Below are positions 1 through 64,000 of a stretch of 64,000 nucleotides of DNA, in pieces (the first letter of the stretch is position 1; each line of letters begins with the position of its first letter). Origin of the DNA: Tepidamorphus gemmatus (GTDB lineage: Bacteria > Pseudomonadota > Alphaproteobacteria > Rhizobiales > Tepidamorphaceae); the NCBI RefSeq assembly GCF_004346195.1, contig NZ_SMAK01000011.1, forward strand, positions 1-64,000. The letters are read 5' to 3'. The position numbers and the translations under genes were made by a program. The notes below the pieces were generated by a model. The model searched no databases. It saw only the letters and a program-made list of their open reading frames with translations, and was not told the DNA's origin.

Positions 1-74
1 GGAACAACCCCCGACCACGCTGCGGCGACCCTCTCCCAGCAACCGGTGCTTCACCTTAGCCGAGGATCGCACCG

Positions 75-218
75 ATGAGTGGAAGTGTTACAAGCGTCGA
101 CTCCGATCCTTTCGCCGAGGGATTCTATCTGGCGATGGGGGCGCAGCGGGTCGGCGAGGCGCCGTCGGGCGCCATTGCCGGCCGCATGTTGCCGCGCCTG
201 GCCAAACGACTTCGCTGA
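75..218 (+). pseudogene. C-terminal remnant of a GNAT acetyltransferase
   Basis: A 47-residue open frame reads like the end of a GNAT acetyltransferase: an SDPFAEGFY-type segment, MGAQRVGE, then the SG-x-IAGRMLPRL tail that forms the last strand of this family. The same frame has a stop at 57-59, and neither other forward frame gives an acetyl-CoA binding motif upstream. The fragment therefore looks like the tail of a gene that decayed or was truncated near the left edge. A frameshifted gene continuing outside the window is the alternative. The family call rests on reading the motif by eye. Confidence 0.55.
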
Positions 219-293
219 GGCGCCATCTGCAATCGGCCGCGATTTCGTGCTACATGGCGCGACCCACCGCACGACGACCTCCGAGAGCCGACA

Positions 294-1187
294 GTGACAC
301 GCGCCTACAACATTCTGGATGTGTTCACCGACACGCCGCTGTCCGGAAATCCGCTCGCCGTCGTCCACGATTGCGAGGGGCTCGATACCGCGGCGATGCA
401 GGCCATCGCCCGGGAATTCAACCTGTCGGAAACGGTGTTCGTGCTGCCGCCGCAGAACCCGGCGCACACGGCCGCGGTGCGCATATTCACGCCGAGCAAG
501 GAACTCCCGTTCGCCGGCCATCCGACGGTCGGTACGGCGATCATGCTGGCGCGGCGGCGCTGGGCCGGAGCGGAGGAGATCGAGGGCATCATTGTCCTCG
601 AGGAACAGGTCGGGCCGGTGCGTATCGGCGTCGTGCTGCGCAACGGCAACGCCTTCGCCGAATTCGACATCCCGCAGAAGCCGAAACCGGTAGACGGCGG
701 TCTCGACGCCGAGCTCGTCGCAGCGGCCCTCGGACTGGTGCCGGCCGAGATGTGTTTCGAGAACCATCGCCCCAGCCGCTGGACTGCGGGCGTCGATTTC
801 GACTTCGTGCCGGTCCGTGATCTCGGCGTGTTGCATCGGTGCCGGGTCGACGTGCGGGCCTTTGCCAAGGCGTTTCCGTCCGGCTCGGCCTACCTCTACA
901 CGCGCGAGACGATCTCGGTCGAGAACGACTTTCATGCGCGCATGTTCGCGCCGGGCCTCGGCGTCAGCGAGGATCCGGCGACAGGCGCGGCCGCAGCCGC
1001 CTTCGCTGGTGTCATCATGCATTTCGATCAGCCGCCGGGCGGCCGCCACCGCTTCCGGATCGAGCAGGGTCACATAATGGGCCGCCCCAGCCTGATCAAT
1101 CTCGAGCTGGACGTGCAAGGCAAGCTGCACGCCGTGCGCATCGGCGGCGGCGCGGTGGTGGTGGCCGAGGGGACCCTCGCCGTCTAG
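294..1187 (+). CDS. PhzF-family isomerase/epimerase-like protein
   Basis: This 297-residue protein has the length and fold signature of the PhzF/diaminopimelate-epimerase superfamily. Visible motifs are D-V-F-T near residue 9, GNPLAV at 18-23, NLSETVFV with the family's catalytic-type Glu at residue 46, FAGHPTVGTA at 73-82, and an EDPATGAAA motif near residue 222. Each half of the protein repeats the same barrel. Most bacterial homologues are not in phenazine pathways and have unknown substrates, so no pathway is claimed. The GTG start lacks a strong ribosome binding site (GAGAG a few bases upstream). It stands alone and converges on the small gene at 1203. Confidence 0.9.
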   Translation: MTRAYNILDVFTDTPLSGNPLAVVHDCEGLDTAAMQAIAREFNLSETVFVLPPQNPAHTAAVRIFTPSKELPFAGHPTVGTAIMLARRRWAGAEEIEGIIVLEEQVGPVRIGVVLRNGNAFAEFDIPQKPKPVDGGLDAELVAAALGLVPAEMCFENHRPSRWTAGVDFDFVPVRDLGVLHRCRVDVRAFAKAFPSGSAYLYTRETISVENDFHARMFAPGLGVSEDPATGAAAAAFAGVIMHFDQPPGGRHRFRIEQGHIMGRPSLINLELDVQGKLHAVRIGGGAVVVAEGTLAV

Positions 1188-1202
1188 CGCGTTTCGCCAG
1201 AC

Positions 1203-1445
1203 CTACTCGATGCCGAGCATCTGCTTGGCCTGCGCCAGCGTGTCGACCGACTGCTGGTGCTGGCCGGCATCGTGCAAGGCCTGGCCCTGATCGCGCAACG
1301 CAATGACCTGAGCCTTCTCGGCATCGGAAAGGCTCGTCGTCTGCAATGCCTGGTTGATCTTCGCGATGTCGGCGGGACACTGGAAAGCCATCGCGGGTGC
1401 CACGGTGAGTGCGAGGATGATTGCGGCGCGGATCACGGTTTTCAT
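1203..1445 (-). CDS. small secreted helical protein
   Basis: This 80-residue protein begins with a clear Sec signal peptide: MKTVIRAA, then a hydrophobic stretch ending AMA-FQ, with cleavage near residue 20. The mature part is about 60 residues with one Cys, predicted helical and Gln-rich (ALHDAGQHQQSVDTLAQAKQ). This resembles small periplasmic proteins found across Rhizobiales, but I cannot assign a function. Its 3' end converges on the PhzF-like gene 15 bp away. TCAGGAGATGTCGG-type sequence just before the ATG supplies a ribosome binding site. Confidence 0.75.
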   Translation of the reverse strand: MKTVIRAAIILALTVAPAMAFQCPADIAKINQALQTTSLSDAEKAQVIALRDQGQALHDAGQHQQSVDTLAQAKQMLGIE

Positions 1446-1619
1446 CCGACATCTCCTGACTGGGATCGCCGCCGGGACGGCGGCAGGCCGGTCGCCCGTT
1501 GCGCGCTGCCGCCTTGCGCGAAGCGGGGCGGTCGTCTAGAACGTCTGACAACCGTCAGACTGCGGCGTCGCGGTGGCGAGCGACCGGGGTTGAGACTATC
1601 GGGCCGAAATGGCAGGACT

Positions 1620-1733
1620 ATGGTCATGAACGGGCATATCGGGTTCGGCATCGCAGCGGCATCGGCGCCGCGCGTCCTGCCGTGCCTGCCCTCCTGCCTG
1701 GGCGGCGGCCTCCTTCTCCTTACCGGCCCCTGA
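1620..1733 (+). CDS. leuL: leucine leader peptide upstream of leuA
   Basis: A 37-codon frame ends about 100 bases before leuA and carries four consecutive Leu codons (CTC CTT CTC CTT, 1710-1721) a few codons before its stop, in the segment GGGLLLLTGP. Two further Leu codons sit just upstream. A run of the regulated amino acid's codons near the end of a short leader, followed by base-pairing sequence, is the hallmark of a translation-coupled attenuator. The start could be the ATG at 1620 or the in-frame ATG at 1626. Neither has a strong ribosome binding site, which leaves the exact start uncertain. Confidence 0.75.
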   Translation: MVMNGHIGFGIAAASAPRVLPCLPSCLGGGLLLLTGP

Positions 1734-1810
1734 GCGCCGGCTGGCCCGCACGCGCGGGCAGGCTCTCAGGGGAACACCGACGGGACCGAACAGCGGGCCC
1801 TGAACGGGCC
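1727..1810 (+). promoter_or_regulatory. candidate leuA attenuator hairpins
   Basis: CCCCTGAG (1727-1734), overlapping the leader stop codon, is complementary to CTCAGGGG (1765-1772), and pairing extends by three more pairs after one mismatch. Nested inside is GCCCGC/GCGGGC (1744-1749 with 1754-1759, loop ACGC). A second hairpin, GGCCC/GGGCC (1796-1800 with 1806-1810), lies 21 bases before the leuA ATG. A ribosome stalled on the Leu codons at 1710-1721 would change which of these forms. No U-run follows either hairpin, so control could act by Rho or at leuA translation initiation. This is inference from sequence. Confidence 0.65.
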
Positions 1811-1831
1811 ACCGGAGAAGGACTTCAGGAC

Positions 1832-3412
1832 ATGACTATCGATACCAGTCACGGCGCGCAGGGCGAGCGCGAGCGCGTATTGATCTTCGACACGACATTG
1901 CGCGACGGCGAGCAGTGTCCCGGCGCCTCGATGACATTCGAGGAGAAGCTGCAGGTCGCCGAGGTGCTCGACGACATGGGCGTGGATATCATCGAGGCCG
2001 GTTTCCCGATCGCCAGCCAGGGCGATTTCGAGAGCGTGCAGGAAATCGCCAGGCGAGCGAAGAACGCCGTCATCGCAGGCCTGTCGCGCGCCGACTTCAG
2101 GGACATCGACCGCTGTGCCGAGGCGGTGAGGGTCGCGCGGCGTCCGCGCATCCACACCTTCATCTCCACCTCACCGATCCACATGAAGCACAAGCTGCAG
2201 ATGGAGCCAGAGGCGGTGCTGCAGGCGGTGATCGATTCGGTGACGCGCGCCCGCAGCCATGTCGACGATGTGGAGTGGAGCGCTGAGGATGGAACCCGCA
2301 CCGAGTTCGAGTTCCTGTGCCGCTGTGTCGAGGCGGCGATCAAGGCCGGCGCGACGACCATCAACATTCCCGACACGGTGGGCTACACGACGCCTGAGGA
2401 GTACACGCACCTGTTCCGCAGCGTGCGCGAGGCCGTGCCGAATTCCGACAAGGCGGTGTTCTCGGTGCATTGTCACAATGACCTCGGCATGGCGGTTGCC
2501 AATTCGCTCGCCGGTGTGAAGGGTGGCGCGCGGCAGATCGAGTGCACAATCAACGGCATCGGCGAGCGGGCCGGCAACGCGGCTCTGGAAGAGATCGTCA
2601 TGGCGATCAAGACCCGCAACGACGTGCTGCCCTACGTCACCGGGATCCAGTCGACCATGCTGATGCGTGCGTCGCGGCTGGTCGCGGCAGTGACCTCGTT
2701 CCCCGTCCAGTACAACAAGGCGATCGTGGGCCGGAACGCCTTCGCGCACGAGTCCGGCATCCACCAGGACGGAATGCTGAAGCACACGCAAACCTACGAG
2801 ATCATGACGCCGGAATCCGTTGGCGTGAAGCAGACCTCGCTGGTCATGGGCAAGCATTCCGGGCGCCATGCCTTCGCCGAGAAGCTGAAGGAGCTCGGCT
2901 ACAGCCTGGGCGACAATGCGTTCCAGGACGCATTCCGCCGCTTCAAGGACCTCGCCGACCGCAAGAAGCTGGTCTATGACGAGGACATCGAGGCGCTCAT
3001 CGACGAGGAAATCGGTGCCGCGCACGACCGCTTCAAGGTGGTGGCGCTGACCGTGATCGCCGGGACCGGCGGACCGCAGAAGGCGACGCTGACCCTCGAC
3101 TTCGACGGGCGGCAGGTGACACGCGAGTCCACCGGTAATGGTCCGGTCGATGCGATCTTCAACGCGATCAAGGCGCTGGTTCCGCACTCGGCCAAGCTGG
3201 CGCTCTATCAGGTGCAGGCCGTTACCGAAGGTACCGACGCTCAGGCCGAGGTCTCGGTCCGGCTGGAACAGGACGGTCGCGAATTCACGGGCCGTGGCGC
3301 CGATCCCGATACCCTGGTCGCTTCGGCGCGTGCCTATGCCCACGCGCTGTCCAAGCTGATGGCCAAGCAAGACCGTCTCCATTCCCAGCACAGCCGGGCG
3401 ACGCCTGCCTGA
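1832..3412 (+). CDS. leuA: 2-isopropylmalate synthase
   Basis: This enzyme condenses acetyl-CoA with 2-oxoisovalerate, the first committed step of leucine synthesis, in the cytoplasm. The 526-residue length matches bacterial LeuA. The N-terminal DRE-TIM barrel shows [15 protein letters not shown] at 20-34, the metal-binding HCHND near 212-216, and [13 protein letters not shown] near 306. The C-terminal 130 residues (from about 390) are the LeuA allosteric dimer domain, with a [10 protein letters not shown] motif. I chose the ATG at 1832 because GGAGAAGGA lies just upstream and homologues start here. An upstream in-frame extension covers the attenuator and is not coding. It follows the Leu-rich leader and ends at a strong hairpin. 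Confidence 0.97.
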
Positions 3413-3430
3413 GCCGCGACACAGACCAGC

Positions 3431-3461
3431 GGCCGCCCGCCACCTGCCGGCGCGGGCGGCC
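3431..3461 (+). terminator. strong hairpin after leuA
   Basis: A perfect 10-bp stem, GGCCGCCCGC (3431-3440) with GCGGGCGGCC (3452-3461), starts 18 bases after the leuA stop. It has no T-run, so it may stabilise the 3' end or work with Rho rather than act as a classic intrinsic terminator. Confidence 0.6.
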
Positions 3462-3534
3462 GGCCATGGCCTGACAGGATGGTCGCGATGGGTGGCAGAA
3501 GGGGGGCTTCCGAGACAGACCGACAAATTTTCGC

Positions 3535-3548
3535 TTGATCCAGCGCAA
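3535..3548 (+). promoter_or_regulatory. degenerate FNR/FixK-like box before cytochrome b561 gene
   Basis: TTGATCCAGCGCAA matches 8 of the 10 conserved positions of TTGAT-N4-ATCAA. It lies 67 bases before the chosen start of a haem-containing cytochrome b gene. That position suits activation by an oxygen-responsive Crp/Fnr protein. The right half is imperfect, so this is tentative. Confidence 0.4.
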
Positions 3549-3615
3549 ACCTTTTGTTCTTGCGCAGTGGTCATCTCGTACCCGTCGGTAGGTGTCGATG
3601 CCGGAGAGAAGTCCG

Positions 3616-4224
3616 ATGAGCCCGAACAGCATACGCGTCTGGGATCCGCTGGTCCGGATCGGTCATTGGCTGCTGGTCGTGGCGTTCGTCGTCGCCTATG
3701 TGACCGAAGGCGACCCCCTGACGATACATGTCTGGGCCGGATACACGGTGGCGGCGGTCGTCGTCGTGCGGGTCGTCTGGGGGTTCGTCGGCCCCCGGAG
3801 GGCGAGGTTTTCCGATTTCCTCTACGCTCCCGCGACGGCGGTCCGGTACCTGCGCGACCTGGTGCTGCGGCGGGCGCCCCGCTATCTCGGCCACAGCCCG
3901 GCCGGAGGCCTGATGGTCGTGGCCCTGCTCGTCTGCTTGGCAGCCACCACGATCACAGGGATGATGACGCTCGCCGACAGCGCCAATGCCGGGCCGCTGG
4001 CACCCTGGTTCGGCAACCAGGCGGTCGTCGAACAGCGCGCGACGGCGGAAGCTGCCGGCCAGCGCTTTCGCTACCGCTCGCCCTACAAGGAGCCGCACGA
4101 GATGCTGGCCAATCTGACGCTGCTTCTGGTGATCCTGCACATCGGCGGCGTAGCGCTGGCGAGCTTCGCCCATCACGAGAATCTGCCGCGGGCGATGGTG
4201 ACGGGCATGAAGCGGGCCGAGTAG
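3616..4224 (+). CDS. cytochrome b561-type membrane dihaem protein
   Basis: This 202-residue membrane protein is of the cytochrome b561 / Ni-Fe hydrogenase b-subunit family, which passes electrons between quinones and periplasmic partners. The N-terminus VWDPLVRIGHW is the family hallmark (His17), followed by transmembrane segments near 18-33, 43-60, 96-115 and 163-185. Further candidate haem ligands lie in IHVWAGY, YLGHSPAGG and VILHIGGVAL. I chose the ATG at 3616 because GGAGAG sits 7 bases upstream and homologues start just before RVWDP. GTG 3592 and ATG 3598 are in-frame alternatives. No cytochrome c partner is adjacent, so the electron donor or acceptor is unknown. Confidence 0.87.
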   Translation: MSPNSIRVWDPLVRIGHWLLVVAFVVAYVTEGDPLTIHVWAGYTVAAVVVVRVVWGFVGPRRARFSDFLYAPATAVRYLRDLVLRRAPRYLGHSPAGGLMVVALLVCLAATTITGMMTLADSANAGPLAPWFGNQAVVEQRATAEAAGQRFRYRSPYKEPHEMLANLTLLLVILHIGGVALASFAHHENLPRAMVTGMKRAE

Positions 4225-4236
4225 GATCCGCCGCGA

Positions 4237-5700
4237 TCAGTATGGCGCCTCGACGCTGCCGAGATTGACGTAGACGCTCTTGCGCTGCGAATAGAAGTCG
4301 AGGGCGGCAAGACCGTTCTCGCGACCGATGCCGGACATCTTGGAGCCGCCGAACGGCATTGCCACCGGGGTGAGATTGTAGGCGTTGATCCAGACCACAC
4401 CGGCCTGCAATGCGGCGGCCATGCGGTGGGCGCGGGCGAGATCGCGGGTCATGACGCCAGCCGCGAGCCCGAACGGTGTCGCGTTGGCGCGGATGACCGC
4501 CTCCTCCTCGGTCTCGAAGGTCATGACGCTCATTACCGGGCCGAAGATCTCCTCGGTGACGATCTTCATCGTGTCAGTGCAGTCGGCGAAGATTGCAGGC
4601 CGCATGAACCAGCCGCTGGCCAGCGGCCCCTCGGTGATGCGACCGCCGCCGGTGACCAGCCGCGCGCCCTCGGCGCGGCCGGCCTCGACATAGCCCAGCA
4701 CCTTCTCCAGATGCGCCTGCGAGATGAGCGGCCCCATCTGCGTGTCGGGGTCGAGCGGATCACCCACCCTGATCGCCTCGGTCCGGGCGATCGCCCGTTC
4801 GAGGAAGGCATCATGGAGGCGACGGTGGACGAAGACCCGCGTCGCATTCGAGCAAATCTCGCCCTGCGTATAGAAATTGCCGAGCATCGCGGCGGACACC
4901 GCGTCGTCGAGGTCGGCATCCTCGAAGACGATCAGCGGCGACTTGCCGCCGAGCTCCATCGTCACATGCTTCAGTGTCTCGGCTGCCGCCGCCATGACCC
5001 TTGTGCCGGTCGGCACCGAACCGGTCAGTGATATCTTGGCAACGCCCGGGTGGGCGGCAAGCGCGGCACCGGTCTCCCCCGCACCGAGCACCACATTCAT
5101 CAGGCCGGGCGGAGCGCCCGCCTCTGCGACAATCTCCGACAGTGCCAGCGCCGACACCGGTGTCAGCTCGCTCGGCTTGAAGATCATCGCGTTGCCGGCG
5201 GCGAGCGCGGGGGCGGTCTTCCAGCTGGCGATCTGGATCGGATAGTTCCAGGCTCCGATTCCTGCCACCACGCCCAGCGGTTCGCGCCGCACATAGGCAA
5301 AGGCCGATGGCCCCAGATCGATATGCTCGCCATGGGCGGCCTGCAGCACGCCTGCGAAGAACTCGAAGCAGTCGGCAGCCGAATCGATGTCGGCAGCCGG
5401 AACCTCCTGGATCGCCTTGCCGGCATCGAGAACCTCCAGCCGGGCCAGCTCCATCCGCTTGTCGCGCAAGCGCTGCGACACCCGGTGGAGGACCCGCGCC
5501 CGTTCGGCAGGCGGCATTGCGATCCATTGACGCTGAGCCGCTGCGGCTGCCTGAACGGCGGAATCGACGTCGGCTTCCAGCGACGAACGCGCCTCCCCGA
5601 GCGGAAGCCCGGTCGTCGGGTTGATCGTCTCGAACAGGCTGCCCGAGCCTTCCACGTGTTCACCGCCGATGTGGTTGCGCAATCGGCCGAGGCTGGTCAT
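4237..5700 (-). CDS. betB: betaine-aldehyde-type NAD(P)-dependent aldehyde dehydrogenase
   Basis: This 487-residue aldehyde dehydrogenase superfamily member oxidises an aldehyde to the acid in the cytoplasm. Visible are GAWNYPIQI (cofactor site), FKPSE with the NAD-binding Lys, MELGGKSP with the catalytic-type Glu (about residue 250), and GEICSNATRVFVH with the nucleophilic Cys (about 285). The FYTQGEICSN and RVFVHRR context resembles betaine aldehyde and 4-trimethylaminobutyraldehyde dehydrogenases more than general ones. No choline dehydrogenase, BetI or BCCT transporter is nearby, so the substrate is inferred. I prefer the ATG at 5700, with GGAAAGGA upstream, over an in-frame start at 5757. 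Confidence 0.85.
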   Translation of the reverse strand: MTSLGRLRNHIGGEHVEGSGSLFETINPTTGLPLGEARSSLEADVDSAVQAAAAAQRQWIAMPPAERARVLHRVSQRLRDKRMELARLEVLDAGKAIQEVPAADIDSAADCFEFFAGVLQAAHGEHIDLGPSAFAYVRREPLGVVAGIGAWNYPIQIASWKTAPALAAGNAMIFKPSELTPVSALALSEIVAEAGAPPGLMNVVLGAGETGAALAAHPGVAKISLTGSVPTGTRVMAAAAETLKHVTMELGGKSPLIVFEDADLDDAVSAAMLGNFYTQGEICSNATRVFVHRRLHDAFLERAIARTEAIRVGDPLDPDTQMGPLISQAHLEKVLGYVEAGRAEGARLVTGGGRITEGPLASGWFMRPAIFADCTDTMKIVTEEIFGPVMSVMTFETEEEAVIRANATPFGLAAGVMTRDLARAHRMAAALQAGVVWINAYNLTPVAMPFGGSKMSGIGRENGLAALDFYSQRKSVYVNLGSVEAPY

Positions 5701-5812
5701 CAGCGAATCCTTTCCCTGGCGGTAGAGCTGCACCATGCTGTCGGCCCGATCTCGCATGTCGTTGACCGGCGCGCTTTGCCGTGGCCGTCACCGACCGCAC
5801 CTGGAGACGACG

Positions 5813-6241
5813 ATGGCTGACACGTCACCGCCCCCGCCCCGCCTGACTGTGGGGCTGATCGCCCATGACAGCAAGAAGCCGGCGATGGTCGCCTGGGTCG
5901 GCCGCTGGCACGCGGTGCTGGCGCCGCACCAGCTGGTCGCGACCGGTACGACCGGCGGTGCGCTGCTGGAGGCGCATCCCGATCTGGCGATCCGGCGGTT
6001 GCGAAGCGGACCTCTCGGCGGAGACCAACAGATGGGGGCGTTGATCGCGGAGGAGACGATCGACGCGCTGGTGTTCTTCATCGACCCCCTCACGGCAATG
6101 CCGCACGATGTGGACGTAAAGGCGCTGATCCGGCTGGCGGCGCTCTACGATGTTCCGGTCGCCTGCAATCCGGCGACGGCGGACTGCATCGCCGCCAGCC
6201 TCGCGGGTCGCTTGCCCCGGGGTGCGAGCCGCGTCGGATGA
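5813..6241 (+). CDS. mgsA: methylglyoxal synthase
   Basis: MgsA converts dihydroxyacetone phosphate to methylglyoxal plus phosphate, a bypass that relieves sugar-phosphate build-up and frees inorganic phosphate. The 142-residue protein shows AHDSKK near residue 18, the phosphate loop [20 protein letters not shown] with the catalytic-type Asp, and [18 protein letters not shown] with the His/Asp pair. These all match the E. coli enzyme. GGAGA precedes the ATG at 5813. It is divergent from the aldehyde dehydrogenase at 4237 and lies just upstream of tRNA-Lys. An aldehyde-oxidising neighbour beside a reactive-aldehyde producer is suggestive but not proof of a joint role. Confidence 0.95.
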
Positions 6242-6375
6242 ACATGGCGGCAGCGGCGGTCATCGCGGCCACGCACCTGGCGGAAAACGGACGCGGATAT
6301 CTGGACGCGGCGCGCCGACGTTGCTATATCCCGCCTCGACGCCGCAGCCGCAAGGCTGCGACGGCCGCGTTCGGC

Positions 6376-6451
<76 letters not shown>

Positions 6452-6537
6452 TTCCTGTAAGGGACTGCCAAGATCGCCGGTTTCGTCCGGATCAAATTGG
6501 GGGCGTGGGCAGCGGTGCCGATCGTGCCGAGGGCCGT

Positions 6538-6747
6538 TCAGTAGCCGAACAGCTCGAAATCCTTCGCATAGATCTTCTCGGCGACCCGCTTCAGGTAGCA
6601 GCGATCGGCGAACACGTCGACGCGGGGCCGCCGGTTTCGGATTTCGACAGGCACGTCGGGCTGTCCGGCGCGCGCCTTGACGATCGGCCGATCCATCTCC
6701 CGATAGCACACCGCGCCTGATCGCGGCGACAGAGTGGCGCCCGCCAT
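6538..6747 (-). pseudogene. possible C-terminal fragment of a sulfotransferase-like gene
   Basis: A 69-residue minus-strand frame ends in RPRVDVFADR followed by YAKDFELFGY. The ending resembles the C-terminus of family-2 sulfotransferases, but no PAPS-binding motif is present on this strand upstream (6750-6950). It could equally be a small standalone gene. There is no clear ribosome binding site for the ATG at 6747, and the open frame extends to 6846. It lies between tRNA-Lys and the phosphonate transporter, a spot where gene debris is common. The family assignment is weak. Confidence 0.35.
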
Positions 6748-6824
6748 CGGTGATCGGTGACGGCCGGTCACGATCTGCCGCTTGGGGCAGGCACCTGTCC
6801 AATGCCGCAGCGATCGCCGCGCCA

Positions 6825-6842
6825 CTGTCATGCATCGTTCAT
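6825..6842 (+). promoter_or_regulatory. candidate PHO box upstream of phnS
   Basis: CTGTCAT (6825-6831, exact) is followed after four bases by CGTTCAT (6836-6842, 5 of 7), the 11-bp direct-repeat geometry of a PhoB site. An isolated CTGTCGT follows at about 6857. The site is 103 bases before the phnS start, on the transcribed strand, and implies induction by phosphate starvation. Confidence 0.6.
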
Positions 6843-6945
6843 GCAATCGTCGCCTGCCTGTCGTCCGCGCTCCCTATCGTCCGTCCAAGCCCGTCGCGAA
6901 GACCCTCCGGCGCGGCCTGTGCTTTCAGATGATCGGGAGGCTGCC

Positions 6946-7974
6946 TTGACGACAACCCGTAAACCGTTCCGGCTGCTTGCCGGTGCCGCGCTGCTGCTCG
7001 GCCTGTCAGAAGCCGCGCATGCCGCAACCGAACTTACCGTCTATACCGCCATCGAGGCGGACCAGCTCGCCGCCTATGCCGAGAAGTTCAACGCGGCCCA
7101 TCCGGACATCAGGATCAACTGGGTGCGCGACTCGACCGGCATCATCACCGCCAAGCTGCTCGCCGAGAAGGACAACCCGCAGGCGGACGTGATCTGGGGA
7201 CTGGCTGCAACATCGCTGATGCTGATGAAGGCGGAGGGCATGCTTGAGCCCTACGCGCCCAAGGGGTTGGACAAGCTCAATCCCAGATTCCGCGATCCTG
7301 CCAATCCGCCCGAGTGGGTCGGCATGGACGTGTGGGCTGCCGCCATCTGCTTCAATACCGTCGAGGCCGGGAAGAAGGGTCTGCCGCTGCCGAAGAGCTG
7401 GGCCGATCTGACCGATCCCGTCTACAGGGGTGCCATCGTCATGCCGAACCCGAACTCCTCGGGGACCGGCTTCCTCGACGTGTCCAGCTGGCTGCAGCTG
7501 TTCGGCGAGGAGGGCGGCTGGGAGTACATGGACAAACTGCACGAGAACATCGGGGTCTACACCCATTCAGGCTCCGCGCCGTGCCGGATGGCTGGTGCCG
7601 GCGAGTATCCGATCGGCATTTCGTTCGAGTACCGCGCGGCGCGCACCAAGGCCGACGGCGCGCCGATCGAGATCGTCATCCCCGAGGAAGGGGTCGGCTG
7701 GGACATGGAGGCGGCAGCGATCGTGCGCGGCACGCCAAACCTGGAGGCGGCGCAGACGCTCATCGACTGGGCGATCAGCGAGGATGCCATGCGCATGTAC
7801 AACGAGGGCTACGCTATCGTCGCCGTCGACGGGATCGCCAAGCCGCTCGAGGGGCTGCCGGCAAATTTCACCGAGATGCTGATCGACAACGACTTCGAGT
7901 TCGCGGCGATGAACCGCGCCCGCATCCTCGAGGAGTGGCAGAAGCGTTACGACGGAAAGTCACAGCCGAAATGA
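6946..7974 (+). CDS. phnS: 2-aminoethylphosphonate-type ABC transporter, periplasmic binding protein
   Basis: This 342-residue binding protein has a signal peptide (residues 1-27, ending AHA-A). It then shows [13 protein letters not shown] and iron/polyamine-type binding-protein motifs such as [32 protein letters not shown] and [10 protein letters not shown]. These motifs and its place before an ATP-binding protein and a double permease match the putative 2-aminoethylphosphonate (PhnSTV-2) transporter family. The true start is the TTG at 6946, because CGGGAGG lies upstream and the signal peptide starts there. Iron or other anions remain possible ligands, since family members look alike. A PHO box upstream favours a phosphorus compound. 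Confidence 0.85.
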
Positions 7975-8163
7975 CGGTTCTGCGCCCTGAGCGGACGTCG
8001 GGTCGCTGACCCGGCGCAGCACAGGCCCCCGGATGCCGCGCTGCCTGTGTCCGGGACCTGTCTGTCGACAGTGCTCGCGGCCTGCCTGGCGCTGCGGCGG
8101 ATGCCGGGGTTGCATGCAGCGAAGCATGGCCCAGCGGCCCGGGCAGGGAAGGGGGATGAGACG

Positions 8164-9288
8164 ATGCCACCAGCCGCTCCCGGACAAACGGCCTACTCCG
8201 TCGCGCCACCGCATGACGGCCCCTATCTGGCCATCGAGAACGTGACGAAGCGCTTTGGCGGGTTCGCCGCGCTGAAGGGCGTTTCGCTGGAGGTCGCGCA
8301 CCGCGAATTCGTCTGCTTCCTCGGCCCGTCGGGCTGCGGCAAGACGACGCTGCTCAGGGCGATAGCCGGCCTGGACATCCAGACTTCAGGGCGCATCCAT
8401 CAGGGTGGCCGCGACATCTCGGCGCTGCCGCCGGGCGAACGCGATTTCGGCATCGTGTTCCAGTCCTACGCCCTGTTCCCCAACCTGACGATCCGCCGCA
8501 ACGTCGCCTATGGCCTCGAGAACCGCGGTCTGCGGCGCGCCGACATCCGGCGACGGGTGGACGAACTTCTCGATCTCGTCGGTCTCACCGACCAGGCGGA
8601 GAAGTACCCGGCGCAGCTGTCCGGCGGCCAGCAGCAGCGCGTCGCGCTGGCGCGGGCGCTGGCGCCGTCGCCCGGCCTGCTGCTGCTCGACGAGCCGCTG
8701 TCGGCGCTCGATGCCAAGGTTCGCGCCCGCCTGCGTTTCGAGATCAAGAAGCTGCAGCGCACCCTCGGTATCACCACCATCATGGTCACCCACGATCAGG
8801 AGGAAGCGTTGACGATGGCCGACCGGATCGTGGTGATGAACCAGGGCACGATCGAACAGGTCGGCTCCCCGATGCAGATCTATGCGACGCCGGCCTCCAC
8901 CTTCGTCGCCGATTTCATCGGCACCATGAACTTCGCGCCGGGTGTCATGGCCGGTCCCGGTCGTCTCCATGCCTATGGCGCCGAACTCGCCTGCGACGAG
9001 GACGGCATCCCGACGGGTACACCTGTCACGGTCGCGATCAGGCCTGAGGACATCGAGCTGGGCACGCAGCACGGCCGCAACGTCGTTGCCGGCGAGATTG
9101 CCTGGATCGAGTTCCTCGGCTCCTTCGTGCGGCTTGGGCTGCACCGGACCGGCACCGGCGAGGCGGGCATCCGGATCGACCTGCCGATCGCACGGGCGCG
9201 GCAGATGGCGTTGCAGGAGGGCACGGAAGTGTCGTTCGCGCTGCCGGCGGACCGGCTGCGCCTCTATCCGGAGAGTGCTCGTGGTTGA
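8164..9288 (+). CDS. phnT: phosphonate-type ABC transporter ATP-binding protein
   Basis: This 374-residue ABC ATPase powers the phnSTV importer at the cytoplasmic face. Walker A GPSGCGKTT lies near residue 55, the Q-loop is in FQSYALFPNLT, the signature LSGGQQQR lies near 152, Walker B LLLLDEP near 176, and the switch His in MVTHDQEEAL. The last 110 residues form a TOBE-type regulatory domain (IRPEDIELG). The start at 8164 follows an AAGGGGGA ribosome binding site. The upstream frame to 8047 is open but looks non-coding. The stop overlaps the permease start by 8 bases, which indicates translational coupling. Confidence 0.92.
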   Translation: MPPAAPGQTAYSVAPPHDGPYLAIENVTKRFGGFAALKGVSLEVAHREFVCFLGPSGCGKTTLLRAIAGLDIQTSGRIHQGGRDISALPPGERDFGIVFQSYALFPNLTIRRNVAYGLENRGLRRADIRRRVDELLDLVGLTDQAEKYPAQLSGGQQQRVALARALAPSPGLLLLDEPLSALDAKVRARLRFEIKKLQRTLGITTIMVTHDQEEALTMADRIVVMNQGTIEQVGSPMQIYATPASTFVADFIGTMNFAPGVMAGPGRLHAYGAELACDEDGIPTGTPVTVAIRPEDIELGTQHGRNVVAGEIAWIEFLGSFVRLGLHRTGTGEAGIRIDLPIARARQMALQEGTEVSFALPADRLRLYPESARG

Positions 9289-11308
9289 TGCGGCCCTGCC
9301 GGCGGCAACGGTGGCCTCGCCGGAGCTGCGGGTGCGTCCGCAACTCGGGCGCGACGACTGGATCATGCGCGCCTTCCTGGCCGTCATCGCGGTCTACCTG
9401 ACCGTGGCGCTGGCCCTGCCGCTTGCCACCATGGTGTCGAAGTCGTTCGAGGTCCGCACCTTTCCCTACGACTCCATCCACATCGCAAGGTTGGCCGAAG
9501 ACGGCAGCGAGGAGGTCAGGACTCTGGGCGATTGGGCTGCCGATGCCGGATTTGCCGAAGCCGTCGCCCAGGCGGGGCGGTCGAGTGCCATTCCCGCCGT
9601 CCGCCTGTTCCCCGGCTGGGATTCGCCGGACAGCACGGTCGTCGCCTACCGCGTGCTGAACCGGTCAGGCGAGGCCGGCACCGCCGAGTTCGACCGCAAG
9701 CAACTGCCGCTCGACGAATGGGTCGAGATTCCGCGCGATCAGATCCGCTCCGTCGTATTCCGGGCCGGAACCGCGCGGTCGGTCGCGAACTATGTGCGCT
9801 ATGTCACGACGCCGGCGCTGTTCAACTCGGTCGGGAACTCACTGTTGGTGGCGATTCTCACGACGGCGTTCACGGTGACGCTCGCCTTCGGTTTCGCCTA
9901 TGCGCTGACCCGCACGCAGATGCCTTTCAAGGGCGCATTCAAGACAATCGGGCTGGTGCCGATCCTGGTGCCGTCGCTGTTGCCCGGGATCGGACTCGTC
10001 TATCTGTTCGGTAACCAGGGTCTCCTGCGCGACATGCTGATGGGCCAGTCGATCTACGGCCCGATCGGCATCGTCATGGCCAGCGTATTCTTCACCTTTC
10101 CCCACGCGCTGATCATCATCACCGTCGCCCTGTCGATTTCCGACGCGAGACTCTACGAGGCAGCGACCGTCCTGCGTGCGCCTGCCCATCGGGTGTTCTG
10201 GACGGTGACCCTTCCCGGCGCGCGCTACGGGCTGATCTCGGCGGCCTTCGTGGTGTTCACCCTGACGATCACCGATTTCGGCGTGCCGAAGGTGATCGGC
10301 GGTCAGTACAACGTGCTGGCGGTCGACATCTACAAGCAGGTCGTCGGCCAGCAGAACTTCGAGATGGGTGCCGTCGTCTCGATCGTGCTGCTGATCCCGG
10401 CGGTGCTCGCCTTCGTCGTCGACCGGTTCGCCACCCGCAGGCAGGTGGCGCTGCTATCCTCGCGTGCCGTGCCCTACATGCCGAAGCCGAACGCGCGCCT
10501 CGACTGGACGATGTTCGGCTATTGCGCGGTGGTGTCGGCGTTGATCCTTGGCATTCTGGCCACGTGCCAGTTTGCGGCGCTGGTGACGTTCTGGCCGTAC
10601 AATCTCGAACTCACCCTGCGCCACTACAATTTCGACCTGGCCGACGGCGGCGGCTGGAAGAGCTACCGCAACTCGCTCACCCTGGCGCTTTGGACTGCGT
10701 TCGTCGGAACCGGTGTCATCTTCCTTTGTGCCTATGTGGTGGAAAGGGTCCGTGCCTTCGATTCCGGCAGGGCGGCCGTTCAATTCCTGGCGATGATGCC
10801 GATGGCGATCCCGGGCATGGTGCTCGGATTGTCCTACATCTTCTTCTTCAACAGTCCGGCCAATCCGCTCAATGTCATCTACGGCACCATGGCGATCCTG
10901 GTGATTTCGACGATCACCCACTTCTACACGGTTGCGCATCTGACGGCGGTGACGGCGCTCAAGCAGATGGATCCGGAGTTCGAGTCGGTGTCCGCTTCTC
11001 TCAAGCAGCCGGTCACACGGGTGTTCGCGCGTGTGACGATACCGGTCTGCACGCCAGCGATCCTCGACATCTGGATCTACCTGTTCGTCAACGCGATGAC
11101 GACGGTTTCGGCGGTGGTGTTTCTCTATTCACCGCTGACGACGCTCGCTTCGGTAGCCGTGCTCAACATGGATGATGCCGGCCAGCTTCCGGCGGCCGCG
11201 GCGATGGGGATGATGATCTTCTACACCAACCTGGTGATGCGGGTCGTTCATCTGGGCGTCGGGCGTCTGGTACAGCGCCGCACGCAGGCCTGGCGCATCG
11301 GCAGCTGA
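9281..11308 (+). CDS. phnV: double-domain ABC permease with extra periplasmic segment
   Basis: This 675-residue permease carries two fused binding-protein-dependent transport domains, each ending in an EAA-type loop: YEAATVLRAPAHRVFWTVTLPGA in the first half (described, not quoted in full) and a degenerate counterpart near residue 570. About 12 transmembrane helices are visible. Between the first helix (about residues 30-50) and the second (about 185) is a hydrophilic stretch of roughly 130 residues with PAVRLFPGWDSPD and DEWVEIPRDQ, likely periplasmic. This makes the protein longer than FbpB-like permeases of about 550-580 residues. The GTG at 9281 follows CCGGAGAG. It is the last gene of the phnSTV operon. 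Confidence 0.88.
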   Translation: MVDAALPAATVASPELRVRPQLGRDDWIMRAFLAVIAVYLTVALALPLATMVSKSFEVRTFPYDSIHIARLAEDGSEEVRTLGDWAADAGFAEAVAQAGRSSAIPAVRLFPGWDSPDSTVVAYRVLNRSGEAGTAEFDRKQLPLDEWVEIPRDQIRSVVFRAGTARSVANYVRYVTTPALFNSVGNSLLVAILTTAFTVTLAFGFAYALTRTQMPFKGAFKTIGLVPILVPSLLPGIGLVYLFGNQGLLRDMLMGQSIYGPIGIVMASVFFTFPHALIIITVALSISDARLYEAATVLRAPAHRVFWTVTLPGARYGLISAAFVVFTLTITDFGVPKVIGGQYNVLAVDIYKQVVGQQNFEMGAVVSIVLLIPAVLAFVVDRFATRRQVALLSSRAVPYMPKPNARLDWTMFGYCAVVSALILGILATCQFAALVTFWPYNLELTLRHYNFDLADGGGWKSYRNSLTLALWTAFVGTGVIFLCAYVVERVRAFDSGRAAVQFLAMMPMAIPGMVLGLSYIFFFNSPANPLNVIYGTMAILVISTITHFYTVAHLTAVTALKQMDPEFESVSASLKQPVTRVFARVTIPVCTPAILDIWIYLFVNAMTTVSAVVFLYSPLTTLASVAVLNMDDAGQLPAAAAMGMMIFYTNLVMRVVHLGVGRLVQRRTQAWRIGS

Positions 11309-11506
11309 TGACGGGATCCCGTCCGGTTGCCTGAAAACGAGGCAGGTGAAGGGCTTCGACTGTCGTTTCCCCGTCAGATCGACCTGCTATCGGCAGATCA
11401 GCAATGGTCTGCGTCCCGATGCGATGGCGACGTGGCCGCCGCCCGCCTCCCGGATAATGCGCACTGACCGGAGACCCCCTTCTCGTCCGGCTTGAGGAAG
11501 GGTCTC

Positions 11507-11955
11507 CTGAGTTTCATTCCTGGCCTCATGCGGCATGCTTTCCAGAGCGGATCTCATTGCGCACTCCGCCGGAGGCATGTTGCCGCGCGTCGCGTGTGGT
11601 CGGTGATGGTTGTCATCCTCGTTTCATGACGTGATGGCGCTGCAGGCTTCGGTGAGCGTCGGGAACAGCGTGTCGTTGCGGCGTCGTCCCGGAAGACCTG
11701 TTGAAGCTTTCGGCGAAGGCGTTCGGACTCGGTCTCCCCGGCGCGATGCAGTGCAATCCGCCGCCGGTCTGTCGGCACCGGCGCAGGACCGCCCTCGAGG
11801 TCAGTTCGGTGCCGTTGCCGGAGACAATCGTGTCCGGCCGGCCTCGCCGGCGGATGATGGCATCCGGCTCCCGCACGACACGCAGGCCTGACAGCGGTGT
11901 CGACGATCAGCGCCAGGCATTCCCGCGTGCAGTCGTCGACGACGGCCAGTGATGT
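11507..11955 (-). pseudogene. decayed IS3-family transposase (orfB) fragment
   Basis: Reading the minus strand across frames gives the C-terminal half of an IS3-type DDE transposase. First comes AVVDDCTRECLALIVDT, then after a frameshift RGRPDTIVSGNGTELTS (the second catalytic Asp region, here SGN instead of SDN). This is followed by HCIAPGRPSPNAFAESFN with the Glu, then in another frame DDNHHRPHATR and finally NMPPAECAMRSALE. At least three frame changes are needed and no N-terminal half or orfA exists, so it is dead. Its 5' end begins within a few bases of the gpdQ stop. An imperfect inverted repeat, GGAGACCC/GGGTCTCC, sits at 11470-11477 and 11500-11507, just past its 3' end. Confidence 0.85.
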
Positions 11956-12785
11956 CACTCGGCCTTGCCCGGATAGTCCGGATCGGCGACGAACGGAAAC
12001 GGGCCCGGATAATCCTCGACATAGGCACCGTGCGAGACCAGGCCATCGGCCTCGTTCCAGCGATGGAGCGCGAAGGCGGCTGGCTCCATGACGAAATGCG
12101 CCGGTCCATCCGGCCTGAGGTCGAGCACCACCTGGTGGGCGACGCCCGGCACGACCTGTACGACGGTTCCGGCAAAGCGGGTGACGATTGGCCGGTGGTC
12201 GTGGCCGCAGACGATCGCCAGCACGTTGCCGTGGCCGCCGACGATCTCGGCGAGTTCCGATCGCGACCGCAGATTGATCCTGTCCATGTGCTGAACGCCC
12301 GTGACGATCGGCGGATGGTGGACGGCAATCAGTGTCGGCCTGTCCGGGGCCGCGGCGAGAGCGGCCTTCAGGAAGTCGAGGCGGCGCGGGCAGAGCTCGC
12401 CATGACCGTGGCCGGGCACGACGGAGTCGAGCATGACCAGCCGCACCGGGTGGTCATCGACCGTGTACTGGACGAAATCCGGGTCCGCACCGATGCCCGG
12501 CAGGTGGCCGAGCACCGCCTTGAGGTTTTCGCGGCGGTCGTGATTGCCGGGGATCAGGTAGACCGGCATGGTGAGCCAGCGGGCGATCAGTTCGCCAAGC
12601 AGCTCATATTCCTCGACGAGACCGCAATCGGTCAGGTCGCCGGTAATGATTACCGCGTCCGGGCGCGGGTTGAGCCGGGAGACGGCCCGGAAGGCACGTT
12701 CGGTGAGCATGCTGGTCTCGGCGATCCGGTAGGCGGGCTTGCCGACGGGGCGCAGATGCAGGTCGGTGATCTGGGCGATGAGCAT
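11955..12785 (-). CDS. gpdQ: GpdQ-like glycerophosphodiesterase (binuclear metallophosphoesterase)
   Basis: This 276-residue calcineurin-like phosphodiesterase probably hydrolyses glycerophosphodiesters to glycerol-3-phosphate. The metal ligands sit where they do in Enterobacter GpdQ: Asp8 and His10 (ITDLH), Asp50 (TGDLTD), Asn81 (PGNHD, one residue later), His156 (VHHPP), and His195/His197 (CGHDH). The tail HRW-x6-LVSHGAYVEDYPGP also resembles GpdQ rather than cAMP phosphodiesterase CpdA, though CpdA remains an alternative. I chose the ATG at 12785, because the frame upstream is open but low-complexity. It lies directly downstream of ugpB, and Ugp imports the same class of substrate. No signal peptide is seen, so it acts in the cytoplasm. 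Confidence 0.85.
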   Translation of the reverse strand: MLIAQITDLHLRPVGKPAYRIAETSMLTERAFRAVSRLNPRPDAVIITGDLTDCGLVEEYELLGELIARWLTMPVYLIPGNHDRRENLKAVLGHLPGIGADPDFVQYTVDDHPVRLVMLDSVVPGHGHGELCPRRLDFLKAALAAAPDRPTLIAVHHPPIVTGVQHMDRINLRSRSELAEIVGGHGNVLAIVCGHDHRPIVTRFAGTVVQVVPGVAHQVVLDLRPDGPAHFVMEPAAFALHRWNEADGLVSHGAYVEDYPGPFPFVADPDYPGKAE

Positions 12786-12953
12786 TGGGAACAATCCGCA
12801 CTGACGGAAGTGAGGTATCGGGCGCTGCGCAACACTAGCGTGTCGCCCCGTACTTCGCATCGCGGCGATCCGGGAACAGGACGCAGGAGACGTCCGCGGA
12901 TCGTCGCGTTGCGATACCGGCTTGCGCTTCTTGTGGGGGGGACGACGCGGATC

Positions 12954-12978
12954 GGGGCCGCCAGGCGGGTGCGGCCCC
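12954..12978 (-). terminator. hairpin between ugpB and gpdQ
   Basis: GGGGCCGC (12954-12961) pairs perfectly with GCGGCCCC (12971-12978) around a 9-base loop, 24 bases past the ugpB stop. No T-run follows on the minus strand, so it may only attenuate read-through from ugp into gpdQ. Confidence 0.5.
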
Positions 12979-13002
12979 AACCGGCTCGTCAGCCGAGCAG
13001 TG

Positions 13003-14322
13003 TCAGTTCAGGTAGCTGAGCGCCGTGGCCTCGACATAGGGGCGCATCAGGGCGTCGGCCGCGGCCTGGGCGTCCTTGAGTGCCTGAGCCGGATCCTTCT
13101 TGCCGGAAAGAACCGCCTGTACCTCGTCCTCGAGCGCCTTGCGCACGCCGACGGTGTTGTAGGTGGCGAACCACGAGCCGGCATGGGCGAGCTGGTCGAG
13201 CGCAACCTTGGCATCGGGATGCTCGACGAGGAAGGCCTTCATCTCGTCGGAGTCGTAGGCGTGGCGGTTGGGGGCGAAGTAGCCGGTGAAGCGGCTCCAG
13301 TGGCCGGAGATCTCGGGACTCGTCAGCCACTTGACCAGTTCGAAGCCGGCCTTCTTCTGCTCCTCCGACAGGCCCTTCGGCATCATCAGCGAGGCACCGC
13401 CGATCGGCACCGCATTGCGGACGTTCCTCGGCACGAAGGCAACCCGGTAGGGCTCCTTCATGTTCTCGCGAACGAAGCTGAGCGAACCGGTCGACAGGAT
13501 CATGGTGCCGAGCTGGCCGGCGAAGAAGGCCGAGGTGACGGAGTTGGCGTCGTTGACGCCTTCCGGCATCACCTTGTACTCGAACACCATGTCGTGCAGC
13601 AGGTTCAGCGCGCCGAGCATCGTCGGGGTGTCGTAGTAGACCTCGCCGGCGTAGTTCTGGTTGTAGTACTGGCCGCCGTTCGACATGTTCAGGGCGCTGG
13701 TGATCCAGCCGAGGTAGTCGTAGGTGGTCGGCATCATCACGCCCCACTGCTCGACCTTGTCGCCGTTGCGCCTTGTGAGCTTCTGCGCGGCGTCGATCCA
13801 TTCGGCCCAGGTGGCCGGCGGATTGTCGGGATCGAGACCGGCCTCCTCGAACAGACGGACATTGTAGTAGAGCAGCGGCGTCGAGTTGTGGAAGGGCACG
13901 CCATAGACCTTGCCATCGATCAGGGCGTTGCCATGCAGCGCCGGCCAGAAGTCATCCATGAATTCGGCGGGCGTCTTTCCCTCGGCGGCAATCAGCTCGT
14001 CATAGGGCTCGACTTCGCCGTTGATCACGTATTCGAGAATGAAGCTGGCGCTCATGATGACCGCAGCCGGCGGCTGGCCGGCCTTGATGGCAGCGCGGGT
14101 CTTGAGGTTGGTCTCGTCATAGGAGCCGGTGTAGACCGGCGTCACCTTGATGTCCGGGTGCTCGCTGTTGAACCGGGCGACCAGGTTCTCCATCTCGTTG
14201 GCGAGCTTGCCCTGGACAGGCACGGGGAAGAACAGCTGGATCTCGGTGGCAGCCTGGGCCGGGGTTAGGCTCAGGCCAGAGGCGACGGCAACCGCCGCCG
14301 CCGAGCGCATCAGGGCATTCAT
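13003..14322 (-). CDS. ugpB: glycerol-3-phosphate/glycerophosphodiester ABC transporter, binding protein
   Basis: This 439-residue periplasmic binding protein has a signal peptide ending AQAA at residue 25. It carries UgpB-type motifs: EIQLFFPVPVQGKLANEM at the start of the mature protein, FNSEHPDIKVTPVYTGSYDET, VYGVPFHNSTPLLYYN, and GGASLMMPKG near residue 312. UgpB delivers sn-glycerol-3-phosphate or glycerophosphodiesters to the UgpAEC membrane complex. It is the third gene of a minus-strand ugpA-ugpE-ugpB operon, 10 bases after ugpE. With a PHO box upstream of the operon and a GpdQ-like enzyme downstream, the context supports organophosphate scavenging. A general sugar-binding role is the alternative. 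Confidence 0.9.
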   Translation of the reverse strand: MNALMRSAAAVAVASGLSLTPAQAATEIQLFFPVPVQGKLANEMENLVARFNSEHPDIKVTPVYTGSYDETNLKTRAAIKAGQPPAAVIMSASFILEYVINGEVEPYDELIAAEGKTPAEFMDDFWPALHGNALIDGKVYGVPFHNSTPLLYYNVRLFEEAGLDPDNPPATWAEWIDAAQKLTRRNGDKVEQWGVMMPTTYDYLGWITSALNMSNGGQYYNQNYAGEVYYDTPTMLGALNLLHDMVFEYKVMPEGVNDANSVTSAFFAGQLGTMILSTGSLSFVRENMKEPYRVAFVPRNVRNAVPIGGASLMMPKGLSEEQKKAGFELVKWLTSPEISGHWSRFTGYFAPNRHAYDSDEMKAFLVEHPDAKVALDQLAHAGSWFATYNTVGVRKALEDEVQAVLSGKKDPAQALKDAQAAADALMRPYVEATALSYLN

Positions 14323-14332
14323 TGGCAGACTC

Positions 14333-15169
14333 CTATTTGATGCCAGTGAAGACGAAACTCGACACGAAACGACGCTGGAACAGCACGAAGGCGATCAGCA
14401 GCGGCGCCGCCACCAACAGCGTGCCGGCGGCGATCAGCCCCCATTGCGAGCCGCTCTCGGCGCTGCGCGTGAAACTCGCCAGACCGACCGTCAGGACACG
14501 GTTCGACGGCGATGAGGTCACCATCAGCGGCCACAGGAACTCGTTCCAGTGCGCGGTGACCGAGACGATCGCGAAGGCGATGAAGCCGGGTCGCGCCAGC
14601 GGCACCAGGATCCTGCAGATGATCTGGGCGCGGCTGGCGCCATCGACGCGCGCAGCCTCCTCGAAATCGCGCGGGATGGTCCTGAAGGTCTGGCGCATCA
14701 GGAACACGCCGAAGGCGGAGGCGAAGTAGGGCGCCATCACGCCGACCAAGGTGTCGTAGAGGCCGAACTTCGACAGCGTGATCAGGTTCGGCACGATCAG
14801 GATCGGCGGAACCAGCATCAGCTGCATCAGGAACAGGTAGAAGAATGCTTGCCTACCCGGGAATTCGAGCCTGGCGAAGGCATAGCCGGCGCAGGTAATG
14901 GTCACGAGTTGGACCGCCAGCACCCCGGCGCACAGGATCGCGGTGTTCAGATACCAGAGCGGAAAGTTGCCGGACTGCCAGGCATCGACGAAGTTGCCGA
15001 AGCCGGACTGCGCGGAGGGGATCAGCGATGCGATGTCGGCGCCTCCGGCTGCATCCGGCCTGAGCGAGGCGATCAGCATCCAGGCGAACGGGGTGACCCA
15101 GATCACCGCGACCGCCACGAGCAGGATCGTGGCAGCAAGGCGGGGCGAGCCGGAACGTGATGCGGTCAT
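14333..15169 (-). CDS. ugpE: Ugp-type ABC transporter permease (MalG-like)
   Basis: This 278-residue permease has six transmembrane segments (first at about 13-35, last at about 250-270). The cytoplasmic EAA loop FEEAARVDGASRAQIICRIL near residue 175 contacts the ATPase. It pairs with UgpA to form the membrane channel. Between UgpA and UgpB in a tight operon (3-base and 10-base gaps), it is assigned by position and by typical MalG-subfamily length. The loop between helices 1 and 2 carries ADIASLIPSAQSGFGNF, usual for carbohydrate-type importers. Confidence 0.9.
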   Translation of the reverse strand: MTASRSGSPRLAATILLVAVAVIWVTPFAWMLIASLRPDAAGGADIASLIPSAQSGFGNFVDAWQSGNFPLWYLNTAILCAGVLAVQLVTITCAGYAFARLEFPGRQAFFYLFLMQLMLVPPILIVPNLITLSKFGLYDTLVGVMAPYFASAFGVFLMRQTFRTIPRDFEEAARVDGASRAQIICRILVPLARPGFIAFAIVSVTAHWNEFLWPLMVTSSPSNRVLTVGLASFTRSAESGSQWGLIAAGTLLVAAPLLIAFVLFQRRFVSSFVFTGIK

Positions 15170-15172
15170 GGT

Positions 15173-16096
15173 TCAGCCCTCGTAATGGATGCCGTGTTCG
15201 AGCGTGCGCAGCGAGACGGCGGAGATGACGAGGAGGGCGGCGACGGTGACGACCGTGGCGGCGGCGGCCAAGCCGATGTCGTAGTTCTCGTGCGCCTGCT
15301 GGTAGATGTAGTACAGCAGCACGTTGGTCGAGTCGCTGGGACCCCCGCCGGTCAGCAGGATGATGTGGTCGACATTGGTCAGCACCTGCAGCAGCGCGAT
15401 GACCACGACGAAGGCGAGTGTCGGCCGTAGCAGCGGCAGGGTGATGCGCCGGAACCGCTGCACGGCCTTGGCACCCTCGACGCGGGCGGATTCGTACAAC
15501 TCGTCGGGGATGGCCTGCAGTCCGGCGAGGAAGAACAGCATGTAGTAGCCGGCGTTCTTCCAGACGGTCAGGCCCATCAGCGACCACAGCGCCAGGTCGG
15601 GATTGCCGATCCAGTTGGTCGTGCCGAAGCCCAGACTGCCGAGATAGTAGTCGAGCAGGCCGAAGCGCGGCTGGAAGATGAAGCTGAACAGTGCCGACGC
15701 CGCCACCAGCGGGATCATCACCGGGAGGATGAAGACCGTCCGCAGCCCGGAGGTCAGTCGCGTCGTCTCCTGCAGACCGACGGCGAAGGCGAGCGCCAGG
15801 ACGATGCTGGGAACCACCGTGCCGACCGCGAAGACGATGTTGTTCTGGGCCGCGCGGGCAAAGCGTGCGTCGGCGAACAGCCGCTGGAAGTTGTCGAGCC
15901 CGGTGCGGGTCGCGCCGCCGAAGGATTCGACGGTCAGCGATTGCCAGGCGACCTGAACCACAGGCCAGTAGGTGAACAGCGCCAGAAACACGAGCGAAGG
16001 GGCGAGCAGCAGCAGCGCCACGCCAAAAGTTTCATGGATTCGCGATTTACGTGCAGAATCCGCAAGATGCACGCCTGACAGGGTAGTGTCGGTCAT
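15173..16096 (-). CDS. ugpA: Ugp-type ABC transporter permease (MalF-like)
   Basis: This 307-residue permease is first in the minus-strand ugpAEB operon. Six transmembrane segments are visible, starting with FGVALLLLAPSLVFLALF near residue 24, and the EAA-type loop reads ESARVEGAKAVQRFRRITLP near residue 210. The ATG at 16096 has an AAGGGGGC ribosome binding site, and an in-frame start at 16132 is less likely. A triple PHO-box-like repeat lies 40 bases upstream. Its ATPase partner, ugpC, is transcribed divergently. Confidence 0.9.
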   Translation of the reverse strand: MTDTTLSGVHLADSARKSRIHETFGVALLLLAPSLVFLALFTYWPVVQVAWQSLTVESFGGATRTGLDNFQRLFADARFARAAQNNIVFAVGTVVPSIVLALAFAVGLQETTRLTSGLRTVFILPVMIPLVAASALFSFIFQPRFGLLDYYLGSLGFGTTNWIGNPDLALWSLMGLTVWKNAGYYMLFFLAGLQAIPDELYESARVEGAKAVQRFRRITLPLLRPTLAFVVVIALLQVLTNVDHIILLTGGGPSDSTNVLLYYIYQQAHENYDIGLAAAATVVTVAALLVISAVSLRTLEHGIHYEG

Positions 16097-16135
16097 TGCT
16101 TGCCCCCTTCTTGGCGCGCACCATCGGAGCAATCC

Positions 16136-16164
16136 GTGACAGGTGAATGAGAGGATGATGACGC
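16136..16164 (-). promoter_or_regulatory. tandem PHO box upstream of ugpAEB
   Basis: Read on the minus strand, three heptamers repeat every 11 bases: GCGTCAT, CTCTCAT and CTGTCAC, matching CTGTCAT at 5, 6 and 6 of 7 positions. On the plus strand they are 16158-16164, 16147-16153 and 16136-16142. Spacing and direction fit PhoB activation of ugpA, whose ATG is at 16096. The site could also serve divergent ugpC. Confidence 0.7.
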
Positions 16165-16253
16165 GTCGGTGACTGTGGAGAACCCCATCATCGAGGTGTC
16201 ATCGACAACGGTTACGCAGGCGTCCGAAGTCGAGCGAGAAGGGAGCCGTCGCG

Positions 16254-17312
<1,059 letters not shown>

Positions 17313-17335
17313 GGAGTCGGCCCGGTGACATCGCC

Positions 17336-17349
17336 TTGATCCCGATCAA
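17336..17349 (+). promoter_or_regulatory. perfect FNR/FixK-type box with class II promoter geometry
   Basis: TTGATCCCGATCAA is a perfect match to TTGAT-N4-ATCAA. A TGCTATC sequence at 17374-17380 could be the -10 element. With a start site near 17385 the box would be centred close to -41.5, the classic class II activator position. The next gene begins at 17411. Confidence 0.8.
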
Positions 17350-17410
17350 TGCGCCGGTGCAGGCGCCGATCCCTGCTATCCGGGTTGCACGAGCCGGAAG
17401 GAGGGTGACG

Positions 17411-17524
17411 ATGAGTGGTACCGAGATCCTGGTCGTAGCGGGGATCCTGACCATGTTCGCCTATTTCATGGTCGTTCTCGCGCTCGCCGACGCGATGTGG
17501 CGCAAGGCGCGGCAGGCGAAATAG
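17411..17524 (+). CDS. 37-residue single-span membrane protein under an FNR box
   Basis: This tiny protein has a short N-terminus (MSGTE), one transmembrane helix (about residues 6-27, ILVVAGILTMFAYFMVVLAL), and a basic cytoplasmic-type tail (MWRKARQAK). A strong GGAGGG ribosome binding site sits 6 bases before the ATG, and a perfect FNR/FixK box lies 61 bases upstream. A dedicated promoter and ribosome binding site argue it is real despite its size. Small one-helix proteins behind FNR boxes often belong to terminal oxidases or other respiratory complexes, but no such genes are nearby. Its partner is unknown, and a strong hairpin follows at 17610. Confidence 0.7.
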   Translation: MSGTEILVVAGILTMFAYFMVVLALADAMWRKARQAK

Positions 17525-17609
17525 TGGCCCCGGGCGCCGGGGAGCAGCAGGGAGACCCTGGCGGATCCGGCGCCTCGCGGCATGGTCCGATCGAGGAAGG
17601 GTGGATACG

Positions 17610-17641
17610 CGAAGGGCCGGTCCTCGCGGGCCGGCCCTTCG
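17610..17641. terminator. convergent terminator hairpin
   Basis: CGAAGGGCCGG (17610-17620) pairs perfectly with CCGGCCCTTCG (17631-17641), an 11-bp stem with a 10-base loop. It lies between the converging 37-residue gene and the giant coiled-coil gene, and there is no clear T-run on either side. Confidence 0.6.
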
Positions 17642-17668
17642 ACTGTCCGCTCGGGGGATTGTCTCCGG

Positions 17669-20600
17669 TCAGGCTGGCCGGCCAGCTGCGTCCGCCAGGA
17701 TGCTGTAGACCTTGCTCGGCTCGGAGGTCAGGTACATCTGCCGCATGATCCCATCGCGATCGGTGCGCGAGATTTCCTCGATCAGCCGTTCGAAGCCTTC
17801 CAGATAGCGGTCGACCGTCTCGCGCAACTCGGGATCGCGACGATACTTGCGCCGGATCTCGTCGATGACACCGCGGTCGCGCTGGGCGAACAGGCGCCGG
17901 ATGAAGATGTCCCTTTCACCCCGCCGATAGCGGTCATAAAGGTCCATGAAGGCGTTGTCGTCGATCGCCCGCACGATGTCGACGGCGATCGCATTGAGCG
18001 ATTCCATCATGTGGGCGGGCGAGCGGTCGTCGGCCTCGGCGCGGCGCGGGGCTTCCGGCTCCGCCTCCTCGCTCCGGGCGGCGCGCGCCAGCACGTCCGA
18101 GAGCGACCAGCGGTCGGCCGGAGCGGCCGGCTGACGCGGCGGGCGCGGCGTCTCGGGTGCAGCCGGAGGCGAGCTCACCGCGCGGGAAGGGGCAGGCTGC
18201 GGCCGTCGCGGCGTGGGCGTCGGTTCGGGCGGCATCGCCCGGCTGGCCGAGGACGGCGGGGCGGCCGGTGCCGGTGCGGATGCCGGGGCTGGCGCCGCAG
18301 CGGCAAGGCTGCCGCTTGCGGCAACGGGCCGTCTGCGGTCCGGAACCGCCACGTCGAGGGCGTTGCCGTGACGGCTGACGATCTCGGCGAGCTCGTTGAG
18401 CGCCTTGATCTGGTCGGCGACGGCCCGGCGCATCGCGGCGGCATTCTCCTGGGTCTCGCGCGGCAGTTCGAATGCGCCCCGCTTCAGTTCCGCTCGGGTC
18501 ATCTCCAGTTCTTCCGCGATGGCCTTGGCGGCCGCCCGGATGTCCTGGGTTGCGTCGTGGAAGCGGGCAGTCGCGGCCTGCAGCAGATCCGCAATCTCGC
18601 GTGTGACGCCTTCGAAGCCGGATCGTACGGCAAGGGCTGCCCGTTCGCCTTCCTCACCGGCCGACAGGCGCATGTATTCCAGTTGCTCGGCGACCGTGCG
18701 CGAGGAGGTGGTGGCCGCATCGGAGATGAGCAGCCGAATTTCCTCGGCCGACGCCTTGAGCGCTTCGAACTGCTGTGCGACCGAGCGGGCAGACAGCTGG
18801 GCGCGGTCCGCGATGCCGGCGCTGACGCGATCGGCCTGCTTCTGGATGTCCGACAGCTCAGCGATCAGCGCCCGTGCGGACTCCGCGGCCCGGGCGGCGA
18901 TCTCCTCAGAGATCTGACCGGCGCTGTCGCGCAGTCCGCCGATCTCGTCGAGGACCGACCGACTCGCCTGACGCGCCCGCTCGGCGATCGCAGCCGTGAT
19001 CTCGTCGACCGACGATCCGATCCCGGTGATCTCCTGCACCGCGGCACGGCTCGACAGCCGGGCCCGCTCGGCGATCGCAGCGGTAATCTGGTCGACCGCA
19101 GCCTCGATCCCGGAAATTTCCTGCAGCGCTGTCCGGCTGGACTGCACAGCGCGGTCGGCAATGGCGGCTGCCATCTCGTCGGCGGCAGCCCGCATCCGCT
19201 CGGTTTCTGCGATCAGCGCCTGGGCGGCACTGGACGTCCGGTCGGTGATACTGGCGGAGACCTCGTCTGCGGCGCGCCGGATGGCGTCGAGCTGACGGTA
19301 GATTGCCTGGCTCGAGGTTGCCGCCCGCTCTCCGATCGTGCTGGTGAAGGCCTCGACCGAGGCATTCAGGCGTTCGAACTCGCCCAGCAGCTTCTGTGCG
19401 GCGGTGGCCGAGGAGCGGTCGAGCATCTCGCCGAGCTGGGTCGCGCGCTGTTCGGCGGCGGCAAGCGTCGCCTCGATCGAGCCGGTATACCCGCTGATCA
19501 GGCCGTCCAGCTGCTGCGCGCGCACGACGAGATTGGCGGCCAGATCGTCGAGGCGCTTACGCCGTTCCTCCATCGCGCGGTCCATCTCGGCGTTCGTGCG
19601 GTCGAGGTGAATGGCCGTGGCTTCCAGCGCCTGGCCCTGTGCCTCGAAGCGCGTCGCGAGCGCGCCGATGTCGCGCAGCACCCGGGCGGACATGCCTTCC
19701 AGCAGCTTGACCTGCTCGCTCATCCGCTCCGACGTGGCGTTGGTGTCCGCGGAGACCGAGTCCACGGCGTTGCGGAACTCCCGGACCCGCTCGTTCAGCG
19801 TCGCTTCGATCGCGGAGAGATTCTCGCTGGCGCCGGTCAGTACCGACCGAAGCAGCGCGTTCGATTCGCCGAGGCGCTCGAGGATGGCCTCGATATTGGT
19901 CGTCAGCGAGTCGTTGGTCTGGGCAATCTCCTGGGCGATCTGCCTGCCGCGGGTTTCCAGCGCTTCATAGGCATGCTGGCCACTCTCGGAAATCGCCTTG
20001 GTGATCTCGAGACCCTGCTGGGCAATGGCCTTGGTCAGCTCGCCGCCCTTCGTGGTGATGACGCGCGACACGGTCTCGGCGGCGTTGCCGACCACCGTCT
20101 CTATCTCGCCCGACCGCTTGGCAAGCTCGTTGACGAGGCGCCCGCCACGGACCACCAGCGTCTCCTCGATCTCGCTGGCCCGGCCGGAGAGCTGCTCACT
20201 GATCTCGGCAGTGCGGGCGGCGAGCGTCTCGTTGAGCGCTGCGGTGCGGGTCGCAAGGGTCTGCTCGATCTCGTTGGCGCGCGCACCGAGGGTGATGTTG
20301 ATCTCGCTGGCGCGGTCGCCCAGGAGGGTCTCGATGTCGAGTGCCTTGGCGCCCAGCGTCTCGGAAATCTGATCGGCGCGGCTGCCGAGATTGACGAGAA
20401 TCTGGTCAGCGCGGCTGGTGAGCACCGTCTCGATGTCGAGCGCCTTGGCGCCAAGCATGTCGGCGATCCGTTCGCTGCGTCCACTGAGAAGGGCATCGAT
20501 CTCGCCCATCCGTGTCCCCAGCGCCTCGGAGATTTCGAGCGCGCGGCCTGCGAGGCTGCGGTCGAGCTCGGCGGCGCGACGGCCGACAGCGGCCTCCAGA

Positions 20601-23008
20601 TGTTCGGTACGATCGGCTAGCGTCGACTCGATCGCCGCGACCCGATCGGCGAGGAGACGGTCGACCTCGCCGATGGATTGGGCGATGGTCTCCTTCATGC
20701 CGCCCGCACGCTCGGCAAGGAGTGCCTCGAGTCGGTCCCGGCCGTCGTCAATCGATTCCGTAAGCGCCTTGATCCGCTCGCCGAAGGCGGCATCCAACGC
20801 CGCCCCGCGCTCGCCGAGCGTCGTGCCGATTTCGCCGAGCCGCCGCCCCAGCGTCGAATCGATTTCGCCAGCCCGTTCGGCGACGGTCCTGACAAAGGAC
20901 TCGGCGCGGCTCGACAGTGTCGTCTCGATGGCGCCGGCACGCTGCTCCAACGTCTCCTCGACGCGGGCGAGGCGCCCGTCGAGCGCCGTCGTCATCTGTT
21001 CGCCGTGGGTCGCAAGCGTCTCCGCAATCTCGGCCGCCCGATTGGCGAGGATCTCGTTGAGCTCGGCGGAGCGATGGTCGAGCAGCTCGGCGATTTCCGT
21101 CGAGCGGAATGCAAGCTTGTCGACCAGTTCGCCGCCCTTCACCGACAGCGTGTGGTCGACGTCGGCAACCGTGCGCCTCAGGGTTTCCTCGACAGCGTGC
21201 GCCCGCTCGCCGATCGACTCGATCAGACGGTCGGTATTGGAGGCAAGGCTGTCCTGAAGCTGTGCACTGCGCTGGGCGATGGCGCGGGCAATCTCAGCCC
21301 CGGCGGTGCCGAGCTGCTCGGTGTAGGCGGCGGTGCGGCCGACGATCTCGTCGACGAAGCTGGCGCCGGTCGCCGACAGACGTTCGGTGAGCTCCGCCCC
21401 GCGTCCGGTCAGGGTTTCCTCGATCTGGTGTCCGGTCGTCTCGATCTGCGCGGTCAGCTTATTTCCGCTGGATTCGATCGAGGCGGATATCCGGTCGCCG
21501 ACCTCCGACAGGCGGGTGGTTACCTCGGCGCCGCGCCCGACCAGGTTGTCGGTCATCTCGCGTCCGACCGCGGACAGCCGTTCGGTCACCTCGCTGCCGC
21601 GACTGACGAGATTGTCGGTCATCTCGACGCCAATCTGGCTGAGGCGCTCGGTGACCTCGCCGCCACGCGAGACGAGCTCGGAAAGCAGGCGGCCGCCGGT
21701 GTCGCTGAGCGTATGCGTCACCTCGGCGCTGCGGTCGGTCAGAGCCTGGATCAGGCTGTGCCCGGTGGCGGCGAGCGTGTCGTTGATCGCCGAGCCGCGC
21801 TCGGAGAGATCCTGCACGATGATGAAGCCGGTGCGCTCGAAGGCCTCGTTGACCTCCTGGCCGCGCTGGCTGAGGGTGGCGACAACCATGTCGCTCGAGG
21901 CCGCCAGCGTCGCGGCGACCTCCTGGCCGGTATGGGACAGGCGGCGGACGAAATCGTCGCCGTGCGTCGTCAGCGTGGCGATCAGGTTGTCGCCGGAGGC
22001 GGTCAGGGCATCGGCCATCTCGTCGCCGCGCCGGGTCAGGACGGCGGTGACACGGTCGCCGGCCATCGCGACAGCCTCGGTGATGCGCTCGCTGGCCGTG
22101 GCGAGATCCAGTGTCAGATTCTCGTGGGCGCCGGAAATCGAGGCACGCAGGCGATCGGCGGTGTTGACTAGCGCGTCGCGCTCGTTGGCCATATGGTCGA
22201 TCAGCGCGCGGATACGGATCTCGTTCTCGTGATAGGCGCGCTCGAGCGAGGACACCTCGCTGTGGATCAGGGCCTCGAGCTCGCCGGCCCGGGCCAGTGC
22301 GCGCTCGACGCCGTCACCCATCGCGGCGACCTCGCGGCGGATCGCCTGGCCGACCGTCATGACGGCTTCCTTGGCCACGCCCTCGGGTTCTGACAGCCGG
22401 ATCGCGGCCTGCGTCAGCGACTGTCCGGCGAGGCGGAAATCGTTGGCGCGCCAAACCATGGCGGCCATCGTGAAGAACAGCAGCACGGGGATCGTCAGGC
22501 TTGCCCAGGCGCCGAGGATGCCCGGATCGGAACGGACGAGATCCGGATCGGTCAGTGCGAACAGGGAATTGCCGTACATGCCCCAGGCGAGCGATCCGGC
22601 GAGCGCGACCCAGGCGATCGAGACGATGGCTGCGATCAGGTAGGGCGTCCGCGGCGCGCGGCGCTGCATCGCGTAGACGATGTGCCCAACGGAGGGACGA
22701 TCGTCGTTAGCTGGTCGGCGGGCATCGCTTGCGGGGGGCTCCGGCGGCCGCGGCGCAGCGCGGCGGCGCCCCTCGGCCGGGCCATTCGCGCGAGCAGGCT
22801 GCTCGCGTGCGGCCTCCACGACGCGCTCGACGGCCCGGTTGACGCTGTCGGCTGCCTTGTCGGCAGCGTCAACCGGGTCCTTCGAGGCCGGGGATTTAGC
22901 CGGGGGTTCCGCCGCACTGGAAGGCGTCTCGTCCAGGAACAGCGCCTCTTCAACGGCCGAAAGAGCCGCTTCGGCCGCATCGCGGCCCTTCTGGGATTGC
23001 TTCGCCAT
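17669..23008 (-). CDS. giant repeat coiled-coil membrane protein, growth-pole-ring (GPR/RgsE)-like
   Basis: This 1779-residue protein has an acidic, Ala/Pro-rich N-terminus and two transmembrane helices (about 122-147 and 165-188). More than 1000 residues of apolipoprotein-A1/A4/E-like 22- and 11-residue repeats follow: first LVSRG-x-EVTERLS-type 22-mers, then R-x3-I-x2-TL-type 11-mers. Next comes a Pro/Ala-rich linker near 1560-1640, and a conserved globular tail (RRGERDIFIRRLF, DRYLEGFERLIEEI, ending DAAGRPA). This layout matches the Growth Pole Ring protein of Agrobacterium (RgsE in Sinorhizobium), which organises polar growth in Hyphomicrobiales. The match is by architecture, so other giant coiled-coil proteins remain possible. 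The start follows GGCGAGGCAG-type sequence. Confidence 0.8.
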   Translation of the reverse strand: MAKQSQKGRDAAEAALSAVEEALFLDETPSSAAEPPAKSPASKDPVDAADKAADSVNRAVERVVEAAREQPARANGPAEGRRRAAPRPPEPPASDARRPANDDRPSVGHIVYAMQRRAPRTPYLIAAIVSIAWVALAGSLAWGMYGNSLFALTDPDLVRSDPGILGAWASLTIPVLLFFTMAAMVWRANDFRLAGQSLTQAAIRLSEPEGVAKEAVMTVGQAIRREVAAMGDGVERALARAGELEALIHSEVSSLERAYHENEIRIRALIDHMANERDALVNTADRLRASISGAHENLTLDLATASERITEAVAMAGDRVTAVLTRRGDEMADALTASGDNLIATLTTHGDDFVRRLSHTGQEVAATLAASSDMVVATLSQRGQEVNEAFERTGFIIVQDLSERGSAINDTLAATGHSLIQALTDRSAEVTHTLSDTGGRLLSELVSRGGEVTERLSQIGVEMTDNLVSRGSEVTERLSAVGREMTDNLVGRGAEVTTRLSEVGDRISASIESSGNKLTAQIETTGHQIEETLTGRGAELTERLSATGASFVDEIVGRTAAYTEQLGTAGAEIARAIAQRSAQLQDSLASNTDRLIESIGERAHAVEETLRRTVADVDHTLSVKGGELVDKLAFRSTEIAELLDHRSAELNEILANRAAEIAETLATHGEQMTTALDGRLARVEETLEQRAGAIETTLSSRAESFVRTVAERAGEIDSTLGRRLGEIGTTLGERGAALDAAFGERIKALTESIDDGRDRLEALLAERAGGMKETIAQSIGEVDRLLADRVAAIESTLADRTEHLEAAVGRRAAELDRSLAGRALEISEALGTRMGEIDALLSGRSERIADMLGAKALDIETVLTSRADQILVNLGSRADQISETLGAKALDIETLLGDRASEINITLGARANEIEQTLATRTAALNETLAARTAEISEQLSGRASEIEETLVVRGGRLVNELAKRSGEIETVVGNAAETVSRVITTKGGELTKAIAQQGLEITKAISESGQHAYEALETRGRQIAQEIAQTNDSLTTNIEAILERLGESNALLRSVLTGASENLSAIEATLNERVREFRNAVDSVSADTNATSERMSEQVKLLEGMSARVLRDIGALATRFEAQGQALEATAIHLDRTNAEMDRAMEERRKRLDDLAANLVVRAQQLDGLISGYTGSIEATLAAAEQRATQLGEMLDRSSATAAQKLLGEFERLNASVEAFTSTIGERAATSSQAIYRQLDAIRRAADEVSASITDRTSSAAQALIAETERMRAAADEMAAAIADRAVQSSRTALQEISGIEAAVDQITAAIAERARLSSRAAVQEITGIGSSVDEITAAIAERARQASRSVLDEIGGLRDSAGQISEEIAARAAESARALIAELSDIQKQADRVSAGIADRAQLSARSVAQQFEALKASAEEIRLLISDAATTSSRTVAEQLEYMRLSAGEEGERAALAVRSGFEGVTREIADLLQAATARFHDATQDIRAAAKAIAEELEMTRAELKRGAFELPRETQENAAAMRRAVADQIKALNELAEIVSRHGNALDVAVPDRRRPVAASGSLAAAAPAPASAPAPAAPPSSASRAMPPEPTPTPRRPQPAPSRAVSSPPAAPETPRPPRQPAAPADRWSLSDVLARAARSEEAEPEAPRRAEADDRSPAHMMESLNAIAVDIVRAIDDNAFMDLYDRYRRGERDIFIRRLFAQRDRGVIDEIRRKYRRDPELRETVDRYLEGFERLIEEISRTDRDGIMRQMYLTSEPSKVYSILADAAGRPA

Positions 23009-23247
23009 AATCCGTCTGCCTCGCGTCCGTACTCAATACCAACCCGGGCGCCCGCCCGCCGCATTCGAGACAACTCGGGAACAGTCTGCCGAACACAGTT
23101 CCGGAACCACAGACGCTTTCCCCCGCCGGCAGGACGTCTGCAACCCGCACACGGACGTACACACTCCGTGCAGGTGCCGACGACACTTGCCGCGGCCGGT
23201 AGTCTAGTGCCAAATCCGCCCGGGGAAAACACCCGCCCGGCGGAGTG

Positions 23248-23263
23248 TTAGGACATCGTTAAC
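23248..23263 (+). promoter_or_regulatory. near-consensus CtrA box
   Basis: TTAG-GACATCG-TTAAC matches 8 of 9 positions of the TTAA-N7-TTAAC consensus. It ends 13 bases before the GTG at 23276 and lies about 240 bases upstream of the divergent giant gene. Overlap with the start region would suit repression or control of a nearby start site. Confidence 0.5.
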
Positions 23264-23275
23264 GATGGAGCGGCG

Positions 23276-23566
23276 GTGAGCGACGACGCAGTCGGACACG
23301 GGGATTCCGCGCGGCCCACCCGCGCCCAGCTCGACTATCTCGTGCGGGGGCTTGACCAGCCCGGCGGCAAGCTGCCGCTGTTCGACCGCGAGGGCCGGCC
23401 GATCAATCACCAGACGATCCGCGCCTGTATCGCCAACGGCTGGGCGGAGCCCTGGTATGCCAATCCCATCAAGCCGGACTGGCTGGTCTGCCGCCTGACC
23501 GAAGCGGGCCGCCGCCTGGCCGCAAGGAGCGGCGTCAGGCCGGCGGACGGACGGGGGCATGATTAA
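23276..23566 (+). CDS. conserved small hypothetical protein, winged-helix-like
   Basis: This 96-residue cytoplasmic protein shows the pattern TRAQLDYLVRGLDQPGGKLP, RPINHQTIRACIANGWAEPW, then CRLTEAGRRL. The succession of helices with a terminal LTEAGR motif resembles a small winged-helix fold, where LT-x-x-GR is common at the wing. I do not recognise a characterised family. It is divergent from the giant growth-pole-like gene and precedes an Hpt gene, with a near-consensus CtrA box on each side of it. Start is a GTG with GGAG about 10 bases upstream. Confidence 0.75.
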   Translation: MSDDAVGHGDSARPTRAQLDYLVRGLDQPGGKLPLFDREGRPINHQTIRACIANGWAEPWYANPIKPDWLVCRLTEAGRRLAARSGVRPADGRGHD

Positions 23567-23577
23567 CCCCACATTAG
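23563..23577 (+). promoter_or_regulatory. near-consensus CtrA box upstream of the Hpt gene
   Basis: TTAA-CCCCACA-TTAG matches 7 of 8 positions of TTAA-N7-TTAA. It overlaps the stop of the preceding gene and lies 73 bases before the Hpt-domain gene. In this GC-rich DNA such a match is unlikely by chance. Confidence 0.5.
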
Positions 23578-23650
23578 ACACGCCGGAGCCAGCATTCGGT
23601 GGCCTTGCCAAGCGGCGGGTTCCACAGGATCGGTTCCGGGAGGTTTTGGA

Positions 23651-24037
23651 ATGGGACGCACGAGCGACGGGGACGAAACCCGCCCGATGGCGGTGGACTG
23701 GGATGGTCCTCCCGTCGATCTGGCGCATCTGGCGCGCCATACCTTCGGTGACACCGAGCTGGAGCGGGAGGTTCTGCAGCTGTTCGTCGCCCAGTCGCAC
23801 GCCCATCTCAACCGCCTGAAGGAGGCCCGCGATGCCGAGCAGTGGCGGCGCGCCTCGCATACCATAAAGGGATCTGCGCGCGGCATCGGGGCCTGGGCGG
23901 TGGCGGCGCGGGCGGAGGCGGCCGAACGTCTCGGCGGCAACGTGGAGGATGCCCGCTGCCGCGAGGCGATCATCGCGCTGGAGCAGGAGATCGACAGCGC
24001 CAACAGCTTCATCCGCTCTCTGATCGTCGCGCACTGA
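23651..24037 (+). CDS. Hpt-domain phosphotransfer protein
   Basis: This 128-residue protein is a single histidine-phosphotransfer four-helix bundle. The phospho-acceptor motif is SHTIKGSARGIGAW (His near residue 70), preceded by a helix LEREVLQLFVAQSHAHLNRL and followed by a long Glu-rich helix. Such proteins shuttle phosphate between hybrid kinases and response regulators. No kinase or receiver gene is adjacent, so partners are unknown. A CtrA-like box upstream and the nearby polar-growth gene suggest a cell-cycle setting, which is inference. GGGAGG precedes the ATG at 23651. Confidence 0.88.
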   Translation: MGRTSDGDETRPMAVDWDGPPVDLAHLARHTFGDTELEREVLQLFVAQSHAHLNRLKEARDAEQWRRASHTIKGSARGIGAWAVAARAEAAERLGGNVEDARCREAIIALEQEIDSANSFIRSLIVAH

Positions 24038-24169
24038 GGCGCGTGCTGCAGGGGTGCGGCACTGCGGGGCTGGCGTAGCCCCGCGGATTCCCCTATAGCG
24101 AGCCACCGTGCGGTCCGGATGGCCATCCACCCGGTTCCGCATCGCATGCATCCGACCTCCATACCGTAG

Positions 24170-24502
<333 letters not shown>

Positions 24503-24524
24503 GCGCCGCCGGGCAGGCGACCGG

Positions 24525-24540
24525 AGGCGGTAGGCCGCCT
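24525..24540 (+). terminator. weak hairpin after first ferredoxin gene
   Basis: AGGCGG/CCGCCT (24525-24530 with 24535-24540, loop TAGG) is followed by TTCC. The short stem and weak T-tract make it only a possible terminator, but the next gene has its own promoter. Confidence 0.35.
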
Positions 24541-24579
24541 TTCCTGCGCCCGACGCGGCGATCGGCCACGCCACGACTT

Positions 24580-24608
24580 TTGACAAACATCACGGCATCC
24601 TGTAGCAA
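24580..24608 (+). promoter_or_regulatory. sigma-70-type promoter for second ferredoxin gene
   Basis: A consensus TTGACA (24580-24585) is followed by a 17-base spacer and TAGCAA (24603-24608). The start codon is 61 bases further down, so the leader would be about 55 bases. Confidence 0.55.
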
Positions 24609-24669
24609 GACGCGCTTCGTCGTTCCCGACCGGCCCGTGACGACCATCCGACGATTGGGAGACGACATC

Positions 24670-24999
24670 ATGCAAATCATCGTCACCGACCGCGATGGTC
24701 GGGAACATGTCCTCGAGGGACTCGAGGGCTGGCGGGTCATGGAAGTGATCCGCGACTGGGGCCTTCCGATGGAGGCCGAATGCGGCGGTGCGGCGATCTG
24801 CGGCAAGTGTCATGTCCGCGTCGCACGGGAATGGCTCGACCGCCTGCCAGATCCGCAGGACGACGAACTCGACACGCTCGACAAGCTTGACGGCGTCACA
24901 TCATGCTCGCGGCTGAGCTGTCAGATCCTGCTGACCGAGGAACTGGACGGTCTGCGGGTGGAACTGGCGTCGGAGGACGCGGTCGCCGAGGCAGCCTGA
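24670..24999 (+). CDS. second [2Fe-2S] ferredoxin
   Basis: This 109-residue ferredoxin-fold protein has ligands in ECGGAAICGKCHVRV (C-x5-C-x2-C near 38-47) and SRLSCQI near residue 87. The GGAAICGKC sequence differs from its neighbour's GGALACATC, so the two are probably not interchangeable. The region from 50 to 80 is more acidic (PDPQDDELDTLDKLD). It starts at the ATG at 24670 with GGGAGA upstream, although the frame is open from 24298. It has its own promoter at 24580. It probably arose by duplication with the ferredoxin at 24182. The electron acceptor is not known. Confidence 0.9.
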   Translation: MQIIVTDRDGREHVLEGLEGWRVMEVIRDWGLPMEAECGGAAICGKCHVRVAREWLDRLPDPQDDELDTLDKLDGVTSCSRLSCQILLTEELDGLRVELASEDAVAEAA

Positions 25000-25020
25000 C
25001 TCTGACTGTCCGCAGCATCA

Positions 25021-25044
25021 CCCCGCCCTTGCCGACAGGCGGGG
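25021..25044 (+). terminator. hairpin after second ferredoxin gene
   Basis: CCCCGCC (25021-25027) pairs with GGCGGGG (25038-25044) around a 10-base loop, 22 bases after the stop. No T-run follows. Confidence 0.5.
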
Positions 25045-25080
25045 CATGGCATTGCGCGCCGGTCTGTCTGCGCGATGATG

Positions 25081-25103
25081 GAACGGAATTCCGTTCGATC
25101 GAA
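25081..25103. promoter_or_regulatory. nested palindromes upstream of cysG operon
   Basis: GAACGGAATTCCGTTC (25081-25096) is a perfect 16-base palindrome and TTCGATCGAA (25094-25103) is a perfect 10-base one sharing its end. Twofold symmetry of this size suggests a dimeric repressor or activator site. It is about 240 bases before cysG, so it may belong to an unseen promoter. Confidence 0.45.
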
Positions 25104-25341
25104 TGGCCCCTGTGAGGAACGAATTGGCACGGTTGCCGGCGCGGCCCCAACCGTCCCGGCGCAAGTCGCATTGCGCCCTGCAGGATCTGGACGAAATCAG
25201 CTTGCGTTGCTCTGTCGCATCGCAGCATGCTGTTCCAGATTTCTCTAAATAATTGAATTTGCTTGTTTTTCTGAGCATTCCCGATTGTCTCGGGGGGCTC
25301 ATCCGCGCCATATTCGCTACCGGTCAGTCACGAGGTCCGGC

Positions 25342-26760
25342 ATGGGCGCGTTGAAAACCTTTCCCGTCTCAACCGTCGTCGAGGGCCGCCGCGTGGTGGT
25401 CGCGGGCGGCGGCGAGGCGGCCGAAGCCAAGCTGCGGCTTCTCGCCAAGACGGCGGCTGAGGTTCATGTCTTCTCGCCGCACGGCGAGCCGCCGCTTCTG
25501 GCATTGGCGGCCGCCGAGGGGTATCCGGTCCATGCCCGGTGGCCCGATGCGGCGGACTTCGCCGGCGCGGCGCTCGCCTTCATTGCGGCAGAAGACGCGG
25601 ATCGGGATCGGGCACTCGCCGCGACGGCGCGCTCGGCCGGCGTGCCCGTCAACGTTGTCGACCGGCCAGAGATGTGCGACGTGCTGACGCCGGCGATCGT
25701 CGACCGCGCGCCGGTGACGATCGCGATCTCCACCGAAGGTGCAGCGCCGGTGCTGACCAGCATCCTGCGCGCGCGGATCGAGGCCATGCTGACGCCCGGC
25801 CTGGGCCTGCTCGCTGGTGTCGCCAGCTCGCTGCGCGATCGGGTTGCCGACCTACTGCCCCCCGGCGCGCGGCGGTTGTCGTTCTGGCGGCGATACTTCA
25901 CCTCGTGCGAGTTTGCGGACGCGGCCACGCGCGGTGCGGCGGAGGTACGGCGCCGGGCGCTCAGGCTGCTCGAGGAAGAGCGCGGCGCTGCCCCCTCGGC
26001 CGGCTTCGTCTGGCTGGTCGGTGCAGGTCCGGGGGCGGCGGACCTGTTGACCCTGCGGGCGCGCAACGTGCTTGCCGAGGCCGACGTCGTGGTGTTCGAC
26101 AGCCTCGTCGATGCTGGCGTGATGGATGTGGTCCGCCGCGATGCGCGGCGCATCGACGTCGGCAAGCGCAAGGGCAGGGCATCGGTCACCCAGGACCAGA
26201 TCAATGCGATCCTGATCGCCGAGGCGGCAGCGGGAAATCGTGTCGTGCGGCTGAAGGCCGGCGATCCGATGATCTACGGTCGCGCCGGCGAGGAGATCGC
26301 TGCGCTGCGCGAGGCGGGCATTGCCCATGCGGTCGTACCCGGCATCACGGCGGCGCTGGGCGCGGCAGCCGAGACGGCAATGCCGCTGACCCACCGGCGA
26401 CTTGCCTCGACGCTTGTCTTCGCCACCGGCCATGCGGCGCCGGGTGAGGAGGGGCTCGACTGGGCGCAGATCGCCCGCAGCGATGCGACGGTCAGCCTGT
26501 ACATGGCAAAATCGGTGGCTGGCGAAGTGGCCGGTCAGCTGATGGCGAACGGGCTTTCGCCCGACACGGCGGTGGGGGCCGTGGAGAACGCGTGTCGGCC
26601 CGACCAGCGCCGCTTCTACGGACGTCTTGATGAACTCGCCGGCCTCGCAGGTCGCGGCGACGTCAGCGGACCCGTGGTGATCTTCGTCGGCCCCGCCGTC
26701 GCCGAGGGCGACTGGACAGGTGCCGAGGCATTCGCGCCGGCCGCCGTGCTGGCCGCATAG
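25342..26760 (+). CDS. cysG: sirohaem synthase, trifunctional
   Basis: This 472-residue fusion makes sirohaem from uroporphyrinogen III, the cofactor of the sulfite reductase encoded downstream. Residues 1-210 are the dehydrogenase/ferrochelatase part with the NAD motif VVAGGGEAAEAKLRLL near 16-31 and a Met8-like dimer region. Residues 225-472 are uroporphyrinogen-III C-methyltransferase with VGAGPGAADLLTLRA, RLKAGDPMIYGRAGEE and PGITAALGAAA. The ATG at 25342 follows CGAGG. It leads the operon cysG-DUF2849-cysI-cysH-DUF934, with an 11-base gap to the next gene. Confidence 0.96.
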   Translation: MGALKTFPVSTVVEGRRVVVAGGGEAAEAKLRLLAKTAAEVHVFSPHGEPPLLALAAAEGYPVHARWPDAADFAGAALAFIAAEDADRDRALAATARSAGVPVNVVDRPEMCDVLTPAIVDRAPVTIAISTEGAAPVLTSILRARIEAMLTPGLGLLAGVASSLRDRVADLLPPGARRLSFWRRYFTSCEFADAATRGAAEVRRRALRLLEEERGAAPSAGFVWLVGAGPGAADLLTLRARNVLAEADVVVFDSLVDAGVMDVVRRDARRIDVGKRKGRASVTQDQINAILIAEAAAGNRVVRLKAGDPMIYGRAGEEIAALREAGIAHAVVPGITAALGAAAETAMPLTHRRLASTLVFATGHAAPGEEGLDWAQIARSDATVSLYMAKSVAGEVAGQLMANGLSPDTAVGAVENACRPDQRRFYGRLDELAGLAGRGDVSGPVVIFVGPAVAEGDWTGAEAFAPAAVLAA

Positions 26761-26771
26761 GGACTGTTACA

Positions 26772-27071
26772 ATGGCTTCTCACGCGACACTCAAGGTTCT
26801 GACAGCGAATCGACTGAGTGATGGCCGGGTGGTCTATCTCGGCGAGACGGGCTGGACCGTGGCGATCGAGGAGGCACGTCTGATCGCGACGCCGGACGAG
26901 GCGTCCGGTGCCGAAGCGGAAGGCGCCCGGGCGGTCGCGGACCGCATGGTCGTCGAACCCTATCTGATCGATGTCGAGACCGAGACCGGCGGCATTCTCC
27001 CCGCCAGTCTGCGCGAGCGCATCCGTGCACGTGGCCCATCGACCGGCCATTCACGCGGCGCGGCGGCCTGA
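26772..27071 (+). CDS. DUF2849 protein of the sulfite reduction operon
   Basis: This 99-residue protein begins with LKVLTANRLSDGRVVYLGETGWT and then has a helix-rich acidic middle and YLIDVETETGGILPASLRERIRA. It matches the DUF2849 family, which in alphaproteobacteria sits between cysG and cysI. No catalytic residues are evident and the function is not established. Its conserved place hints at an accessory role in sulfite reductase assembly or control. The gap is 11 bases on each side. Confidence 0.85.
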   Translation: MASHATLKVLTANRLSDGRVVYLGETGWTVAIEEARLIATPDEASGAEAEGARAVADRMVVEPYLIDVETETGGILPASLRERIRARGPSTGHSRGAAA

Positions 27072-27082
27072 GGCAACTGACC

Positions 27083-28753
27083 ATGTACCGTTACGACGAA
27101 TTCGACCACGCCTTCGTACGCGACCGGGTTGCGCAGTTCCGCGACCAGGTGGCGCGCCGCCTGTCTGGCGAGTTGACCGAGGAGCAGTTCAAGCCGCTCA
27201 GGCTGATGAATGGCGTCTATCTGCAGCTGCACGCCTACATGCTGCGCATCGCGATACCCTACGGCACGCTGTCGGGGCGGCAGATGCGCAAGCTTGCCTA
27301 CATCGCGCGCACCTACGACAAGGGCTACGGCCATTTCACCACCCGGCAGAACCTGCAGTTCAATTGGCCACGGCTGGAGGATCTGCCCGACATCCTGGCC
27401 GAACTGGCCGAGGTCGAGATGCATGCCATCCAGACCTCGGGCAACTGCATACGCAACGTGACCACCGATCATTTCGCCGGCGCGGCGGCCGACGAGGTCG
27501 ACGATCCGAGGCCGTGGGCGGAGATCATCCGGCAGTGGTCATCCCTGCATCCGGAGTTCTCCTTCCTGCCTCGCAAGTTCAAGGTTGCCGTGACTGGCGC
27601 GGCGCGCGACCGGGCGGCAATCCGCGTCCACGACATCGGCCTCGAATTGAGGCGCGGCCCCGGCGGCGGCCTCGGCTTCCGCGTCTTCGTCGGCGGCGGG
27701 CAGGGCAGGACCCCGATGCTCGCGAAGGAAATCCGCGACTTCGTGCCCGAACAGGAGCTGCTCGCCTATCTCGAGGCGATCATGCGCGTCTACAACCGCT
27801 ACGGCCGGCGCGACAACAAGTACAAGGCGCGGGTGAAGATCCTTGTGCACGAGCGCGGTCTCGAGGAAATTCGCGAACAGGTCGAGGCGGAATTCGCCGA
27901 GCTGCGCGGTGGTGCGCTCGACGTCCCGGTCGAGGCGCGCGAAGCGATCTCCGCCTATTTCGCCCCGCCGTCGTTCGAAGACCTGCCGCGGACGAGCCGC
28001 ATCCTGGAAGAGGCCCGACTCCGCGATCGCGATCTTGCCCTGTGGGTGGCACGCAACAGCCATCCCCACAAGCAGCCGGGCTATGTCTCGGTGACGATCT
28101 CGCTGAAGCCGATAGGCGGCGTTCCGGGCGACGCGACGGCTGACCAGATGGACAAGGTTGCCGAGCTTGCCGAACGTTTCAGCTTCGACGAGATCCGCGT
28201 CAGCCATGAGCAGAACCTGATCCTGCCGCATGTCCGCAAGGACGACCTTCCGGCACTTCACGCCGAGCTCAAGGCGGTAGGACTGGCGACGCCGAATGCC
28301 GGCTTCATCACCGACATCATCGCCTGCCCGGGCCTCGATTACTGCGCGCTCGCCAATGCCCGGTCCATTCCGGTCGCCCAGCGCCTGAGCGAGCGGTTCG
28401 CTGACACCAGGCGTCAGTCGGAGATCGGTGACCTCGCCATCAAGATTTCCGGGTGCATCAATGCCTGCGGCCATCATCATGTCGGCCACATCGGAATTCT
28501 CGGCGTCGACCGGAAGGGCGAGGAATTCTACCAGATCACGCTCGGCGGTGCGCCCGGCGGCGAGAACGGCGGCGAGGACGCAGCCATCGGAGAGATCGTC
28601 GGCAAGGGCTTTTCCACCGACGAAGTGGTGGATGCCGTTGAAACCATCGTCGACACCTATCTGAAGCTGCGCGAGACGCCGCAGGAGAGCTTCCTCGCCG
28701 CATATCGCCGTCTCGGCAAGAAACCGTTCCAGGAGGCGCTCTATGGCCGCTGA
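27083..28753 (+). CDS. cysI: sulfite (nitrite/sulfite) reductase, sirohaem Fe-S hemoprotein
   Basis: This 556-residue enzyme reduces sulfite to sulfide with six electrons. It carries the sirohaem/[4Fe-4S] ligands Cys415, Cys421, Cys458 and Cys462 in CPGLDYC and SGCINACGHH. Two ferrodoxin-like half-domains (GHFTTRQNLQF; VSHEQNLILPHV) bind sirohaem. This is the ferredoxin-type or NADPH-type beta subunit. No CysJ flavoprotein is nearby, so reduced ferredoxin via the reductase at 30086 is the likely electron source (inference). Nitrite reductase is less likely because the operon also has cysH. The stop overlaps cysH by 11 bases. Confidence 0.94.
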   Translation: MYRYDEFDHAFVRDRVAQFRDQVARRLSGELTEEQFKPLRLMNGVYLQLHAYMLRIAIPYGTLSGRQMRKLAYIARTYDKGYGHFTTRQNLQFNWPRLEDLPDILAELAEVEMHAIQTSGNCIRNVTTDHFAGAAADEVDDPRPWAEIIRQWSSLHPEFSFLPRKFKVAVTGAARDRAAIRVHDIGLELRRGPGGGLGFRVFVGGGQGRTPMLAKEIRDFVPEQELLAYLEAIMRVYNRYGRRDNKYKARVKILVHERGLEEIREQVEAEFAELRGGALDVPVEAREAISAYFAPPSFEDLPRTSRILEEARLRDRDLALWVARNSHPHKQPGYVSVTISLKPIGGVPGDATADQMDKVAELAERFSFDEIRVSHEQNLILPHVRKDDLPALHAELKAVGLATPNAGFITDIIACPGLDYCALANARSIPVAQRLSERFADTRRQSEIGDLAIKISGCINACGHHHVGHIGILGVDRKGEEFYQITLGGAPGGENGGEDAAIGEIVGKGFSTDEVVDAVETIVDTYLKLRETPQESFLAAYRRLGKKPFQEALYGR

Positions 28754-29534
28754 CGGAAGCCCGCGGCCGGGAGCGATCAGCCCGGGGGCGGAGGTGTGCT
28801 GCACGGCGGACACCTGGCCCGACCCGGCCGTCCTCGACAGGCTGTTCACCGGCGCGCAGGCGCGCGATCTCGTTGCCTATACCCTCGGCGAGCTCGCGCC
28901 GGGCAGGACGGCCGTCGTCTCGTCGTTTGGCGCCGACTCGGCAATCCTCCTGCATCTCGTCGCGCAGGTCGACCGGTCGACCCCGGTGATCTTCCTCGAG
29001 ACGGGAAAGCACTTCCCCGAGACGCTGGCCCATCGCGACCGACTGATCGAACGGCTGGGCCTCAGCGACGTACGTTCGGTCGCGCCGGATCCCGAAGCGC
29101 TCAGGCGTTTCGATCCGGCGGGCGGTCTGCATGCGGTCGACCCGGATCTGTGCTGCGCCCTGCGCAAGGAGGAGCCCCTCGAGCGGGCGCTCGCGGGGTT
29201 CGACGTCTGGCTGACCGGACGGCGTCGGCACCAGACCGCGAGCCGCAGGACGATGCCGCTGGTCGAGCGCGACGGACGCCGACTGAAGGTCAATCCGCTC
29301 GCCGGTTGGGACGCCTCGGATGTGAGCGCCTACATGACGATCCACGAATTGCCGTCGCATCCGCTGGTGGCGCGGGGCTATCCGTCGATCGGCTGTGCGC
29401 CCTGCACGAGTCCGGTGGCGGCGGGCGAGGACGAGCGCGCCGGTCGCTGGCGCGGGACAGGCAAGACCGAATGCGGTATCCATCTCACCCGCAACGGTGC
29501 ACTGGTCAGGATCATCCCGGCGGGCAGGCAATGA
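28743..29534 (+). CDS. cysH: adenylylsulfate reductase (CysH family with Fe-S cluster motif)
   Basis: This 263-residue enzyme reduces activated sulfate to sulfite. It has the nucleotide-binding SSFGADSAILLHL, and the Cys pairs CC (137-138) and C-x2-C (218, 221) that bind a [4Fe-4S] cluster in the APS-using subgroup. The catalytic ECGIH motif lies near the C-terminus. The two Cys pairs favour adenylylsulfate over PAPS as substrate. The enzyme acts directly before the sulfite reductase in the pathway. It overlaps cysI upstream and DUF934 downstream by 4 bases. No cysDN genes are in the window. Confidence 0.93.
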   Translation: MAADGSPRPGAISPGAEVCCTADTWPDPAVLDRLFTGAQARDLVAYTLGELAPGRTAVVSSFGADSAILLHLVAQVDRSTPVIFLETGKHFPETLAHRDRLIERLGLSDVRSVAPDPEALRRFDPAGGLHAVDPDLCCALRKEEPLERALAGFDVWLTGRRRHQTASRRTMPLVERDGRRLKVNPLAGWDASDVSAYMTIHELPSHPLVARGYPSIGCAPCTSPVAAGEDERAGRWRGTGKTECGIHLTRNGALVRIIPAGRQ

Positions 29535-30052
29535 GCGAGCCGATCGAGATCTGGAGCCGCGACGAGGGGTTCGTCGCGGACCGCTGGCGACGTGTCGGCG
29601 AGGACGAGGCGCTGCCCGGCAGCGGCCCGATCCTGCTGTCGAAAGCTCGCTGGGAGGAGGAGCGCGGCCGCAACAGCCTCGACGACTGGGAGATCGGCGT
29701 CGAGCTGAAGCCGGACGAGCCTGTCGAGGACCTCGTCCCCGACCTCGATCGCATCGCGATGGTGGCGCTGGCGTTTCCGGTGTTCTCGGACGGGCGCGCC
29801 TTCTCCAGCGCGCGGCTGCTCAGGGAGCGGCATGGCTTCACCGGCGAACTGCGCGCCACCGGCGACGTTCTGATCGATCAGATTCCGTTCATGCTGCGTT
29901 GCGGATTCTCGTCCTTTGCCATAAGTCACCAGCCGACGCGGCGTGCGCTCGCGGAAGGACGGATGCCCGAGGTGACGATCTACCTCCAGCCCGTCGGAGA
30001 GCGGAACGAGGTGCCGCTGGGCAACCGACCGTGGATGCGCCGCCGCCCCTGA
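29531..30052 (+). CDS. DUF934 protein of sulfate assimilation operon
   Basis: This 173-residue protein shows the DUF934 pattern: WSRDEGFVADRWRRV, a central LALAFPVFSDGRAFSSARLLRERHGF, then ELRATGDVLIDQIPFMLRCGF and a C-terminal helix. The family is regularly found next to cysH and cysI in proteobacteria. A role in sulfite reduction is inferred from that conservation only. ATG overlaps the cysH stop (ATGA), so the genes are co-translated. It is the last gene of the tightly spaced operon. Confidence 0.88.
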   Translation: MSEPIEIWSRDEGFVADRWRRVGEDEALPGSGPILLSKARWEEERGRNSLDDWEIGVELKPDEPVEDLVPDLDRIAMVALAFPVFSDGRAFSSARLLRERHGFTGELRATGDVLIDQIPFMLRCGFSSFAISHQPTRRALAEGRMPEVTIYLQPVGERNEVPLGNRPWMRRRP

Positions 30053-31123
<1,071 letters not shown>

Positions 31124-31141
31124 GCCTGCCGGCGTCCATCC

Positions 31142-31426
31142 TTGGCGGTCTATGTCGATGATGCGGTATGGGTGCGGCACGGGCGCCGCTGGTGCCATCT
31201 GCTTGCCGACGACACCGACGAGCTGCATCGCTTCGCCGCGGATCTCGGCCTCCACGGCTCGTCCTATCAGGGGCCGCCGAAGACGGCGGTCCCGCACTAC
31301 GACCTGACCGCCTGGGAGCGCAGCAAGGCGATCCGGTACGGCGCAGTCGCCTGCGACCGTCGGCAGATCGTGGAGATTGCCCGGCATGCGCGCAGCGCGG
31401 GGACGATCGGCCGTCGCGGTGCTTGA
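31142..31426 (+). CDS. DUF4031 protein
   Basis: This 94-residue protein opens with AVYVDDAVWVRHGRRWCHLLADD and has SSYQGPPKTAVPHYDLT and ERSKAIRYGAV, the pattern of the DUF4031 family of small cytoplasmic proteins. No function is known. Start is a TTG at 31142 without a strong ribosome binding site, 18 bases after the reductase gene, so it may be translated by read-through coupling. It converges on the glutamine-synthetase-like gene. Confidence 0.8.
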   Translation: MAVYVDDAVWVRHGRRWCHLLADDTDELHRFAADLGLHGSSYQGPPKTAVPHYDLTAWERSKAIRYGAVACDRRQIVEIARHARSAGTIGRRGA

Positions 31427-31471
31427 AGCCCCGACGCGTCACCCTCTGCAAGCAGGGATACTCCGGGCCGT

Positions 31472-32851
31472 TCAGACGTTGAGCAGCAGATATTCGCGCT
31501 CCCAGCTGGAGATAACCCGGTTGTAAAGCTGCCATTCCAGCTGCTTCACCTCGGTGAAGGCGGCGATGAAGCGGCTGCCGAGCACCTCGCGCAGCGGAGC
31601 ATTCTTGCCCAGCATCTCCAGCGCCTCGTGATGGTGTCGCGGCAGCCCGAATGGCAGGGTGTGCGCGTCGATGGTGACGACCGGCGCGGGGTCTATCTTT
31701 TCCTCGAGCCCGATCAGCCCGCAGGCGAGCGTCGCGGCAAAGGCGAGATACGGATTGGCATCGACACCCGGCACGCGGTTCTCGACGCGCCGCGCCGAGG
31801 GGGGCGAGTCGGGCACGCGCAGGCCGCAGGTGCGATTGTCGCGCCCCCAGTGGACGTTGATCGGGGCATCGGATTCGAGCCGGATGCGCCGGAACGAGTT
31901 CACGTTCGGGCAGAACAGCGCCATCGCCGAGGGTACGTGGCGTTGCAGGCCGGAGATGTAGTGGAACAGGGCCGGGGAATCCTCGCCGTCGGTATCGACG
32001 AAGATGTTGGACCCGTCGCTCGACCGCACCACGGACTGATGGACATGCATCGCCGAGCCGGGCTCGTTCTCGTGCGGCTGGGCCATGAAGGTCGCAAACA
32101 TGCCATGCTTCAGCGCCGCCTTGCGCACGGCCCGCTTGAACAGGAAAACCTGGTCGGCGAGCTCGAGCGGATCGCCGTGCAGGAAGTTCATCTCGAGCTG
32201 GGCGGGGCCGGCCTCGTGGGCCATCGTGCCGATCTCGATGCGCGAGTCCTCGCAATAGGCGTAGATCTCCTCGACGACCGGATCGAATTCGTTGGCGGCC
32301 TCGATGCCATAGGCCTGACGGCCGGATTCCTTGCGGCCCGAGATGCCGACAGGCGTCGACAGCGGCAGGTCCGGATCGTCGGATTTCTCCACCAGGTAGT
32401 ATTCGAGTTCCGGTGCGACGATTGGCTTGAGCCCCTTCTCCCGATACAGCCCGAGGACGCGCTTCAGCACCGAGCGCGGCGCGAAATCGACTGGCCTACC
32501 GTCGTTGTAAACCACGTCGCAGATCACCTGGGCCGTCGGCTCCTCGTACCACGGCACGATGCGCACCGTCGTCACGTCGGGGATCGTCCGGATGTCCTGA
32601 TCGGTCTCCGAAGCTATGCGCGTATCCCACACCGTATCGCCGGTGACCGCTTGCAGGAGGATCGTCTCGGGCAATCTCAGGCCCGATCCGAGGTTGCGGA
32701 TAAAATCCTCGCGCGGGACGATCTTGCCGCGCATCATTCCGGTCATGTCCGGAACCAGGCACTCGACCTCGTCGATCGAGCGGCTGCGCAGCCAATGAAC
32801 GATTTCCTCGTTCGTGGTCGGAATGTCATCCCTGCCATCGTCGCCGTACAT
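31472..32851 (-). CDS. glutamine synthetase-family ligase
   Basis: This 459-residue protein of the glutamine synthetase fold shows APELEYYLVE and GPAQLEMNF (metal Glu residues), HENEPGSAMHVHQSV (ATP/metal site), and NRTCGLRVPDSPPSARRVENRVPG near the C-terminal active site. It diverges from classic GlnA in lacking the adenylylation Tyr loop, and groups by eye with gamma-glutamylpolyamine synthetase-type (PuuA-like) ligases. The amine substrate is unknown because no amine permease or amidotransferase is adjacent. The ATG at 32851 has GGAGG upstream, and an in-frame start at 32914 is less likely. Confidence 0.87.
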   Translation of the reverse strand: MYGDDGRDDIPTTNEEIVHWLRSRSIDEVECLVPDMTGMMRGKIVPREDFIRNLGSGLRLPETILLQAVTGDTVWDTRIASETDQDIRTIPDVTTVRIVPWYEEPTAQVICDVVYNDGRPVDFAPRSVLKRVLGLYREKGLKPIVAPELEYYLVEKSDDPDLPLSTPVGISGRKESGRQAYGIEAANEFDPVVEEIYAYCEDSRIEIGTMAHEAGPAQLEMNFLHGDPLELADQVFLFKRAVRKAALKHGMFATFMAQPHENEPGSAMHVHQSVVRSSDGSNIFVDTDGEDSPALFHYISGLQRHVPSAMALFCPNVNSFRRIRLESDAPINVHWGRDNRTCGLRVPDSPPSARRVENRVPGVDANPYLAFAATLACGLIGLEEKIDPAPVVTIDAHTLPFGLPRHHHEALEMLGKNAPLREVLGSRFIAAFTEVKQLEWQLYNRVISSWEREYLLLNV

Positions 32852-32953
32852 GTGGCCTCCGTTTGCGGCGCGGACGTCCCCGCTGGCCTGTGCGCCGCAC
32901 TTTGCGCGCAGCACTACCCCTCTGTCGAGCCGGGGCGCAACCGGGATGGCCCG

Positions 32954-34165
32954 TCAGGCGATGCGGGTGCGGATGACGTTGCGCAGGCCGCGAGGCAGGA
33001 TCTGGAAGGCTGCCTTGGCGCAGCGCGGCGCATAGGTCGACCAGATGGCTGCCGGCAGTCCCGTCAGCCCGAGCAGCCCGGTATAGTCCTGAACCGACAC
33101 CGCGCGGCCGGCCAGCTGACGCTTGTATTCGTCGGCCGGAGCCATCAGGTCGTAGCAGCCCAGTCGGCGTGCAATGCACCACTCGATGCTGTCCTGCATC
33201 TGTACCTGTCCGGGACTGTACTTGGACAAGGCGGGGTCAAAGGCACCGAGGAAGGCGCAGTAGCGGCCATTGTGCACCATGCCGATCTCAACCGCCGCCG
33301 GCCTTCCGCCGACCTCGAGGCTGGCAGTCACGACGCCACTGTCGGCGGGCTCGTGTGCAGCCATGTCGACCAGGCAGGCCGTCGTGCGCGGGTCGGCTAG
33401 GGCCCTGGAGTATTGGCCCTGCTGCTCGAGCCAGTGCCGCTTGAGATCGAGCGCGGCGCGGGCGAGCTTGCGTGCCTCCTCGCCGCCGTCGACCATCCGG
33501 AAGGCGACGTCGCCGATCTGCGCCAGCTTGTTGCGCCGCCGTCGGTTGCGCGCCGTTCGCGACGACCGTGCCCTCGCATAGTCGCCCGGCTCGGTGAACC
33601 CGGACAGGTCGATTTCCATCGCCTTTTCGGCAGCACCGACCGCGTCGAGGCGCCTCGCGGCCCAGTCGGCAATGGCCGCGTCGGCGCGGATGCGCCGCAG
33701 CGTCAGCACACTGATATCACCGGGCCGGGTGAGCTCCGCGAAGGCCGCATCGAGCCATGGTATCACATCCCCGTCGGGGGCCGCGACGACGTCGCCGTAT
33801 TGCAGGATCGGATCGCCGGCCCAGCGGGCGACCCGGCCCACGGGCGTGCGGCCGACCACCAGCGGCAGGATCAGGACCAGCCGCCCCCTCTCACGGACGG
33901 TGATGACGCGCAGGTCGTCATCGCTGGCGAAATGCCGCGCCCAGATGCGATGGAAGTCAAAGGTCTGGAAGGGTGTGGTCCGCGATCCGGGCGCTGACTC
34001 GAGGTCGCGCCAATCCCTGGCGATGGTCTCGAGCGTGGCGGGGTTGCGGATCGTGGCGAGGGCGAGCGTATCGGGAATCGGATCGGCAGACGCGCGGGCC
34101 GACCGGGTCGAAAGGCCGAGCATGCCGGTGACCAGTGGCGCCGCCTCGAACAGAAGTTCCTGCAT
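32954..34165 (-). CDS. GNAT/CelD-BcsL-like acyltransferase
   Basis: This 403-residue protein is of the FemAB/CelD-type GNAT family. It has an N-terminal half with TPFQTFDFHRIWARHF, then VLILPLVVGRTPVGRVARWAG, and a C-terminal acyltransferase fold containing GGRPAAVEIGMVHNGRYCAFLGAFDP, SPGQVQMQDSIEWCI and YKRQLAG. Members modify cell-surface polysaccharides or lipids, but the substrate here is unknown. The GGGAGGAGG ribosome binding site fixes the ATG at 34165, and the longer open frame to 34342 runs through non-coding-like sequence. It is followed upstream by a methyltransferase gene on the same strand. Confidence 0.83.
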   Translation of the reverse strand: MQELLFEAAPLVTGMLGLSTRSARASADPIPDTLALATIRNPATLETIARDWRDLESAPGSRTTPFQTFDFHRIWARHFASDDDLRVITVRERGRLVLILPLVVGRTPVGRVARWAGDPILQYGDVVAAPDGDVIPWLDAAFAELTRPGDISVLTLRRIRADAAIADWAARRLDAVGAAEKAMEIDLSGFTEPGDYARARSSRTARNRRRRNKLAQIGDVAFRMVDGGEEARKLARAALDLKRHWLEQQGQYSRALADPRTTACLVDMAAHEPADSGVVTASLEVGGRPAAVEIGMVHNGRYCAFLGAFDPALSKYSPGQVQMQDSIEWCIARRLGCYDLMAPADEYKRQLAGRAVSVQDYTGLLGLTGLPAAIWSTYAPRCAKAAFQILPRGLRNVIRTRIA

Positions 34166-34289
34166 CGCCTCCTCCCAGGATCGTTGCGCAAAATGCACAC
34201 GGTCCCGACGCAGCGCAATCGCCGGAAGTTCCAAACCGCTCCTTAAGGTTAAGTCCCGACTGGCGTGCGCTCGCGGGACACGGGACCGG

Positions 34290-35378
34290 TCAGTGTGGCA
34301 CAGCCTCGAACATGCGGACGGAATAGGGACTGAACAGGGCAACCCAGACCGACAGGGCGCGAGGCAGTGGCAATTCGGCGAAGGCGCTGCTCTCGCGGAA
34401 CACGGTCAGGTCGCGCATGCCGACGAGGACGACGCTGACACGGGCGGTGCGGCCGTGCTCGGCCAGGCGCGCTGCCATGCGCAAGGTCGTGCGCTCGTCG
34501 AACGGATCGAACATGTAGACAGCCAGGTCGCCAGACGGCAGCGGTGCGTCGAGGGCATCGGCCCAGATGAAATCGACCTTGCGGCAGCGCATCCGCGCCC
34601 TTGGCCAGTGCCGCAGGTTGAGCATCGCATCCTCGTGCAGCGCTTCGGCGAACTCGATACCGACGACGCGCGCGAACGGAAGCGCCGCCGCCTCGAAGAC
34701 GACGCGGCCCCGGCCGGAGCCGATATCGACAAAGGTTGTCTGATCAAGAGGCCCCGGAAGCGCCCTGATCAGCCGGCGCACGAGCGGGCGTGGGCTCGGC
34801 CGGTATGGCTGCGCGTGGCGCAGATTGGGTCCGGCGACGATCTGCCCGTCGAGCGCGACGTCGGTGGCGGTGCTGACGCGTTCAAGGCGTCCCACCGGGT
34901 CTGGCAGCCACCGATGTACCGATCGCAACAAGGCCCTGTAGGGCGACAGCGGCGGGGCAATCGGAAACGGACCGGGATGGCGCGCGCGGTGGGCTGGGGA
35001 TTGCGGAGACGACTCGCGCCGCTTCTGCCCGCCTGGCAAGGGCGAAGACCTCTGCGCCGACGAGGGGGCGGCTGATGCTGCCGGCTCGCTTGGCGTCGAT
35101 GCGATGTGCCGCGGTTCCCGTGCCTTCGCCGGCTTGTGCAACTGCTGCGCTGCCGGGCGTGACGAGGCGGTCCGAACCCTGGCGTTCACCGGCGCGCCGG
35201 ATGTCGTCGCGAGGATTGCGCGCCTCGAGTGGCCGGACGTTGCGCGCCGGCGTTTCACAGGCTCGTTGGGGGCTGCGGGCATGGCGATGGACTCCGCCGC
35301 CAGTTCCGCCTCTGGCGTCAGCAGTGGGGAATCCGCGTGCAGCGATCCCGGGTGTCTTTCGTCGGTGGGGGAATTCAT
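34290..35378 (-). CDS. class I methyltransferase with long disordered N-terminus
   Basis: This 362-residue protein has an N-terminal 150 residues rich in Ser, Ala, Pro and Arg and without hydrophobic core, probably disordered. The rest is a class I SAM methyltransferase: FVDIGSGRGRVVFEAA (motif I), VVGIEFAEAL (motif II), and LAVYMFDPFDE (motif IV). The substrate is unknown. The start is the ATG at 35378 by choice, and the frame stays open to 35441. If the true start is internal, much of the disordered arm would be missing. It lies between the CelD-like and VWA genes on the same strand. Confidence 0.75.
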   Translation of the reverse strand: MNSPTDERHPGSLHADSPLLTPEAELAAESIAMPAAPNEPVKRRRATSGHSRRAILATTSGAPVNARVRTASSRPAAQQLHKPAKAREPRHIASTPSEPAASAAPSSAQRSSPLPGGQKRRESSPQSPAHRARHPGPFPIAPPLSPYRALLRSVHRWLPDPVGRLERVSTATDVALDGQIVAGPNLRHAQPYRPSPRPLVRRLIRALPGPLDQTTFVDIGSGRGRVVFEAAALPFARVVGIEFAEALHEDAMLNLRHWPRARMRCRKVDFIWADALDAPLPSGDLAVYMFDPFDERTTLRMAARLAEHGRTARVSVVLVGMRDLTVFRESSAFAELPLPRALSVWVALFSPYSVRMFEAVPH

Positions 35379-35474
35379 GGTCGGGGCAACTGCATGACAG
35401 CCGGGGCAACCGATCGGCCGTGCGAGAGCTATCACCGGCATTTGTGGCCGGGGTGAGGCCCGTTCAACCGATCC

Positions 35475-36650
35475 TCACCGGCCCAGTTCGCGCATTGCCG
35501 CGTCGATGCCTTCGATCGTCAGGGGGTACATCCGGTTCCCGAACAGTTGCCGGATCATGCGGATGGAGGGGGTGAAGTCCCAATGCTTTTCGGGCACGGG
35601 ATTGAGCCAGACAGCGTGTTCGTAGACGTCGAGCAGCCGGCTGAGCCAGGTGGCGCCGGCTTCTTCGTTGAAGTGCTCCACGGAGCCGCCCGGCTGGGTG
35701 ATCTCGTAGGGACTCATCGAGGCATCGCCGACGAAGATCACCTTGTAGTCGGACGGAAACTTGTGGAGCACGTCCCATGTCGGGGTGCGCTCCTGCCAGC
35801 GTCGACGGTTGTCCCGCCACACCGACTCGTACAGACAGTTGTGGAAATAGAAGTGCTCCATCACCTTGAACTCGCTCCTGGCCGCCGAGAACAGCTCCTC
35901 GGAGATCTTGACGTGCCAGTCCATCGAGCCGCCGATGTCGAAGAAGGCGAGGACCTTCACGGCATTGCGCCGTTCGGGTCGGAACTTCAGGTCGAGCCAG
36001 CCCCGGTGCGCGGTCTGGCGGATGGTGCCATCGAGGTCGAGCTCGTCGGCTGAACCGGTGCGGGCGAAGCGGCGCAGACGGCGCAGCGCCACCTTGATGT
36101 TCCGCGTGCCGAGTTCGACGGAATCGTCGAGGTCCCTGAATTCGCGTCGGTCCCAGACCTTCACGGCACGGAAGTTGCGGTTGCCGTCCTGGCCGATGCG
36201 GATTCCCTCCGGGTTGTAACCATAGGCGCCGAACGGCGAGGTTCCGGCCGTCCCGATCCATTTCGAACCGCCCTGGTGGCGCCCCTTCTGCTCGCGCAGC
36301 CGTTCCCTCAGCGTCTCCATCAGCTTGTCCCAGCCGCCGAGCGCCTCGATTTCGGCCTTTTCCTCGTCCGTGAGGTACTTCTCGGCAAGCTTCCGCAGCC
36401 ACTCCTCCGGGATCTCGGCTTCGATCCCGTCCGAGACGCGCTCGATGCCCTTGAAGACATGGCCGAATACCTTGTCGAACTTGTCGAGGTTGCGCTCGTC
36501 CTTCACCAGGCAGGCGCGCGAGAGGTAGTAGAAATCCTCGACCTTCTTATCCGCCAGGTCGAGCTCCAGCGCCTCCATGAGCGTCAGGAACTCGCGCAGG
36601 GTCACCGGCAGTCCGGCCGATTTCAGCTCGTGGAAGAAGGTGACAAACAT
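35475..36650 (-). CDS. VWA domain (CoxE-like) protein
   Basis: This 391-residue soluble protein has an N-terminal helical CoxE-type part (FVTFFHELKSAGLPVTLREFL) and a C-terminal von Willebrand A domain. The MIDAS-type motif reads FFDIGGSMDWH, where the usual D-x-S-x-S is D-I-G-G-S, and a second site is VGDASMSPYEIT. Such proteins act with MoxR AAA+ ATPases in complex assembly or metal-cofactor loading. The likely partner MoxR gene lies at 42686, 6 kb away on the same strand, instead of adjacent. Start is the ATG at 36650. Confidence 0.88.
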   Translation of the reverse strand: MFVTFFHELKSAGLPVTLREFLTLMEALELDLADKKVEDFYYLSRACLVKDERNLDKFDKVFGHVFKGIERVSDGIEAEIPEEWLRKLAEKYLTDEEKAEIEALGGWDKLMETLRERLREQKGRHQGGSKWIGTAGTSPFGAYGYNPEGIRIGQDGNRNFRAVKVWDRREFRDLDDSVELGTRNIKVALRRLRRFARTGSADELDLDGTIRQTAHRGWLDLKFRPERRNAVKVLAFFDIGGSMDWHVKISEELFSAARSEFKVMEHFYFHNCLYESVWRDNRRRWQERTPTWDVLHKFPSDYKVIFVGDASMSPYEITQPGGSVEHFNEEAGATWLSRLLDVYEHAVWLNPVPEKHWDFTPSIRMIRQLFGNRMYPLTIEGIDAAMRELGR

Positions 36651-36785
36651 GCCGCCTCGCCACTGGGATAACCGGTTGAGCTAGCATCACCGTCCTGCCC
36701 GGCACAAGGTGGCAGCCGCCGAATCGAGCGAAGCCGACGCGGCCGACGTGGTGGTCGAGGCCGTTGCATAGTGCGCCGCGGCCGG

Positions 36786-37310
36786 TCAGCTCCGGTCGAA
36801 GACGAGGTCTGCCGAGACGAATTCGGCACCGCCGTGTGCCGGGATGGTCTGGCCGGTGATGCGCAGTCGTGTCGCCGACTGCGGATCGACCACGAGCGTG
36901 GAGACCGCGCGGCCCTCGGACTCGAAATCGTTGTGGCCGATGCGGAAGACGACCCGATTGCCGGATTTGAGACCTGTCAGCGGCGGACTCTTGGAGCCGA
37001 GCGAGTCGCGCCACACGGCCGTATAGCGCCCTCGGCCGGCGTCGTAGGCGATTGTCACCTGAAATGTTCCGGTAAAACCCTCGCCGCCGCAGCGGCCGTC
37101 GAGCTTCAGAAGGTCACCGGGCCCATCCATGGCGCCCTCGACCCGGCAGACGACCTTCTCGCTGGGCGTGCTGCCGGAGGTGCGCACGGCGCCGGAGCCC
37201 CGCCAGGTCCCCTTGAGACTGTCCAGAAGTGCATCGGCGGATGCGGGATTGGCGGGCAGCGCCAGCAGCAAGGTAGCCGACATCGGGAAGATGGACAGAA
37301 GACGGCGCAT
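36786..37310 (-). CDS. periplasmic hypothetical protein with signal peptide
   Basis: This 174-residue protein has a signal peptide (RRLLSIFPMSATLLLALPANPASA-D, cleavage near residue 26). A mature beta-rich domain follows, starting LLDSLKGTWRGSGAV and including GRYTAVWRD and RVVFRIGHNDFES. Two Cys (C54 and C75, approximately) may form a disulfide. The SLKGTWRGSG opening resembles small lipocalin-like or DUF1579-like periplasmic domains. No function can be given. The ATG at 37310 has AAAGGTG upstream. Confidence 0.78.
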   Translation of the reverse strand: MRRLLSIFPMSATLLLALPANPASADALLDSLKGTWRGSGAVRTSGSTPSEKVVCRVEGAMDGPGDLLKLDGRCGGEGFTGTFQVTIAYDAGRGRYTAVWRDSLGSKSPPLTGLKSGNRVVFRIGHNDFESEGRAVSTLVVDPQSATRLRITGQTIPAHGGAEFVSADLVFDRS

Positions 37311-37385
37311 GGACGGCACCTTTCGTCGACAGGAACATTCATAATGCAGCGACGGCACCGTAATGAGGCGTGTCGCCGCGTCCGG

Positions 37386-38432
37386 TCAATCGTCTTTCTT
37401 CAGTCCGGTGCCCGCCAGCGTCGCCATCACGTCGCCGAGGCCCGGCGGCGGGCCAGCGAGCCAGGGCAGGGGACGGCACACGTCCAGCGCAGCGAGGCCG
37501 ATCCGCGCTGTCATCATGCCGTTTATCATGCCCTCGCCGAGGCGGGCGGACAGCCGGGCGGCGAGGCCGTGGCCGACAAGCTGTTGCACCAGCCCGTCGC
37601 CGAGTGCCATGCCACCGGTCACGGCGAGGTGGCCGATCGCGAGCCGCATCAGCCGGATCATCGCCAGCCCCGACGGGCGGCCGCCATACAGCGTCGCGAT
37701 CCGGCGCACGAGCCGCAGCGTCTCGACGATCACGTAGACGATGTCGATCAGTGCGCGCGGACTCATGGCTGTCACCACCGAGACCCGCTGGGCGGCGCCT
37801 GTGACGAGCGCACGAGCCTCGCGGTCGATGCGAACCATCAGTTCGCGCTCGGCGAGCCGCAGGAGATCGCGGCCGTCGATGATCTCGCCGGCATGGTCCT
37901 CCACCTCGGCGCGTGCACGGGCCGTCTCCGGGCGGGTGGCATAGAGCGCGATGACCTGTCGGACGATCGCGCGCGCCGCCTCGCGATCGTCGGCGCTGGC
38001 GGCGGCCTCGGCATCCGCACGCAACCGGGTGACGCGTGCGAGGCGGGCGAGGCCGACGGCCTCGCGCCCGACCAGGCCGGCCAGGCCCAGTGCGACCGCG
38101 GTGGCGAGCACCGCCGCGATCCACCCCAGCACATCGTCGCGCTGGAACAGCGACACGACGAAGTCGGTGACCCAGACACCGACCGCGAAGGTCAGGAACG
38201 TCGCGACAGTTCCGGCGAAAATGCGGCCCCATGGCAGACCGCGCCGCCGCGGGACGAGCGGACCCGGCAGGGTGCCCGGACCGATGTCGGAGCCGGAGAT
38301 GTCGGGTTCCGGGATCACCACTGCGCCAGCCGCCTTGCGGCGGCCGGCGGATGTCACCGCGGGCTCCTCCACCGTCACGCCCGGATCGCTCAGCCGGAAC
38401 GCGACCGGACGTCTGATACGCTCGTTGGTCAT
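37386..38432 (-). CDS. ycjF: YcjF-like inner-membrane protein (TIGR01620/DUF697)
   Basis: This 348-residue protein has two N-terminal transmembrane helices (about 70-90 and 102-122) and a helical middle (RADAEAAASADDREAARAIVRQV). The conserved DUF697-type C-terminal region has MSPRALIDIVYVIVETLRLVRRIATLYGGRPS. The family pairs with the P-loop protein YcjX, encoded immediately upstream with a 4-base overlap. The pair belongs to stress-linked genes in many proteobacteria and its function is unclear. Confidence 0.88.
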   Translation of the reverse strand: MTNERIRRPVAFRLSDPGVTVEEPAVTSAGRRKAAGAVVIPEPDISGSDIGPGTLPGPLVPRRRGLPWGRIFAGTVATFLTFAVGVWVTDFVVSLFQRDDVLGWIAAVLATAVALGLAGLVGREAVGLARLARVTRLRADAEAAASADDREAARAIVRQVIALYATRPETARARAEVEDHAGEIIDGRDLLRLAERELMVRIDREARALVTGAAQRVSVVTAMSPRALIDIVYVIVETLRLVRRIATLYGGRPSGLAMIRLMRLAIGHLAVTGGMALGDGLVQQLVGHGLAARLSARLGEGMINGMMTARIGLAALDVCRPLPWLAGPPPGLGDVMATLAGTGLKKDD

Positions 38433-39919
38433 GCCAGCCGGTCTCCGATCAGGAACTGCAGCGTCCGGTCGAGGCGGATATGCGGCAGCGACAGGGTCGC
38501 TCCCTCGGCGGTGCGCTGAACGCGAGGCGGACGGAACCGTATGAACCGGTAGGTCTCGGCGGCTTCTTCAGACACCGATTCAGGGACTTGAAAGATCGAT
38601 TCAGGGGTTTCGAAAACTGAATCCGGATTCTCAGGCAAGTCGCCGGGAAATATGGCGATTTCCTCGGTTCCATCGAGCAGCTCGCCATTGACGGTCTGTC
38701 CGGCCTCCGGGACGCCGACGATGCAGTCGAGCATCTCCCGACCCTGTCTGACGCGCGCTTCCCGGGTCGCCCGCACCGAGGCGAGGGCCACGACGTCGAC
38801 GGCGGCACCGGCAAACGAGGCGCGATCGGCGGCCGTGCGGACGATGCGGCTGAGGATCGCTTCCAGCCTGTCGTGGCTGCGGTGGTGCAGATGATCGGCC
38901 TTTGTGGCGGCGAACAGGATGCGGTCGACCCGGCGCGTCAGAATGCGCGACAGCCAGGAGGTACGGCCAGGTCGGAAGCAGGCGAGGATCTCGCTGAGCG
39001 CGGATTCGAGGTCGGCCAGGGCGGAGGGACCGGCGTTGAGCGCCTGGAGGGCATCGACGAGGACGATCTGCCTATCGAGCCGGGCAAAGTGATCGCGGAA
39101 GAACGGCTTTACGACGACCGACTTGTAGGCCTCGTAGCGGCGTTCCATCATCGCCTGCAGCGAGCCGCGCGGCGCGCGGGCGTCAGGCGCGATGTCGAGG
39201 GGCGCGAAGGTGAGCGCGGGCGAACCCTCAAGGTCGCCCGGCATCAGGAAGCGGCCAGGTGGCAGTGCCGACAGCGAGAATCGCTCGTCCCGGCAGTCGC
39301 GCAGATATCCGGTGAACAGCTCCGCCGCCCGCCGGGCCGCCGCCTCGTCCTCGGGCGCCGCGGGATCGAGCGTGTTCAGATGCGCGTGCCATGCGCTCGC
39401 AAGCCTGTCGCGGGGCGGGCGGCGGGAAAGCGCGACGGCGCGCGACGACCATTCGGCGTAGCTCTGGGCGAGCAGTGGCAGGTCGAGCAGCCATTCGCCC
39501 GGATAGTCGACGATGTCGAGATGCAGCCGTCCCGGTCCAAGATTGCGGCCCCAGAAGGTGGCGGACTCGTAGTCGATCGTGACCCGCAATTCGCTGACCC
39601 GGCGTGTCGAGTCCGGCCAGTGGCGGTCGGGACCCGTCAGCGCGGCGACATGGTCCTCATATGCGAAGCGGGGGATGTCATCATCGGGTTGCGGGTCGAG
39701 GCGGGCGCGCACCAGCCGCCCCTGCGACATGGCATCGAAGACCGGCAGCCGCCCACCGTGAACGAGGTTGTGCACGAGCGCGGTGATGAACACGGTCTTG
39801 CCTGCCCGCGACAGGCCGGTCACGCCGAGGCGGAGCGTGGGGGTGACCAGGCCGGTCGCGAAATCGAGGATGTTGCCGACGGCCAGACGTGCCTCGTCGG
39901 CGATGGTGATCGATGCCAA
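38429..39919 (-). CDS. ycjX: YcjX-family P-loop GTPase-like protein
   Basis: This 496-residue protein shows the P-loop GLSRAGKTVF at 35-44, then LVHGGRLPVFDAMSQGRL, the family-typical LDIVDYPGEWLLDLPLLAQSY (Walker B-like DYPG), and VDALQALNAGPSALADLE. YcjX proteins are conserved with YcjF in proteobacteria, and a GTPase-like role is inferred from the P-loop. The ATG at 39919 lies 64 bases downstream of sixA. It is translationally coupled to ycjF (ATGA overlap). Confidence 0.92.
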   Translation of the reverse strand: MASITIADEARLAVGNILDFATGLVTPTLRLGVTGLSRAGKTVFITALVHNLVHGGRLPVFDAMSQGRLVRARLDPQPDDDIPRFAYEDHVAALTGPDRHWPDSTRRVSELRVTIDYESATFWGRNLGPGRLHLDIVDYPGEWLLDLPLLAQSYAEWSSRAVALSRRPPRDRLASAWHAHLNTLDPAAPEDEAAARRAAELFTGYLRDCRDERFSLSALPPGRFLMPGDLEGSPALTFAPLDIAPDARAPRGSLQAMMERRYEAYKSVVVKPFFRDHFARLDRQIVLVDALQALNAGPSALADLESALSEILACFRPGRTSWLSRILTRRVDRILFAATKADHLHHRSHDRLEAILSRIVRTAADRASFAGAAVDVVALASVRATREARVRQGREMLDCIVGVPEAGQTVNGELLDGTEEIAIFPGDLPENPDSVFETPESIFQVPESVSEEAAETYRFIRFRPPRVQRTAEGATLSLPHIRLDRTLQFLIGDRLA

Positions 39920-39983
39920 GTCCGCGCCTTCCGGTCGGTGTCGAGGCTTATGTAGGCCCGAGAAGCGGGAAACGGAATAGGCG

Positions 39984-40502
39984 TCAGCTGCCGACGCTGG
40001 CCGGCGTGTGGAATCCGGTCAGGCGTCCGGCACCGGGCCCGACATCGCGCCATCGCGGCTGGTCGAAGTCGATGACGGCAAGGCCGCAGGTCGGGAACTT
40101 CGATTGCATCTCGGCCAGAGCTGTAGCCTCGCCGGCCGCTGCCAGGATCCCGGCGACATCTTCCATCGCCGGATTGTGGCCGACCAACAGCAGCGTCTCG
40201 GCGGTGCCGCCGGCCGTCCGGATCGCCTTGAGGTAGCCCTCGCCGTCGGCCTCGTAGAGCCGCCGGGTGACGGTTATGTCCATGTCGGTCGACAGGTGCG
40301 GCAGGATCAGCGCAAGTGTTTCGACGGCGCGCTGGGCGGCGGAGCAGACGACCCGCTGCGGCAGCAGGCCGCGCTGCGCCATGAACGCACCCATCAGCGG
40401 CGCACTGGACCGGCCACGGCTGTTCAGCGGACGCTCGAAGTCGGTCCGGGACGGATCCTCCCAGGAAGACTTCGCATGGCGCAGCAGCAGGAGGCGGGGC
40501 AT
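39984..40502 (-). CDS. sixA: SixA-type histidine phosphatase
   Basis: This 172-residue phosphohistidine-phosphatase-like protein has the RHG motif LLLLRHAKSSWED with Arg8 and His9 as the phospho-histidine acceptor. A second conserved His sits in LLVGHNPAMEDV. SixA enzymes remove phosphate from Hpt-domain histidines or related substrates. An Hpt protein is encoded at 23651 in this window, but no direct link is shown. It sits at the head of the sixA-ycjX-ycjF group, separated from ycjX by 64 bases. Confidence 0.9.
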   Translation of the reverse strand: MPRLLLLRHAKSSWEDPSRTDFERPLNSRGRSSAPLMGAFMAQRGLLPQRVVCSAAQRAVETLALILPHLSTDMDITVTRRLYEADGEGYLKAIRTAGGTAETLLLVGHNPAMEDVAGILAAAGEATALAEMQSKFPTCGLAVIDFDQPRWRDVGPGAGRLTGFHTPASVGS

Positions 40503-40523
40503 GGCGCGATGTCTGGCTGGTTC

Positions 40524-41291
40524 TCAGCGGAGCTTCGAGAAGTCCGGAGGGCGCTTCTCGAGGAAGGCTGTGAAGGCCTCTCGCGCCTCCGCTGAGCCCA
40601 GCCGCTTGGCGACGATACGAATCTCCTCGGCGATGGTGGCCTCGAGTGCTCCCCGGTCGCCCTTCAGCAGTCGCTTGGTGTCGCGCAGCGCGCCCGGCGG
40701 CTGTGCGGCCAGACGGGATGCGACCGCCAGCGTCTCCGCCTCCAGCGCGTCCGGCTCGACCAGACGGTTGACGAGGCCGAGCTCGACGGCCCGGCTTGCG
40801 CCCACGGGCTCGCCGAGCATCACCAGCTCCGCCGCGCGGGCATGCCCCATAATGCGCGGCAGGAGCAGCGTCGAGCCGGCCTCCGGGACGATGCCGAGAT
40901 TGACGAAGGGCAGGCGCAGCCGCGCGCGAGGCGTGGCGAGCACCATGTCGCAATGAAGCAGCATCGTCGTGCCGATGCCGACCGCATCGCCGTCGACGCC
41001 GGCCACCATCGGCACGCTCGACCTTGCCAGTGCGTACAGGAACGCTTGGACGGGTTGCGACGGGGTGTCCGGTGATCGGCTGAGGAAGTCGTTGATATCG
41101 TTGCCTGCGCAGAACGTTCCCGGCGTGCCCAGGAGCACGATCGCCCGGATGCCGAGATCCGCTTCGGCGTCTGTCAGCGCATCGGCGAGCGCCTGATACA
41201 TGGCGCCGGTCATGGCATTCCTCTTGTCCGGACGGTTCAGCCGCAGCACCATCACGCCGTCATCGCAGCTTCGCACGATCTGTTCGGTCAT
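40524..41291 (-). CDS. enoyl-CoA hydratase/isomerase family protein
   Basis: This 255-residue crotonase-fold protein has the oxyanion-hole motif GTPGTFCAGNDINDFL near residue 60 and VAGVDGDAVGIGTTMLLHCDMVLATPRARLRLPFVNLGIVPEAGST. The catalytic Glu of hydratases (in a position such as VPEAGS) is visible in GIVPEAGSTLLLPR. The substrate chain is unknown. It lies 21 bases before sixA on the same strand. The ATG at 41291 is chosen because homologues begin at TEQIV and GGGGAG lies upstream. Confidence 0.9.
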   Translation of the reverse strand: MTEQIVRSCDDGVMVLRLNRPDKRNAMTGAMYQALADALTDAEADLGIRAIVLLGTPGTFCAGNDINDFLSRSPDTPSQPVQAFLYALARSSVPMVAGVDGDAVGIGTTMLLHCDMVLATPRARLRLPFVNLGIVPEAGSTLLLPRIMGHARAAELVMLGEPVGASRAVELGLVNRLVEPDALEAETLAVASRLAAQPPGALRDTKRLLKGDRGALEATIAEEIRIVAKRLGSAEAREAFTAFLEKRPPDFSKLR

Positions 41292-41376
41292 TACCCGACA
41301 TGTCTCCCCGAAATCGAACCGCCGGGCCATGCGGGGCCCGGCGGCCAGCCTCGTCCGGAACGGGATCGCATCCTGC

Positions 41377-41844
41377 CTACTGGCAGAACTTCTTCTGACC
41401 ACCGTAGGTGGTGTAGTAGCCGGTCTGAGGGTTGAACGACTTGTACTTCGACGAACAGTACTGATACCAGGCCGGAGTCCAGGGCTGATAGCCGCCGCTG
41501 GCGGGAACCGCCGCGCGCTGGTTCATGCAGTTGTAGTAGGCGTAGTTGTAGGCATCCTTGTAGCGCTGCGAATGCGTTGCGGCGCCGGCCACCGCCCCGG
41601 TGCCGCCGCCGATGAGCGCGCCCGTGCCAGCGCTGCGGCTGTTGCCGCCGATGATCGCCCCGGCGACCGCACCGATGCCGGCGCCGATCGCCGCGCCGCC
41701 GATCACCTCTGCACCGCTGGACACGTTCTTGGCATAGTCGCGCGCATAGGCGTCGCAGGCGGCATGCGACTGGGCGGCGGCAGATCCGGCCATTCCGATC
41801 GAAATGACTACCGCTCCCACAATCAACTTCAATCTGGATTGCAT
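41377..41844 (-). CDS. secreted glycine-zipper protein with BA14K-like tail
   Basis: This 155-residue protein has a signal peptide (to about residue 26, ending GSAAAQ). The glycine-zipper segment is EVIGGAAIGAGIGAVAGAIIGG with TGALIGGGTGAVAGAA, and a C-terminal motif WYQYCSSKYKSFNPQTGYYT is typical of BA14K-like proteins (W-x-x-YC-x-S-x-Y-x-SF-x-P-x-TG-x-Y). Four mature Cys suggest disulfides. BA14K proteins are rhizobial/brucella-type surface immunogens with lectin-like activity, and the glycine zipper suggests envelope insertion. Start at the ATG at 41844. Confidence 0.83.
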   Translation of the reverse strand: MQSRLKLIVGAVVISIGMAGSAAAQSHAACDAYARDYAKNVSSGAEVIGGAAIGAGIGAVAGAIIGGNSRSAGTGALIGGGTGAVAGAATHSQRYKDAYNYAYYNCMNQRAAVPASGGYQPWTPAWYQYCSSKYKSFNPQTGYYTTYGGQKKFCQ

Positions 41845-42052
41845 GTGCTGGTTCCCGTGATTGCTTCCCTTGCGGGTAGCGCGCAATTGCCCTCGTGCAA
41901 CGCGGCCCTCCGTCTGCCGACAGCGGCAGGACTCAGAAGAACCCTACAGTATCCTAGCGGAACCGTGGCGGTGTTCCAATCAGTCGCATTGGTTGCAACC
42001 GGCGAGGAAGCGTCGGGCCGCCGGTGGCTGCCGGCGGCCCCGATCGGTGTGA

Positions 42053-42577
42053 TCAGGGAAGCAGGACCGCGTCGATGACGTGGATGACGCCGTTCGCCTG
42101 GCCGAGATCGGCCACGGTCACGGTCGCGGACCCGCCCTTGGCGTCGGTCACGATGACCGCGTCACCATCCAGAGAGACGGTCAGGTTCTCGCCCTGGACG
42201 GTCTCGACCGTGGCGGTACCGCCGCCGGCCTTGGCCTTTTCGACGAGATCGGCGGCCTCGAGCCGGCCCGGCACCACGTGGTAGGTCAGCACGGCGACGA
42301 GCTGGTCCTTGTTGGCCGGCTCCAGCAGCGTGTCGACCGTTCCCTCGGGCAACGCGGCGAAGGCCTCATTGACTGGCGCGAAGACGGTGAACGGCCCTTC
42401 GGCGGCGAGCGTGTCGGCCAGCCCGGCGGCTGTCACGGCGGCGACGAGGGTGGTATGGTCCGGGGAGGCGGCAGCTGCATCGACGATGGTCTTGCCGGAA
42501 CCGGCAAGGGCCGGCGCGGACACGACGGCGGCGAGGATCGCCGCCGCACCGAACAGGGCATTTCTGCAAAGGATCAT
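42053..42577 (-). CDS. secreted fasciclin (FAS1) domain protein
   Basis: This 174-residue protein has a signal peptide ending APALA near residue 26 and one FAS1 domain: TIVDAAAASPDHTTLVAAVTAAGL, PFTVFAPVNEAFAALP, LTYHVVPGRLEAADL, and GVIHVIDAVLLP. FAS1 proteins act in adhesion or exopolysaccharide binding, with the role here unknown. It stands alone with GGGAG upstream of the ATG at 42577, and is 109 bases downstream of moxR on the same strand. Confidence 0.92.
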   Translation of the reverse strand: MILCRNALFGAAAILAAVVSAPALAGSGKTIVDAAAASPDHTTLVAAVTAAGLADTLAAEGPFTVFAPVNEAFAALPEGTVDTLLEPANKDQLVAVLTYHVVPGRLEAADLVEKAKAGGGTATVETVQGENLTVSLDGDAVIVTDAKGGSATVTVADLGQANGVIHVIDAVLLP

Positions 42578-42685
42578 GGCGTGCTCCCGTGTCTGAGTGA
42601 CCTCCGCGGTGGAGGTTGCCCGGACTACGGCGGCGCCACGGCGCGAGGATTGCTCACGACGCTTCAAGTCGCCGTGATCATCCCG

Positions 42686-43531
42686 TCAACGGCTCTCCCG
42701 GCGCGCCATGAAGGCCAGCCGCTCGAACAGGTGGACGTCCTGCTCGTTCTTGAGCAGCGCACCATGCAGCGGCGGGATGAGCTTCTTGGGGTCGCGCTCG
42801 CGCAGTGCGGTCTCGTCGATGTCCTCGGCCACCAGCAGCTTGATCCAGTCGAGAAGCTCGGAGGTCGATGGCTTCTTCTTCAGGCCCGGCACCTCGCGCA
42901 CATCGTAGAAGACTGACAGTGCCTCCTGCAGCAGTCGCCTCTTCAGACCCGGGAAGTGCACATCGACGATCGCGGCCATCGTCTCCCTGTCGGGAAAGCG
43001 GATGTAGTGGAAGAAGCAACGCCGCAGGAAGGCGTCGGGCAACTCCTTCTCGTTGTTGGAGGTTATGACGACAATCGGCCTGTTGGCCGCCCGCACCGTC
43101 TCGCCGGTCTCGTAGACGTGGAACTCCATGCGATCGAGTTCCTGAAGCAGGTCGTTGGGGAACTCGATGTCGGCCTTGTCGATCTCGTCGATGAGCAGGA
43201 CCGGCCGCGTCTCGGAGGTGAACGCCTCCCACAGCTTGCCGCGACGAATGTAGTTGCGGATGTCGTGCACCCGCTCGTCGCCGAGCTGGCTGTCGCGCAG
43301 TCGGCTGACCGCGTCGTACTCGTAGAGACCCTGCTGGGCCTTTGTGGTCGACTTGATGTGCCATTCGATCAGCGGGACGCCGAGACTCCTGGCCATCTCG
43401 TGGGCCAGCACGGTCTTGCCTGTTCCAGGCTCGCCCTTGACCAGCAGTGGCCTCTGGAGGGTTATGGCTGCGTTGACGGCAATCCTGAGGTCTTCCGTGG
43501 CGACGTAGTTCCCGGTCCCTTCGAAACGCAT
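42686..43531 (-). CDS. MoxR-family AAA+ ATPase
   Basis: This 281-residue AAA+ ATPase has Walker A GEPGTGKTVL near residue 33, Walker B VLLIDEIDKADIEFPNDLLQEL near 112, and sensor 1 VITSNNEKELPDAF near 155. The C-terminal lid has LRERDPKKLIPPLHGALLKN. MoxR proteins remodel or activate complexes together with VWA proteins. The best candidate partner is the VWA gene at 35475. It lies divergent from the flagellar hook gene across 245 bases. Confidence 0.94.
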   Translation of the reverse strand: MRFEGTGNYVATEDLRIAVNAAITLQRPLLVKGEPGTGKTVLAHEMARSLGVPLIEWHIKSTTKAQQGLYEYDAVSRLRDSQLGDERVHDIRNYIRRGKLWEAFTSETRPVLLIDEIDKADIEFPNDLLQELDRMEFHVYETGETVRAANRPIVVITSNNEKELPDAFLRRCFFHYIRFPDRETMAAIVDVHFPGLKRRLLQEALSVFYDVREVPGLKKKPSTSELLDWIKLLVAEDIDETALRERDPKKLIPPLHGALLKNEQDVHLFERLAFMARRESR

Positions 43532-43698
43532 CTGATAAGGGCTCCCTGTGTCGGCGAGCCGACAGGTAGCGCAGAAGCGGCCGCATCGCCAGAACCGACC
43601 GGCAGATTTTTCCCGCGCGTGTCAGCTCTTGCCGGCCGGATCGTGTCCCGTGCGGCGGGATTCCATCCGATCCTATTGATTCAACAGGGTTCCGGAAC

Positions 43699-43714
43699 TG
43701 GCATGGAGGTTGCG
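43699..43714 (+). promoter_or_regulatory. sigma-54 (-24/-12) promoter of flgE
   Basis: TGGCATGGAGGTTGCG matches TGGCAYG-N4-TTGCN with GG at 43700-43701, GC at 43712-43713, and the exact 10-base spacing between them. Transcription would start near 43725, about 50 bases before the flgE ATG. Confidence 0.85.
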
Positions 43715-43776
43715 TAGGAGCGAGCGGGAACCAGTCGTCCGGACGCGGTCCGGACATGCGTGGAGATTTTCGAACC

Positions 43777-45138
43777 ATGGGTATCTACGGGGCTCTGGCG
43801 ACCGCGGTGGCGGGGTTGAAGGCGCAGTCGTTCGCGCTCGAGCACATTTCCGGCAACATCGCGAACTCGCAGACGATCGGCTTCAAGCGAACCGAGACGT
43901 CGTTTGCGGACCTCGTGCCGGCCTCGCCCTACTACAAGCAGCTCGCCGGTTCGGTGCAGGTCTCGACCCGCGCGACCAACAACATCCAGGGCGATCTCAG
44001 GTCGGTGGAGACGCCGACCTTCATGGGCATCAACGGCAATGGCTTCTTCATGGTGGAGAGGCGTGCCGATGTGGCCGACGGCAAGCCGGTCTTCGAGGGG
44101 GTCGACTACTTCACCCGGCGCGGCGACTTCGAATTCGATCGCAACGGCTATCTGGTCAACGGCGCCGGCTATTACCTGAAGGCGATCCGGGTCGATCCGC
44201 AGACCGGCAATCTGGTCGGCAGCCAGCCCGAGCCGGTGCAGATCACCAACGACTTCCTGCCCGCCAAGCAGACCACGTCGATCAATCTGCGCGCCAATCT
44301 CGCCGCCTACCCGAAGACGACGGATGCCGATCCGGCGATACCGGGTAGCGAACTGCTCAATCCGGCCAGCTACAACAACGATCCGCGCGCCTCGGGCGAC
44401 GGCTTCGTGCAGGGGCAGGACGTCGACGACTTCCTGAACCAGTCCATCGCTGGCGGTGCCGTGACCGTTTACGACTCGACCGGCAACGCCGTGAACATCC
44501 AGATGCGCTGGGCCAAGATCAGCAGCAGCCCCGACACCTGGAACCTGTTCTATCAAACCAACTCCAGTGCCACCGGCACCGCCCCGGCCTGGCAGAATGT
44601 AGGGCAGGACTACGTATTCAATGCCAGCGGCCAGCTCGATCCCGACATTCCGAGCGTCAACATCGCCAATGTGACCGTCAACGGCGTCAGCGTCGGCGAC
44701 ATCATGCTCAACCATGGCACCAACGGCATCACCCAGTTCGCCGATTCGAACGGCAATGTGCAGGTGACGGAACTCGTTCAGAACGGCTATGCGGCCGGCG
44801 AACTGGTGGGCGTGTCGATATCGGCGGCCGGACGCATCGTCGCCAGCTACACCAACGGCCGCACGGTCGATCTCTACGAGGTGCGGTTGGCCAGCTTCAA
44901 TGCGGAAAACAAGCTGCAGAAGCTGGACGGCGGCGCCTTCGCGGTGACGCAGGATTCGGGGCCCGCGATGCTCGGCGCGCAGGGCAACATCATCGGCGCG
45001 GCGATCGAGAGCTCGAACACCGACATCGCCGACGAGTTCACCAAGCTGATCGTCACGCAGCAGGCCTACGCGGCGGGCACCCGCATCGTCACCACCAGCA
45101 ACGAGATGCTGCAGGAAGCGCTCAACATGATCCGCTGA
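43777..45138 (+). CDS. flgE: flagellar hook protein FlgE
   Basis: FlgE polymerises into the hook, the universal joint between rod and filament, after type III export. The 453-residue protein starts YGALATAVAGLKAQSFALEHISGNIANSQTIGFKRTET, the conserved flagellar rod/hook N-terminus, and ends with the matching C-terminal helix SSNTDIADEFTKLIVTQQAYAAGTRIVTTSNEMLQEALNMI. The middle (about 200-380) is a variable FlgE D2-type insert. A sigma-54 promoter lies upstream. Start at ATG 43777, since GIYGALAT is the usual opening and an in-frame ATG at 43756 is non-homologous. Confidence 0.96.
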   Translation: MGIYGALATAVAGLKAQSFALEHISGNIANSQTIGFKRTETSFADLVPASPYYKQLAGSVQVSTRATNNIQGDLRSVETPTFMGINGNGFFMVERRADVADGKPVFEGVDYFTRRGDFEFDRNGYLVNGAGYYLKAIRVDPQTGNLVGSQPEPVQITNDFLPAKQTTSINLRANLAAYPKTTDADPAIPGSELLNPASYNNDPRASGDGFVQGQDVDDFLNQSIAGGAVTVYDSTGNAVNIQMRWAKISSSPDTWNLFYQTNSSATGTAPAWQNVGQDYVFNASGQLDPDIPSVNIANVTVNGVSVGDIMLNHGTNGITQFADSNGNVQVTELVQNGYAAGELVGVSISAAGRIVASYTNGRTVDLYEVRLASFNAENKLQKLDGGAFAVTQDSGPAMLGAQGNIIGAAIESSNTDIADEFTKLIVTQQAYAAGTRIVTTSNEMLQEALNMIR

Positions 45139-45185
45139 GGCGAACCGGATCGCAGTCAGCATCGTGAACCGATCGGAACGTCGCC

Positions 45186-47327
45186 ATGGGAATGAACGGG
45201 GTTCTCGGCACCGCGCTGCAGGGGTTGAAGGTCATCACGGCGGGGCTCGACGTGGTGTCGCGCAATGTCGCCAACGCCGATACCCCAGGCTACACGCGCA
45301 AGACGATCGGTCAGACATCGCTGGTCATGGGCGCGAACGTCACCGGGGTCGTCTCCGGTGACGTCAAGCGGCAGGTCGACGACCTGCTGGTTCGGCAGAT
45401 CCGCCAGGAGAATGCCGGCCTAGGCTATGTCCGCATCCTGAACAGCTACTACACCCAGCTTGACAACATCTATGCCGAACCGGGGTCGTCGGTCGGCGTC
45501 GATACGCTGTTCTCGGCATTCCGCAACTCGATGGCGGAGCTTGCAGCGACACCGGATTCCTATATCGCGCGCGAACAGGTGCTGCGCGATGCCCAGGTCC
45601 TCGCCTCTCGGCTGAACCAGATGTCGGCGGACATCCAGGCGATGCGGCTCGAGGCGGAACGCGGGATCGGTGACGCAGTGCAGCGCGTCAACGAACTTCT
45701 CAACCGCATTTCCGAGGTCAACCAGCAGATCGGCAGCAGCCCGCAGATCGAGTCGCCGCCGGCGGATCTCCTCGACCTGCGCGACAACTACATCGCCGAA
45801 CTGAGCGAGCTGCTCGACATTCGGGTGATCGAGCGCCAGCGCGGTGTCGTCAGCATCATGACGCAGTCCGGCATGTCGCTGCTCGATCCGTTGCCGGCGC
45901 AGCTCGTGTTCGACGAACGCGGGATGGTGACCGCGCAGTCGCTCTACAATTCGGACGCAAGCCTGAGCGGCGTCGGAACGATCAAGATCGTCACTCCGAA
46001 CGGCGGCAGCATCGACCTGATCGCCGACAATCAGATCCGCTCCGGAAAGATCGCCGCACTCCTGGAATTGCGCGACAAGTATCTGGTGGACGCGCAGGCG
46101 CAGCTCGACGCCATCGCCGACGGTCTCGCCCGGGCGTTGTCGACGAACAGTGTCGCCTCCGGTGCGGTCACCAGCGGTACCCAGCAGGGCCGCGAGATCG
46201 ACCTCGCCGGAATTCAGCCCGGCGACCGGATCTCGATGACCGTTACCGTCGACGGAGTACAGCGCAAGCTGACCCTGATCCCGGTGACCGACCCTGCGGC
46301 GCTGCCGCTTCCGGACAATGTGACGCCGGAGCGGGATGATGTCGTCATCGGTTTCGACATTTCGGGCGGCATGGCGACCGCGGCTGCGCAGATCGAGGCG
46401 GCGCTCGGCGGCGCGATCCAGGTCTCGGCGCCGGGCGGCGACATCCTGCGCTTCCTGGACGACGGCGCCGGGCAAACGACGTCCTCGGGCGTCGGCTATG
46501 GACTCGACGGCTCGACACTCGATCTGTCCGCCCTCGCCGGTCAGTCGATCACGGTCTCGGTCGGCGGCACCGACTACTCATATGCCTTCACCGCAACCTC
46601 CACCGGCCAGGATCTGCAGGCGTTCATCGATGCCATTCCAGGGATTGGCGCGTCGATCGTGGCGGGCGATCTGGTGATCAGTGGCGACACGCCGGCAACC
46701 GGCTTCAGCATCAGCTTTTCCGATCCGTCCGTCGGACTGGCGACAGGACTGGCCGAGGGTTCGCACAACACCTCGAGCATCGACGCGCTCTCCGCGGGCA
46801 TCACCGCGACCGACTTCACGTCCGGGCTTGGCATTCCGCTGTTCGTCGATGGCGGGTTTCCCTATACGGGCAATCTCGACGCCATTCCGCAGCAGCTCGG
46901 TTTCGCGGGGCGGATCAGCGTCAATCCTGCGCTGCTGAACGACAACGCGCTGCTCGTGCGCTACGGCTCGGGCACGATGGAGGGCGACCCGGCGCGGCCC
47001 GCAGAACTGCTCCGCCGCCTCTCGGAAGCCGTCTTCACCTTCGCGCCGGAAACCAAGGTGGCGGGGTCAACGCCCTATACGGGTACGCTCGGCGGCTTCA
47101 TCCAGCGGGTGATCTCCTATCAGGGCGCCATGGCGAGCGACGTCTACAAGGCCGCTTCGGCTCAGGAGATGGTCTCTGCCCAGCTCCAGGAACGGTTCGT
47201 TGCCGAGTCGGGTGTCAACATCGACCAGGAAATGGCGAATCTGATCGAGCTGCAGACCGCCTATCAGGCCAATGCGCGGATCGTCACCGCATTTCGTGAA
47301 ATGATGGACCTTCTGCTGAGGGTGTGA
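45186..47327 (+). CDS. flgK: flagellar hook-associated protein FlgK
   Basis: This 713-residue hook-filament junction protein opens with NGVLGTALQGLKVITAGLDVVSRNVANADTPGYTRK and closes with MANLIELQTAYQANARIVTAFREMMDLLLRV, the paired coiled ends of FlgK. The centre (about 330-560) contains variable Ig-like domains rich in Asp, Gly and Thr. It lies 47 bases after flgE and 6 bases before flgL, so flgEKL probably form one operon from the flgE promoter. The ATG at 45186 or the in-frame ATG at 45192 could be the start. Confidence 0.95.
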   Translation: MGMNGVLGTALQGLKVITAGLDVVSRNVANADTPGYTRKTIGQTSLVMGANVTGVVSGDVKRQVDDLLVRQIRQENAGLGYVRILNSYYTQLDNIYAEPGSSVGVDTLFSAFRNSMAELAATPDSYIAREQVLRDAQVLASRLNQMSADIQAMRLEAERGIGDAVQRVNELLNRISEVNQQIGSSPQIESPPADLLDLRDNYIAELSELLDIRVIERQRGVVSIMTQSGMSLLDPLPAQLVFDERGMVTAQSLYNSDASLSGVGTIKIVTPNGGSIDLIADNQIRSGKIAALLELRDKYLVDAQAQLDAIADGLARALSTNSVASGAVTSGTQQGREIDLAGIQPGDRISMTVTVDGVQRKLTLIPVTDPAALPLPDNVTPERDDVVIGFDISGGMATAAAQIEAALGGAIQVSAPGGDILRFLDDGAGQTTSSGVGYGLDGSTLDLSALAGQSITVSVGGTDYSYAFTATSTGQDLQAFIDAIPGIGASIVAGDLVISGDTPATGFSISFSDPSVGLATGLAEGSHNTSSIDALSAGITATDFTSGLGIPLFVDGGFPYTGNLDAIPQQLGFAGRISVNPALLNDNALLVRYGSGTMEGDPARPAELLRRLSEAVFTFAPETKVAGSTPYTGTLGGFIQRVISYQGAMASDVYKAASAQEMVSAQLQERFVAESGVNIDQEMANLIELQTAYQANARIVTAFREMMDLLLRV

Positions 47328-47333
47328 TCGAAG

Positions 47334-48833
47334 ATGTCGATTTCGAGCCTGTCGAAGTCAATCGGCTGGACCCGCGGGCTGGTCGAGATGCGCGCGCAGA
47401 TGCTGGATCTGCAGCGTCAGCTGGCCACCGGCAAGAAGGCGACCACGTTCGGTAAACTCGGCAGCGATCGGACGCTGTCCGTCTCGATGCGCGCCCGTGT
47501 TGCGCAGATCGAATCCTACAAGAGCGTGATCGGCACCGTGCAGCTGCGCACCGATGTCATGGCGCAGTCATTCGACCGGATGCGTTCGATTCTCTCCGAT
47601 ACGCGCTCCGATGCGATCGTTCCGAACTTCGAGCTCGTCCGTGGCGGGCAGACCGCATTGCAGGTGCGCGCGGAGGCGGCCCTGGACGAGATGCTCGGCC
47701 TTCTGTCGGGTGAGGTCGACGGCCGCTATCTGTTTGCCGGGCGGGCGGTCGACAAGAATCCGATCGCAGCAACGACGTCGATCCTGGATGGCTACGGTCA
47801 GCAGGCCGGATTTCGCCAGCATCTCAGCGAGCGTCGCCAGGCGGATCTGGGGGCGGACGGGCTCGGCCGTCTCGTCGTGCCGGCCGCGGCGGGAACGGAT
47901 GTGACCGTGGCGGAAGACGTCGCCGGAAGCCCCTTCGGCTTCAAGATTGCCGGCGTCGCCAGCACCCTCTCGGGCGTGAGCGTCACCGGACCGGCCGGGG
48001 CGCCGAGCGAGGTGGATGTCTCCTTCGGCGGTCAGCCCCAGCCCGGCGAGACGATCCGCTTCGACCTCAACCTGCCGGATGGTACCACCACGACGGTGCA
48101 GCTTCGCGCGGTGGCGGCCGGGCAGGGTGGCGAGCGGGGAACCTTCGAGATCGGAGCCGACGAGGCCGCGACCGCGGCGAATTTCCAGCAGGCGCTCACC
48201 GATTCGATGCGCACTGCAGCGTCGATCGACCTGTCCGCGGCCTCCGCCTATGCGGCGGCGGAGGATTTCTTCAACATTGACGCGGCCAATCCGCCGCGGC
48301 GCGTGGATGGGCCGCCGTTCGATACGGCCACGAGCCTGCGCGCCGCCACGGCCGCCGACACGGTGTTCTGGTACACCGGGGATGCGGAAACCACCGATCC
48401 GCGCGCGACCTCCTCGGCCAAGATCGACGACCACATCACCGTCGGCTATGGCGCCCGCGCCAATGAGGAGGCGTTCCGCTGGATGGTCCAGAACCTTGCG
48501 GTGCTGGCAGCGGACAGCTTCGATCCCGGTGTCTCGACCGATCGCGACCGCTACTTCGCGACAACGCAGCGCGTCGTCAACAACATCGCCTATTCCGGGC
48601 GGCAGACGATCAGCGCCGTCCATGCCGAGATCGCGTCGGTCCAGTACGTCACGGGCCAGGCGGACGCGCGCCACACCACGACGAAGGCGATGGCCGAGGA
48701 TCTCGTTGCCGGCGTCGAACTTGCCGACATGAACGAGGTCAGTGTCAAGCTCCTGCAGCTTCAGACGCGGCTTGAGGCTAGCTACCAGGTCACCGCGATG
48801 CTGTCGCAGCTCAATCTGACGCGCTTCCTGTGA
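47334..48833 (+). CDS. flgL: flagellar hook-associated protein FlgL
   Basis: This 499-residue second junction protein has a flagellin-like N-terminus (LVEMRAQMLDLQRQLATGKKATTFGKLGSDRTLSVSMRARV) and a flagellin-like C-terminus (LADMNEVSVKLLQLQTRLEASYQVTAMLSQLNLTRFL). Between them lies a variable exposed region. At 499 residues it is longer than enterobacterial FlgL (about 317). The ATG follows ATCGAAG. It is the last gene of the flgEKL group, with a terminator on the opposite strand downstream. Confidence 0.93.
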   Translation: MSISSLSKSIGWTRGLVEMRAQMLDLQRQLATGKKATTFGKLGSDRTLSVSMRARVAQIESYKSVIGTVQLRTDVMAQSFDRMRSILSDTRSDAIVPNFELVRGGQTALQVRAEAALDEMLGLLSGEVDGRYLFAGRAVDKNPIAATTSILDGYGQQAGFRQHLSERRQADLGADGLGRLVVPAAAGTDVTVAEDVAGSPFGFKIAGVASTLSGVSVTGPAGAPSEVDVSFGGQPQPGETIRFDLNLPDGTTTTVQLRAVAAGQGGERGTFEIGADEAATAANFQQALTDSMRTAASIDLSAASAYAAAEDFFNIDAANPPRRVDGPPFDTATSLRAATAADTVFWYTGDAETTDPRATSSAKIDDHITVGYGARANEEAFRWMVQNLAVLAADSFDPGVSTDRDRYFATTQRVVNNIAYSGRQTISAVHAEIASVQYVTGQADARHTTTKAMAEDLVAGVELADMNEVSVKLLQLQTRLEASYQVTAMLSQLNLTRFL

Positions 48834-49042
48834 CCGCGTTGCCGTAGCGCCGCGGCCGCGGCAACCCGATCGGCCGCTTTTGCCGGGGTGGCAAGGGGAG
48901 CAGAGCGCGATTGCGGCCGCCGCCGCATCAGTTGCCCGTTTCCGGGACGTCGCATCGCCCGATCGTCTGCCCAGGTCCGGCATGGCTGCCATGATCCGCA
49001 GACCGCACGGCGCCGGACCGTATTCCGTCCGCCCTGCCAACC

Positions 49043-49068
49043 AAAAGGGCGACCTCGCGGTCGCCCTT
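49043..49068 (-). terminator. intrinsic terminator of flaF
   Basis: AAGGGCGACC pairs perfectly with GGTCGCCCTT (49045-49054 with 49059-49068, TCGC loop). On the minus strand the stem is followed by TTTTGG (plus-strand AAAA at 49043-49046), which makes an intrinsic terminator 25 bases past the flaF stop. It could also stop flgL transcripts. Confidence 0.8.
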
Positions 49069-49092
49069 GGCAGACAGTCGATGCGCGGGCGG

Positions 49093-49461
49093 CTATGACG
49101 AGCTGCGCAGTCCCGCGGCGATCTCGCGATTGATGGTGATCAGCGACGGCAGCTTGTCGGGCCGCGGGTCCGACTGAATCGAAATGGTGCGGTTGAAGAT
49201 GAACATCGACAGGCTGGTGATGTTCTGCTTCACCGGTCCGGGCAGCGGATGTTCCGGACGCGTCGCCGAGCTCACGAAGATCGTCCAGAGTTTCCGGTTG
49301 TAGAGTAGCGCCTCATCGAGCTCGCAGCGCCGGTTGCCCCAGTCATCGAAGACGCGCTGGAGTTTGGCCGCGGCCTTCATCAGGAGGTCGGCCTCAAGAT
49401 CACGCGGGCTCACCGTCTGCTGGGCCGTCCTGCCGTAGACCTGCGCCGCCGAGTTGTGCAT
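49093..49461 (-). CDS. flaF: flagellar biosynthesis regulator FlaF
   Basis: This 122-residue FlaF protein shows SAAQVYGRTAQQTVSPRDLEADLLMKAAAKLQ, LDEALLYNRKLWTIFVSSAT, LPGPVKQNITSLSMFIFNRTI, and INREIAAGLR. FlaF is an alphaproteobacterial protein that works with FlbT to balance flagellin synthesis and export. Its start lies inside the end of flbT, 62 bases overlapping in another frame. It is the terminal gene before a strong intrinsic terminator. Confidence 0.93.
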   Translation of the reverse strand: MHNSAAQVYGRTAQQTVSPRDLEADLLMKAAAKLQRVFDDWGNRRCELDEALLYNRKLWTIFVSSATRPEHPLPGPVKQNITSLSMFIFNRTISIQSDPRPDKLPSLITINREIAAGLRSSS

Positions 49462-49837
49462 GAGTCAGAAGTTCCTCTTCGTAAGTTATGAGAGCTTTCG
49501 CTTCCCGAAGAGCTTTGTAAAGGGAACCGGTTAATATCTCATTATTGATGCGATCAATGTAGGGATAGGTACTGGGCGCCGCGCGGAGGATGTCATTGAT
49601 AAGTTCAAAATAAATGTTGCGTCGGCTTTCATCTTCTCCCATGAGGTACATCATCTGGACCGCCAAATATATCCTCTTTGCCGGCGTATCTGCCGTTTCT
49701 GGGGTCAGAATATCCTTCTCACGCAGGATCGGCGCGTTGCCCTCGATATAGAGGCGGGTCCGCTGATTGTCGTTGGTGATGACGCAGGTTCCGAGGATGA
49801 ACCGTTCGCCGGGCTTCAACTCGACCTTCAGAGCCAT
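49400..49837 (-). CDS. flbT: flagellin mRNA-binding regulator FlbT
   Basis: This 145-residue FlbT protein shows LKVELKPGERFILGTCVITNDNQRTRLYIEGNAPILREKDIL and YLAVQMMYLMGEDESRRNIYFELINDILRAAPST. FlbT binds flagellin mRNA and represses its translation in Caulobacter when the hook is incomplete. The final 20 or so residues (after EEELL) are read through the flaF start, an unusual 62-base overlap. Start at the ATG at 49837, since the frame to 49918 is non-homologous. It lies downstream of flagellin with a terminator between. Confidence 0.93.
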   Translation of the reverse strand: MALKVELKPGERFILGTCVITNDNQRTRLYIEGNAPILREKDILTPETADTPAKRIYLAVQMMYLMGEDESRRNIYFELINDILRAAPSTYPYIDRINNEILTGSLYKALREAKALITYEEELLTHAQLGGAGLRQDGPADGEPA

Positions 49838-49914
49838 TGCGCAACCCTCCGCAGAATCGATCCCTTCGCCATTCTGAGCGAACAATCGAACAATTGCAGG
49901 GCGCCGTGAACCGG

Positions 49915-49946
49915 CCAAACAAAACGGCGGGGCCGAAGCCCCGCCG
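49915..49946 (-). terminator. intrinsic terminator of flagellin gene (UUCG loop)
   Basis: On the minus strand the sequence forms CGGCGGGGC-TTCG-GCCCCGCCG (stem 49925-49933 with 49938-49946), a very stable UUCG tetraloop. The T-run TTTTGTTTGG (49915-49924) follows. It lies 29 bases beyond the flagellin stop codon. Confidence 0.9.
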
Positions 49947-49974
49947 CATCGATCGTTGTCTGTCCCGACGGGGA

Positions 49975-51480
49975 TCAGAACAGGCGGAGCACCGCCTGGT
50001 CGGCCTGCGAGGCCAGCGACAGCGCCGTCGAGGACAGCTGCTGGCGGGTCTGCAGGGCGAGCATGTTGGCAGCCTCCTCGTTGGAGTCGGCCAGCACCAG
50101 CGCGTCGGCACCAGTCTGCAGCGTGTTCATCATCGACTTGGTGAACTCGGTGCGGTTCTGGACGATCGAGAGGTTGGAGCCGAACGCCGAAGCCTGAGAG
50201 CGGATCGTTCCGAGCGCGGTGCCAACGGTCGCAAGCAGCGAGTCGATGTTGGTATCGGCGTCGAGATCGGCTTCCTCGATGTTCGTCAGTCCGAGGTAGG
50301 CGGAATTGATCGTCTCCCCACCCTTCGTCTGGATCTCGATCGTCGAGGTACCCGTCTCGTTGAAGGTCAGGGTCAGCTTGTCGCCACGCAGCAGGTTGAT
50401 GCCGTTGAACGAGGCATCGTCCGATAGCTTGTCGAGCTGGTCACGCAGTTCGTTGAACTGGGCCGCCAGATCAGCTCGGACGGAGTTGCCGACGATGCTG
50501 CTGGTGCCGGTGCTGCCGTCGATCTGACCCGAGGTCGCGTTCACACCGGTGACGGTAAGGTCCTGCGTCGACTGGTTCTCGATGCGCAGCTTGCCGTTAT
50601 CGTTGGACGCACGAATCTTGCCCTTGAGAGCGTTGCTGTTGTTGATCGACGTTACCAGCTGATCAACCGTCTTGGCTTCCACGTTTCCGACCGTGCCGCT
50701 GCCGTTGGCAAGACCCGAGCCGCTCGCGCCATTGGCGACCGCAAAGTTGGAGATCGTCAGGCTGGCGTCGCTCGAGTCGGTGCGGTTGCTTGCGATGTCG
50801 ATCTGACCGCTGCCATTGACCGTTGCCGATGCGTCGACGTTGGCTGCGGTCAGCTTGGTGTTGATGATCGAGGCCAGTTCTTCCGCGGTCACCGCAGACG
50901 CATCGGCGGCGACGCCGTTCACGTCGGAATAGGCGATGGTGATGGTCTGGGTGGCTCCGCCATTCGCCGAGATGTCGAAGCTGATCGAGCCGTCATTCGC
51001 ACCGCCGTTGGTGAAGTCAACGGCAGTGAACGCGCCGCCAGCCAACGTTGCGGTCGAGGTCGTGAGATCCACGCCAACGGCCGTCGTACCGACCGCGCCG
51101 CCGGTGAAGGAAAGGGTCTCGGTGCCGGTCGGGCTCGCACCCAGATTGACCGCGAAGGACTCGGTCTTGAACGACTTGTCCTGCCGGGCCTGGCGCAGGG
51201 TCGACTGCATCGACTCGAGCGTCTTGGTGATTGCGGTCAGGCCGTTGTCGGCGGCTTCCAGCGTCTTGATGCCGTTCGACATCGAGTCGAGGAGCGACGA
51301 CAGGTCCTTGGAACGGGCCTGCAGCGATGCAGAGGTGAAGAAATTCGTCGGATTGTCCAGCGCCGAGTTGACCTTCTTGCCCGTGGCGAGACGGTTCTGC
51401 GTCGTGGCCATCAGGTCTGCCGTCTTCTGCAGCGAAAGCAGGTTCTGCCGCACACCTGCGGACAGGGTGATATCGGACAT
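49975..51480 (-). CDS. flagellin
   Basis: This 501-residue filament subunit has the ND0/ND1 helix TLSAGVRQNLLSLQKTADLMATTQNRLATGKKVNSALDNPTNFFTS and the CD0 helix LVLADSNEEAANMLALQTRQQLSSTALSLASQADQAVLRLF. A variable Ala/Thr/Gly-rich D2/D3 centre (about 110-330) forms the exposed surface. It is a single gene, where many alphaproteobacteria carry clusters of flagellins, and others may lie outside the window. It is followed by a UUCG terminator. A CtrA-like box lies about 80 bases upstream. Confidence 0.95.
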   Translation of the reverse strand: MSDITLSAGVRQNLLSLQKTADLMATTQNRLATGKKVNSALDNPTNFFTSASLQARSKDLSSLLDSMSNGIKTLEAADNGLTAITKTLESMQSTLRQARQDKSFKTESFAVNLGASPTGTETLSFTGGAVGTTAVGVDLTTSTATLAGGAFTAVDFTNGGANDGSISFDISANGGATQTITIAYSDVNGVAADASAVTAEELASIINTKLTAANVDASATVNGSGQIDIASNRTDSSDASLTISNFAVANGASGSGLANGSGTVGNVEAKTVDQLVTSINNSNALKGKIRASNDNGKLRIENQSTQDLTVTGVNATSGQIDGSTGTSSIVGNSVRADLAAQFNELRDQLDKLSDDASFNGINLLRGDKLTLTFNETGTSTIEIQTKGGETINSAYLGLTNIEEADLDADTNIDSLLATVGTALGTIRSQASAFGSNLSIVQNRTEFTKSMMNTLQTGADALVLADSNEEAANMLALQTRQQLSSTALSLASQADQAVLRLF

Positions 51481-51559
51481 GGTTCGATCCTCTTCTGGAT
51501 GCGTACGGACTAGGGTTGGCTCCCTCCTGGGAGACCCCCCGCTTTTAGGCCGCCGCGTC

Positions 51560-51574
51560 CTAATTCTCGGTTAA
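51560..51574 (-). promoter_or_regulatory. CtrA-like box upstream of flagellin
   Basis: On the minus strand TTAA-CCGAGAA-TTAG matches 7 of 8 positions of TTAA-N7-TTAA. It lies 80 bases before the flagellin start. CtrA or a sigma factor using a similar sequence could act here, and no sigma-54 element was found. Confidence 0.4.
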
Positions 51575-51600
51575 TTGGCGCAGCCGCTTCGACCGCAGGG

Positions 51601-52029
51601 TCAGGCTGTTCGAATGATGCTCGGCCCTTCCGGCTCGTCCGTATCGAGGTGGTAGGCACGACGGACGTCCGAGCCCGAAGGCGGCAGCGTCGGCGCCTCG
51701 GAGCGCGGCAAGCCGGCCAGCGCGAGCCATCCGGCATGATCGATCGGCGGAAGGTCCGATGGGGCCGGCAGGCCGTTTCCGGCGGGATCCGCCGCCCCGG
51801 CGGTGTGCGCGTCGGTATCCCGCTCTGGAGTCCGCCTGCGATCGCGATCGCGATCGCGCTTGTCGGGGCGGACGCGAGCCGCGCGATTGGCCGCGCCGAC
51901 CGCCTGGCCGGTGCCCGTCACAGTCGGTCCGATCGCCAGTCCGCCGGCCGCCTTGCCGAGGCTCAGCGGATGTGACGGCGGCAGCTTTCCCGAACTCGAC
52001 GACTCCACGAGGCGCTCCCGGGTTGGCAC
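51601..52029 (-). CDS. low-complexity hypothetical protein near flagellin
   Basis: A 142-residue frame with Arg/Asp-rich low-complexity sequence (RDRDRDRR repeat) and a C-terminal part DLPPIDHAGWLALAGLPRSEAP and DVRRAYHLDTDEPEG. It starts with a GTG and has a poor ribosome binding site, so the start is uncertain. It lies between flagellin and the FlgN-like gene on the same strand. No domain is recognised. The PIDHAGWLALAG segment is more protein-like than the rest, which is why it is kept. Confidence 0.45.
   Translation of the reverse strand: MPTRERLVESSSSGKLPPSHPLSLGKAAGGLAIGPTVTGTGQAVGAANRAARVRPDKRDRDRDRRRTPERDTDAHTAGAADPAGNGLPAPSDLPPIDHAGWLALAGLPRSEAPTLPPSGSDVRRAYHLDTDEPEGPSIIRTA
51838..51858. 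repeat. short GCGATC hexamer repeat
   Basis: GCGATC occurs three times in a row (51838-51855) and then GCG. Read on the minus strand it encodes the RDRDR run of the hypothetical protein at 51601. Such six-base arrays can change length by slippage without breaking the frame. Confidence 0.7.
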
Positions 52030-52175
52030 AGCATAACTTACGTTACGTCGCCAAACTAGAACACCGTCGTAAACATCCGCTGTAGGAAATCGCTAGAATG
52101 CCTGCAATTCGGTCGTCAAGAGACCGAAGGCCGGCGGACAGCCCGTGTGCGGGCAATCGTGACGGGCGCCCGGCG

Positions 52176-52640
52176 CTAGAGTGCCAGATTGCAGCTGAAT
52201 GCCGTGCCGCGCCTTGGCGTCGGTGCATGCTGGCCATCGGCACCATAGACGGTCGGGCCAGCGCCCTCTGCCTCGAAGATGTCCGCGATGCCACGGATGA
52301 GGGTTTCGGAGACCGTGCGCGCCGTCGCCAGGACGGCAAGATTGTGCGAGAGGGCGGATTCGAGCGCGTGATGTCGTTCGCGCAGGTGGTCGATCTCGTT
52401 CGGTGCCAGGCGGGCGATCTCGCCGGCGCTGTCGCGTAGCGTCGGGTAGCTCTTCAGGTAGCGCTCTGAGGCCTCGAACTTGGCGGATCCGAGCGCCGTT
52501 GCCGCGCTGAGCCGGGCCGAGCGCACCAGCGCCGTTTCCTCCTCGAGCACACTGATCAGCGCGTCGACCGTAGCGGACAGGTCGATGCAGAAGTTGCGGG
52601 CCGTATCGGCATCGCGGACAATTGTCTTAACCGGCGTCAT
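52176..52640 (-). CDS. FlgN-like flagellar export chaperone candidate
   Basis: This 154-residue mainly helical protein has a heptad-rich N-terminus (LSATVDALISVLEEETALVRSARLSAATALGSAK). The rest alternates helices, and the C-terminus contains YGADGQHAP. Position next to flgJ and flgI, length and helical pattern fit a FlgN-type chaperone for FlgK and FlgL, which tends to lie in this gene neighbourhood. Sequence identity to FlgN cannot be shown by eye. It overlaps flgJ by 14 bases. Confidence 0.6.
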   Translation of the reverse strand: MTPVKTIVRDADTARNFCIDLSATVDALISVLEEETALVRSARLSAATALGSAKFEASERYLKSYPTLRDSAGEIARLAPNEIDHLRERHHALESALSHNLAVLATARTVSETLIRGIADIFEAEGAGPTVYGADGQHAPTPRRGTAFSCNLAL

Positions 52641-52941
52641 TCTGTGCCTCCTGAAGTCTGAGCAATTCGCGGGCGACCTCGTCGGCGATGCCGATGCCGC
52701 CGTTGGCCGCGATTTCCTTGCCGTACTGTTCGATCAGCATCCCTCGATAGGTCTCTTCCGCATGGCCGCCGCCGAACGGCCCGTCCGTCGGCAGACCGGC
52801 GAACATCTGCGCGAGCATCGTCGACAGGAACACCGACTCGAATTCCTCGGCGGTGGCCCGGATCCGGTCTCTGGATGCGGTGACGGGGGGCAGCGCCGGC
52901 GTGGCGGGCAGGGCGAGGCTTGCAACATCCGGTGTCATCAC
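52627..52941 (-). CDS. flgJ: rod-binding protein FlgJ (muramidase-less)
   Basis: This 104-residue protein contains only the rod-binding domain of FlgJ: RIRATAEEFESVFLSTMLAQMFAGL, YRGMLIEQYGKEIAANGGIGIADEVARELLRLQEA. The C-terminal muramidase domain found in gammaproteobacterial FlgJ is absent, as in other alphaproteobacteria, where a separate enzyme (often SltF) cuts the peptidoglycan. The ATG overlaps the flgI stop and the gene overlaps the FlgN-like gene. Confidence 0.92.
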   Translation of the reverse strand: MMTPDVASLALPATPALPPVTASRDRIRATAEEFESVFLSTMLAQMFAGLPTDGPFGGGHAEETYRGMLIEQYGKEIAANGGIGIADEVARELLRLQEAQNDAG

Positions 52942-54092
52942 ATCACCTCGATCTCGGCCTGAAGCGCGCCGGCTGTCTTGATCGCCTGGAGAATGGAGAT
53001 CAGGTCGCGGGGGCCGATCCCTAGGGCGTTCAGCCCGTCGACGAGCTGCTGGAGGCTGACGCCGCCCTCGACGATCGCCAGACGGTTGCCTGACTGATCG
53101 TCGACCAAGATCTGCGTACGCGGCACCACCTCGGTGCGGCCGGTTTCCGAGAACGGTTGGGGCTGGCTGACTTCAGGCGTCTCCGAAATGGTGACGGTCA
53201 GATTGCCCTGGGCGACCGCCACGGTGCTGACCCGCACGTCCTGTCCCATGACGATGATGCCGGACTGCTCGTCAATCACCACCTTGGCGGTCTGGTCGGG
53301 ATCGACTCGCAGCTGCTCGATGTCGGTCAGCAGCGAGATGACGTCGCCGCCATACTTGCCGCTGCCGCCGACCAACAGCCTGACGGTTGCCGGATCAGTC
53401 GCCGCGGCAGTCCCCGGGCCCAGGAAGTCATTGATCGCATTGGCGATGCGGCTGGCGGTGGTGAGATCTGGATTGCGCAGGGCGAGGCGCAGATGCGGCA
53501 GCTGTGCGAGCGAGAAGGCGATCTCCCGCTCGATCAGCGCGCCATTGGCGATGCGGCCGCTGGTCGGTACGCCGCGGGTGATCGAGGCCGCGTCGCCGAT
53601 CGCGCTGAAGCCGGCGACCGCCACAGGACCCTGCGCGACGGCGTAGACCTCGCCGTCGGCCGCCAGCAGCGGTGTCACCAGGAGCGTGCCGCCCTGCAGG
53701 TTGGTGGCGTCGCCGAGTGAGGAGACCGTAACGTCGATCCGCGTCCCCTGCGTGGCGAAGGCCGGCAGATTGGCGGTGACCATGACGGCCGCGACGTTCT
53801 TGGTGCGCAGCGCGGCATCGCGGGTGTTCATGCCGAGCCGTTCCAGCATGGCCTGCAGGCTTTGCCGGGTGAACGGCGAATTGTTGAGGGAATCCCCGGT
53901 TCCGTTGAGGCCGACCACCAGCCCGTAGCCGATCAGCTGGTTGTCGCGGATTCCCTCCACGTCGACGAGGTCCTTGATCCGCGATGTCGCGGCGGCTGGG
54001 GCGGCGCCGGAGATCGCGGCGACACCGGCCAGCATCGTCGCCATCCCGGCGCAGCCCACGATACGGGCGAGCTTCGTTAACGTTTGCAGCAT
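52938..54092 (-). CDS. flgI: flagellar P-ring protein FlgI
   Basis: This 384-residue periplasmic P-ring subunit has a signal peptide ending PAAA-TS near residue 36. It then shows SRIKDLVDVEGIRDNQLIGYGLVVGLNGTGDS (the FlgI hallmark), RTKNVAAVMVTANLPAF, and QTAKVVIDEQSGIIVMGQDVRVSTVAVAQGNLTV. The P-ring supports the rod in the peptidoglycan. Start ATG 54092 follows GGGGAG. A sigma-54-like promoter lies upstream on the minus strand. It is divergent from fliX, as in Caulobacter. Confidence 0.96.
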   Translation of the reverse strand: MLQTLTKLARIVGCAGMATMLAGVAAISGAAPAAATSRIKDLVDVEGIRDNQLIGYGLVVGLNGTGDSLNNSPFTRQSLQAMLERLGMNTRDAALRTKNVAAVMVTANLPAFATQGTRIDVTVSSLGDATNLQGGTLLVTPLLAADGEVYAVAQGPVAVAGFSAIGDAASITRGVPTSGRIANGALIEREIAFSLAQLPHLRLALRNPDLTTASRIANAINDFLGPGTAAATDPATVRLLVGGSGKYGGDVISLLTDIEQLRVDPDQTAKVVIDEQSGIIVMGQDVRVSTVAVAQGNLTVTISETPEVSQPQPFSETGRTEVVPRTQILVDDQSGNRLAIVEGGVSLQQLVDGLNALGIGPRDLISILQAIKTAGALQAEIEVM

Positions 54093-54128
54093 CGGCACAG
54101 CTCCCCATTTGTGCGATGCATTCCGACA

Positions 54129-54144
54129 TGCGAGAAGCATGCCA
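54129..54144 (-). promoter_or_regulatory. sigma-54 (-24/-12) promoter of flgI
   Basis: On the minus strand TGGCATGCTTCTCGCA matches TGGCAYG-N4-TTGCA except for one base in the -12 box, with GG and GC exactly 10 bases apart. Transcription would begin near 54118, 26 bases before flgI. Confidence 0.7.
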
Positions 54145-54268
54145 ACCGGCAGGGGGCGATCTTCGGAGGAAAGTGCTGGCATAGCAGGGCTTTTCGCGTT
54201 GGCCCGGCGCGCGAGGCGGTTAACCGGCCGGTCATCATTTGCCGCAACCCGGCAGTTCTTGCCGGGCG

Positions 54269-54284
54269 TTAAGGGTGCGTTAAC
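54269..54284 (+). promoter_or_regulatory. perfect CtrA box before fliX
   Basis: TTAA-GGGTGCG-TTAAC matches the full TTAA-N7-TTAAC consensus. It is 49 bases upstream of the fliX ATG and within the fliX/flgI divergent region. CtrA controls fliX in Caulobacter, so the same logic is likely here. Confidence 0.8.
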
Positions 54285-54332
54285 CGGGTTTCGTAACCTT
54301 CAACTCGTGCGACAGAGCTGGAGGCGTCTGGC

Positions 54333-54752
54333 ATGCGAATCGATGGCAATCGGCGGACCGGCGCCCTTGGCAGGAGCCGGGGCGTCGCCTTGCACGACAG
54401 CGCGACGGGCAGCTTCTCGGTGCCGGAGGAGGCACCGGCAGGGCGGGCGACGGCAACGGCCGCCAGCATCACGATCGGCGGGGTCGAGTCGCTGCTGGCG
54501 CTGCAGGCGCTCGACCAGCCGTCCGACCGCGCCGTCCGCCTGGAGCACGGACGTGCCATGCTCGATCTGCTCGACGGACTGAAGCTGGACATCCTGTCCG
54601 GGTCCGTGTCGGCATCGCGCCTCGAAGGGCTCGTCGAGCGCATCGCCCGGCGTCCGTCGCGTCATCCCGACGAACGGGTCGAGGCGCTTCTCGACGAGAT
54701 CGAGCTGCGGGCCCGCGTAGAGCTTGCAAAGCTCGGTCGCGTCGCGGCCTAG
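54333..54752 (+). CDS. fliX: flagellar assembly regulator FliX
   Basis: This 139-residue FliX protein shows RIDGNRRTG, then a disordered segment, then a conserved helical domain with GVESLLALQALDQPSDRAVRLEHGRAMLDLLDGLKLDILSGSVS and IELRARVELAKLGR. In Caulobacter FliX links early flagellar assembly to the sigma-54 activator FlbD, activating class III genes. Presence of FliX here with sigma-54 promoters at flgE, flgI and flgF is coherent. TGGAGG precedes the ATG. Confidence 0.93.
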   Translation: MRIDGNRRTGALGRSRGVALHDSATGSFSVPEEAPAGRATATAASITIGGVESLLALQALDQPSDRAVRLEHGRAMLDLLDGLKLDILSGSVSASRLEGLVERIARRPSRHPDERVEALLDEIELRARVELAKLGRVAA

Positions 54753-54928
54753 TTGACGGCGGCGGCCTTGCTGACCCGGCAGGCCGTGCATCCGGAAGGT
54801 CGGGAAATCCAGCCCATCCCGACCGGCGCGCGGGTGATTTCCGATTTGTCATGAAGGCTTTGTTGTAAGGTGGAGGGGCTGCCGCTATAAGGGCGCCCAT
54901 AGTCGACGGTCCTCGAGGGGAATCGCCG

Positions 54929-55345
54929 ATGAATGGCGTGCTTGATACCGAATATCGGCCTTCCGAGGCCGAGCCTTTCATGAACGACCGGCAGCGCGAG
55001 TACTTCCGGAAGAAGCTGCTGGCATGGAAAGAGGACATCCTGCGCGAAAGCCGGGAGACCCTCACCCAACTTCAGATCGACAGCCAGAATCATCCCGATC
55101 TGGCCGATCGCGCATCATCCGAGACCGACAGAGCGATCGAGTTGCGAGCCAGGGACCGGCAGCGCAAACTGATCGCCAAGATAGATGCCGCCCTCAAGCG
55201 CATCGAAGACGGCACCTACGGCTACTGCGAGGAGACAGGCGAACCGATCAGCCTGAAGCGGCTCGATGCCAGGCCGATTGCCACGCTGTCGATCGAGGCG
55301 CAGGAACGTCACGAGCGGCGCGAGCGCATCTATCGCGACGACTGA
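54929..55345 (+). CDS. dksA: DksA-type transcription factor
   Basis: This 138-residue DksA/TraR-family protein binds the RNA polymerase secondary channel and modulates rRNA and stress genes, often with ppGpp. Visible are the coiled-coil FRKKLLAWKEDILRESRETL, the D-x-A-x-x-A tip DLADRASSETD, and the zinc-finger region YGYCEETGEPISLKRLDARP. Three of the four usual zinc-ligand Cys are replaced (only one Cys remains, C-E-E-T), which is common in alphaproteobacterial DksA. GAGGGGAA precedes the ATG. It lies between fliX and flgH and need not be flagellar. Confidence 0.92.
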   Translation: MNGVLDTEYRPSEAEPFMNDRQREYFRKKLLAWKEDILRESRETLTQLQIDSQNHPDLADRASSETDRAIELRARDRQRKLIAKIDAALKRIEDGTYGYCEETGEPISLKRLDARPIATLSIEAQERHERRERIYRDD

Positions 55346-55380
55346 GCCGCAGATCTCCTGGCAGGTTCGGAGAAGCAAAG

Positions 55381-55403
55381 CCCCGGCGGTGAGTCCGCCG
55401 GGG
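55381..55403. terminator. bidirectional terminator hairpin between dksA and flgH
   Basis: CCCCGGCGG pairs with CCGCCGGGG (55381-55389 with 55395-55403, TGAGT loop). On the minus strand CTTTGCTT follows the stem, which would terminate flgH-side transcripts. On the plus strand it follows the dksA stop by 35 bases. Confidence 0.75.
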
Positions 55404-55434
55404 ATATTCGTTGCTGCGGGTGATTCCGGAGGAT

Positions 55435-55468
55435 GGGCGCGGCCCCGGGGGAGCATGGGGCCGCGCCC
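55435..55468. terminator. second long hairpin downstream of flgH
   Basis: GGGCGCGGCCCC (55435-55446) pairs perfectly with GGGGCCGCGCCC (55457-55468), a 12-bp stem with a 10-base loop. It lies just past the flgH stop on the minus strand and reinforces the 55381 hairpin. Confidence 0.65.
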
Positions 55469-55497
55469 GATCGCTGCCGTTCCACAAGGGGGGAGCC

Positions 55498-56268
55498 TCA
55501 GAACGGCAGCAGGATGTCCAGCACCTGTTGCCCGTAGCGGGGCTGCTGGACGTCGGTGATCTGGCCGCGACCGCCATAGGCGATGCGCGCCTCGGCGATC
55601 TTGCTGGAATCGATCGTGTTGTTGGCGGTAATGTCCTCGGGCCGGACGATGCCGGCGACGATGAGTTCGCGCATCTCGAAGTTGACGCGAACTTCCTGGC
55701 GACCCTCGATGACCAGGTTGCCGTTCGGCAGCACCTGGGTCACCACGGCGGCGACGCTGGTGCGCAGTTCCTCCTTGCGGTTGATGGAACCCTGGCCGGT
55801 GGTGAGACCGTCGCTGTCGAGATCCACCAGAGCCGATCCGCTCTTGTAGTCGGCGGGGATCAGGTCCAGCACCGCGTTGCCCAGCGCCCCGGCGGCGGCA
55901 AATCCTTCGCTGGCGGCGCGGCTGCGCTGGGTCTTGTTGTCGAAGATCGCCTTGTCGCTGAAGATCACCTGGACGGTGAGGATGTCGCCGACGCGCTGGG
56001 CGCGCTGATCCTTGAAGAATCCCCTCGCACCCGACCGCCACAGCGAATTCGGTTCGAAGATCGGCGGTTCCGGGTCGGGCATCGGCATCGACACCGGCTG
56101 GTAGCCTGCGGCTGCGGTGGGGTTCTGGATGGTGCTGAGATAGGGCGGTTTGCCCACCTGCTGCAGCTTGTCGACGGTCTGGGCACACCCGCCGAGGGAG
56201 GCGGCCAGGACTGCGGTCAGGACCAGGCCGGCACGGTGGCCAGCGCGACGATCGGTGTTGATGCGCAT
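55498..56268 (-). CDS. flgH: flagellar L-ring lipoprotein FlgH
   Basis: This 256-residue outer-membrane L-ring subunit has a lipoprotein signal with lipobox AASLGGC (Cys28). It shows the FlgH motifs NSLWRSGARGFFKDQRAQRVGDILTVQV and AVVTQVLPNGNLVIEGRQEVRVNFEMRELIVAGIVRPEDITANNTI. FlgH caps the periplasmic rod at the outer membrane. It is the last of a flgF-flgG-flgA-flgH operon with 22- and 13-base gaps to its neighbours. Confidence 0.96.
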   Translation of the reverse strand: MRINTDRRAGHRAGLVLTAVLAASLGGCAQTVDKLQQVGKPPYLSTIQNPTAAAGYQPVSMPMPDPEPPIFEPNSLWRSGARGFFKDQRAQRVGDILTVQVIFSDKAIFDNKTQRSRAASEGFAAAGALGNAVLDLIPADYKSGSALVDLDSDGLTTGQGSINRKEELRTSVAAVVTQVLPNGNLVIEGRQEVRVNFEMRELIVAGIVRPEDITANNTIDSSKIAEARIAYGGRGQITDVQQPRYGQQVLDILLPF

Positions 56269-56290
56269 TGTGCTCCCCGGAGCGTTGACG

Positions 56291-57274
56291 TCAGTTGGCC
56301 GATACCGACAGCGCCGCCATCGGCCTGCGCTGCGGCATTACCGCGACCAGCCCCTCGCCGATCACCTCGGCCTCGATGGTGCGCCCGGACTGGAGGTTGA
56401 AGACCTTGACCACCTCACCGCGCGCGCCATTCGACAGCGCGCGGCCGCGTGTCGTCAGGGTCATGCCCGGAACCGAGTAGGCAATCGTCACCATCCCGTT
56501 GCGCTGGACGAGCAGCGGCTCCATGAGCATGTCGCCGGACAGGACCGATCCGGAAGGCAGGCGGCGCCTCGCCGACATCCCGGCGATCGCGGCCGGATCG
56601 GTCAGCACGTCGCCGCGCACCATGTGTCGCGGCATGCGCTCGGCGGCCAGATCGGAGGGGCCGATGGTCTCGCCGCGCTCGATGGCACGGACCAGGACCG
56701 GAACCTCGACGATTTCGACGGCGCGGCCGGACACGCGGATGCCCGCGGCGATCACCTCGCTGTCGCTCACCTTCAGCAGCGCGGAGAAGCGTCCGGTGCG
56801 GGCATCGTGCTGAAGGTCGGCGACCGACAGCGGTGCGGTGGCCGTCGATTCGATGGCGATCGGCTGGCCCTGACCGTCGATGGAAATGTCGAGATCGGCC
56901 GCGTCACGGCCCGAAACACCGGCGGTCAGCCGGCGCCTGATGGCGTCGGTCATCTCCTCGGCGGAGATGATGCGGCCGGCCCGCGTCACCGAGACCGACA
57001 GGACTCCGGCAGAGTCCACGTTCGTGAGGCCCTTGGCGGCGGCGGCGGCGAGCACCCGGTCGACCCGTACGGTCCCGGTTGTGCCCGGCTCCGGTGACCG
57101 GAAGACCGCCGTGTCGCCGGCCGCGCCGGCATTCTCGATGAGATCGGCAAGCGTGACCAGGGTACCGTGGACGGTGATCGCGGCGCGCAGGCGCGGCATC
57201 TCGTCGCTGCGGGCCGGCAGTGCGAACACGACCGCGGCGAGCGCTGCACCGACGACGAGTGTGCGGATGATCAT
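56291..57274 (-). CDS. flgA: P-ring chaperone FlgA
   Basis: This 327-residue periplasmic protein has a signal peptide ending LPARS near residue 23. The C-terminal half is the FlgA SAF domain with VPVLVRAIERGETIGPSDLAAERM, RRRLPSGSVLSGDML, and TRGRALSNGARGEVVKVFNLQSGRTIEAEV. FlgA helps FlgI assemble the P-ring. At 327 residues it is longer than the 219-residue Salmonella protein, with an extra N-terminal domain (about residues 30-190), as in several alphaproteobacteria. It lies between flgG and flgH. Confidence 0.93.
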   Translation of the reverse strand: MIIRTLVVGAALAAVVFALPARSDEMPRLRAAITVHGTLVTLADLIENAGAAGDTAVFRSPEPGTTGTVRVDRVLAAAAAKGLTNVDSAGVLSVSVTRAGRIISAEEMTDAIRRRLTAGVSGRDAADLDISIDGQGQPIAIESTATAPLSVADLQHDARTGRFSALLKVSDSEVIAAGIRVSGRAVEIVEVPVLVRAIERGETIGPSDLAAERMPRHMVRGDVLTDPAAIAGMSARRRLPSGSVLSGDMLMEPLLVQRNGMVTIAYSVPGMTLTTRGRALSNGARGEVVKVFNLQSGRTIEAEVIGEGLVAVMPQRRPMAALSVSAN

Positions 57275-57287
57275 CTCCTGGCCTCGC

Positions 57288-58073
57288 TCACTGGATGTTG
57301 GAGGTGGTCGACATCATCTGGTCGGCCGCCGAGATCACGCGCGAGTTCATTTCGTAGGCGCGCTGCGCGGCGATCAGGTCGGAGATCTCCGAAACCGGAT
57401 TGACGTTGGCCTGTTCGAGGTAGCTCTGCAGCAGCGTCCCGAATCCCTCTTCGCCAGCGATGCCGACCTGCGCGGGACCGCTCGACTCGGTCTCCAGAAA
57501 CAGGTTGTCGCCGATCGGCTGGAGGCCGGCGGGATTGACGAAGCGCGCCAGGTCGATGGTGCCGAGATCGGTTGCCTCGGCGTCGAGACCGATGATGGCC
57601 TGCACCAGGCCCTGGGCGTTGATCGAGATCGATCGCGCCGTATCGGGGATGACGATCTCTGGTTCGATGACGAAGCCATCGACCGTCACGATGGTGCCGT
57701 TGGCGTCGCGTTCGAGCGAGCCGTCGCGGGTATAGGCGGTGCGGCCGTCGGGCAATCGCACGCGGAAGAAGCCGTCGCCGCGGATCGCGATGTCGAGCTC
57801 CTTCTCGGTCATGAGGATGTTGCCCTGGCTCATCACCCTGGGCGTGGCTGCGGTCTTGACGCCGCCGCCGATCTGGATGCCGGTCGGCACGATCGTGCCG
57901 GTATCGGACGTCGCCGCACCGGGCCGCCTGATGTTCTGATAGAGCAGGTCCTGGAAGTCGGCCCGCTGGCGCTTGAAGCCGGTGGTCCGCATGTTGGCGA
58001 TGTTGTTCGAGATGACCTCGACGTTCAGCTCCTGCGCCATCATGCCGGAGGCGGCGATATGCAAGGCTCTCAT
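57288..58073 (-). CDS. flgG: flagellar distal rod protein FlgG
   Basis: This 261-residue distal rod subunit shows the N-terminus RALHIAASGMMAQELNVEVISNNIANMRTTGFKRQRADFQDLLYQ and the C-terminus YLEQANVNPVSEISDLIAAQRAYEMNSRVISAADQMM. Both are paired helices of the rod/hook family, and the length matches E. coli FlgG. The ATG at 58073 is preferred over a non-homologous in-frame start at 58145. It sits 37 bases after flgF in the same operon. Confidence 0.96.
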   Translation of the reverse strand: MRALHIAASGMMAQELNVEVISNNIANMRTTGFKRQRADFQDLLYQNIRRPGAATSDTGTIVPTGIQIGGGVKTAATPRVMSQGNILMTEKELDIAIRGDGFFRVRLPDGRTAYTRDGSLERDANGTIVTVDGFVIEPEIVIPDTARSISINAQGLVQAIIGLDAEATDLGTIDLARFVNPAGLQPIGDNLFLETESSGPAQVGIAGEEGFGTLLQSYLEQANVNPVSEISDLIAAQRAYEMNSRVISAADQMMSTTSNIQ

Positions 58074-58110
58074 TGCAAAGACCTTTCGTGTCTGCGACCG
58101 AGGCGTCGGA

Positions 58111-58854
58111 TCAATCGATCCGCCCCAGCGCGGAAATGGCATCACGACGCAGGTTGTCGGCCCGCTCGATCATGCTTGTCATGGAGGCGTAGGCGCGGGT
58201 GACCTCGATCATCCGCGACATCTCGAGGAGTGGCTTGACATTGGACTTCTCGATCATCCCCTGGAGGACGCGCGGCTGATCCAGGATCTCCGGCTGGACG
58301 TCATCGGCGCGGAAGACGGAGTTGCCTTCGGCCTTGAGAGAGGTCTGATCGGCGAAACGGACAACGCGGATGCGTCCCTTCTCGCCGGCCTCGGTGGACA
58401 CGGTGCCGTCGCCGGCGACCGAGATCGTCCGGTCCTCGTCGTTGAAGATGAGCGGACCACCGTCGCCGAGCACGCGGTATCCCTCGCTGGTGACGAGGTG
58501 GCCGGTGCTGGTGAGCTGGAAGCTGCCATTTCGCGTGTAGCGCTCGCCCTGCGGCGTCTGCACGACGAACCAGCCCTCGCCATCGATGGCGAGATCGAGC
58601 GGATTGTCGGTGGGGATCAACGCCCCCGGTTCGAAATTGTGCAGTGTCCCGCGATCCATCACGTAGGACAGGTCGCGGTCGGCCCGCTTGTTGGCGGTCG
58701 CCTCGGCGCCGCGCATCAGATGCTCCTCGAACAGCACCTCGGCGGATCGGAAACCGGAGGTATTCATGTTCGCCATGTTGTTGGCGATGACGTCCATCTC
58801 CCGCCGCAGTGCGACCTGCCGCGACAGGGATATGAGAAGGGCATTGTCGATCAT
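58111..58854 (-). CDS. flgF: flagellar proximal rod protein FlgF
   Basis: This 247-residue rod protein shows DNALLISLSRQVALRREMDVIANNMANMNTSGFRSAEVLF, NPLDLAIDGEGWFVVQTPQGERYTRNGSFQLTSTGHLVTSEGYRVLGDGG, and a C-terminal helix LLEMSRMIEVTRAYASMTSMIERADNLRRDAISALG. It forms part of the proximal rod. The ATG at 58854 starts at the usual MxDNALL. The sigma-54 promoter at 58922 would drive the flgFGAH operon. Confidence 0.95.
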   Translation of the reverse strand: MIDNALLISLSRQVALRREMDVIANNMANMNTSGFRSAEVLFEEHLMRGAEATANKRADRDLSYVMDRGTLHNFEPGALIPTDNPLDLAIDGEGWFVVQTPQGERYTRNGSFQLTSTGHLVTSEGYRVLGDGGPLIFNDEDRTISVAGDGTVSTEAGEKGRIRVVRFADQTSLKAEGNSVFRADDVQPEILDQPRVLQGMIEKSNVKPLLEMSRMIEVTRAYASMTSMIERADNLRRDAISALGRID

Positions 58855-58921
58855 GTCCGCACCGTTGCTTGCTCCCCCGAGCGAACCCGCCACGGTGCCG
58901 CGCCGGGTTCGCTGCAGTTGA

Positions 58922-58937
58922 TGCAGACCCCGTGCCA
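58922..58937 (-). promoter_or_regulatory. sigma-54 (-24/-12) promoter of flgFGAH
   Basis: On the minus strand TGGCACGGGGTCTGCA fits TGGCACG-N4-TTGCA with one mismatch in the -12 box and the exact 10-base GG to GC spacing. Transcription would begin near 58911, about 57 bases before the flgF ATG. Confidence 0.85.
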
Positions 58938-59063
58938 ATCTTGAAAGCTAGATATTTCAATGTGATATCTGCATGACGCGCAGCCGATACCCGGCAGCAT
59001 GCGGCCCAGCGGGCAGTTCCGGTCGGCAGAATTTTCCCAGCCCCGGCGCTTTGGAAACCTTTC

Positions 59064-59072
59064 GTTAACCAT
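59064..59072 (+). promoter_or_regulatory. CtrA half-site upstream of fliL
   Basis: GTTAACCAT matches the AACCAT-type CtrA half-site described in rhizobia. It lies 36 bases before the fliL start. No second TTAA half was found 7 bases away, so it is tentative. Confidence 0.4.
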
Positions 59073-59107
59073 CGGCTTCCTAGTGTCCAGGAGGTGATCG
59101 GAAGGCC

Positions 59108-59656
59108 TTGGCGAGTCTGTCGGCGGGCCTGATCCGATCGGCAGGGGCGGCAGGCATGGCAGACACCGCGCAGCCGGATTTCGACAGGATCGGGACGGAT
59201 ACCGACGGCGCCACGGACGAGGCGAAACCGCGCAAGATCCGGCGGCTCGCCATCATCGGCGGTGTCGGCGCCCTGCTGCTGTCGGCCGCCAGCTATGGCG
59301 GGGCGATGTTCTTCGGTCTGTTCTCGGACGATGCCCCCGCCGCTTCGGCCCCGCCGGTCTATTTCGATCTGCCCGAAATGACGGTCAATCTCAGCTCGAT
59401 CGACCAGCGGCCCCAGTATCTGAGGGCCAAGATCTCGCTGGAGATGAGCGACGAGAAGACCCGCGCGGCGGTCGAGCAGGTGCTGCCGCGTGTCCTCGAT
59501 GCCTTCCAGGTCTATCTGCGGGAGTTGCGTTCCACCGATCTCGAGGGGTCGGCTGGCATCTATCGGCTGAAGGAGGAGCTGGTGCGCCGGGTCAATCTCG
59601 CCATTCACCCGGCGGAGATCAACGCCGTCGTCTTCAAAGAGATCATCGTTCAGTAG
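59108..59656 (+). CDS. fliL: flagellar basal body-associated protein FliL
   Basis: This 182-residue protein has an acidic cytoplasmic N-terminus and one transmembrane helix (IRRLAIIGGVGALLLSAASYGG near 43-62). A periplasmic FliL domain follows: VYFDLPEMTVNLSSIDQRPQYLRAKISLEM, YRLKEELVRRVNLAIHPAEINAVVFKEIIVQ. FliL sits beside the stator and supports torque. The TTG at 59108 follows AGGAGGTGATCGGAAGG. The ATG at 59156 gives a more usual N-terminus length and is a real alternative. It precedes fliM by 8 bases. Confidence 0.92.
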   Translation: MASLSAGLIRSAGAAGMADTAQPDFDRIGTDTDGATDEAKPRKIRRLAIIGGVGALLLSAASYGGAMFFGLFSDDAPAASAPPVYFDLPEMTVNLSSIDQRPQYLRAKISLEMSDEKTRAAVEQVLPRVLDAFQVYLRELRSTDLEGSAGIYRLKEELVRRVNLAIHPAEINAVVFKEIIVQ

Positions 59657-59664
59657 GAGCCGAG

Positions 59665-60831
59665 ATGGCGGGCGACGACGACATCGATCAGGACGCCCTC
59701 GCCGCCGAATGGGGCGTCAGTCTCGACGACGAGGAGGGGGCGAGCGGCGACGACGCGATGGCGGACAAGTGGGCCGCCATGATCGACGAGGAGGAGCCGG
59801 AAGCGGTCGCCTCGGCGGGGACCGAGCGAGTTCTCAACCAGGAGGAAATCGACAGTCTGCTGGGCTTCAACGTCGAGGGCATGAACCGCGACGTGAGGAA
59901 CGGCATCCGGGCGATCATCAATTCGACGATCGTCTCGTATGAACGGCTGCCGATGCTGGAGATCGTCTTCGACCGCCTCGTGCGGCTGCTGACGACCAGC
60001 CTGCGCAACTTCACCTCGGACAATGTCGAGGTGGCGCTCGAGGGGTTGTCCTCGGTCCGGTTCGGCGACTATCTCAACTCCATTCCGTTGCCGGCGATCC
60101 TCGCCGTGTTCAAGGCCGAGGAATGGGACAATTACGGCCTGGTGACGGTCGGCTCCAATCTGATCTACTCGATGGTGGACGTGCTGCTCGGCGGCGGCCG
60201 CGGCTCGATGCGCCTCAGGATCGAGGGGCGGCCCTACACGACCATCGAGATGAACCTGATCCGCAGGATGATCGAGGTGGTGCTGGGCGACGCCGATCTG
60301 GCGTTTGCGCCGCTGTCGCCGGTGCACTTCAACGTCGAGCGGCTCGAGACCAATCCGCGCTTTGCGGCGATCGCCAGACCTGCCAACGCGGCGATCCTGG
60401 TGAAGCTGCGGATCGACATGGAGGATCGCGGCGGCAACATCGAGATCCTGCTGCCCTATGCGACGATCGAACCGATCCGCGAGCTTCTGCTGCAGATGTT
60501 CATGGGCGAGAAGTTCGGTCGCGATCCGATCTGGGAGGGGCATCTGGCCAGCGAGCTGTGGTCGGCCACGGTCGAGCTCGATGCGGTGCTTTTCGAGCAG
60601 GAAATGCCACTCCGCAAGGTGATGGACTTCAAGGTCGGGGACACCCTGGCGCTCGACCGCCGGACGAGCGATCCGATCATCCTCAGATGCGGTGAGACGG
60701 TACTGACGGAAGGAAAGGCGGGGCGGGTCGGCGACAAGGTTGCGGTCCGGATCACCAGCCGGCTGCGCCGGCCGAAGATGACCTATGCAGCGTTCGAGAA
60801 GGCCGACAGAATGGCCGTGGAGGGCACGTGA
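59665..60831 (+). CDS. fliM: flagellar motor switch protein FliM
   Basis: This 388-residue C-ring protein controls rotation. The CheY-binding motif LNQEEIDSLLGF lies near residues 56-67 after an acidic extension longer than in enterobacteria. The middle domain shows INSTIVSYERLPMLEIVFDRLVRLLTTSLRNFTSDNVEV, a GGGRGSM stretch, and the C-terminal SpoA-like domain has LRKVMDFKVGDTLALDRR and ILRCGETVLTEGKAGRVGDKVAVRI. It is co-translated with the DUF6468 gene (overlap GTGA). Confidence 0.96.
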   Translation: MAGDDDIDQDALAAEWGVSLDDEEGASGDDAMADKWAAMIDEEEPEAVASAGTERVLNQEEIDSLLGFNVEGMNRDVRNGIRAIINSTIVSYERLPMLEIVFDRLVRLLTTSLRNFTSDNVEVALEGLSSVRFGDYLNSIPLPAILAVFKAEEWDNYGLVTVGSNLIYSMVDVLLGGGRGSMRLRIEGRPYTTIEMNLIRRMIEVVLGDADLAFAPLSPVHFNVERLETNPRFAAIARPANAAILVKLRIDMEDRGGNIEILLPYATIEPIRELLLQMFMGEKFGRDPIWEGHLASELWSATVELDAVLFEQEMPLRKVMDFKVGDTLALDRRTSDPIILRCGETVLTEGKAGRVGDKVAVRITSRLRRPKMTYAAFEKADRMAVEGT

Positions 60832-61382
60832 GCGGTTCATATCTGGGATTGATGATCGAGGGGCTCGTCGCCATCCTGCTCGTCGTGACAATCAGCTACT
60901 GCGTCGTGTTGAACCGGCGGCTGAAGCGACTGCGTACCGACGAGGCCTCGCTCCGGGCGACGATCATCGAGCTGGTCCACGCCACCGAGATCGCCGAGAA
61001 GACGATTGCCGGATTCCGCGAGACGGCGGCGGAGTGCGACCGGAATCTCGCCAGCAAGCTGCGCCAGGCGGACCGCTTCAGCCGATCGATCGAGAAGCAG
61101 GTGGAGCTGGGCGGCAAGGTGCTCAACCGGCTGTCGCGGATCAGCGAGCTCGCCCGGACCCATGGGCTGGTCGAGCGCGCCGAAGCATCCGCGGTACCGG
61201 CACGAGCGACCGATCCTGCCGACCAGCGGCAGGACGCCGTGGCGCAGGCCGCCGGCCGGGCCGCTGCTGCGGTCGGCGAGGCGGTCAGGGGGCAGGCCGG
61301 TGAGGTCCGCACGATATCGCATCCCGATCAGTTGCGGCAGCGGGTTGGGATGGTGGCCGACCGCGGTGGCAGGGCGGCATGA
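60828..61382 (+). CDS. DUF6468 membrane-anchored coiled-coil protein
   Basis: This 184-residue protein has one N-terminal transmembrane helix (IEGLVAILLVVTISYCVVL, about 10-28). A coiled coil follows (NRRLKRLRTDEASLRATIIELVHATEIAEKTIAGFRETAAECDRNLASKL), then a low-complexity Ala-rich tail. This matches DUF6468, a family in alphaproteobacterial motility clusters between fliM and motE-like genes. Its role is not known. The GTG overlaps the fliM stop and its stop overlaps the next ATG (ATGA). Confidence 0.85.
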   Translation: MSGSYLGLMIEGLVAILLVVTISYCVVLNRRLKRLRTDEASLRATIIELVHATEIAEKTIAGFRETAAECDRNLASKLRQADRFSRSIEKQVELGGKVLNRLSRISELARTHGLVERAEASAVPARATDPADQRQDAVAQAAGRAAAAVGEAVRGQAGEVRTISHPDQLRQRVGMVADRGGRAA

Positions 61383-62095
61383 AGGACATCCGTCTCCTGC
61401 CGATCGTCACGGTTGCGGTCGCGGCGTTGCTGATGCTGAAGGGAGTCGGGTTGCTGCTTGGCAGTGCGGGCGTGATGTCCGGGATCGCGCCGGCCGCGGC
61501 GCAGCAGGACGCCCCGCAGACGCCGCCGGGCGACACTGCGGCGGCATCGTCGGCCGAAGCCGGGCAGACCGAAGCCGGTTCAACTCCGGTCGAGCTCGAG
61601 AAGTCGATGCTGGAGAAGATGTTCGGCGGCGACAGCCGGTCACGCGAGGCCGTCTACGAGAGCCTCGGCGAGCGCCGCGAAGAACTCGAGGCCTGGGCGC
61701 GTGAGCTGGACCTGCGCGAAGGGCTGCTGAAGGCGGCCGAGCAGCGGGTCGAGCAACGGATTGCCGAGCTGAAGGCGCTGGAAGCGCGGGTGACGCGCGC
61801 CGACGAGGAGCGCCGGGCCGAGGACGAGAGGCGGATCAAGGCACTTGTCGCGATGTATGCCGAGATGAAGCCCAAGGATGCCGCGCGCATCTTCAACGGC
61901 CTCGAGCTGCCGATCCTCGTGCAGGTGGCAAGCCTGATGAATCCGCGGCAGCTGTCCGGAGTTGTCGCCGCGATGGACCCGGTGGCCGCCCAGCGGCTGA
62001 CGATCGAATTGTCGCGCCAGTCGCCGGATCCGATCGCGGCTCCTCAGGAGGGCGGCGAGCTTCCACAGATCGTCGGCTCGCGGCCGGCCGAATAG
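61379..62095 (+). CDS. motE: MotE-like periplasmic chaperone with MgtE N-terminal domain
   Basis: This 238-residue protein begins with a signal/anchor (LLPIVTVAVAALLMLKGVGLLLG). It then has a disordered Ala/Pro segment, a coiled coil (residues about 95-155, ELEAWARELDLREGLLKAAEQRVEQRIAELKALEARV), and a C-terminal MgtE-N-like domain KALVAMYAEMKPKDAARIFNGLELPILVQVASLMNPRQLSGVVAAMDP. In rhizobia MotE stabilises MotC for stator assembly. The family is broader than motility alone, so MotE is a likely but not certain label. It is coupled to DUF6468. Confidence 0.83.
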   Translation: MKDIRLLPIVTVAVAALLMLKGVGLLLGSAGVMSGIAPAAAQQDAPQTPPGDTAAASSAEAGQTEAGSTPVELEKSMLEKMFGGDSRSREAVYESLGERREELEAWARELDLREGLLKAAEQRVEQRIAELKALEARVTRADEERRAEDERRIKALVAMYAEMKPKDAARIFNGLELPILVQVASLMNPRQLSGVVAAMDPVAAQRLTIELSRQSPDPIAAPQEGGELPQIVGSRPAE

Positions 62096-62200
62096 CGCCG
62101 TCGCTTAAGCCGGCATTTACCCCGACCTTCCTATTGTCTCCCGGGAGCAGGATGCGGCCCGTGTCGAACCGCCGTTCGGCGGCGGCGTTGCGGAGACGAC

Positions 62201-64000
62201 ATGGCGGAAGGATATCGCGAGGATGTTGGGCACCGGCGCCCGATTCTGCTCCGATGCCGCGTGTCCTGGCTGCCGGTCATGCTGCTCATGGCGCTCGTCT
62301 GGCTGTCGCTCGCGGCCACGGCACGGGCACAGGCACCCGCCCTTCTCGAGGTGGATTCGAGCCGCGGCTTCGCCCGCTTGGTGTTGGTGTTCGAGGACCG
62401 GCTTCCGCAGTACCAGCTCAACAGCTCGACGGGGGTCTTGGTCGTCAGCTTCCAGGAACCCGTTGCCCCGGACGTCTCGCGTCTGCCGCAACGCCTTCCC
62501 CAGTTCGTCTCGGCCGCTCGTACCGATCCCGATCGACGGGCGCTGCGGCTCGCCTTTGCGAGGCACGTGTCCGTCAATGCGATGGAGGCCGGCGAAAAGC
62601 TGTTCATCGACCTCCTGCCAGACAGCTGGGTGGGCGCAGCGCCGGGGCTGCCGCCCGAGGTCGTCGCCGAACTTGCACGCCGCGCGCAGGAGGCCGAAGC
62701 GCGGCGGCGCCAGAAGGAGATCCTCGAGCAATACCGCAACTCCAAGCCGGTCGAGCTGCGCATCGCCGGTCTGCCGACCTTCACCCGCTTCGTCTTTGTC
62801 TGGGATTCAGTGCCGAACGCCCGCATCGAGCGTTCGGCGACCCGGGTGAGGCTGCAGTTCGACCGGGGCGCGCGGATTGATCTGGCTGGCTACGAGTCGC
62901 GGCTGCCTGCCTATGTGTACGGCATCAGCTCCTCGCTGTCGGAGGAGGGGCTGGAGATCGTTTTCGAGGTCGACCCGCAGGCTCCGGTGCGGGGCTTCCG
63001 GGAAGATTCGACCTATGTGGTCGACATCACCATGCCGGACGTTGCGGCGGGCACCTTCGGCGGCGCTCTGCAGCCGCTCGAGGAGATCAGGGTGGAGCCC
63101 GCGACCGATTCCGGTGCACCGCGGACCGTGCCGGACAGGATCACCGGCAAGCACGATCCTCGCAAGGAGTACGCCGACACCGAGGCCGAGGGATTGCCGG
63201 CGCGGTCTGACCAGTCCGGGCCGCCCGCTGTTGCCGCCCAGCTTCCCGAGGTGGCGCCGGACCAGGCGGAGGTGTCACCGTCGGCAACGGCAGACGCCGC
63301 CGCGGATGCGGAGCCGGTCGTTCCGGAGGATTTCGACGGGGATGTCGTGCGTGCCGAGGCCCGGCGCTTCGGCACCAGCATCCGATTGGCGTTGCCGTTC
63401 AGCGTTCCGACGAACGCTGCGGTGTTCGAGCGGGCGGGCGCGCTGTGGGCGGTATTCGATACAGCGACGATGATCGACGTGCAGCTGCTGCGGGAGAATC
63501 TCGTCGGCATTGCCCGGCGGGTGGAGTCCTGGCGGGACGGTCCGGTTTCGGTCCTGCGTCTCGACCTCGCGGCGCCGATGACGAGTTCGGTGGCCACCGA
63601 GGAGACGACATGGCTGATCACGCTCGGCGACTCGCTGCTGGAGCCGACCCTGCCGATGGAACTGCACCGGGCGAGCGATGAGACTGGCAATGCCGAGGTC
63701 AGGATCGCGTTTGCAGGAGCGTCCGGCCCCTTCCGCCTGCGCGACAGGGACACGGGCGACAGCATTCTGATCGCGACCGGACCTGCCCCGGCGCGAAACC
63801 TGGTCAAGCCATTCCAGTTCGTCGAGTTCACGGCGTTGCAGTCGGTTCACGGCGTGGCGATCAGCCCGAAGGTGGACGACCTTGCGCTCGAAATCGACGC
63901 CGAGGAAGTGCGCGTCAGGCGCCCGTCGCGGGGACTCGCGCTGTCGGAGTATTCCCGTTCCTACGCGCCGCACGTGGCCGCAGATTCAGACGACGGACGT
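62201..64000 (+). CDS. large exported protein of the flagellar cluster, truncated by window edge
   Basis: An open frame of 600 codons runs from an ATG at 62201 to the end of the window with no stop. It has a basic N-terminus and a signal peptide (VSWLPVMLLMALVWLSLAATARAQA, cleavage near residue 45), then beta-rich repeating segments such as LLEVDSSRGFARLVLVFEDRLPQY and ELRIAGLPTFTRFVFVWDSVPNARIE. Between them is a long acidic linker rich in Ala, Asp and Pro. The beta segments resemble AMIN-like domains. Rhizobial clusters often carry a large TPR protein after motE, and any TPR part would lie beyond the edge. CGGAGACGAC precedes the ATG. Confidence 0.8.
   Translation, partial: MAEGYREDVGHRRPILLRCRVSWLPVMLLMALVWLSLAATARAQAPALLEVDSSRGFARLVLVFEDRLPQYQLNSSTGVLVVSFQEPVAPDVSRLPQRLPQFVSAARTDPDRRALRLAFARHVSVNAMEAGEKLFIDLLPDSWVGAAPGLPPEVVAELARRAQEAEARRRQKEILEQYRNSKPVELRIAGLPTFTRFVFVWDSVPNARIERSATRVRLQFDRGARIDLAGYESRLPAYVYGISSSLSEEGLEIVFEVDPQAPVRGFREDSTYVVDITMPDVAAGTFGGALQPLEEIRVEPATDSGAPRTVPDRITGKHDPRKEYADTEAEGLPARSDQSGPPAVAAQLPEVAPDQAEVSPSATADAAADAEPVVPEDFDGDVVRAEARRFGTSIRLALPFSVPTNAAVFERAGALWAVFDTATMIDVQLLRENLVGIARRVESWRDGPVSVLRLDLAAPMTSSVATEETTWLITLGDSLLEPTLPMELHRASDETGNAEVRIAFAGASGPFRLRDRDTGDSILIATGPAPARNLVKPFQFVEFTALQSVHGVAISPKVDDLALEIDAEEVRVRRPSRGLALSEYSRSYAPHVAADSDDGR

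What the first reader, a model, noticed from the sequence alone, without database searches (positions are those of the whole stretch)
17669..23008. 1779-residue apolipoprotein-like repeat protein, probably a growth-pole ring protein
The layout is two transmembrane helices, more than a thousand residues of 22-mer and 11-mer repeats, a Pro-rich linker and a conserved globular tail. It matches the GPR/RgsE proteins of Hyphomicrobiales that form a ring at the growing pole. If correct it implies polar, not lateral, growth in this organism. The shift from 22-residue to 11-residue periods along the chain is striking.
Basis: partly seen in the sequence, partly recalled or inferred. Interest (0 to 1): 0.7.

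Follow-up and report, generated by a model that had tools for sequence, protein, structure and literature searches.

The report
Growth-pole ring (GPR/RgsE) scaffold protein
This very long membrane-anchored helical protein is this bacterium's version of a known scaffold (GPR/RgsE) that marks the growing cell pole in Agrobacterium and Sinorhizobium; comparison with other genomes suggests the family is older than polar growth and also occurs in bacteria that keep the ordinary side-wall growth machinery.

Summary
In detail: a 1779-codon ORF on the minus strand with two membrane helices, a ~1370-residue helical arm, a Pro/Ala-rich linker and a conserved C-terminal domain. It is the ortholog of S. 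meliloti RgsE, which I fetched: 44% identity over the membrane region, 53% over the tail, and the same divergent Hpt and 2Fe-2S neighbours. The own genome lacks MreB, MreC and PBP2, so polar growth is likely, but that rests on the missing Rod genes and on phylogeny, not on the protein.

Corrections. The arm has 22-, 11-, weak 25- and clear 29-residue zones; the last was missed. A GPR tail does not imply polar growth: it is in 291 of 297 genomes of the order, including all 33 with MreB, and in 107 of 285 alphaproteobacterial genomes outside it, 104 of which have MreB. Eight of ten MreB-bearing genomes tested also have PBP2. This conflicts with a published statement that Rgs proteins and MreB exclude each other, and suggests an older scaffold, often beside a divergent Hpt gene, whose apolipoprotein-like repeats are largely an order-level expansion. 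The protein is ordinary; the distribution is the point of interest.

The parts
17669..23008 (-). gpr/rgsE ortholog, 1779 aa, membrane-anchored helical scaffold protein
   Evidence: ORF; Pfam Apolipoprotein; BLAST to S. meliloti RgsE E 1e-100
22223..22708 (-). conserved N-terminal core, residues 101-262, containing both transmembrane helices
   Evidence: 44% identity over 163 columns to RgsE, E 2e-41; N-terminal 260 aa found in 75 of 80 named loci; five of the 80 are cut off at a contig end before the N-terminus
22583..22639 (-). transmembrane helix 1, residues 124-142
   Evidence: hydropathy 2.12
22466..22522 (-). transmembrane helix 2, residues 163-181
   Evidence: hydropathy 1.79
21092..22081 (-). 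22-residue repeat zone, residues 310-639 (15 units listed)
   Evidence: lag-22 identity up to 0.42, z 14.5; units listed
19970..21091 (-). 11-residue repeat zone, residues 640-1013
   Evidence: lag-11 identity up to 0.36, z 11.7
19397..19969 (-). weakly periodic stretch (lag 25; 3.575 residues per turn), residues 1014-1204
18527..19396 (-).
   Evidence: lag-29 identity 0.40-0.42, z 10-12; units
18029..18331 (-). Pro/Ala-rich linker, residues 1560-1660
   Evidence: composition
17672..18034 (-). conserved C-terminal domain, last 121 residues, seven predicted helices
   Evidence: 291 of 297 genomes of the order; 53% identity to RgsE; AlphaFold2 model
23276..23566 (+). small conserved ORF (96 aa), divergent from gpr, beside gpr in several lineages
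   Evidence: tblastn; no Pfam or NCBIfam hit at 1e-5
23651..24037 (+). single-domain Hpt protein, conserved divergent neighbour of gpr
   Evidence: Pfam Hpt E 2e-11; same neighbour in S. meliloti; opposite strand to gpr in 126 of 127 scored loci, some of which are the same contig fetched twice
24182..24502 (+). 2Fe-2S ferredoxin, conserved neighbour within the order
   Evidence: Pfam Fer2; 75 of 80 named loci; S. meliloti

Best explanation
It is the GPR/RgsE ortholog of a Hyphomicrobiales bacterium of the Tepidamorphus family group. Two N-terminal transmembrane helices should anchor it in the inner membrane, with the short N-terminus and the long arm in the cytoplasm. The arm is near-continuous amphipathic helix of changing pitch (22/11-residue hendecads, then 25-, then 29-residue repeats). 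A Pro-rich linker carries a helical C-terminal domain that probably docks partners or neighbouring subunits. By analogy with A. tumefaciens GPR it would assemble near the growing pole and organise membrane and peptidoglycan synthesis there. Shown here: orthology, architecture, gene neighbourhood, and that MreB, MreC and PBP2 are not found. Inferred: topology, ring formation, polar position and polar growth in this organism.
For: Full-length BLAST to S. meliloti RgsE E 1e-100; membrane region 44% identity (E 2e-41); tail 53% (E 1e-41). The fetched RgsE CDS is 2089 aa, the exact length given in PMC7327166. It shares the divergent Hpt and 2Fe-2S neighbours with the window. The order of repeat zones (22/11, then 29) is shared with RgsE and with the Agrobacterium proteins L059 and L109. 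The architecture matches that published for GPR: two N-terminal membrane helices, apolipoprotein-like repeats, low-complexity regions, a C-terminus needed for function (PMC8262873). Own genome: no MreB, no PBP2 over the cut-off, no MreC. On a GPR core+tail tree it sits in a clade in which none of the genomes sampled for the tree carries MreB (support values not read).
Against: No localisation or growth data for this organism. GPR tails are common in bacteria that keep MreB, so the protein alone does not show polar growth. The arm is shorter than that of RgsE (the whole protein by 310 residues), and the first 110 residues do not match RgsE significantly. Other Rgs proteins were not searched for in this genome.
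Confidence: 0.86

Rival explanations
1. It is a GPR-family protein but works as a general envelope or polarity scaffold (for example coupled to the neighbouring Hpt phosphorelay protein), and is not a growth-pole ring in this organism.
For: The tail is in all 33 MreB-carrying genomes among 297 of the order and in 107 of 285 genomes outside it, 104 of which have MreB. A Hpt gene is a divergent neighbour in most loci of the order that were scored and in Sphingomonas parapaucimobilis.
Against: The window's protein falls in the long-armed clade without sampled MreB, and the Rod genes were not found in its genome, so some other growth system is needed. RgsE/GPR is at the growing or new pole in the three species whose localisation I saw in print (PMC8262873, PMC7327166, PMC9938171).
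Confidence: 0.1
2. It is a lipid-binding apolipoprotein-like protein, for example of lipid droplets, with the helices lying on membranes.
For: Pfam Apolipoprotein at 181.8 bits; hendecad pitch 3.67 residues per turn; PMC8262873 section 5 mentions bacterial lipid-droplet proteins with such domains.
Against: Two membrane anchors, a 29-residue repeat of another pitch and a conserved tail are not apolipoprotein features. The seven near outgroup proteins lack significant 11/22 repeats (z 2.5 or less) yet keep hydrophobic stretches and tail. Lipid contact by the arm is not excluded.
Confidence: 0.03
3. Chance resemblance of a low-complexity coiled coil to GPR.
For: Repeats inflate similarity scores; the Apolipoprotein profile rings below its cut-off in 7 of 14 control genomes.
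Against: Both non-repeat ends match RgsE on their own (E 2e-41 and 1e-41) and the gene neighbourhood is shared.
Confidence: 0.01

Closest known systems
Sinorhizobium meliloti RgsE (SMc00190; fetched as LZK74_25975 in CP090106.1)
   Same: Two membrane helices, apolipoprotein-like repeats, 22/11 then 29 repeat zones, homologous tail, divergent Hpt and 2Fe-2S neighbours
   Different: 2089 against 1779 aa; different neighbours downstream; no 96-aa ORF homolog found in its locus
Agrobacterium tumefaciens GPR (Atu1348)
   Same: Published architecture is the same (PMC8262873); congeneric proteins L059, L082 and L109 have tails 56% identical to the window's
   Different: 2115 aa; its own sequence was not fetched; ring and polar growth are shown there, not here
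Shorter tail-bearing proteins outside the order, e.g. Sphingomonas parapaucimobilis WP_347091011.1 (774 aa)
   Same: Two hydrophobic stretches near the N-terminus, C-terminal tail, divergent Hpt neighbour
   Different: Short arm; the seven near outgroup proteins lack 11/22 repeats; function unknown; the Sphingomonas Hpt protein has Leu where the usual His would be

Membership tests
GPR/RgsE | Two N-terminal transmembrane helices followed by a large cytoplasmic part | tested here: met
   Hydropathy peaks at 124-142 and 163-181; region 44% identical to RgsE. Topology itself was not measured.
GPR/RgsE | Long helical region with multiple apolipoprotein A1/A4/E-like domains | tested here: met
   PF01442 181.8 bits, 6 stretches; RgsE 257.8 bits, 8 stretches
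GPR/RgsE | Low-complexity region and conserved C-terminus needed for function | tested here: met
   Pro/Ala linker; tail 53% identical to RgsE. Whether it is needed for function was not tested.
GPR/RgsE | Orthologous gene position | tested here: met
   Divergent Hpt and 2Fe-2S genes in the window and in S. meliloti
GPR/RgsE | Ring of foci at the growing pole; [quoted passage not shown]
   Needs microscopy and a deletion
Polar growers without the Rod system | No MreB, MreC or PBP2 | tested here: met
   Own genome 99.96% complete: MreB profile best E 1.5e-11 only, one of the two Pfam hits being DnaK by my reading of its sequence; PBP2 best 126 bits against cut-off 455; MreC none, while the same model found it in the three MreB-bearing genomes searched alongside
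Polar growers without the Rod system | Other Rgs proteins (RgsP, RgsM, RgsD and others) present | not tested
   Their sequences were not on hand
Apolipoprotein (PF01442) as lipid carrier | Soluble single-domain lipid-transport protein of about 250-400 aa | tested here: not met
   1779 aa with two membrane helices

The most novel reading that the evidence does not exclude
GPR is not a polar-growth invention. It is an older alphaproteobacterial membrane-anchored scaffold, paired in many lineages with a divergently encoded Hpt protein, that coexisted with MreB and PBP2. In Hyphomicrobiales its arm grew by duplication of 11/22-residue repeats, and it may have been redeployed for polar growth where the Rod system was lost. 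If so, GPR should localise and matter in bacteria that grow along the side wall too.
Probability: 0.55. Interest if true: 0.62.

Novelty: new member of a known kind. Interest (0 to 1): 0.42.

Why it matters
The protein itself shows that a lineage near Tepidamorphus has the GPR gene while its Rod genes were not found. The wider point is that GPR occurs together with MreB and PBP2, so the presence of GPR cannot be used as a genomic marker of polar growth. MreB-bearing GPR genomes offer a direct way to ask what GPR did before polar growth.

Tried and rejected
Rejected: 'loss of MreB lengthened the arm'. Arms are longer in MreB-less families (medians 1803.5 against 1103 aa; 38 and 9 families, f2 being in both; Mann-Whitney p 0.002). 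But on the core+tail tree this follows one clade. MreB-less members of the mixed clade (e.g. L128 926 aa, L200 1046, L188 1047) are as short as their MreB-bearing neighbours, so the correlation is confounded by descent. Six of the 52 family labels were left out of this test: f10, f16, f26 and f48 (representatives under 90% complete, MreB not tested), f24 (gene cut at a contig end) and f36 (no tail).

Rejected: synteny with ugpC. The 74 of 80 hits can be any ABC ATPase; the ABC-transporter genes beside the window's gene are not shown to be a conserved neighbourhood.

The tail profile against PDB sequences gave nothing better than E 0.11. Pfam on 27 tails gave only isolated hits (best 0.0023, in 2 members). 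The NCBIfam scan of the protein had nothing over a cut-off. The tail therefore has no recognised domain family in these libraries.

My first Hpt motif pattern was too strict and was redone. The redone pattern finds the motif in 106 of 128 Hpt proteins. The second AlphaFold job was not used.

Full report
What is there. The ORF at 17669-23008 is real but lies on the minus strand. It encodes 1779 aa (P0001). A 1012-aa ORF on the opposite strand (17582-20620) did not pass the codon-position GC filter, whereas the minus-strand ORF did, and close relatives align to it from residue 1.

Architecture. Hydropathy gives two membrane helices (124-142, 163-181). Residues 190-1560 contain almost no proline; 1560-1660 is a Pro/Ala linker; the last ~121 residues are a different, charged sequence. 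Self-comparison against shuffles shows a 22-residue zone (about 310-640), an 11-residue zone (about 640-1010), a weak 25-residue stretch, and a strong 29-residue zone (about 1205-1494; identity 0.40-0.42, z 10-12 in the two best windows). Unit lists and helical pitches (3.67, 3.665, 3.575, 3.625 residues per turn) are. The same order of zones is seen in S. meliloti RgsE, in Agrobacterium L059 and L109 and in the five relatives of the same family tested (L113, L114, L115, L117, L118); the zone maps of L053, L057, L068 and L074 show no 29-residue zone.

Identity. The tblastn search of the plasmid collection with the tail found an S. meliloti record. The CDS there is 2089 aa, annotated 'kinesin', which equals the published length of RgsE (PMC7327166, passages, and section 11). 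Against it the window's protein gives E 1e-100 over most of its length, 44% identity over residues 101-262 (E 2e-41) and 53% over the tail (E 1e-41); the first 110 residues do not match significantly. The window's gene starts next to a divergent Hpt gene and a 2Fe-2S ferredoxin gene, as does rgsE. In a first tblastn search the Hpt gene was found in 71 of 80 named loci and the ferredoxin in 75 of 80; with a profile the Hpt gene was found in 74 of 80, and five of the six misses are the loci cut off at a contig end. The A. tumefaciens GPR sequence itself was not fetched; three other Agrobacterium proteins were (L059, L082, L109).

Organism. Its family contains G007, whose contig has the same length as a contig of a Tepidamorphus MAG (L033), and G001, matching a 'Rhodobiaceae bacterium' MAG (L034).

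Growth machinery of this genome. The MreB Pfam profile finds only frames of 712 aa (DnaK by my reading of the sequence printed) and 571 aa (not identified further), and the MreB equivalog profile gives only E 1.5e-11. PBP2 (MrdA) best score is 126 bits against a cut-off of 455, probably FtsI (inference). MreC gives no match; the same model found MreC in the three MreB-bearing genomes searched with it (G043, G109, G312), though only one of them over the cut-off. Other Rgs proteins were not searched for, because their sequences were not on hand.

Distribution within the order. A first search with the window's tail alone matched 59 of 61 genomes; the misses were G032 (67% complete) and G042. The tail profile matches 291 of 297 genomes of the order, all at least 90% complete and drawn evenly from a larger group. 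The misses are G042, G073, G130, G147, G195 and G285. Five of these six have a long frame (1521-1732 aa) with apolipoprotein-like repeats; in G147 there is only a 611-aa frame near a contig start. This is weak evidence: only 2 of the 6 genomes are over the Pfam cut-off, and the profile also rings, below the cut-off, in 7 of 14 control genomes. Among the short loci fetched there, a window-like N-core was found in one, from G285 (L163); the others may not reach the N-terminus. So some misses may be GPR proteins with a diverged or lost tail, which is not shown. The MreB profile on the same 297 genomes separates cleanly: 32 above the cut-off of 365.75 bits and G121 just below it at 357.7, then nothing above 58.4 bits. 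All 33 have the tail. In G109 and G180, which are single-contig genomes, both genes lie in one contig. PBP2 is over its cut-off in 8 of 10 MreB-bearing genomes tested (not in G008 and G038) and in none of 6 MreB-less ones.

These look like orthologs. Of ten loci (L119-L128; nine from MreB-bearing genomes, and L128 from G059, which lacks MreB), Hpt and ferredoxin neighbours were found in 9; the exception, L127, is a 4.2-kb contig. The N-core matches in all 10. Their lengths are 879 to 1489 aa. By the simple hydropathy scan L122 shows one membrane stretch, the other nine two.

Distribution outside the order. Of 289 class-level genomes, 285 lie outside the order; 107 of these have the tail. Three of the 107 are weak (G388 1.8e-9, G514 5e-7, G361 9.6e-4); the rest are at 3.9e-12 or better. 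Of the 107, 103 have MreB over the cut-off, G422 has a partial match (E 1.4e-60), and three (G339, G460, G486) have none; so 104 have MreB, counting G422. Twenty of these loci were fetched: in all 20 the tail ends within 2 to 9 residues of the stop and there is at least one hydrophobic stretch ahead of the arm, at frame positions 13 to 273. The seven loci L133-L139 also have the divergent Hpt gene (7 of 7), and four of the 20 match the window's N-terminus by BLAST. Twenty wide loci (13 of them wider stretches of loci fetched, seven new) have no Hpt hit (0 of 20). So the Hpt pairing does not hold for that more distant set. A named example is Sphingomonas parapaucimobilis: a 774-aa protein with two hydrophobic stretches and the tail, and a divergent Hpt gene beside it; that Hpt protein scores only 31 bits against my profile and has Leu in the place of the usual His. 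In all, Hpt is on the strand opposite to gpr in 126 of 127 scored loci, and the His motif is found in 106 of 128; some loci in these counts are the same contig fetched twice (e.g. L033 and L115, L034 and L117).

Repeats. The 11/22-residue signal is absent in the seven near outgroup proteins (z 1.2 to 2.5), weak in several short proteins of the order and mostly strong in the long-armed clade (z 6.9 to 36.5). It is not confined to MreB-less genomes: L119 and L126, from MreB-bearing ones, reach z 14.9 and 19.6. One distant protein, L169, has a 22-residue zone of its own. So the apolipoprotein-like repeats look mostly like an expansion within the order.

Against the literature. PMC7327166 (section 11 read) found MreB in four Rhizobiales species lacking Rgs homologs and proposed mutual exclusion; [quoted passage not shown] PMC10259793 (passages) calls the order MreB-less; PMC12130487 (passages) marks a node within it where mreB and pbp2 are predicted lost. 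My counts use the order and class labels of the genome tool (GTDB), which may differ from the taxonomy used there, and a larger sample. In the paper searches I saw no report of GPR in MreB-bearing genomes; most of those papers I saw only as listings. The first GPR paper (PNAS 2019) was seen only as a reference.

Mechanism. From A. tumefaciens: six foci in a 200-nm ring near the growth pole, rounding of cells without GPR, and block of complementation by C-terminal deletions (PMC8262873, abstract and sections 3 and 5). [quoted passage not shown] abortus homolog is at the new pole (PMC9938171, passages). For the window's protein this is inference by orthology. Whether the arm lies on the membrane or forms coiled coils is open.

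Verdict. An ordinary, well-supported ortholog of a known protein, with a clear correction of the inference drawn from it. The tree uses 58 loci, two short protein regions (a 162-residue core and a ~116-residue tail) and one to three genomes per family in the order; I set the outgroup and did not read support values, so it supports only the broad grouping.

Noticed in passing
window 23276-23566 (+): A 96-aa ORF between gpr and hpt is 58-80% identical to ORFs beside gpr in 12 of 80 named loci, 5 of 6 of the same family, 2 of 14 others of the order and 3 of 20 of the class, but was not found in the S. meliloti locus; two further loci, one of them the same contig. No Pfam or NCBIfam hit at 1e-5.
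   Followed up: partly
window 17582-20620 (+): A 1012-aa ORF runs antisense to gpr; probably a by-product of codon bias in a repetitive GC-rich gene.
   Followed up: no
window 23651-24037 (+) and relatives: A single-domain Hpt protein is the divergent neighbour of gpr in most scored loci of the order, in near outgroups and in Sphingomonas. A paper search for four locus tags, of which SMc00191 and Atu1349 are my guess at the neighbours, found only the two GPR/RgsE papers.
   Followed up: partly
G042, G073, G130, G195, G285 (loci L156-L160, L162, L163): Genomes of the order with a long apolipoprotein-like frame but no detectable GPR tail.
   Followed up: partly
G043, G044, G083: Their MreB scores 507-512 bits, well above the other MreB of the order (357-456 bits), and their GPR proteins group with MreB-less families; late loss elsewhere or reacquisition are both possible.
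   Followed up: no
L153 (CP090106.1): A 3.7-Mb S. meliloti record labelled plasmid pSymB carries rgsE, folP and respiratory-chain genes, so it looks like the chromosome under a wrong label.
   Followed up: no
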